This document shows positions 1 to 23,523 of a stretch of 23,523 nt of DNA, one piece after another (position 1 is the stretch's first letter; the number at the start of each line of letters is the position of its first letter). The position numbers and the translations under genes are program-made. The stretch covers positions 1-23,523 of the IMG/VR virus record IMGVR_UViG_3300048833_000243. One strand, given 5' to 3'. The notes beneath the pieces are model-generated. The model had not been told where the DNA came from, did not search any database, and was given only the letters and a program-made list of their open reading frames with translations. The stretch comes from a virus.

Positions 1-1515
1 TGGCGCGACACACACTGGCAGCGCGACGAGGCCGACCTCGAGGTGCGCTACCTGGCGCAGCAGATCGTCGACAAGATCAAGATCGAGGCCTTCGAGATCG
101 AGGCGACCGACGGCCAGAAGAGCGTGTTCCGCGCCTTCGACAAGCTGGTCGACAGCAAGAAGGAAGAGGACTGGAGCGCGACCGACAAGGCGCTGCGCAC
201 CAAGGTGGAGGCGATCCGCAAGAAGCTGGGCGAGAAGCGCTCGAAGCGGCGGAACTGGGCGGTGACCTCGGGCAATGCCGGCAAGACCACGGCCATGCTG
301 CAGCAGGCGCAAAGCCTCAAGTCGCTGCCTATCGAGCGGCTCGATGCCGACCCGATGCTGTTCAATTGCAGGAACGTGACGCTGCGCTTCCGGCGCGAGC
401 TGGACCCGGAGCGGCCGGATGACTCGGCCGAGCGCTGGGTGGGCGAGATCGACGTGCTCGACCACGACCGCGACCACATGATCACCAAGCTCGCCGACGT
501 CGACTACGATCCCGAGGCGACCTGCCCGTACTTCCTCGAGCAGTTCCTGTCCAAGGTGCAGCCCTCGGCCGTGCACCGCAAATATCTTCAGGTCGTGACG
601 GCCTATGCGCTGCTGATCGCCGGCAACGATGCCCAGCGGCTGATCTACCACTACGGCACCGGTGCTAACGGCAAGTCGGTCTTCATCGAGCTGATCGGCC
701 GGCTCGCCGGCAGCTATCGCTCGATCGCCTCGCCCGAGACGGTGACCGGCGACGGGCAGCGGCAGGGGCAGCAGGCCAACCCCGACATCGCCCGGCTGCA
801 CAATACCCGCCTGGTGACGATCGAGGAGCTGCCCAAGCACACGCCGCTGCGCGAGGAGCTGGTGAAGGCGCTGACCGGCGGCACCAAGATCCTCGCGCGC
901 TTCCTCAACAAGGACTTCTTCGAGTTCATGCCTGTGTTCGTGCCGGTGCTCTCCGGCAACTCCAAGCCGGCGATCAACGGCGCCGACTACGGCATCTGGC
1001 GGCGCCTGCTGCCCGTGCTGTGGGGCGTGACCATTCCCGAGGACGAGCGGATCGCGCCCTCCCTGCTGGCCGAGAAACTCGATGCCGAGCGGCCGGGCAT
1101 TCTCAACTGGCTCATCGAGGGGATGGAACTCTACCTCAAGTTCGGGCTCGACCCTTTCATCCCGCCCGAGGTGCGCGAGTTCTGGCAGGACTATCGCGAG
1201 GAGCGCGACAATATCGGGGTGTTCCTCGAGGTGGCACTGACAGCCGAGCCAGGCGGCGAGGTGAAGGCCGGTGCGATCTACAAGGCCTATACCGAGTGGT
1301 GCGAGGTGAACGCCATGCGCCCGGCCTCGCAGCGATCGTTCGGCGACAGCCTCGGCGAGCGCGGGCTCAAGAAGAAGCGCGGCAACTACGTGGTCTATCT
1401 CGACGTGCGACTGGTGCCCACCGCCAGCAAGTTCACCGAGGGCGTGCCCGGCAGCGCGTCGTCTCCGCCCCCCACCCCCTCCGACGATCCCGGCTGGCAG
1501 CCCCCGACCCCCTAG
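1..1515 (+). CDS. P4-type primase / superfamily 3 helicase, 3' part
   Basis: The reading frame is open from base 1, so the gene begins upstream; the GTG at 43 is internal rather than a convincing start. The visible part is the helicase half of a phage/plasmid primase (D5/P4 family), which unwinds DNA and primes phage replication. The Walker A motif GTGANGKS is at 655-678. A Walker B-like segment (TIEEL) lies near 820, followed by the helix-rich superfamily 3 core and a sensor-like asparagine (LSGNSKP, near 950-970). The C-terminus (about 1140-1430) resembles the winged-helix tail of TIGR01613-type proteins, with motifs such as EFWQDYREE and YKAYTEWCE. The last 25 residues are proline/serine-rich. 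Any primase active site would lie upstream of the window. The gene is followed by a repeat-rich non-coding region that could be regulatory or an origin. The family call is strong; the exact subfamily is not resolved. Confidence 0.9.
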   Translation, partial: WRDTHWQRDEADLEVRYLAQQIVDKIKIEAFEIEATDGQKSVFRAFDKLVDSKKEEDWSATDKALRTKVEAIRKKLGEKRSKRRNWAVTSGNAGKTTAMLQQAQSLKSLPIERLDADPMLFNCRNVTLRFRRELDPERPDDSAERWVGEIDVLDHDRDHMITKLADVDYDPEATCPYFLEQFLSKVQPSAVHRKYLQVVTAYALLIAGNDAQRLIYHYGTGANGKSVFIELIGRLAGSYRSIASPETVTGDGQRQGQQANPDIARLHNTRLVTIEELPKHTPLREELVKALTGGTKILARFLNKDFFEFMPVFVPVLSGNSKPAINGADYGIWRRLLPVLWGVTIPEDERIAPSLLAEKLDAERPGILNWLIEGMELYLKFGLDPFIPPEVREFWQDYREERDNIGVFLEVALTAEPGGEVKAGAIYKAYTEWCEVNAMRPASQRSFGDSLGERGLKKKRGNYVVYLDVRLVPTASKFTEGVPGSASSPPPTPSDDPGWQPPTP

Positions 1516-1539
1516 GGCGCAGTCCGGCCCGCGCGCATC

Positions 1540-1553
1540 CCGCAAAATTGCGG
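1540..1553. repeat. CCGCAA-TTGCGG palindromic site, copy 1
   Basis: Six-base arms CCGCAA and TTGCGG flank a two-base AA centre, 25 bases after the primase stop. The downstream GCGCGACCC resembles what follows the related palindrome at 14378-14391. It may be a protein-binding site or a weak hairpin. Confidence 0.45.
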
Positions 1554-1633
1554 CGCGCGACCCCAGCGGTGGAGACAGTCGCGCCTCTGGCGCCACGCCC
1601 CGCACCCCTCCCAAGGCGAAGAAAAACGGAAGT

Positions 1634-1675
1634 CTCGACCGTCTCCGCGCTGCCGCGCGGCGACAGACGGTCGAG
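1634..1675. other. Long two-part hairpin
   Basis: CTCGACCGTCT (1634-1644) pairs perfectly with AGACGGTCGAG (1665-1675). Inside it CCGCGC (1645-1650) pairs with GCGCGG (1655-1660) around a four-base loop, leaving a CGAC bulge at 1661-1664. That gives 17 pairs. There is no T-run directly after it on the plus strand. On the minus strand an interrupted T-run begins some bases beyond the stem. It could end primase transcription, form a cruciform, or be a binding site. Confidence 0.6.
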
Positions 1676-1904
1676 AGAGTTAAGTGATAGTCGAATGCGA
1701 CTGTCTGCGGGTCAATACAATAGCAAAATCAACGGTTTGCAGACAATCGCAGACAGTGTGGACCTTCCTCTTCGCGTATACGTAGAGGGGGTGTGGGGTG
1801 GGCTGTTTCGAGTGCTGGTTGTCGAGGTCGATGCTCATCACGTTGGGGCAACTGTCTCGACCCTCTCCACTCTCTCTAACTCACTCTGCCTACGGCATTT
1901 TTCA

Positions 1905-1939
1905 TTGAGAGACAGTCTTGAGGGACTGTCTTGACTGTC
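1905..1939 (+). repeat. 13-bp tandem repeats forming a leader hairpin
   Basis: TTGAGAGACAGTC (1905-1917) is followed directly by TTGAGGGACTGTC (1918-1930; 11 of 13 identical) and a shortened TTGACTGTC (1931-1939). AGACAGTC at 1910-1917 can pair with GACTGTCT at 1924-1931, giving an eight-pair stem and six-base loop, or with the next copy at 1933-1940. These alternative pairings sit next to the AGGAG at 1942-1946, so folding or protein binding here could control the NusG-like gene. Confidence 0.55.
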
Positions 1940-1952
1940 TGAGGAGCGGCTT

Positions 1953-2684
1953 ATGGGCAAGATCGTTGCGAAGTGGCGTGATGAGCAGGGCATCGAGCAC
2001 ACCGAGGTGCGGCAGGGCGGGCTCCAGCGGCTCAGTGCGACACGTTCCGCGCTGGTTTGGCCGAAGCGGATGCTGGCCGCTCTGCACTGGTATGCGATCA
2101 AGGTGCGCGCCGGCACGGAGTTCGCGGTGGAGGCGATCCTCGAACGGCGCGGCTTCGTCGCCATCGTGCCGATGCATACCGAGTATCGCCGCGCCAACCG
2201 CTATGTGCGGCGGAAGACCAAGCGGAGCTATGTGATCGCGCCGAGCTATGTGCTGATCGGGTTCAACGAGGCGCAGCTGCGTGGCGGTGTCCTGGCGAGG
2301 GTGAAGCTGGCCAAGGGCAGGAGCGTCGTGCGGCTCGTCGGGGCGGCGGCGCCGTGGGAGCAGGTGTTCGCGATCTCGATGGTGATGTCGGTGGTGGGCC
2401 TCGGCGAGCAGGCCTGGCGGATGGACGGCGAGAAGACGGCCACCTTCATCAAGGAGAATGGGTCGATCGAGGCGCCGGTCGAGTTCGAGCATATGGGCAT
2501 GCGCGCTGGGCGAGAGTTCAAGGTCGGCGATATGGTGCAGGTGGTGGAAGGATCGCTCGCCGGGCTGACCGCCCGGGTGGCTGCCATCGACGGGATCGCC
2601 GCCAAGGTGCTGCTGCCGCTGTTCGGCAAGCAGGACCAGGAGTTCCCGCTCAAGGTCTCGGACCTCGAGCCGGTGGACGACTGA
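1953..2684 (+). CDS. NusG/RfaH-like transcription elongation factor (putative antiterminator)
   Basis: A 243-residue protein with ATG at 1953 and AGGAG at 1942-1946, six bases ahead. After a 44-residue N-terminal extension comes an NGN-type domain (about 45-145): HWYAIKVRAGTEFAVE, then RRGFVAIVPMHTEY and SYVIAPSYVLIGF match the NusG/RfaH strand-helix-strand core that binds RNA polymerase. Residues 188-240 form a KOW domain (FKVGDMVQVVEGSLAGLTARV, with IDGIAAKV after it). NusG-family proteins travel with RNA polymerase and affect pausing and termination; specialised paralogues such as RfaH act on particular operons. The gene sits between a repeat array and a terminator-containing leader ahead of the packaging genes, so I infer a late-gene antiterminator. 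The family is clear; the function is not shown by sequence alone. It is too diverged and too phage-embedded to be the housekeeping nusG. Confidence 0.85.
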   Translation: MGKIVAKWRDEQGIEHTEVRQGGLQRLSATRSALVWPKRMLAALHWYAIKVRAGTEFAVEAILERRGFVAIVPMHTEYRRANRYVRRKTKRSYVIAPSYVLIGFNEAQLRGGVLARVKLAKGRSVVRLVGAAAPWEQVFAISMVMSVVGLGEQAWRMDGEKTATFIKENGSIEAPVEFEHMGMRAGREFKVGDMVQVVEGSLAGLTARVAAIDGIAAKVLLPLFGKQDQEFPLKVSDLEPVDD

Positions 2685-2695
2685 CAGAACGGCTA

Positions 2696-2723
2696 TTGAC
2701 CGACTGAGGCGAAGCACCATAGC
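2696..2723 (+). promoter_or_regulatory. Candidate sigma-70-type late promoter
   Basis: TTGACC at 2696-2701 matches five of six bases of a -35 box. CATAGC at 2718-2723, after 16 bases, is a weak -10 with three matches (ATAGCT at 17-base spacing is an alternative). It starts 12 bases after the NusG-like stop codon and would drive the leader and packaging genes. Weak support; start-site mapping would decide. Confidence 0.35.
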
Positions 2724-2733
2724 TTCCCATCCC

Positions 2734-2777
2734 AACGGACGATCCGTTGATCCGTCGCAGGCCGCCTCACCGAGGCG
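2734..2777 (+). other. Two short hairpins in the leader
   Basis: AACGGA (2734-2739) pairs with TCCGTT (2743-2748) around a three-base loop. CGCCTC (2763-2768) pairs with GAGGCG (2772-2777), again around a three-base loop. If transcription starts at the candidate promoter they lie at the very 5' end of the transcript, ahead of the terminator at 2845. Their placement recalls the two-hairpin put sites of phage HK022, but there is no sequence evidence of homology. Confidence 0.45.
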
Positions 2778-2844
2778 CGATACCCGAGCGGCGAGCGGAC
2801 CCAGGTAGAAATGCCGAACGCCCGCCATGTGCCCAAAGTGATGT

Positions 2845-2878
2845 GCCCGCCCTGGCGACAGCGGCGGGCTTTTCGTTT
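2845..2878 (+). terminator. Intrinsic terminator
   Basis: GCCCGCC (2845-2851) pairs with GGCGGGC (2863-2869). CTG/CAG extends the stem around a GCGA loop, with one bulged C, and TTTTCGTTT follows directly. This is the clearest rho-independent terminator in the window. It lies between the NusG-like gene and the HNH/terminase genes, so transcription from upstream must pass it to reach the structural genes. Confidence 0.8.
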
Positions 2879-2962
2879 CCGGGTCTAGTCTTGAGGCGGC
2901 AGCATCCATGGTTGCGCACGATGGTGCGGGGGTGGGCTCGTCGGTTGTCGCCTCACCATCGA

Positions 2963-2974
2963 CCGCAAATTTGC
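2963..2974. repeat. CCGCAAATTTGC site, copy 2
   Basis: GCAAATTTGC (2965-2974) is a perfect palindrome. The 14 bases 2961-2974 are identical to 14376-14389. It lies just upstream of the GGAGG of the HNH gene, a suitable place for a repressor. Confidence 0.4.
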
Positions 2975-2985
2975 ATCGGAGGTGG

Positions 2986-3357
2986 ATGTTGGGGAAGCTC
3001 AAGGCCCTGCCATCGCGCCTCGCCACACTGACACCACGCATCGGGTTCGCACCGGGTGACGCCAAGGCGGCGGATACCTCGCGCACCGTGATGGCGCCAT
3101 GGCGCGCCTGGTACAAGACCGAACGCTGGCGCAAGCTACGGCACGAGGTGTTCCTGCGCGACCTCTACAAGTGCCAGCGCACCGGCGTGCTGTGTGTCGG
3201 CAAGCATCCGGCGCCGAACAGTCCGGTCGCCAACCACAAGGTTCCGCACAAGGGCGATGAGGCCCTGTTCTGGGACATCAACAACATCGAGACGGTGTCG
3301 AAGGAAGTGCACGACGGGCTGATCCAGTCCGAAGAGCGCGCGCTGCCTCGGACATAG
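2986..3357 (+). CDS. HNH endonuclease, packaging-associated
   Basis: A 123-residue protein; the frame is open further upstream, but ATG 2986 has GGAGG at 2978-2982 and gives a natural N-terminus, despite tight three-base spacing. The conserved phage block PWRAWYKTERWRKLRHEVFLRD is at about 38-59. The HNH core follows: H84 (in ANHKVPHKGDEALFWD), N99/N100 and H109 (in VSKEVHDG). HNH proteins next to terminase genes are known to work with terminase in DNA packaging and cohesive-end cutting in HK97-like phages. The zinc-binding cysteines usual in this family are partly missing: only C63 and C70 remain in the first loop, and the second pair (normally CxxCH) is replaced by SKEVH. It may use a degenerate or metal-free scaffold. 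It is followed by a G9 tract. Confidence 0.8.
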   Translation: MLGKLKALPSRLATLTPRIGFAPGDAKAADTSRTVMAPWRAWYKTERWRKLRHEVFLRDLYKCQRTGVLCVGKHPAPNSPVANHKVPHKGDEALFWDINNIETVSKEVHDGLIQSEERALPRT

Positions 3358-3430
3358 GGGGGGGGTCGAAAGTCTGGAACCCCTCCGCTTTCTGGACCGG
3401 CCCCTACCTCATTCAAGGATTTTTTATCTG
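3358..3430 (+). other. HNH-terminase gap with G9 tract; possible cos region
   Basis: Nine Gs (3357-3365) begin in the HNH stop codon and run into TCGAAAGTC. In several HK97-type phages the cohesive-end site lies between the HNH and small terminase genes. The G-rich stretch here is the natural candidate, but nothing in the sequence proves it. AAGGA at 3415-3419 is the likely ribosome binding site for the next gene. Confidence 0.3.
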
Positions 3431-3913
3431 GTGGACGGGAATTTTGACCTCTTTGGGCTGCCGATCGTCGACCGGTCGGCTGGTCCGGGTCGGCCGCCAT
3501 ATGTGGTGACCGAGAAAAACTCCAACAAAGTCAAGCTGTTGCTGGCTCTTGGCTGGGCGAACCAGCGGATCGCCAACGGTCTTGGCATCTCGCTGGCGAC
3601 GCTGAAGCGGTATTTTAGAGCCGAGCTCAAAGTGCGCGACATCATGCGCGATCAACTCGAAGCCCGTCGAATCGAGATGGCGATGGAGCAGGTGAACGCC
3701 GGCAACGTCGCCGCACACAAGGTCCTGGCCAACCTCATCGACCGCAACGATCGTATGGAGGTAGAGCGCCAGATGGCGGCGGCGCCTGCCCAGCCGACTT
3801 CGGAGAAGGGTCCGATGGGCAAGAAGGTCGCGGAGAAGCAGCGAGCAATCGATGCGGACGCCGACCTGATGGCCGAGCTCGAAACCGAAGCTGCCGGCAA
3901 TGCTCGACACTGA
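3431..3913 (+). CDS. Terminase small subunit-like DNA-binding protein
   Basis: A 160-residue protein starting at GTG 3431, with AAGGA 11 bases upstream; no better start is available. Residues 31-60 hold a helix-turn-helix (NKVKLLLALGW, then IANGLGISLATLKRYF), followed by a charged helical part (VRDIMRDQLEARRIEMAMEQ) and an alanine/lysine-rich tail. The arrangement of a DNA-binding head with an oligomerising helix is that of small terminase subunits, which recognise the phage packaging site and hand DNA to the large subunit. It lies directly ahead of the large subunit and overlaps it by 14 bases. I recognise the family from alphaproteobacterial prophages, where it is sometimes annotated only as a helix-turn-helix protein. 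Confidence 0.75.
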   Translation: MDGNFDLFGLPIVDRSAGPGRPPYVVTEKNSNKVKLLLALGWANQRIANGLGISLATLKRYFRAELKVRDIMRDQLEARRIEMAMEQVNAGNVAAHKVLANLIDRNDRMEVERQMAAAPAQPTSEKGPMGKKVAEKQRAIDADADLMAELETEAAGNARH

Positions 3914-5612
3914 CCTTCCTCGCTTCTCGTGCCCCGACTGGTGGGAGAGGCTGCAGGCTGGCGAGATGCCGATGCCGTCGGTGCCGCTCGATGAAGACCG
4001 AGCCGCGAAGGCGGTGGCTTTCTTCAACCGGCTGCGGCTGCCGGACGTGCCCGGGACGCCGACCATGGCCGAGGCCTGCGGCGAGTGGTTTCGCGAGATC
4101 CTTTGCGCGTTCCTTGCCAGCAGCGACCCGGAGACCAAGCGGCGCTTGGTCTGGGAACTGCTCTGCATGGTCCCGAAGAAAAACTCGAAGACGACCTATG
4201 TCGCGGCCCTCGGGTTGACGGCGCTATTTCTGGAAGAAGCGCCGAACCGACAGATGCTCATCGTGGCGCCGAGCCAGAACATATCGGAGCGCTGCTTCGG
4301 CCAGGCACAGGGCATGATCCGGCTGGACCCGCGGCTCGATGCCATCTTCGGAGTGCAGGACCACCTCAAGTGCATTACCCGCCGAAAGACGGGTACCAAA
4401 CTCGAGGTGAAAACCTTCGATACCACGATCGTCACCGGCGAGATCCCGGTACTGACGATCATCGACGAGCTGCATGAGATCGGCAAGAAGGCGAAGGCCG
4501 CCGCGGTGATGCAGCAGATCAGGGGTGGCGGCATTACGCAGCAGGGTGGCCAGGTGCTAATGATCACCACCCAGAGCGACGAGACCCCCGCCGGGGTATG
4601 GAAGACCGAGCTAGACAAGGCGCGCAGGATTCGTGACGGCAAAGGTGGCAAGGCACCCATCCTGCTGCCGGTGCTGTACGAGTTTCCGCAGGAGCTCCAG
4701 CGCAACCAGGACTATTGGCGCGACCGCCGAAACTGGCCGATCGTCTTGCCGAACCTTGGCCTGTCGATCGACGAGCAGCGACTCGTTGAGGACTATGAAA
4801 ACAACGGCGTCGTCAGCAAGGAAGCCGAGCAGATCTGGGCCAGCCAGCATCTCAACATCGAGATCGGTGTAGGCATCGGTGGTGATGCATGGGCTGGCGC
4901 AGTGCACTGGCAAGCTTGCGCCGAGAAGCTATGCGGCCTGAGTGATCTGCTTCGCCGCTCCGAGGTGTGCACGCTTGGCGTTGACTGGGGTGGCGCGGAC
5001 GACCTGGCTGCCCTGTATGTCATCGGCCGGGAGAAACGTACGAAGCGCTGGCTGGGCTGGGGCCGCGCCTGGGCGCGACCGACAGTCTTCGAGCAGCGCA
5101 AAGGAATCGCCCAGCGCTTGCGCCAGTTCGAAGACGACGGGGACCTCGTGATCGCCCGCTCTGGTGAAGAGCAAGCCGAAATGGCGGCGGCAATCTGCCG
5201 TGAGGTGGCTGACAGTGGACTGCTCCCAGAGGCAGCCGGCATCGGCCTCGACAGCGCCGGAGTGGCTCTGCTGCTGGATGCGCTCGAAGCGGAGCGACTT
5301 GTGCAGCCCCAGGTGGTCGCGGTGACGCAGGGCTGGAAACTGCAAACCGCAATCTCGTCGGTCCCGCTGAAGCTGGAAGACCGTCGCATGGTTCACGGAG
5401 ATCAACCCATCATGTCGTGGAGTGTCGGCAACGCCAAGCAGACGCTGCGCGGCAGCAACTACGTGGTCACGAAGGAAGTCTCCGGCGCGGCCAAGATTGA
5501 CATGCTGATGGCGATGTTCAACGCGGCCATGCTGATGTTCGCCAACCCTGAAGCCGCGAGCGGCGGCCGCATCGACGACTATTTCGATGCGCTCCTGGGC
5601 GAACCGGCATGA
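3900..5612 (+). CDS. terL: Terminase large subunit
   Basis: A 570-residue packaging motor of the HK97 (Terminase_1) type. The ATPase part has a variant Walker A motif VPKKNSKTT (91-99), a Walker B VLTIIDE (184-190), and a coupling segment MITTQSD (221-227). The nuclease part has GVDWGG with D362, a second acidic position in GIGLDSAG (D451), and a late aspartate in KIDMLMAMFNA. It pumps phage DNA into the prohead and cuts concatemers. It starts inside the end of the small subunit gene and ends overlapping the portal start by four bases (ATGA), so translation is probably coupled. All expected motifs are present and the length is normal. Confidence 0.95.
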   Translation: MLDTDLPRFSCPDWWERLQAGEMPMPSVPLDEDRAAKAVAFFNRLRLPDVPGTPTMAEACGEWFREILCAFLASSDPETKRRLVWELLCMVPKKNSKTTYVAALGLTALFLEEAPNRQMLIVAPSQNISERCFGQAQGMIRLDPRLDAIFGVQDHLKCITRRKTGTKLEVKTFDTTIVTGEIPVLTIIDELHEIGKKAKAAAVMQQIRGGGITQQGGQVLMITTQSDETPAGVWKTELDKARRIRDGKGGKAPILLPVLYEFPQELQRNQDYWRDRRNWPIVLPNLGLSIDEQRLVEDYENNGVVSKEAEQIWASQHLNIEIGVGIGGDAWAGAVHWQACAEKLCGLSDLLRRSEVCTLGVDWGGADDLAALYVIGREKRTKRWLGWGRAWARPTVFEQRKGIAQRLRQFEDDGDLVIARSGEEQAEMAAAICREVADSGLLPEAAGIGLDSAGVALLLDALEAERLVQPQVVAVTQGWKLQTAISSVPLKLEDRRMVHGDQPIMSWSVGNAKQTLRGSNYVVTKEVSGAAKIDMLMAMFNAAMLMFANPEAASGGRIDDYFDALLGEPA

Positions 5613-6850
5613 ACCGCTTTGTTGCGGCGTTGACCGTGCTGCTGGCGAAGGACACCTCGCGCGCTGTGTCGCTCACGGAGCCAAAGTACTGGAAGGACGA
5701 AACGTTCGCCGAGAGCGGAGCGTCCGACGACGGCGCCAGCGTGATGGGGCTATCGGCCGCCTGGGCGTGCGTGAACCTCCTGATGGGGACAATCGGCTCG
5801 CTGCCGTTGATGGTCTACGCCACGACCAACGACGGCGGCCGTGAGGTGGCCAAGGATCACTGGCTTTATCGCCTGCTCCACGACAGCCCCAACTCACTGC
5901 AGACCGCCGTCGACTTCTGGGAGTTCCTGGCCGGCAGTATCGAGCTGGAAGGCAACGGCTTCGCCCGCAAGGTCAGGAACGGAGGGCGGGTCGTCAGCCT
6001 GGTGCCGGTACCGCCGCGGCTGCCAACAGTGCGGATGCTCGGCAACGGAAGGCTTGGCTACCGGTGGAGCGAAGGCGGGCAGTCATTCGATCTAACGAGC
6101 GACGATGTGCTTCACATCCGCGGCCCGGGCGGCAATCCACTCGGGGGCATGTCCGCGTTGTCGTTCGGCGCGAAGACGTTCGGCCTTGCCATGTCGATCA
6201 ATCGAGCTGCGGCCGCCACGTTCCGAAACGGGTTGCGCCCGTCAGTCCTGATCTCGTTCAAGGAATGGCTGAGCAAAGAGCGGCGCGACGAGGTCTACGC
6301 GGCCATCCAGCAGAAGTATCAAGGGGACCTGAACGCAGGCCGACCCTTCATCGCAGAGGGCGGGCAGACGGTTTCAACCCTGACAATGAACCCGGAAGAC
6401 GCGCAGATGCTGGAATCGCGCGGCTTCAGTGTTGAGGAAATCTGTCGCTTCTTCGGCGTACCGCCGTTCATGGTCGGGCATACCGAGAAGACCACGAGTT
6501 GGGGCACCGGCATCGAGCAGCAGACGCTTGGGTTCGTGAAGTTCACGTTGCGCCGCCGGCTGAAGCGGATCGAGCAGGCGATCGAGAAGCAGCTGCTGAC
6601 AGCCGAGGACCGCGCCGCCGGCATCGTTGTGGAATTCAGCCTCGAGGGACTTCTCCGCGGCGATAGTGGCGGACGCGCCAGCTTCTACCAGTCGGCACTC
6701 ACCAATGGCTGGATGACGATCAACGAAGTTCGCCAGCTCGAGAACCTGCCGCCCGTCGACGGCGGCGAGCTGCCGCGCATGCAGTCGCAGAACGTGCCGA
6801 TCACCGATGCCGGCCAGCCGGCCCTACCAGCCCCTGGGGGTGAGGAATGA
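5609..6850 (+). CDS. Portal protein, HK97 family
   Basis: A 413-residue portal protein, forming the dodecameric ring at the capsid vertex through which DNA passes. Recognisable blocks are SAAWACVNLLMGTIGSLPL (about 49-67), HWLYRLLHDSPN (83-94), the wing (DFWEFLAGSIELEGNGFARK), IRGPGGNPLGGMSAL and the C-terminal GFSVEEICRFFGVPPFMVG followed by TSWGTGIEQQ. The ATG overlaps the terminase stop (ATGA), and the stop overlaps the protease start in the same way, so the three genes form one translational unit. Length is normal for the family. Confidence 0.95.
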   Translation: MNRFVAALTVLLAKDTSRAVSLTEPKYWKDETFAESGASDDGASVMGLSAAWACVNLLMGTIGSLPLMVYATTNDGGREVAKDHWLYRLLHDSPNSLQTAVDFWEFLAGSIELEGNGFARKVRNGGRVVSLVPVPPRLPTVRMLGNGRLGYRWSEGGQSFDLTSDDVLHIRGPGGNPLGGMSALSFGAKTFGLAMSINRAAAATFRNGLRPSVLISFKEWLSKERRDEVYAAIQQKYQGDLNAGRPFIAEGGQTVSTLTMNPEDAQMLESRGFSVEEICRFFGVPPFMVGHTEKTTSWGTGIEQQTLGFVKFTLRRRLKRIEQAIEKQLLTAEDRAAGIVVEFSLEGLLRGDSGGRASFYQSALTNGWMTINEVRQLENLPPVDGGELPRMQSQNVPITDAGQPALPAPGGEE

Positions 6851-7515
6851 AGACCAAGGATTTCGCACTGAAGGTCGACGACCTGAGCGACCAGGGTACG
6901 TTCACCGGCTACGGATCGATCTTCGGGAACGTCGATAGCTACGGCGAAGTCGTTGAGCCCGGCGCCTTCGCAAAAAGCCTCTCCCGTCACGCCAAGGAAA
7001 AGACCCTGCCGCTCATGCTGTGGCAGCACGACACGCGCGAGCCGATCGGCGTCTGGGAAGACCTGAGTGAGGACACCAAAGGCCTGAAGGGCAACGGGCG
7101 CCTGGTACTGGAAACCTCACGGGGCAGCGAGGTTCACGCCCTGCTCAAGGCCGGTGCCGTCCGCGGCCTGTCGATCGGCTACCGGATCATCAAGGCTGAG
7201 CCGGACACGAACAACAATGCGGTGCTTCGGCTCAAGGAACTCGACCTCTACGAGATCAGCGTCGTCAGCCTGCCGGCGAACCGACGCGCCACCGTGACCT
7301 CGGTCAAGTCCGAGAACATCGAGGAGTTTGCCCGGCGGCTCCGCGATGGCGACCCGCCGCCGGTGAAGGAATTCGAGGACCTCCTGCGTGAGGCAGGGAT
7401 CCCGAAAGCGATGGCCGTGCAGATCGCCTCTGTCGGCTACGCGAAGGCCATTCGGAGCGAGTCCGAGGGCGATGAGGCGAATGTGCGCGCCTTCCTCGAG
7501 AAGCTGCGCGGCTAG
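6847..7515 (+). CDS. Prohead protease, HK97 (U35/S78) family
   Basis: A 222-residue maturation protease. The N-terminus FTGYGSIFGNVDSYGEVVEPGAF is typical of the family. Likely catalytic positions are H61 (LMLWQHD), S109 (VRGLSIGY) and E136 (DLYEISVVSLPAN). It cuts the scaffold domain from the capsid protein during prohead maturation. It lies between portal and major capsid, with GAGGA ahead of the ATG and a four-base overlap with the portal gene. The C-terminal 70 residues are charged and variable, as usual. Confidence 0.93.
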   Translation: MKTKDFALKVDDLSDQGTFTGYGSIFGNVDSYGEVVEPGAFAKSLSRHAKEKTLPLMLWQHDTREPIGVWEDLSEDTKGLKGNGRLVLETSRGSEVHALLKAGAVRGLSIGYRIIKAEPDTNNNAVLRLKELDLYEISVVSLPANRRATVTSVKSENIEEFARRLRDGDPPPVKEFEDLLREAGIPKAMAVQIASVGYAKAIRSESEGDEANVRAFLEKLRG

Positions 7516-7544
7516 ACCCACCCCCAGACCAGGAGACTGAAACC

Positions 7545-8861
7545 ATGATGCTCTCCCGCATCACCGGGCTGTCCGCGCTCGCGGCCGCCATGTCGTTGTC
7601 CACTGCACTCGGCGCACCCCGCATTGCGTTCGACGTCCCCGAACGCAACCCGACCGGCAAGTCGATCGATGAGCTCGCCGCCGAGATCAAGAAGCAGTTC
7701 GAGACCCAGTTCTGCGAGGTGAAGGCCATCGCCGAAGACGCCCTTGGCAAGGTCAAGGCCGGCGAGACGCTGACCACCAAGACCAAGGAAACCGCCGACG
7801 AAGCGTTGCTGAAGCTGAACAAGCTGCTCGGCCTCAAGGAGCAGGTCGACGAGCTCGCGCAGAAGATTGCCGAGGGCGGGAAGCCCGATGCCGATGAGCG
7901 CAAGTCGATCGGCGAGCTCTTCACCGCCGACGAGAAAGTGGCGGCGTTCCTGAAGTCCGATCCGTCGGGCGGAAAGATCGACATCCGTCTCAAGACGACG
8001 CTGACGTCGCTGACGACCGATGCGGCCGGTTCTGTTGGCGATGCGATCCAGAACACCCGCCTTCCGGGTATTCTGCCGCTGCCGCAGCGTCGCATGACTG
8101 TGCGCGACCTGATCTCTCCCGGCCGGATGGACGGCAACACCCTCGAGTACGTCAAGGAGACCGGGTTCAACAACAATGCCGGCATGGTGGCCGAGGGCGC
8201 GAGCAAGCCCGAATCCGACATGAAGCTCGACCTGGTGACCACTTCGGCCAAGGTCATCGCCCACTGGATGAAGGCCTCCAAGCAGGTCCTCAGCGACGTG
8301 TCTCAGCTTCGCTCGATGATCGACGAGCGCCTGATCTATGGCCTGGCCTACAAGGAAGAAGGGCAGCTGCTGAACGGAGACGGCACCGGCCAGAACCTGC
8401 TCGGCATCATCCCGCAGGCCACGGCATACTCGGCGCCGACGTCGATGGCCGACGTCAACATCATCGACGTGATGCGCCTCGCCATGCTGCAGGCGGCCCT
8501 CGCTGAGTATCCGGCGACCGGCCACGTGTTGCACCCGACCGACTGGGCGGTCATCGAAACCCTGAAGGACAGCACCGGCCGGTACATCATCGGCAATCCG
8601 CAGGGCAACACGACCCCGACGTTGTGGGGTCTCCCGGTTGTGGCGACCCAGGCGATCACCGTGCGGAAGTTTCTCACCGGCGCTTTCAAGCTCGGCGCCC
8701 AGCTGTTCGATCGCTGGGATGGCCGCGTCGAGACCGGCTTCGTCAACGACGACTTCATCAAGAACCTGGTGACCATCCTCGGCGAGGAGCGCCTGGCGCT
8801 CGCTGTCTACCGCCCCGAAGCCTTCATCTATGGCGACTTCGACACGGCCCTCGCGTCGTAG
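7545..8861 (+). CDS. Major capsid protein, HK97 fold
   Basis: A 438-residue precursor. AGGAG lies 9 bases before ATG 7545 (ATG 7548 is an alternative). Residues 40-135 are helical and charged, matching the delta scaffold domain removed by the upstream protease. The shell domain begins near 140-150 and contains LEYVKETGFNNNAGMVAEG (E-loop region), HWMKASKQVLSD, LLNGDGTGQNLLGI and the C-terminal ALAVYRPEAFIYGDF. The first 28 residues are unusual: alanine- and leucine-rich, looking like a secretion signal (LSALAAAMSLSTALGAP). Because they precede the scaffold they would be lost on maturation. A 10-bp hairpin follows the gene. Confidence 0.94.
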   Translation: MMLSRITGLSALAAAMSLSTALGAPRIAFDVPERNPTGKSIDELAAEIKKQFETQFCEVKAIAEDALGKVKAGETLTTKTKETADEALLKLNKLLGLKEQVDELAQKIAEGGKPDADERKSIGELFTADEKVAAFLKSDPSGGKIDIRLKTTLTSLTTDAAGSVGDAIQNTRLPGILPLPQRRMTVRDLISPGRMDGNTLEYVKETGFNNNAGMVAEGASKPESDMKLDLVTTSAKVIAHWMKASKQVLSDVSQLRSMIDERLIYGLAYKEEGQLLNGDGTGQNLLGIIPQATAYSAPTSMADVNIIDVMRLAMLQAALAEYPATGHVLHPTDWAVIETLKDSTGRYIIGNPQGNTTPTLWGLPVVATQAITVRKFLTGAFKLGAQLFDRWDGRVETGFVNDDFIKNLVTILGEERLALAVYRPEAFIYGDFDTALAS

Positions 8862-8879
8862 CCCTTTCGGTTGACGCCG

Positions 8880-8903
8880 AGCGGCGGCCTCGTGGCCGCC
8901 GCT
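8880..8903 (+). terminator. Perfect 10-bp hairpin after the capsid gene
   Basis: AGCGGCGGCC (8880-8889) pairs with GGCCGCCGCT (8894-8903) around the loop TCGT. No T-run follows, so it is a partial terminator or an mRNA-stabilising structure that could raise capsid protein output over downstream genes. It ends 11 bases before the next ribosome binding site. Confidence 0.5.
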
Positions 8904-8927
8904 TCTGTGAGCCGAAAGGAGGACGAG

Positions 8928-9140
8928 ATGTCCAAGCTGACCGCGTACCTCGTGAAACGCCGCCATGAGGGCGACCGCGTCTACGAAGAGGGCGAAACCC
9001 GTGAGGCCGTCGAGGTCGAGGTACGGCACCTGGTGCCTCATGTCCTCGAGCCCGTGCCCGCCAAGGGCCTCGGGGCGGCGCCGCGCAACAAGGCCGAGTC
9101 CGCCGCTCCGGCCAACAAGGCAGCCAAGTCCAAGGACTGA
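8928..9140 (+). CDS. Small conserved phage protein, unknown role
   Basis: A 70-residue protein. The frame is open upstream, but ATG 8928 has AAAGGAGG at 8915-8922 and clearly starts the gene. The first 45 residues (MSKLTAYLVKRRHEGDRVYE, then charged beta-like segments ending near VLEPVP) may fold as a small domain. The last 25 are alanine/lysine-rich and probably disordered. Small proteins of this sort commonly follow the capsid gene in HK97-like phages. I do not recognise a function. Confidence 0.75.
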   Translation: MSKLTAYLVKRRHEGDRVYEEGETREAVEVEVRHLVPHVLEPVPAKGLGAAPRNKAESAAPANKAAKSKD

Positions 9141-9163
9141 CCCAGCCCTGAGGGGCGACCATA

Positions 9164-9177
9164 GGCGCCGCGGCGCC
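9164..9177. repeat. Perfect 14-bp palindrome GGCGCCGCGGCGCC
   Basis: It lies in the 57-base gap between two small structural genes, upstream of the AAGGAGAG at 9183-9190. It could form a compact hairpin; no function can be assigned. Confidence 0.4.
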
Positions 9178-9197
9178 AAACCCAAGGAGAGCCTGCA

Positions 9198-9566
9198 ATG
9201 ATGAAGCGCTACAAGGTGACCGTCACCACGGCCGCCGACGGCACCGCCACGGCATACACCCCACAGGTGAAGGGGAAGGTGCACCAGATCGAGTACGTGA
9301 AGACTGACTACGCCGACGGCGTCGACTTCACGATCACCGGCGAGAAGACCGGCGTAAGCCTATGGGCTGAAAGCAATGTCAACGCTTCGGCCGTGCGGGC
9401 GCCGCGACAGCCGACCCACTCGCAGGTCGGTGCCGCTCTGCTCTACGCCTCTGGCGGCACCGCCGTGGCCGACAAGGTCGCCATTGCGGCGGACCGCATC
9501 AAGATCGTGCTGGCGCAGGGCGGCAACGCCAAGTTCGGCGCCTTCCACTTCCTGATCGAGGAATAG
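9198..9566 (+). CDS. Conserved small phage structural protein
   Basis: A 122-residue protein with AAGGAGAG seven bases ahead of ATG 9198 (9201 is a second ATG). It is beta-rich, with no membrane segment: MMKRYKVTVTTAADGTATAY, then KTDYADGVDFTIT and a C-terminal RIKIVLAQGGNAKFGAFHF. Similar proteins lie between capsid and connector genes in other alphaproteobacterial siphophages. Its place suggests a head-associated virion protein, perhaps a decoration protein, but this is inference. Confidence 0.75.
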   Translation: MMKRYKVTVTTAADGTATAYTPQVKGKVHQIEYVKTDYADGVDFTITGEKTGVSLWAESNVNASAVRAPRQPTHSQVGAALLYASGGTAVADKVAIAADRIKIVLAQGGNAKFGAFHFLIEE

Positions 9567-9572
9567 ACCTCG

Positions 9573-10145
9573 ATGTATGCCCCCGTCCTTGTCACGCCGC
9601 CGGCAGACCTGCTCGACCGCGCTGAGGTGAAGATGCACCTGCGCGTCGACGGCGACGACGAGGACGGGCTCATCGACGGATTGATCGGGGCGGCGACCGC
9701 GTATCTGGACGGATACAGCGGCGTACTCGGTCGCGCCCTCCTGACGCAGACCTGGCAAGTGCTGGCTGACGACTTTTGCCGCACCATGCGGCTGCCGATG
9801 CCAGCAAGCTCTATCGCCAACATCAAGTCGCGCAACGCGGCAGGGCAAATCGCAACTGTCGCCAGCACGAGCTACGACCTCCGCGCCGACACACTTGGCT
9901 CATACGTTCGCTTCAAGGACGGCTTCAGTTTTCCGGCCGATCTCGCAGAGACCCAGGCAGTGACGATCGATTTCGTTACCGGCTATGGAACGGTAGGCCA
10001 GGTGCCGGCCGCCATCCGTCAGGCGGCCCTGCTGCTTGTCGGCCACTGGTACCAGAACCGCGAAGCGGTGAACGTGGGCAACATCACCTCGGCGCTGCCC
10101 TTCGCGGTGGAAGCGCTGCTCGCGCCCTTCCGGCGCACTGCCTAG
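9573..10145 (+). CDS. Head-tail connector, HK97 gp6-like
   Basis: A 190-residue protein matching the phage connector family (TIGR02215 type). The N-terminal LDRAEVKMHLRVDGDDED followed by LIDGLIGAATAYLDGYSG is diagnostic. Then comes LTQTWQV, a beta region (YDLRADTLGSYVRF, VTIDFVTGYG), and a C-terminal helix IRQAALLLVGHWYQNREAV. It forms the ring joining portal to the head-closure protein. GAGGAA inside the previous gene is its ribosome binding site. Its usual partner, the head-closure gene, is 4.3 kb away at 14433 instead of adjacent. Confidence 0.92.
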   Translation: MYAPVLVTPPADLLDRAEVKMHLRVDGDDEDGLIDGLIGAATAYLDGYSGVLGRALLTQTWQVLADDFCRTMRLPMPASSIANIKSRNAAGQIATVASTSYDLRADTLGSYVRFKDGFSFPADLAETQAVTIDFVTGYGTVGQVPAAIRQAALLLVGHWYQNREAVNVGNITSALPFAVEALLAPFRRTA

Positions 10146-10164
10146 CCCAAAGGACATCCTCGAC

Positions 10165-10446
10165 ATGGCTATTGCCCAGATCCTCGCGGTCGGCACGACC
10201 GCTGCCGACAGCTCCGACGTTGTGGTCGCCAACGGTTCTTCCCTGGCGGTGTGCCTCAAGGACGCGGCCGGTCCACGTGTGGCGCTGGGCGCCCTCGTGC
10301 ACATCCTGATGAAGGACGACGCCGGACAGTACTTCCGCGTCGGCCAGCTCAATGCCGAGAAGCCGGCAGCGGTGATCGACGGCGGTGGGACCTATCGGTT
10401 CAGCCGGGTGGCAGGCATCTCCTGCGGAGTTTTCCAGGGTGCCTAA
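10165..10446 (+). CDS. Small beta-rich phage protein, unknown role
   Basis: A 93-residue protein with AAGGA ten bases ahead of ATG 10165. The sequence (MAIAQILAVGTTAADSSDVV, LAVCLKDAAGP, ALVHILMKDDAGQYFRVGQL, GTYRFSRVAGISCGVF) reads as an all-beta sandwich, like small decoration or fibre-associated modules. It overlaps the start of the following SGNH gene by eight bases, so the two are probably translated together and may form one virion appendage. No known function. Confidence 0.7.
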   Translation: MAIAQILAVGTTAADSSDVVVANGSSLAVCLKDAAGPRVALGALVHILMKDDAGQYFRVGQLNAEKPAAVIDGGGTYRFSRVAGISCGVFQGA

Positions 10447-11815
10447 GTCGCTCCTGCGCCCGGTGGTGCGCCCGCTTGTCACTCAGCTGGTGAAGCGTGG
10501 CCCGGCACTCGCCCCATCTGAGGGCGTGGGGGTGGCGTACAGCGAAGAAGCAGAGGCGTTCTTCGCGCGGCTCGACGCGCTGTCGGTGCCGGCAGACGAT
10601 GCGCGCAAGGGATCAATCGACCGGTTCTACAAGCGCGTCGGCGCTGCGATCCTCGGCAAGCTCGACACGCTCTACCTCGCTGGTGCGAACGAACTCACCT
10701 GGCGGCAGAACCTCGTTCAGGACGCCTACAACCTGACGCCGACCAACAGCCCGACCTTCGTGGCGGACAGCCATGTGGTGGGGAATGGCTCCAACTCCTA
10801 CTACGACACCGGATTCAACCCGACGACGGCGGTGTCGCCGAAGTACACGCAGAACGACTGCTGTCAGTTTATCTTCACCCTGACCGACCTGCCGAACGGC
10901 GGCAGCTCGAGCGCCGACATCGGCAACGCCACATCCTTCATCGCGCGGCATGCGACGGTGTCAGGGCGCTCCACCGGCCGGGCGCAGCATGCCTCGACGT
11001 CGGGGCAGTTCGGGCTCGCCACCTATCCGGGCTTCGTCGGCTGGCGGCGCACCGGTGCGAGCCAGCTCTATGGCCTCGCGCAGGGCTTCGACGAGTTGTC
11101 GCTGACCACGGCGAGCGCGGCGCCGAGCAACAGCAACTTCCGCATCTGTGCGGCGAACGGCTTCGGCCTTGGCGTCAACCAGATCGCTGCGGCCGGCTGG
11201 GGGCAGGCCCTCAGCCAGGGCGAGATGCTGACGGTCAAGGCGGCGATCCGCGCCTACCTGCAGGAGATCGGTGCCATCCCGATCACCATCGTCGGCTACG
11301 GCGACAGCACCGCGCTCGGCACCGGGGCGACGAACTGGAGCACGACCTGGCTTCGGGGCCTCGGCGGGCTCTACACGCCGAAGCGGGTGGTGGAGACACG
11401 AGGCGTCGCCAGCTACACGACAGCCGACATGCTGGCGCGCGTGGAAGCGGACGGCGAGCACTATGCCGACGAGATCGTCGTCTTCATGGACTGGACCAAC
11501 ACAGGCGAGGATGCCGGCGACGCCATCGCCAATCTCAAGGCGGCAGCTGGGGCATCAGGGGCTCCGAAATGGTTCGTGATGCCGCCGGCACAGGATGTGC
11601 CGGACCCCGGCACCGCCAATGTCGCGGCGGTGCAGGCGGCGCTGCTCCTTGATCCGTTCTTCGCCGGGCATACGCTCGGCAGCAGCGAGCAGGCGGCGTA
11701 CCTGGCGGCCGTGAACTCGGCCGGCGAGCGGTCGGACGGCAAGCATTTTGACGACAGCGGCCAGTCGATACAGGCCACCTACATCAAAGCGGCACTCGAC
11801 GGCGCGGGCTGGTGA
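10439..11815 (+). CDS. Phage appendage protein: LamG-like domain plus SGNH hydrolase
   Basis: A 458-residue protein. I choose GTG 10439 (GGAG ten bases upstream, overlapping the previous stop); the frame is open further upstream but there it only shadows the preceding gene. Residues 1-100 are helical. About 100-280 resemble a concanavalin/LamG-like sandwich (NSYYDTGF, QFIFTLTD, NGFGLGVNQIAAAGWGQALS). About 280-458 form an SGNH/GDSL esterase domain: block I GYGDST with S290, block II RGVASYTT, block III MDWTNTGED with N354, and block V SDGKHF with D433 and H436. Such proteins remove acyl groups from polysaccharides. A sugar-binding-like domain fused to an esterase suggests a virion enzyme acting on host capsule or O-antigen. 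The location among head-tail joining genes is unusual. Confidence 0.75.
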   Translation: MPKSLLRPVVRPLVTQLVKRGPALAPSEGVGVAYSEEAEAFFARLDALSVPADDARKGSIDRFYKRVGAAILGKLDTLYLAGANELTWRQNLVQDAYNLTPTNSPTFVADSHVVGNGSNSYYDTGFNPTTAVSPKYTQNDCCQFIFTLTDLPNGGSSSADIGNATSFIARHATVSGRSTGRAQHASTSGQFGLATYPGFVGWRRTGASQLYGLAQGFDELSLTTASAAPSNSNFRICAANGFGLGVNQIAAAGWGQALSQGEMLTVKAAIRAYLQEIGAIPITIVGYGDSTALGTGATNWSTTWLRGLGGLYTPKRVVETRGVASYTTADMLARVEADGEHYADEIVVFMDWTNTGEDAGDAIANLKAAAGASGAPKWFVMPPAQDVPDPGTANVAAVQAALLLDPFFAGHTLGSSEQAAYLAAVNSAGERSDGKHFDDSGQSIQATYIKAALDGAGW

Positions 11816-11825
11816 CGGGGTGGCT

Positions 11826-12683
11826 CTATTGCGACCGTTGCGCCCGTCCATTGATCGCTGCGGCGAGGGCGCGGGCCACCCGTTCTATGCCCATCGGCGA
11901 GAGGTGCAGGCCATCTGGTTTACGGGTTTCAGGATCATCAAGGATCGGGGCCAGATCGACGAAGTTGTCAGGGTACTGCCGCGACAGCTGCTCGTTTATG
12001 GCGGCGGTTATTGCCGCGTCGGTCGTCGGGTCCGGGATGTTATTGCTGGGCAGCAACTGGCGGATATCCGAGACGACGATGAAGTCGCCGGTCGCTCTCG
12101 CCTTCTCGATGATCGGAGCAAGGTCCCGAAGGTAGGCGGCCGGGTCCTGGGCGGTGTGGTGCCGATCCCAGACGATCTTGAAGCGTCGCTCGAAGCGCGT
12201 GTCGGCGAGCATACGCTCTGCGATCTGTTGTCCGGTCTCGCCAGGGACGCCCTGCATCGACACGGACCGTCCCGGCAGGAGCCGGGCCAGTTGATCGCCG
12301 AGAGTTCTGTCCGACAGGCTGTCGCCCCACACGACGATGTCCTGAGTGTCCCACTGGGGCAGGGTGCCTCGTTCACGATCGCGCTTCAGGATCGCCCAGC
12401 GCGCCTCCTCGGCGGCCAGCACTGTGCTGGCTTCGCCATCGATCCTAAGGAGTTTGCCGGAAACGTAGCCATCGAACGCCGCTCCTGTGACGTGGCAATA
12501 GTCACCTTCCCGGAAGCAGATTGAAACGCTCACCGCAGTCCCGGCGGGCAGCGTGCCGACCTGAAGCGCATTGAGGCTAGGTGCCGCCCTCAAGGCAGTG
12601 GCCGCAGTGGTGGTGGCGCGATAATGCGCCCCAGAGGCGGCGGCGGTCATCATGAGCGACAGAATAACGAACTGACGAAACAT
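11826..12683 (-). CDS. Secreted SH3b-SGNH hydrolase-like protein
   Basis: A 285-residue protein on the opposite strand from the late genes. Residues 1-19 look like a signal peptide (MFRQFVILSLMMTAAASGA). About 24-81 match a bacterial SH3 domain (ALRAAPSLNALQVGTLPAGT, then YCHV and GYVSGKLLRI), usually binding cell wall. About 112-280 form an SGNH domain: block I VVWGDSLSDR with S122, block II GVPGETG, and block V PDGLHL with D257 and H260. The block III asparagine is not evident; the equivalent segment reads VWDRHHTAQD. Its own promoter is expected in 12684-12810. Secretion and orientation suggest a lysogeny-expressed moron modifying the host envelope. Substrate unknown; catalytic competence uncertain. 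Confidence 0.75.
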   Translation of the reverse strand: MFRQFVILSLMMTAAASGAHYRATTTAATALRAAPSLNALQVGTLPAGTAVSVSICFREGDYCHVTGAAFDGYVSGKLLRIDGEASTVLAAEEARWAILKRDRERGTLPQWDTQDIVVWGDSLSDRTLGDQLARLLPGRSVSMQGVPGETGQQIAERMLADTRFERRFKIVWDRHHTAQDPAAYLRDLAPIIEKARATGDFIVVSDIRQLLPSNNIPDPTTDAAITAAINEQLSRQYPDNFVDLAPILDDPETRKPDGLHLSPMGIERVARALAAAINGRAQRSQ

Positions 12684-12810
12684 CGCGGTCCCCAGAGAAT
12701 ACGGGGCAAACTACAGCAACATGCGTTGTCGGCAAGTAGCCCCTATGTGCCTGCCGATTGATGTTAACATCGCCGTGCCCTAAGAAGCCAAGGCAGGGGA
12801 GGGCGAAAGA
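12684..12810. promoter_or_regulatory. Divergent promoter region with 12-bp palindrome
   Basis: This gap separates the minus-strand SGNH gene from the plus-strand methyltransferase. GATGTTAACATC at 12760-12771 is a perfect palindrome in an AT-richer stretch and is a good operator candidate. On the minus strand a weak TTGCCG / TAGTTT pair with 16-base spacing lies upstream of the SGNH start. GGGGAGGG at about 12797-12803 is the ribosome binding site of the methyltransferase. Confidence 0.5.
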
Positions 12811-13557
12811 ATGGGCATGGTGCTGGCGCATCGACCGGAAATGGCAGCGGGAGATATCGCTAGAGACGACACGGCAGTCGCGTTCTACCTTCGGATATCC
12901 GCACTGCTACGGCCGGAGTTCAGTGTCCTAGACTTTGGTGCGGGCCGCGGAGCCCAGCTTGAGGGACCCCTTAACTACCGAAAGTCTCTTGCAAGGGTTC
13001 GTGGCAAAGTCCAGCGCCTCGCTGGCTGCGATGTTGACCCTGTTGTGCTTCAAAACCAACACCTCGACGACGCGGCAGTTATCGATGGTTCGGGCCCGCT
13101 CCCTTATGAGAGCGAAACCTTTGATCTGATTTATGCTGACTGGGTCTTGGAGCATCTCGATCACCCTGCCGCGTTCGCTGACGAAGTCTCGAGGGTCCTG
13201 AAGCCGGGCGGTTGGTTTTGCGCTCGAACGCCCAACAAGTGGGGTTACATTGCCCTTGGAGCGAGGCTTGTGCCGCGAAAGTTGGAAGCTGCGGTGCTCC
13301 ACCGGCTGCAACCAGCGCGTCGGGAAACCGACGTATTTCCTAAGCACTATAAACTCAACACCCTGCGGAGCATCGCCAAGGCCTTTCCCAGCAACAGGTG
13401 GGACAATGCATCTTTTTCGATGAATGCCACACCGACCTACCACGGCGGCAACACTCTGCTATTTGCAGCCATCGATGCTTTTCAAATGCTCACGCCATCG
13501 ACAATGAACACGGTGTTGCTGGCCTTCCTGCAAAAGAAGTCGGAGCATCTGCCCTAA
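12811..13557 (+). CDS. Class I SAM-dependent methyltransferase
   Basis: A 248-residue protein with a strong GGAGG seven to nine bases before the ATG. The Rossmann fold is clear: motif I VLDFGAGRG (39-47), the acidic turn GCDVDP (72-77), DLIYADWVLEHLDHP (105-119) and VLKPGGWF (129-136), as in the Methyltransf_11 group. There is no target-recognition domain or DPPY-type motif, so it is not an obvious DNA methylase; small-molecule, sugar or lipid substrates are likelier. Codon use is less GC-biased than in neighbours (many codons ending in A or T), which suggests recent acquisition. With the adjacent SGNH proteins it may belong to a surface-modification cassette. Confidence 0.8.
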   Translation: MGMVLAHRPEMAAGDIARDDTAVAFYLRISALLRPEFSVLDFGAGRGAQLEGPLNYRKSLARVRGKVQRLAGCDVDPVVLQNQHLDDAAVIDGSGPLPYESETFDLIYADWVLEHLDHPAAFADEVSRVLKPGGWFCARTPNKWGYIALGARLVPRKLEAAVLHRLQPARRETDVFPKHYKLNTLRSIAKAFPSNRWDNASFSMNATPTYHGGNTLLFAAIDAFQMLTPSTMNTVLLAFLQKKSEHLP

Positions 13558-13571
13558 GGTTGGCTTGCGTG

Positions 13572-13610
13572 CCCCCCCCCCACGCCCCATCATCTTCTGT
13601 GGCCCGTTTA
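13572..13610. repeat. Left half of a bipartite inverted repeat
   Basis: C10 followed by AC (13572-13583) and TGGCCCGTTTA (13600-13610) are inverted relative to TAAACGGGCCA (14330-14340) and GTG9 (14362-14372). The inner 11-mers include the stop codons of the two divergent genes they enclose. Confidence 0.5.
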
Positions 13611-14027
13611 TGGTTCGAACTGGTCGAACCTGATGGTGCCCAGCTTGGCGGCGACGAGCATGCGGTGGATGGCACCGGCCCGGCCGTTCGTGACTTCGGA
13701 GTGGCCGAGCAGCAGGTAGAGGAACTCCTGCGGGTCGGTGATGTCGAGCGACCGCATGACCTGGTCGAAGCCCTGCTGGCGGATCAACTCGAGCATCTTG
13801 GCAGTGCCGGCGGCCGATAGGCGAGGGTCGTGACCACCGTCGCGCTCCCAGATGTCGCGGCCGGCGGGCTGGCCTGGTGCCGGTGCGATACGGTCGAGCA
13901 GTTGACGCAGCGCGTCGCGGACGAACTTGGAGCGGCCCTTGGGGCCGACGATCGCATCCATCCTGTCGAGCAGATCCTGCGGCAGGTTCAGGTGCGTGGT
14001 GACGTTGTGAAGCGGTGGCCGGCCCAT
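13608..14027 (-). CDS. Ribbon-helix-helix DNA-binding protein
   Basis: A 139-residue protein on the minus strand. Residues 9-46 match a ribbon-helix-helix fold (Arc/CopG type): the strand TTHLNLP, helix DLLDRMDAIV, then GRSKFVRDALRQLLDR, the classic second helix with the SKFVRDA pattern. The remaining 90 residues are helical and unrecognised, perhaps an effector or oligomerisation domain. No strong ribosome binding site precedes the ATG, so the start is less certain. It is divergent from the 87-residue gene, with 41 bases between starts, so it may repress both itself and that gene. Confidence 0.75.
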   Translation of the reverse strand: MGRPPLHNVTTHLNLPQDLLDRMDAIVGPKGRSKFVRDALRQLLDRIAPAPGQPAGRDIWERDGGHDPRLSAAGTAKMLELIRQQGFDQVMRSLDITDPQEFLYLLLGHSEVTNGRAGAIHRMLVAAKLGTIRFDQFEP

Positions 14028-14068
14028 GGCGGGCGAAGGTAGCTGCAGGCGGTAAATGGAGGATGAGG

Positions 14069-14332
14069 ATGTCGGTTGACCGGTTGAAGAAGCAGATCAG
14101 CGACAAGCTCGCTGCCGAGGGCGGTGGCACCTGGGCTGCATACATGATGATTGAGATCGAGCAGCTCGTCAGTGTCGCGTTGGGCGACGACCTCGAGCTG
14201 GCGATCGAGCGTCGCGCCATCGCGTTGGCAACCGCATCGAACGATATCTGGGACGAGCTCGAGGAATACGCTGTCGGCGAGCCGAGCAAGCGGATGTACC
14301 GTCAGCGCGTCCGGCAGGCGATCGCTCAATAA
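14069..14332 (+). CDS. 87-residue helical protein, unknown
   Basis: The frame is open from before 14015, but GGAGG (14058-14062) is six bases ahead of ATG 14069, so I take that start (ATG 14063 is possible). The protein is all-helical and rich in charged residues (DRLKKQISDKLAAEGGG, IEIEQLVSVALGDDLELAIE, IWDELEEY, RMYRQRVRQAIAQ), with no membrane segment. It is divergent from the ribbon-helix-helix gene. The layout is not a toxin-antitoxin operon. Function unknown. Confidence 0.65.
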   Translation: MSVDRLKKQISDKLAAEGGGTWAAYMMIEIEQLVSVALGDDLELAIERRAIALATASNDIWDELEEYAVGEPSKRMYRQRVRQAIAQ

Positions 14333-14372
14333 ACGGGCCAAATCCCCGAGACTTCATCTGTGTGGGGGGGGG
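14330..14372. repeat. Right half of a bipartite inverted repeat
   Basis: TAAACGGGCCA (14330-14340) starts with the stop codon of the 87-residue gene and is the exact complement of 13600-13610. The G9 run (14364-14372) mirrors the C10 run on the left. Confidence 0.5.
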
Positions 14373-14377
14373 CTGGA

Positions 14378-14391
14378 CCGCAAATTTGCGG
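14378..14391. repeat. Perfect palindrome CCGCAAATTTGCGG, copy 3
   Basis: This 14-bp palindrome follows the G9 run and precedes the head-closure gene by 41 bases. Related copies are at 1540-1553 and 2963-2974, all in non-coding DNA. Candidate operator. Confidence 0.5.
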
Positions 14392-14432
14392 GCGCGACCC
14401 TCTAACTTTCCAACATTGCAGGAGACTGAACC

Positions 14433-14771
14433 ATGGGTTTGCCTGCGGGGCGGCTCGACCGGCGGATCACGCTGCAGCGCTTTGCTGCGACCATCGATCC
14501 GGCGTCTGGAGAGCAGGTGAAGATGTGGAGCGATATCGGCACCCGGTGGGCGTCGAAGCGCGATGTCAGCGACAGCGAGCGCGTCGCCTCGGCGGAGATC
14601 GCGGCGACCATCGGCACGCGGTTCGTGGTGCACTGGGAGCGCCTGCTCGCCGACCTCAATCCGCTCGACCGGCTGGTCTGTGAGGGGCGGACCTACTCCA
14701 TCGTGGCGGTGAAGGAGATCGACCGGCGAGTCGGGCTCGAGATCAGCGCCTTGGCGCGGGCCGAGCCGTGA
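14433..14771 (+). CDS. Head-closure (head-tail adaptor) protein
   Basis: A 112-residue protein of the SPP1 gp16-like / Phage_H_T_join family. LPAGRLDRRITLQRF at the N-terminus, SGEQVKMWSDIGTRWASKRD, RFVVHWERL and LVCEGRTYSIVAVKEI are family signatures. It plugs the connector and forms the tail attachment site. AGGAG lies about nine bases ahead of the ATG. Its 3' end overlaps the next gene (GTGA). Confidence 0.9.
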   Translation: MGLPAGRLDRRITLQRFAATIDPASGEQVKMWSDIGTRWASKRDVSDSERVASAEIAATIGTRFVVHWERLLADLNPLDRLVCEGRTYSIVAVKEIDRRVGLEISALARAEP

Positions 14772-15256
14772 AGACGACTGTTCGGGTCGACGGGCTGCGG
14801 GAACTCGATGCCGCGCTCGGCGCCCTGGCGGAGGAGTACGGCAAGGCCGCCGGCAAGGCCGTGCTGCGGCGCGTCGCGGACCAGGCGCTGCAGCCGATGG
14901 CGGAGGCGGCTCGCCAGCTGGCGCCGGATGACCCCGACACGCAGGGACGCGACCTCAGGGCCTCGATCGCCGTCGGGGGCAAGTTGACCAAACGTCAGGC
15001 GGCTATTGCCCGCAAGGACCAGAACAAGGCGACCGTGACCCGCTACATGGGCACTGCCGACGTGGCCGGCGTGCCGCAGGAGTTCGGCACGGTGAACCAC
15101 GGGCCGCAGGCCTTCATGCGGCCAGCCTTCGACCAGCATGCCCTCGGCGCGATCGACATCGTGGCAAAGGAGCTCGGGCCCGAGATCGAAAAGACAGCGG
15201 CGCGCATCGCCAAGCGGCGTGCGGCGAAAGCAGCCAAGGCGGCAGGGGCGGGATGA
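14768..15256 (+). CDS. HK97 gp10-like tail/neck protein
   Basis: A 162-residue protein with a GTG start overlapping the previous stop. The N-terminal VRVDGLRELDAALGAL followed by a helix, then TVTRYMGTADVAGVPQEFGTVNHGPQAFMRPAFD is diagnostic of the HK97-gp10 family, a neck component joining head and tail. The C-terminus is a lysine/alanine-rich helix. It overlaps the next gene by four bases. Confidence 0.9.
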   Translation: MKTTVRVDGLRELDAALGALAEEYGKAAGKAVLRRVADQALQPMAEAARQLAPDDPDTQGRDLRASIAVGGKLTKRQAAIARKDQNKATVTRYMGTADVAGVPQEFGTVNHGPQAFMRPAFDQHALGAIDIVAKELGPEIEKTAARIAKRRAAKAAKAAGAG

Positions 15257-15645
15257 TGGAAGAGGCACTGCGCACGCTGCTGGTGGCAGACCCGACGCTC
15301 GGTGCGCTGGTCGCGCCCGGCAGCATCGTCTGGAACCACCTCCCGCAGGCGACGCCGCGGCCGGCCATCGTGCTGTTCCGGATCTCGGGTGCTCCCGGTG
15401 TCACGATGCAGGGCAGCGACGGGCTGATCAACGGCACGGTGCAGATCGACGTCCAGGCGCACTCGGTGACCGAAATGTGGGCCATCCGCGATGCGCTGTC
15501 TGGCCTGCTGCACGGGCACCGCGACGCCACGCTGACCGGCATCTTCTTTCTCAGCGAGCGGCAGAGCGCCGAGCCGCTGGGCGACAACCTCCTGATCCAC
15601 CGGTGCTCGATGGATTTCGACGTCTGGGCCCGCGCAGCGGCCTGA
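15253..15645 (+). CDS. DUF3168-like tail terminator/completion protein
   Basis: A 130-residue protein. MEEALRTLLVADPTLGALV, then WNHLPQATPRPAIVLFRIS, GTVQIDVQAHSVTEMWAIRDAL and a C-terminal HRCSMDFDVWAR match the DUF3168 / gp9-like group. These cap the tail tube at the head-proximal end. It follows the gp10-like gene in the usual order and begins with an ATGA overlap. Confidence 0.88.
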   Translation: MMEEALRTLLVADPTLGALVAPGSIVWNHLPQATPRPAIVLFRISGAPGVTMQGSDGLINGTVQIDVQAHSVTEMWAIRDALSGLLHGHRDATLTGIFFLSERQSAEPLGDNLLIHRCSMDFDVWARAAA

Positions 15646-15673
15646 TCGCACCAACCAACCAGAGGAGGCCGCA

Positions 15674-16084
15674 TTGGCCGACATCAGCATCACCGCGTCG
15701 AACGTCAAGCTCGTCAGCGGCCCTACCGAAGACCTGATTGCGGGCGCGTCCGTGACTGCCTTCCAGGCGGTCTACAAGGCAGCGGCGACCGGCAAGGCCA
15801 ATCTCTCCGACAACGACAACGCCACGGCGGAAGTGCGGGCGCTGCGCGGCATGGCGTTGCATGCGGCGCTCGCCGACCAACCGCTGAAGATCGCCAAGAA
15901 CGGTGCCATCGTCGATGTCGGCGCAGTGCTGACCGCCGGCGTCGAATACTACGTCTCGGGCACCGCCGGCGGCATCTGCCCGCGCGCCGACGTGACGACC
16001 GGCGACGATCCGATCCGCGTGGGCATGGCGCTCACCACCTCGCGGATCGAGCTCGACTTCAACGACCCGAACGTCACGCTCTAA
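15674..16084 (+). CDS. Small phage structural protein, decoration-like
   Basis: A 136-residue protein starting at TTG 15674, supported by AGAGGAGG at 15661-15668, five bases ahead. It is beta-rich: ADISITASNVKLVSG, then AVYKAAATGKANLSDND, AIVDVGAVLTAGVEYYVSG and VGMALTTSRIEL. The pattern resembles small capsid- or tail-decorating proteins found as accessories in siphophages. It sits just ahead of the tail tube gene, so a tail-surface role is possible. Function inferred only. Confidence 0.7.
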   Translation: MADISITASNVKLVSGPTEDLIAGASVTAFQAVYKAAATGKANLSDNDNATAEVRALRGMALHAALADQPLKIAKNGAIVDVGAVLTAGVEYYVSGTAGGICPRADVTTGDDPIRVGMALTTSRIELDFNDPNVTL

Positions 16085-16102
16085 GCTCAAGGAGACCCGG
16101 CC

Positions 16103-16531
16103 ATGGCCGAAGAAGTAACGACAGCCGAGATCGGCTATGGCGCCGTCATCGACCTCTCGACGGACGATGGCAGCACCTGGGACAGCGGCGGCCAGGTGGC
16201 CGGCGACATCACGCCGCCGAGCGCCACGGTGGACGTGATCGAGGCCTCGCACATGCAGTCGCCGGGGCGGATCAAGGAATACATCACCGGGATGTCGGAC
16301 CCCGGCGAGTGTTCCTACCCGATCCACTTCAACGCCGGCAGCGCCATCGACGATCGCTACCTGGCGATCCGCGCGGCGGGCGAGCGGGTCAAAGTCCGCA
16401 TCACCTTCGGCAACGCCGCGATCTGGACCTTCGACGCGCTGCTCACCGGCTACGCGCCGCAGGTGCCGATCAATGACCGGCAGACGGCACAGGTGACCTG
16501 GAAGGTCACCGGCTCGACGGTGGTGACCTGA
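16103..16531 (+). CDS. Major tail tube protein
   Basis: A 142-residue protein with AAGGAGA ahead of ATG 16103. EIGYGAVIDLSTDDGSTW, DVIEASHMQSPGRIKEYITG, CSYPIHFNAG and AIWTFDALLTGYAPQ followed by QVTWKVTGS are features of the lambda gpV-like tube fold. It polymerises around the tape measure to make the tail. It lies immediately before the tail assembly chaperone, with overlapping TGATG. Confidence 0.88.
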   Translation: MAEEVTTAEIGYGAVIDLSTDDGSTWDSGGQVAGDITPPSATVDVIEASHMQSPGRIKEYITGMSDPGECSYPIHFNAGSAIDDRYLAIRAAGERVKVRITFGNAAIWTFDALLTGYAPQVPINDRQTAQVTWKVTGSTVVT

Positions 16532-16863
16532 TGGCGAACGGCGAACGGGGAGAAGTGGCGCTCGTCGCGGGCGAGCGCACCCTGACCCTGCGCATGTCGA
16601 TCAACGCCGTGGCGGAGATCGAGACCTATCTCGACAAGGGTATCAACGACCTGGTCGAGATGGTGCGCAACCCGGCCGACTTCCGGATCAGCACCTGGCG
16701 GGTGCTGCTCTGGGGGGCGCTGCGCGAACATCACCCGTGCACGATCGAGCAGGCGGGCGAGATCATGGGTGAGGCGGGCGTCAATGCCGTGGTCGCCGCG
16801 CTCGGCACTGCGATGGCCGCTGCCTTCCCGGAGGCCAAGGGCGCAGCGGAAAACCCTCGGTAG
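16531..16863 (+). CDS. Tail assembly chaperone, N-terminal product
   Basis: A 110-residue protein of the gene-transfer-agent-like chaperone group (Phage_TAC_11 type): GEVALVAGERTLTLRMSINAVAEIETYL, then LVEMVRNPADFRISTWRVLLWGAL and a helical C-terminus VNAVVAALGTAMAAAF. Such proteins guide tape measure folding, and many make a longer form by ribosomal frameshifting. The frame stops at TAG 16861, while the -1 frame is open from 16773 to 17174 and looks coding. The ATG overlaps the tube gene's stop. Confidence 0.85.
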   Translation: MANGERGEVALVAGERTLTLRMSINAVAEIETYLDKGINDLVEMVRNPADFRISTWRVLLWGALREHHPCTIEQAGEIMGEAGVNAVVAALGTAMAAAFPEAKGAAENPR

Positions 16864-17174
16864 GCCAGCCGCGAGGTTGGCTGCCGCTCTGCCGCCGCTG
16901 GTGCATCGAAACCGGCGGACGGCGGGACGAGTTCTGGCGCTCGACCTTGAGGGAAATCGCCTTCGACCTCGAGGTTGCGGAAGCGCGCCAGTCCAAGGAA
17001 GAACAGTCCCGCCGCTGGCACACCTGGCATACCGGCGCCTTGCCGCTGGCCAAGAAGTTTCCCGCCTTCAAGGATTTCGTGCCGGCGCGGGAGATCGCCC
17101 CGACACGGCGCCAGACGATGGCGGAGCAGATCGCCATTGCCCGGGCATGGAGCGCTGCGGTCAGCGGACGCTAG
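16854..17174 (+). CDS. Tail chaperone extension in -1 frame (probable frameshift product)
   Basis: No ATG or GTG start fits this frame; a TTG at 16947 exists but would discard coding-like residues before it (GWLPLCRRW, GRRDEFWRSTLREI). That FWRSTLREI stretch resembles the FWRLTP motif of second tail chaperones (gene-transfer-agent g10.1 type). The simplest reading is a -1 frameshift from the preceding gene near 16848-16854, GGAAAAC, making a product of about 214 residues. The heptamer is not a canonical XXXYYYZ site, so the exact slip point is uncertain. A sequencing indel or a separate TTG-started gene are alternatives. The end is QIAIARAWSAAVSGR, with its stop shared (CTAG) with a minus-strand gene. 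Confidence 0.65.
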   Translation, partial: PSVGQPRGWLPLCRRWCIETGGRRDEFWRSTLREIAFDLEVAEARQSKEEQSRRWHTWHTGALPLAKKFPAFKDFVPAREIAPTRRQTMAEQIAIARAWSAAVSGR

Positions 17175-17380
17175 CCGGCGTCGCGCTCCTGCTCCCACTG
17201 CTTCAGCAGCCGCCAGGTCTGGTCGGCGCGGCCCACCAGGGCGGCGAGGCCGAGCAGGGCTGCGCCCGAGAACAGTCCGACCAAGCCGATGATGATCTGA
17301 ATGTCGGATCGCATCGAGACGAAGCCGAGCGCGCCGACGGCGAAGCTCAGCAGAGAAAAGACGATCAAGAAAACCCGCAA
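17171..17380 (-). CDS. Small two-helix membrane protein, antisense in tail cluster
   Basis: A 69-residue protein on the minus strand. The best start is TTG at 17380-17378, with a perfect AGGAGG at 17391-17386 five bases ahead; the open frame extends further but lacks such a signal. Two hydrophobic segments are plain: RVFLIVFSLLSFAVGALGFV and IQIIIGLVGLFSGAALLGLAALV. A charged tail follows (RLLKQWEQERDAG). It fills the gap between the chaperone and tape measure genes, and its stop overlaps the chaperone stop. A superinfection-exclusion or other membrane moron is plausible, a holin less so given the context. Function unknown. Confidence 0.6.
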   Translation of the reverse strand: MRVFLIVFSLLSFAVGALGFVSMRSDIQIIIGLVGLFSGAALLGLAALVGRADQTWRLLKQWEQERDAG

Positions 17381-17410
17381 AACACCCTCCTGGACGCCGA
17401 GGACTGACCC

Positions 17411-19147
17411 ATGGCCGGAGCAAAGATCGGCGCACTTCATGTAGCGCTGGGAATCGATACCGCGCAATTCTCGGCAGGGCTGAAGAAAGCGCAGTCTGGC
17501 CTCGCCGCTTTCGGCAAGGTGGCGGCGGTCGGGCTAGCGGCCGCGACCACTGCGGCGGTTGCTGCCGGTGCCGCGCTGGCCGTAGCCGGGCAGAAGGCAA
17601 TCAACGCCGCCGACAACATGTCGAAGGCAGCGCAGAAGGTGGGGGTGGCCACCGAGGCTCTGAGCCGGCTCAACTATGCGGCCGGGTACTCTGACGTTTC
17701 GCTGGAGCAGCTGACCGGCGGACTGCAGCGCCTGACCCGCAGCCTGGCAGACGTCGCGAGCGGCAAGGGCGGCACGGCGGCGACCGCGCTGCAAGCCCTC
17801 GGCATCAGCGCCACCGATACCAGCGGCCGGCTGCGGGCTGCCGACGAGGTATTCACTGAGATTGCCGACCGGTTCGGGCGTCTGGAGGACGGCTCGACGA
17901 AGACCGCTCTGGCGATCCAGCTCTTCGGCCGCTCGGGCGCGGAACTGATCCCGCTTCTGAATTCTGGCCGCGACGGGCTGAAGGAGATGGCCGACGAGTC
18001 GGATCGGCTCGGCCTCACCATCTCGGCGCGCACGGGCCGCGCCGCCGAAGCCTTCAACGATACCCTGACCAAGATCAGCAGGATCGTCGAGGGCGTGGCG
18101 ATGCAGGTCGCGGAGTCGGCGCTGCCGGCGTTACAGGACCTCGCCGACGCCATCGCTTCCCCGCAGTTCGCATCAGCGGCCGAGTGGCTGGCGAAGACCG
18201 TCGTCGGAGCTCTTACCAGCATCATCGAGGCGGCACGGCAGGCGAGCGATGCGCTGGGTTACCTCGCTACGCACGACATGTTCGGCAACGAGGTCCAGCT
18301 CAGCGAGCTCGCGATGGCCAAGCGTCGCTTCGATGCGAAGAAGGTGCTTCAGGGCGCTCTGAAGGGCGGCGCAATGTCGGCGCCGGGCGACGACTTCTTC
18401 CGCGGCATGTTCGGGGGCTCCGCCCCCGCAGTCGAGCCGCCGCCTGACGTCAACTTCCCGACCTTCACCGATGCGGGGGCCGGTGAAGCGATGGCCCGTC
18501 GCCTGGAGGCACTGCGCGAAAGCCTGCGCACCGAAGAGGAGAGCGAGCGCGAGAGCTACGCCCGGCGGCGCGAGGAAATCCAGAAGTTCTACGACGATGG
18601 CGTGATCCAACGCAGCGAGTTTGACGCGCTGATGCTGCGGGCGCAGCAGGACCATGCCGACCAGATGGTGGAGATCGCCCGGCGCCAGGCTGAGGAAGAA
18701 GCACGCATGCGCGAGCAGCTGGTCGACAATGTCGCCAGTGTGTTCGGCTCGCTCTCGACGCTCGCGGAGAACATGGGCGAGCGGGGCCTCGCGGCATCGA
18801 AGGCGTTCGGCGTCGCCGAGGCCATCGTCAACACCGCGCAGGGCATCACCAAGGCGCTGGCGCAGGGCGGCATCTTCGGGTTTGCCGGCGCGGCGGCGGT
18901 CGCGGCTGCCGGCGCGGCTCAGATCAGCACGATCCTCTCCGCCTCGAAGGGCTCGAGCAGCAAGCCGGCCGTGGGCGGCGCAGCCGGCGAGGTGGCCAGC
19001 GCATCGCAGGCCCCGGCGCGCTCCATCAGCATCAACCTGCAGGGCGACACCTTCTCGAGGGAGTCCGTGGGAGGGCTGTTCGAGCGGCTGAGCGAAGAGC
19101 TCGGCGTCGACGGCCTGCAGCTCGTTACCACGTACAAGCAGGCGTAG
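17411..19147 (+). CDS. Tape measure protein
   Basis: A 578-residue protein with GAGGA eight bases ahead of ATG 17411. It opens with GALHVALGIDTAQFSAGLKKAQ, typical of tape measures. A hydrophobic alanine-rich helix at about 37-66 (AAATTAAVAAGAALAVAG) follows, then a central region with LNYAAGYSDVSLEQL and TALAIQLFGRSGAELIPLL. A charged coiled coil spans about 355-440 (RRLEALRESLRTEEESERES, RRREEIQKFYDDG), and there is a second hydrophobic stretch near 480-515. At roughly 1.5 angstrom per residue, a known rule for this family, the tail would be near 85-90 nm. Confidence 0.92.
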   Translation: MAGAKIGALHVALGIDTAQFSAGLKKAQSGLAAFGKVAAVGLAAATTAAVAAGAALAVAGQKAINAADNMSKAAQKVGVATEALSRLNYAAGYSDVSLEQLTGGLQRLTRSLADVASGKGGTAATALQALGISATDTSGRLRAADEVFTEIADRFGRLEDGSTKTALAIQLFGRSGAELIPLLNSGRDGLKEMADESDRLGLTISARTGRAAEAFNDTLTKISRIVEGVAMQVAESALPALQDLADAIASPQFASAAEWLAKTVVGALTSIIEAARQASDALGYLATHDMFGNEVQLSELAMAKRRFDAKKVLQGALKGGAMSAPGDDFFRGMFGGSAPAVEPPPDVNFPTFTDAGAGEAMARRLEALRESLRTEEESERESYARRREEIQKFYDDGVIQRSEFDALMLRAQQDHADQMVEIARRQAEEEARMREQLVDNVASVFGSLSTLAENMGERGLAASKAFGVAEAIVNTAQGITKALAQGGIFGFAGAAAVAAAGAAQISTILSASKGSSSKPAVGGAAGEVASASQAPARSISINLQGDTFSRESVGGLFERLSEELGVDGLQLVTTYKQA

Positions 19148-19150
19148 CCC

Positions 19151-19966
19151 GTGATCGTCCTCTCCCCCGCCCTGATCGTCAGTCCAGCCGGTGACTATCC
19201 GCTCAGCTATCCGATGGTGGGCTGGCACAACGTCGTCACCATCGGCAACGTCACGGCCGACAGCGAGGCGGCCGGCTATCCGGTGACCAACCTCGCCAAC
19301 AGCTCCACCGCGAACCGGTGGCTTTCGGCGCTCACGGCAGAGCAGCTGGTGACCGTGTCGGATATCGACGCGGGGCTAATCGACTATGTCGGCATCGCCC
19401 GGCACTGGCTCGACGGGGCGACCGTCTCTGTCGAGGCGATCACCGCCGAGCCGGGCGCCGACTGGGAGGAGGTGCACCCGGGCATGATCGTCGCGGGCAC
19501 CGAGCCGATCGTCCTGCAGTTCGAGCCGGGTTTCTACATTGGCGTTCGGCTGCGGATCATTCCTGATGGCGTCGAGCCCGCAATGGCGGTGCTGTTCGTC
19601 GGCAAGTCGCTGGTGCTGCAGCGTTCGATGCAGGCCGGGTTCACGCCGATTGCCGATGCCAAGGAAAACGGCCTCGTCACCGGCTGGTCGCAGTCGGGCG
19701 AGCACCTGGGCTCGATCCTCGATGGAGCGATGTCGAGCAACAGCGCCGACCTCAAGGCGCTCGACCCGGACTGGTATCGCGACACCATGCGGCCCTTCGT
19801 GGTGGCGGGCAATGCCGGCGAGCCGTTCTTCTTCGCCTGGGATCCCGAGCACCACCCCGACGAGGTGGGCTTCTGCGTGTTCTCGGGCCCGGTCCGGCCG
19901 GTGGTCAACTATCTCGGCGGCAAGGAGATCGACATCTCGATCCCGATTAATGCGGTGGCGCTGTGA
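19151..19966 (+). CDS. Distal tail-like protein with discoidin-like domain
   Basis: A 271-residue protein starting at GTG 19151, three bases after the tape measure stop, without a strong ribosome binding site (coupled translation likely). Residues about 35-125 look like a galactose-binding/discoidin sandwich: GYPVTNLANSSTANRWLS, VTVSDIDAGLIDYVGIARHW and GATVSVEAI. The second half (WDPEHHPDEVGFCVFSGPVR, GGKEIDISIPINAV) is beta-rich. Its position between tape measure and hub is that of a distal tail protein in siphophages with YuA-like tails. Family assignment is by context and pattern. Confidence 0.75.
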   Translation: MIVLSPALIVSPAGDYPLSYPMVGWHNVVTIGNVTADSEAAGYPVTNLANSSTANRWLSALTAEQLVTVSDIDAGLIDYVGIARHWLDGATVSVEAITAEPGADWEEVHPGMIVAGTEPIVLQFEPGFYIGVRLRIIPDGVEPAMAVLFVGKSLVLQRSMQAGFTPIADAKENGLVTGWSQSGEHLGSILDGAMSSNSADLKALDPDWYRDTMRPFVVAGNAGEPFFFAWDPEHHPDEVGFCVFSGPVRPVVNYLGGKEIDISIPINAVAL

Positions 19967-22900
19967 CCCGGCAAGCCCTGACCTATGCCGAGCTAACGCT
20001 GCGCACCTGCGGCCTCGTCTATGGCGAGGGCGCGTGTCAGGCCGCGCTTGGCGTGACCGGCGAGCACAAGTGCTTCAACACGCGCGCCACCTGCCAGGAC
20101 CGGGTGAACTTCGACCTGGCCGAGGAGCCGGGCGGGGTGGCCGAGCACGTCACGACGCTCACGAATGCTGCTCCGGGTGGCGCGACCGTCTCCTGGAGCG
20201 GTGTCGGTGTCGACGAGGGCGGGTCGATAGCCCTCACAGTCTCCGCCCGCCGTGCCGCCGGCAATGTGCAGGTGCAGGCTTCATCCACAATCGGCGGAGA
20301 GCTGGTGGAGCGCGTCGTCCAGAACGGCACCGGCGGCACCAGATCGGAGATCCTGTTCGCCGAGGGGCCGTTCGGCGACGAGGTCGATATCTCGATCACC
20401 TTCGCCAACCAGCCTGACTGGGTGAGGGTGGGGGTGTGGCGTATTAAGGACGGGCGCCCGGTCACCGGCGGCACGGCCACGAGCACGACCAAGCCTAGCC
20501 CCAGCGTGACCGTCGATGCACCGAAGGATGGAAACATCCTGGCGGTCGTCACGAGTTACCTGCAGTCGAGCACCGCGTGGACCGGGCTCGACGAGGAGAC
20601 GGACGGCGCCCAGTCAAGTGGGCACTACAGCTTCGCCGGCCGGGGCTTCGCGGCGGAGGACCTGGCGCACGCGGTCACGGCGACGCAGACCTATCTCGCG
20701 CGCACCGCCCCGACCCTGCACGCTACCTTCCCGGGCCCGCGCTTCGATACGGCGGTGCGCGTCAGCTTCACCGGGCTCGCATCCGGCGACATGCTGCTGG
20801 TTGCGATCCAGCGCGCTGCCAGCACCAGCGGCACCACCCCGAGCGGATGGACGCTGCTGGATACTGTCGAGGGCAACGGCGCACGCATCGACATCTACGT
20901 GAGAACGGCACTGTGGACCTCGGGCACGAGCCTGACGCAGGATTTCACGGGCAACCTGCGCGACTACGGCGTCGGCATGGTGATCAAGGGCGTGACCGAC
21001 ACCGCCTTCATTCGCCAGATCGGCAAGGCGACCGGCGCCAGCACGACATCGCCATCGGCGCCGACGATCACCACCGATGTGGCGAACACACTGGTGATCG
21101 ACATCATCAGCCGCCTTACCGACATCTCCGGCGCGCAGTTCTCGGCGCAGGCCAACGCCAACCTGACGAGCTATGGCGAGAACTTCGATAACGGCCACAC
21201 CGAGGGATCAGGTGGCGGCATCTCGGTTGCCTCGGGCCTCAAGGCGGCGGCCGGTGCTACCGGCACCTCGAGCTCGACGTTGGCGAACACCTCGGCCTAT
21301 GCGGCGCTGAAGCTCGGTATCGCGCCGACCGACAATGCCGACGCCAACGTTGCGCTCGCGGTCGCCGCCTTCGAGTGGACGAGGCCGATCCGGGAAACCC
21401 GCGCCACCATGCGCTTCGCCAAGGCTGCCGACTACCGGCCGCAGGACATCGAGGCCATCGCCTCGATCGCCGACGTGTCGGTGACGCCGGCGCGCATCAA
21501 GCCGGGCGAGGACCTCGGCTCGCGCGCCACGATGCGGGTGAGCTTCAAGGAGCACCCGCACCCCGACACCGGGCCAGGGCTCGATCCCTACTTCGCTGAC
21601 CGGGCCTACGATCCGTACCGGCAAGGGTCGTTCTGGAGCAAGTTCCGGGCGCGGCAGCCCTACCTCAAGGGCGAGGAGCTGGTGCTGCGTCAGGGCTTCG
21701 TCGGTCAGTCGCTCGCCGAGATGGAGACAAGCAAGTTCATCGTCGAGAGTTTTGACGGGCCGACCGTCGACGGCGTCTACACGCTGATCGCCCACGACCC
21801 GCTGAAGATGCTCGACGGCGACAGGGCACAGTGCCCGCGCGTCAACCGTGGGCGGCTGTCCGCCGACCTCAGCAATGTCGCGACCACCTTCACCATCATT
21901 CCGGCCGGGCTCGGCGACGAGGAATACGCCAGCTCGGGCTGGCTCAACCTCGGCGGCAAGGAGATGGTGAGCTTCACCCGAGCGGGTGACGACTTCACCG
22001 TCGTGCGCGCCCAGATGGGCACCGTCGCGGTGGCTCACACTTCGGGCGACCGGGTGCAGCAGGCGGCGCGATTCGACTCGATGGACCCGGCCGACATCAT
22101 CCACGAGCTGATGGCGGACTATGCCGGCGTGCCGGAGGACTGGATCCCGCTCGGCGACTGGCAGGCGGAGACGGGGGGCTACCTGCAGCGCGTGTTCGAC
22201 GCGACGATCGCCGAGCCGACAGCGGTCAACAAGCTCGTGGCCGAACTGATGGAGCAGGCGGGGCTTTCGATCTGGTGGGACGAACTCGGCGAGCAGATCA
22301 GGCTGCGCGTGCTGCGGCCGATTGCGACCGACGTCGCCACCCATGACGAGAGCCTCATGGTGCGCGGCTCTCTGGCCATCCGCGAGCAGCCCGACAAGCG
22401 CTATTCCGAGGTGTGGATACACTTCGGCCAGGTCAGCCCGCTCGGCGGCGAGGACGTTGACAACTACCCGCTCGTGTCGGTCACGGCCGACCTCGAGGCG
22501 CAGGACAACTACCAGTCGAGCAAGATCAGGAAGGTCTACAGTCGCTGGATCGCGCGGGCAGGGCGCACCGCAGCGGACCGGGTGGGCAGCATCGTGCTGA
22601 GCCGCTTCCGCGATCCGCCGCGGTTGTTCACCTACTCGCTGATGCGGGGTGCCCAGGGTGATCCGATCCTCGGCGAAGGCTACCAGGTCTCGCACCGGAG
22701 CCTGCAGGATGCGACCGGGGCCCGGCTGCCGGAGGCGGCGCAGATCGTCAGCCTCGGCCGCGGTCCAGCGCAGTTCACGGTGACGGCGGAGGGCTTCAGC
22801 TACGCGCTGCCGCCCGATATCGGCGACCGGCAGGTGACGATCAACGCCAACCTGTTCGGCGCCAACCTCCGGACGCTGCACGACGACCTCTATCCGGAGC

Positions 22901-23523
22901 CTCGGCCCGGCGACACGGTGACCTGCGTGATCGAGGCGCAGGTGATCGTCGGCGGAGCACCGGGCCTGCCGGCCTTCGATGTCGGCACCTGGCCGACGCA
23001 GGCGGCGACCGGCAACCGCACCAGCGGCTCGCCGGTGATCTCGGGCCTGTCGGTGGATGCGACGGCGCTGCTCGCCGAGGGCATCCTCGTCAGCGGCACG
23101 GGCATCCCGGCCGGGACGCGAGTTCTGTCGGTGGACAATGCCGGCCAGGTGACGCTCACGGCGAACGCCTCGAGCGGCGCGGGCACCAGCACGGCGCTGA
23201 CGTTCTACACGGTCAACCTGGTGATCGAGAACCGCGGCACGATCTCCGGCATCGGCGGGCGTGGTGGAACAGGCCGCAGCGCCAATGGTGGCGATCCCTC
23301 GGCTGGCGATCGCAATGGTGGTGATGGTGGTACCGGCATCTACAGCCGATATCCGTTCACCTACCGCGATGCCGGCGCCACGACGCAGGGCGGTGGCGGT
23401 GGCGGGGCCGGTGGCAGTTGCAACGTGCATGATGGCCACCGAGGCGGCGGTGGCGGTGCAGGTGCCGGAGCACCTAGTGGCGCTGCGGGCATCGGACCCG
23501 GCAACGGCGAGGATGGTACTGCA
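19963..23523 (+). CDS. Tail hub / central fibre protein, 3'-truncated by the window
   Basis: At least 1187 residues, open to the last base. GTG 19963 overlaps the previous stop (GTGA). Residues 1-50 hold a four-cysteine cluster (C16, C25, C37, C44; KCFNTRATCQDRVNF) characteristic of some siphophage hub proteins. Residues about 51-480 are beta-rich modules (including DGNILAVVTSY and SGDMLLVAIQ) that I read as an insertion. The hub core resumes at about 481 (RATMRFAKAADYRPQDIEAI, EHPHPDTGPGLDPYFADRAY, GSFWSKFRARQPYLKGEEL, AHDPLKMLDGDRAQCPR). A small beta module lies at about 1020-1078 (VISGLSVDATALLAEGILVS), and from about 1090 the chain is glycine-rich (GRGGTGRSANGGDPSAG). It probably forms the tail tip and carries receptor contacts. 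Confidence 0.85.
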   Translation, partial: MTRQALTYAELTLRTCGLVYGEGACQAALGVTGEHKCFNTRATCQDRVNFDLAEEPGGVAEHVTTLTNAAPGGATVSWSGVGVDEGGSIALTVSARRAAGNVQVQASSTIGGELVERVVQNGTGGTRSEILFAEGPFGDEVDISITFANQPDWVRVGVWRIKDGRPVTGGTATSTTKPSPSVTVDAPKDGNILAVVTSYLQSSTAWTGLDEETDGAQSSGHYSFAGRGFAAEDLAHAVTATQTYLARTAPTLHATFPGPRFDTAVRVSFTGLASGDMLLVAIQRAASTSGTTPSGWTLLDTVEGNGARIDIYVRTALWTSGTSLTQDFTGNLRDYGVGMVIKGVTDTAFIRQIGKATGASTTSPSAPTITTDVANTLVIDIISRLTDISGAQFSAQANANLTSYGENFDNGHTEGSGGGISVASGLKAAAGATGTSSSTLANTSAYAALKLGIAPTDNADANVALAVAAFEWTRPIRETRATMRFAKAADYRPQDIEAIASIADVSVTPARIKPGEDLGSRATMRVSFKEHPHPDTGPGLDPYFADRAYDPYRQGSFWSKFRARQPYLKGEELVLRQGFVGQSLAEMETSKFIVESFDGPTVDGVYTLIAHDPLKMLDGDRAQCPRVNRGRLSADLSNVATTFTIIPAGLGDEEYASSGWLNLGGKEMVSFTRAGDDFTVVRAQMGTVAVAHTSGDRVQQAARFDSMDPADIIHELMADYAGVPEDWIPLGDWQAETGGYLQRVFDATIAEPTAVNKLVAELMEQAGLSIWWDELGEQIRLRVLRPIATDVATHDESLMVRGSLAIREQPDKRYSEVWIHFGQVSPLGGEDVDNYPLVSVTADLEAQDNYQSSKIRKVYSRWIARAGRTAADRVGSIVLSRFRDPPRLFTYSLMRGAQGDPILGEGYQVSHRSLQDATGARLPEAAQIVSLGRGPAQFTVTAEGFSYALPPDIGDRQVTINANLFGANLRTLHDDLYPEPRPGDTVTCVIEAQVIVGGAPGLPAFDVGTWPTQAATGNRTSGSPVISGLSVDATALLAEGILVSGTGIPAGTRVLSVDNAGQVTLTANASSGAGTSTALTFYTVNLVIENRGTISGIGGRGGTGRSANGGDPSAGDRNGGDGGTGIYSRYPFTYRDAGATTQGGGGGGAGGSCNVHDGHRGGGGGAGAGAPSGAAGIGPGNGEDGTA

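Follow-up and report, generated by a model that had tools for sequence, protein, structure and literature searches.

Genes at the locus

The stretch of DNA analyzed here (the window), a virus record of 23.5 kb, begins within a gene for a P4/D5-type primase-helicase, the C-terminal part of which is encoded at 43..1515 (+ strand; TIGR01613, 187.6 bits with a cut-off of 108.7; phrog_1156, E 5e-104). The primase-helicase is the upstream neighbor of a NusG-like gene (1953..2684, + strand), which is thereby placed between it and a series of HNH, terminase, portal, protease and capsid genes. The first gene past the leader terminator encodes an HNH endonuclease (2908..3357, + strand; phrog_589, E 3e-23), the start codon of which is uncertain. 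The late operon begins with 3431..5612, which comprises a helix-turn-helix protein in the small-terminase position (3431-3913, + strand; phrog_12540) and the large terminase (3900-5612, + strand; phrog_9, E 2e-92; PF03354/PF20441). The initial annotation had described the order as NusG-like gene, promoter-like site, leader, strong terminator, HNH, terminase and structural genes, and this order was confirmed in the window. Weak DNA matches to phages of Rhodobacter, Mesorhizobium, Agrobacterium and Paracoccus suggest an alphaproteobacterial host group.

The structural operon contains a cargo-like gene block (10385-14027). It includes a GDSL-type hydrolase with an SH3 domain (11826-12683, - strand), a class I methyltransferase (12811-13557) and a possible ribbon-helix-helix protein, recognized by eye only (13608-14027, - strand).

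The NusG-family protein and its relatives

The product of 1953-2684 (243 amino acids) had been described as an NGN-KOW protein, and the profile searches agree. The NGN domain is matched by PF02357 (E 4e-8, 34.1 bits with a cut-off of 22.2); the KOW matches are weak and below the cut-off, yet rightly placed. The family phrog_6386, 'transcription antiterminator', matches the protein at E 3e-16, and only NusG, RfaH and Spt5 are found at the top of the profile and fold comparisons, the structure model itself being poor (pLDDT 62, low confidence). The protein is a member of the NusG/Spt5 superfamily with NGN and KOW domains. Its scores lie below the cut-offs of the housekeeping NusG equivalog (TIGR00922; 26.7 bits, cut-off 135.7), the RfaH equivalog (TIGR01955; 21.5 bits, cut-off 144.5), LoaP (NF033641; 26.7 bits, cut-off 125) and UpxY (NF033644; 39.8 bits, cut-off 100). 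All of its family matches are NusG-type and none is to a Q protein family.

Relatives of the protein are present in five other distinct phages. Protein scans located them in L002 (81% identity), in L004 and L005 (62%), which are one phage sampled twice, and in L006 (58%); the relative in L086 (31%) was found with a KOW-domain profile. The remaining phage, L017, was previously unseen and was among the 65 stretches returned by a DNA scan with the leader only (CGCAGGCNGCN{6,18}CCCGAGCGG). It encodes a diverged NusG (129.8 bits, about 32% protein identity), the stop codon of which is just upstream of the leader match. A protein search found no relatives in phage records at E 1e-3 or in plasmids at E 0.01, and weak matches only at E 10; scans of genome contigs found none.

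Conservation of the locus

A search of related phages for the same arrangement, proposed in the initial annotation, showed the order primase, NusG, leader, terminator and terminase in all six phages found. Lambda gpA-type terminases follow in L002, L004 and L017, and an HNH gene with an HK97-like large terminase follows in the window, L006 and L086, the types in the relatives having been read from translated sequences and not from a library scan. Because the gene order is constant across two unrelated terminase modules, the leader travels with NusG and not with cos or the terminase.

The window and L002 are 43% identical in the 14 bases before the -35 hexamer TTGACC, 100% in TTGACC, 83% in the promoter spacer, 93% from the -10 through the first leader hairpin (H0), 88% in the RNA element, 93% in the terminator, and 43 - 45% beyond; the third codon positions of their NusG genes are 62% identical. 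The conserved block extends from the -35 to the terminator. Comparison among the phages supports the gene, the promoter-like site, the RNA fold and the terminator, as well as their linkage and the occurrence of the element once per genome.

An array of 8 - 11 bp repeats on both strands lies between the primase and NusG genes (window 1560-1950; L002 4580-5000; L004 4600-5020; L006 4600-5015; L017 6220-6650, - strand). The positions of the repeats are kept, but the repeat word is not the same in all phages: AGACAGTC in the window and L002, the AGAGGGTC type in L004 and L006, ACCCTCGC in L017 and the CTAGGGA type in L086. The central inverted pair still pairs around CCGCGCTGCCGCGCGG. The array probably represents replication-origin iterons, or operators that evolve with their binding protein. 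The palindrome-like sequence CCGCAAA(A/T)TTGCGG occurs in the window at 2961-2975 and, before NusG, at about 1539-1555, and past the terminator in L002, L004 and L017. It may belong to cos or be recognized by a protein.

Promoter and terminator

A putative late promoter (2696..2725, + strand) follows the NusG stop codon. The -35 hexamer proposed in the initial annotation, TTGACC at 2696-2701, is correct. The best -10 hexamer is TAGCTT at 2720-2725, which moves the end of the promoter by two bases; it is spaced from the -35 by 18 bases and keeps positions 1, 2 and 6 of TATAAT. Transcription would start at about 2729-2735. A generic sigma-70 scan found no promoter here, and the call is therefore based on conservation: the promoter is conserved in L002, L004 and L006 and similar in L086, and L017 retains CAGCTT with no clear -35. 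The pattern TTGAC[ACG]-N17/18-[TC]AG[CG]TT matches six unique sites across 1.39 Mb when both strands are counted, of which five (in the window, L002, L004, L006 and L086) are located at the stop codon of NusG. The pattern was composed after these sites were seen, so that the count demonstrates rarity and is no independent test. Four phages share the sequence CGAA in the spacer, which is not clear in L017 and L086; it makes a DNA loading site possible.

The strong intrinsic terminator reported at the end of the leader (2845..2877, + strand) was found again with coordinates differing by no more than two bases. It consists of a hairpin at 2845-2869 (GCCCGCCCTG-GCGA-CAGCGGCGGGC, with a GNRA loop) followed by TTTTCGTT at 2870-2877, and has a folding energy of -22.3 kcal/mol (z -3.8). 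None of 200 shuffled sequences was equally good, and across both strands the window has no better terminator. A simple terminator scan did not pick it up, owing to a bulge. The terminator is kept in L002, L004 and L006; in L017 and L086 a different terminator takes its place.

The leader RNA element

The initial annotation placed two small hairpins at 2734-2777. The first, the 5'-terminal H0 (AACGGA-CGA-TCCGTT, 2734..2748, + strand), does fold (-4.8 kcal/mol, z -2.7), but its pairing is poorly kept in the relatives, being partly broken in L002 and L006. The second, at 2763-2777, forms an arm of a more extensive conserved structure (2749..2826, + strand) that had been missed. This structured RNA element of about 80 nt is present in the leaders of five of the six NusG phages. 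The sixth, L086, has NusG, the promoter and the terminator, with no recognizable RNA element.

Minimum-energy folds of the five leaders give one shared architecture. An outer stem (P1; 2753-2758/2788-2793) is followed by an A/GA internal loop and a variable inner hairpin (2763-2768/2772-2777), and then by a second domain (P2), whose outer stem is at about 2795-2798/2818-2821 and whose variable hairpin is at 2804-2807/2812-2815, all on the + strand. The P1 outer stem is CGUCGC/GCGGCG, and UGUCGC/GCGGCA in L004 and L006, which is a compensatory C-G to U-A change. The letters of the inner stems vary in nearly every phage, and their pairing is complete in all five: CGCCUC/GAGGCG, CGCUUU/GAAGCG, CGCUGA/UCAGCG, GCUCCA/UGGAGC and CGCUC/GAGCG in P1, and GGUA/UGCC, GGCAU/AUGCC, GCCU/AGGC (twice) and CCAGU/ACUGG in P2. 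Compensatory changes occur in three helices. One U-G pair is present in all five elements, and there are also C-G to U-G changes on the + strand, which argues for an RNA of that strand.

With a sequence-only alignment, 92.8% of the cells in the helices are paired, compared to 31 - 45% when the partners are slid, and nine double-change cells are observed compared to 3.9 in shuffles (none of 500 reached the observed number). The set consists of five distinct copies, one of which was also found via its own sequence, and because it is small and its members are related, the covariation is strong but not final. The RNAalifold alignment places the inner stem of L006 one base off, and the pairing was checked by hand. 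Single-sequence folding of the element is mildly better than that of shuffles (z -1.6 and -1.5).

A covariance model (R1) built from the five elements detects a single copy in each of the five phages, in every case directly behind NusG, including in L017, with scores of 80 - 97 bits; the best other match in 656 kb has 21 bits. As a negative control, a looser leader pattern listed 76 further loci, with neither the RNA element nor NusG in any of them. In the window, an Rfam search gave nothing at the gathering score and chance-like permissive matches, so the element fits no family there, and a tRNA/tmRNA search gave none. The possibility of a small ORF in the leader was rejected because the lengths of the element in the relatives (78, 85, 81, 80 and 81 nt) differ by non-multiples of three.

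Comparison with known systems

Specialized NusG paralogs are known for capsule, antibiotic and conjugation operons of bacteria. In its architecture the phage locus corresponds to the lambda-type Q switch with PR'-tR', in which the regulator ends the early block and a promoter, a short leader and a terminator lie between it and the late genes. The initial annotation had drawn this parallel. As far as the order and the promoter/terminator layout are concerned it stands, but a NusG fold is found here instead of Q, and lambda Q uses a DNA site in the spacer plus a sigma-dependent pause (PMC6606751), whereas the phage leader contains a covarying RNA. The annotation left it open whether loading is through leader DNA or RNA. 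RNA, as for LoaP, is the more probable because the helices covary and each phage that has the element contains a single copy of it, found nowhere but behind NusG; CGAA could yet serve as a Q-type DNA site. With a structured nascent RNA as the more likely loading site, the nearest mechanism is that of LoaP and not of Q.

LoaP is a NusG paralog that requires a leader RNA hairpin for reading through the leader terminator, and loaP frequently adjoins its target operons (PMC12691694). The dfn and mln leaders of Bacillus velezensis resemble the phage locus in combining a NusG paralog with an operon behind a leader that has an RNA hairpin and an intrinsic terminator. The differences are that the phage protein falls outside the LoaP family, that its target would be a late operon, and that the dfn element is one UNCG hairpin whereas the phage element has two domains. 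None of the loops in the five phage elements is of the UNCG type (ACC, ACAUU, CCU, GUG, GAUCA and GAAA, CACCGAU, CCUAGUU, CAAUAU, CGAU). RfaH and ops are similar in that a NusG paralog may be recruited to a specific operon, but the phage protein scores below the RfaH cut-off and the leader lacks an ops-like site: there is no match with two or fewer mismatches between 2690 and 2880, the nearest being at 2895-2905, past the terminator, and the number of matches is close to that expected by chance.

GafZ, which belongs to the gene transfer agent of Caulobacter, likewise controls a phage-like particle cluster by antitermination in an alphaproteobacterium, but is described as non-NusG and, so far as is known, loads at a putative DNA element between the -35 and -10 (PMC11150451). 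The put RNA of HK022 is a structured nascent RNA that affects phage transcription termination; it is described as acting alone (PMC9378689), whereas the phage element occurs only together with NusG. No account of this NusG-leader arrangement as a late switch was found in the open-licence papers searched, where absence is not proof. The only prior proposal there of phage late regulation by a NusG paralog concerns Helicobacter pylori prophages, which carry a NusG-like protein proposed to aid lysis-gene transcription; the passage concerned describes no leader element, promoter or terminator layout (PMC11321410).

A proposed late switch

The NusG paralog would be made from the last gene of the early (replication) block. 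The promoter directly behind its gene would fire, and the transcript would normally end after roughly 140 nt at the terminator. During transcription of the leader, 2749-2826 would fold into a two-domain RNA, the loading signal for the NusG paralog, and the loaded polymerase would pass the terminator and continue through the packaging, head and tail genes. We infer that the paralog reads the leader RNA and that the outcome is readthrough (antitermination). Very probably the system is a late switch of the Q type with a NusG paralog as its regulator; that the paralog loads via the leader RNA and suppresses the terminator at 2845-2877 and beyond has, in our estimate, a probability of about two-thirds.

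The same switch might have NusG loaded through DNA, either at the promoter spacer or at the non-template strand of a pause, with the RNA fold merely timing the pause or protecting the RNA. The sites of Q and GafZ do lie between the -35 and -10 (PMC6606751, PMC11150451), RfaH reads non-template DNA, and CGAA is common to the spacers of four phages. Double changes that preserve pairing while the letters change point instead to RNA shape, and together with the lack of an ops-like site they make DNA loading unlikely. Could the RNA act alone on RNA polymerase, leaving the adjoining NusG gene another job? The HK022 put RNA shows that a leader RNA can suppress termination by itself (PMC9378689). The phage element, however, is found only behind NusG, even in the phage that was discovered via the RNA alone, and a stand-alone element would give the late genes no timing, so that this reading appears very improbable.

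A promoter, a fold and a terminator also define a discrete transcript of about 140 nt, which might be a small trans-acting RNA whose place before the late genes is incidental. It is hard to reconcile with this idea, which we consider highly doubtful, that the location is always between NusG and the terminase, and that other phages retain the promoter and terminator there without the element. The least probable reading is that the conserved block is a DNA site, either for cos and packaging or for a replication origin beside the primase. The block does sit between the primase and terminase genes, and origins contain hairpins; it runs, however, from promoter to terminator, and the separate upstream repeat array is a better origin candidate. 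Because the block is kept ahead of two unrelated terminases, and because the U-G pair common to all copies and the changes from C-G to U-G suit a + strand RNA, cos or an origin was rejected as the cause of conservation.

Loading of the NusG paralog via the leader RNA remains the preferred reading. The odds are somewhat better than even that the system represents an undescribed class of phage late switch, in which NusG replaces Q and a two-domain nascent RNA of its own recruits it, the first such case in phages, and in which unrelated antiterminators can be exchanged for one another in the regulator's slot between the replication and packaging genes. With one protein, an RNA of about 80 nt, one promoter and one terminator, the system is compact and could therefore be rebuilt in vitro and used to test how NusG proteins gain operon specificity.

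The same slot in other phages

In phages and phage-plasmids that have a related primase but no NusG, unrelated proteins occupy the NusG slot. RcapNL gp01 (L016 139-897) and Pthi1 p23 (L013 6725-7483) are 38% identical to each other and have no family match; their genes lie ahead of HNH/terminase and are followed by TTGAC and a terminator. These two proteins are candidate late antiterminators of another type. In AmM-1, RR1-A and MesoLjLa5 the slot is filled by phrog_9306, a family of unknown function (L012 6915-7826, L014 9034-9810, L015 7573-8409), again with TTGAC and a strong terminator following, and this protein is a candidate late regulator.

The slot holds three unrelated protein families in 11 phages, including the six with NusG. 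TTGAC is found within -19 to +50 of the stop codon of the slot gene in ten of the 11, and a terminator follows the slot gene in all of them: at +74 to +190 by the scan in ten, and by alignment in L002, where a weaker T-tract puts it below the scan threshold. The background frequency of the combined TTGAC/terminator signature is 0.043 per kb (1.3 Mb). The leaders are 74 - 112 nt long without the RNA element, 181 - 190 nt with it, and 117 nt in L086. The pattern supports the view that the slot belongs to a late regulator whose target comprises a promoter and a terminator, and the occurrence of unrelated proteins in one such slot offers a way of searching unannotated phage genes for late regulators.

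The 46-kb Methylobacterium currus plasmid NZ_CP089299.1 (L011, 4554-12149) also encodes a primase, with 43% identity to that of the window, and has type I-E CRISPR-Cas genes nearby. This plasmid is possibly a phage-plasmid with CRISPR.
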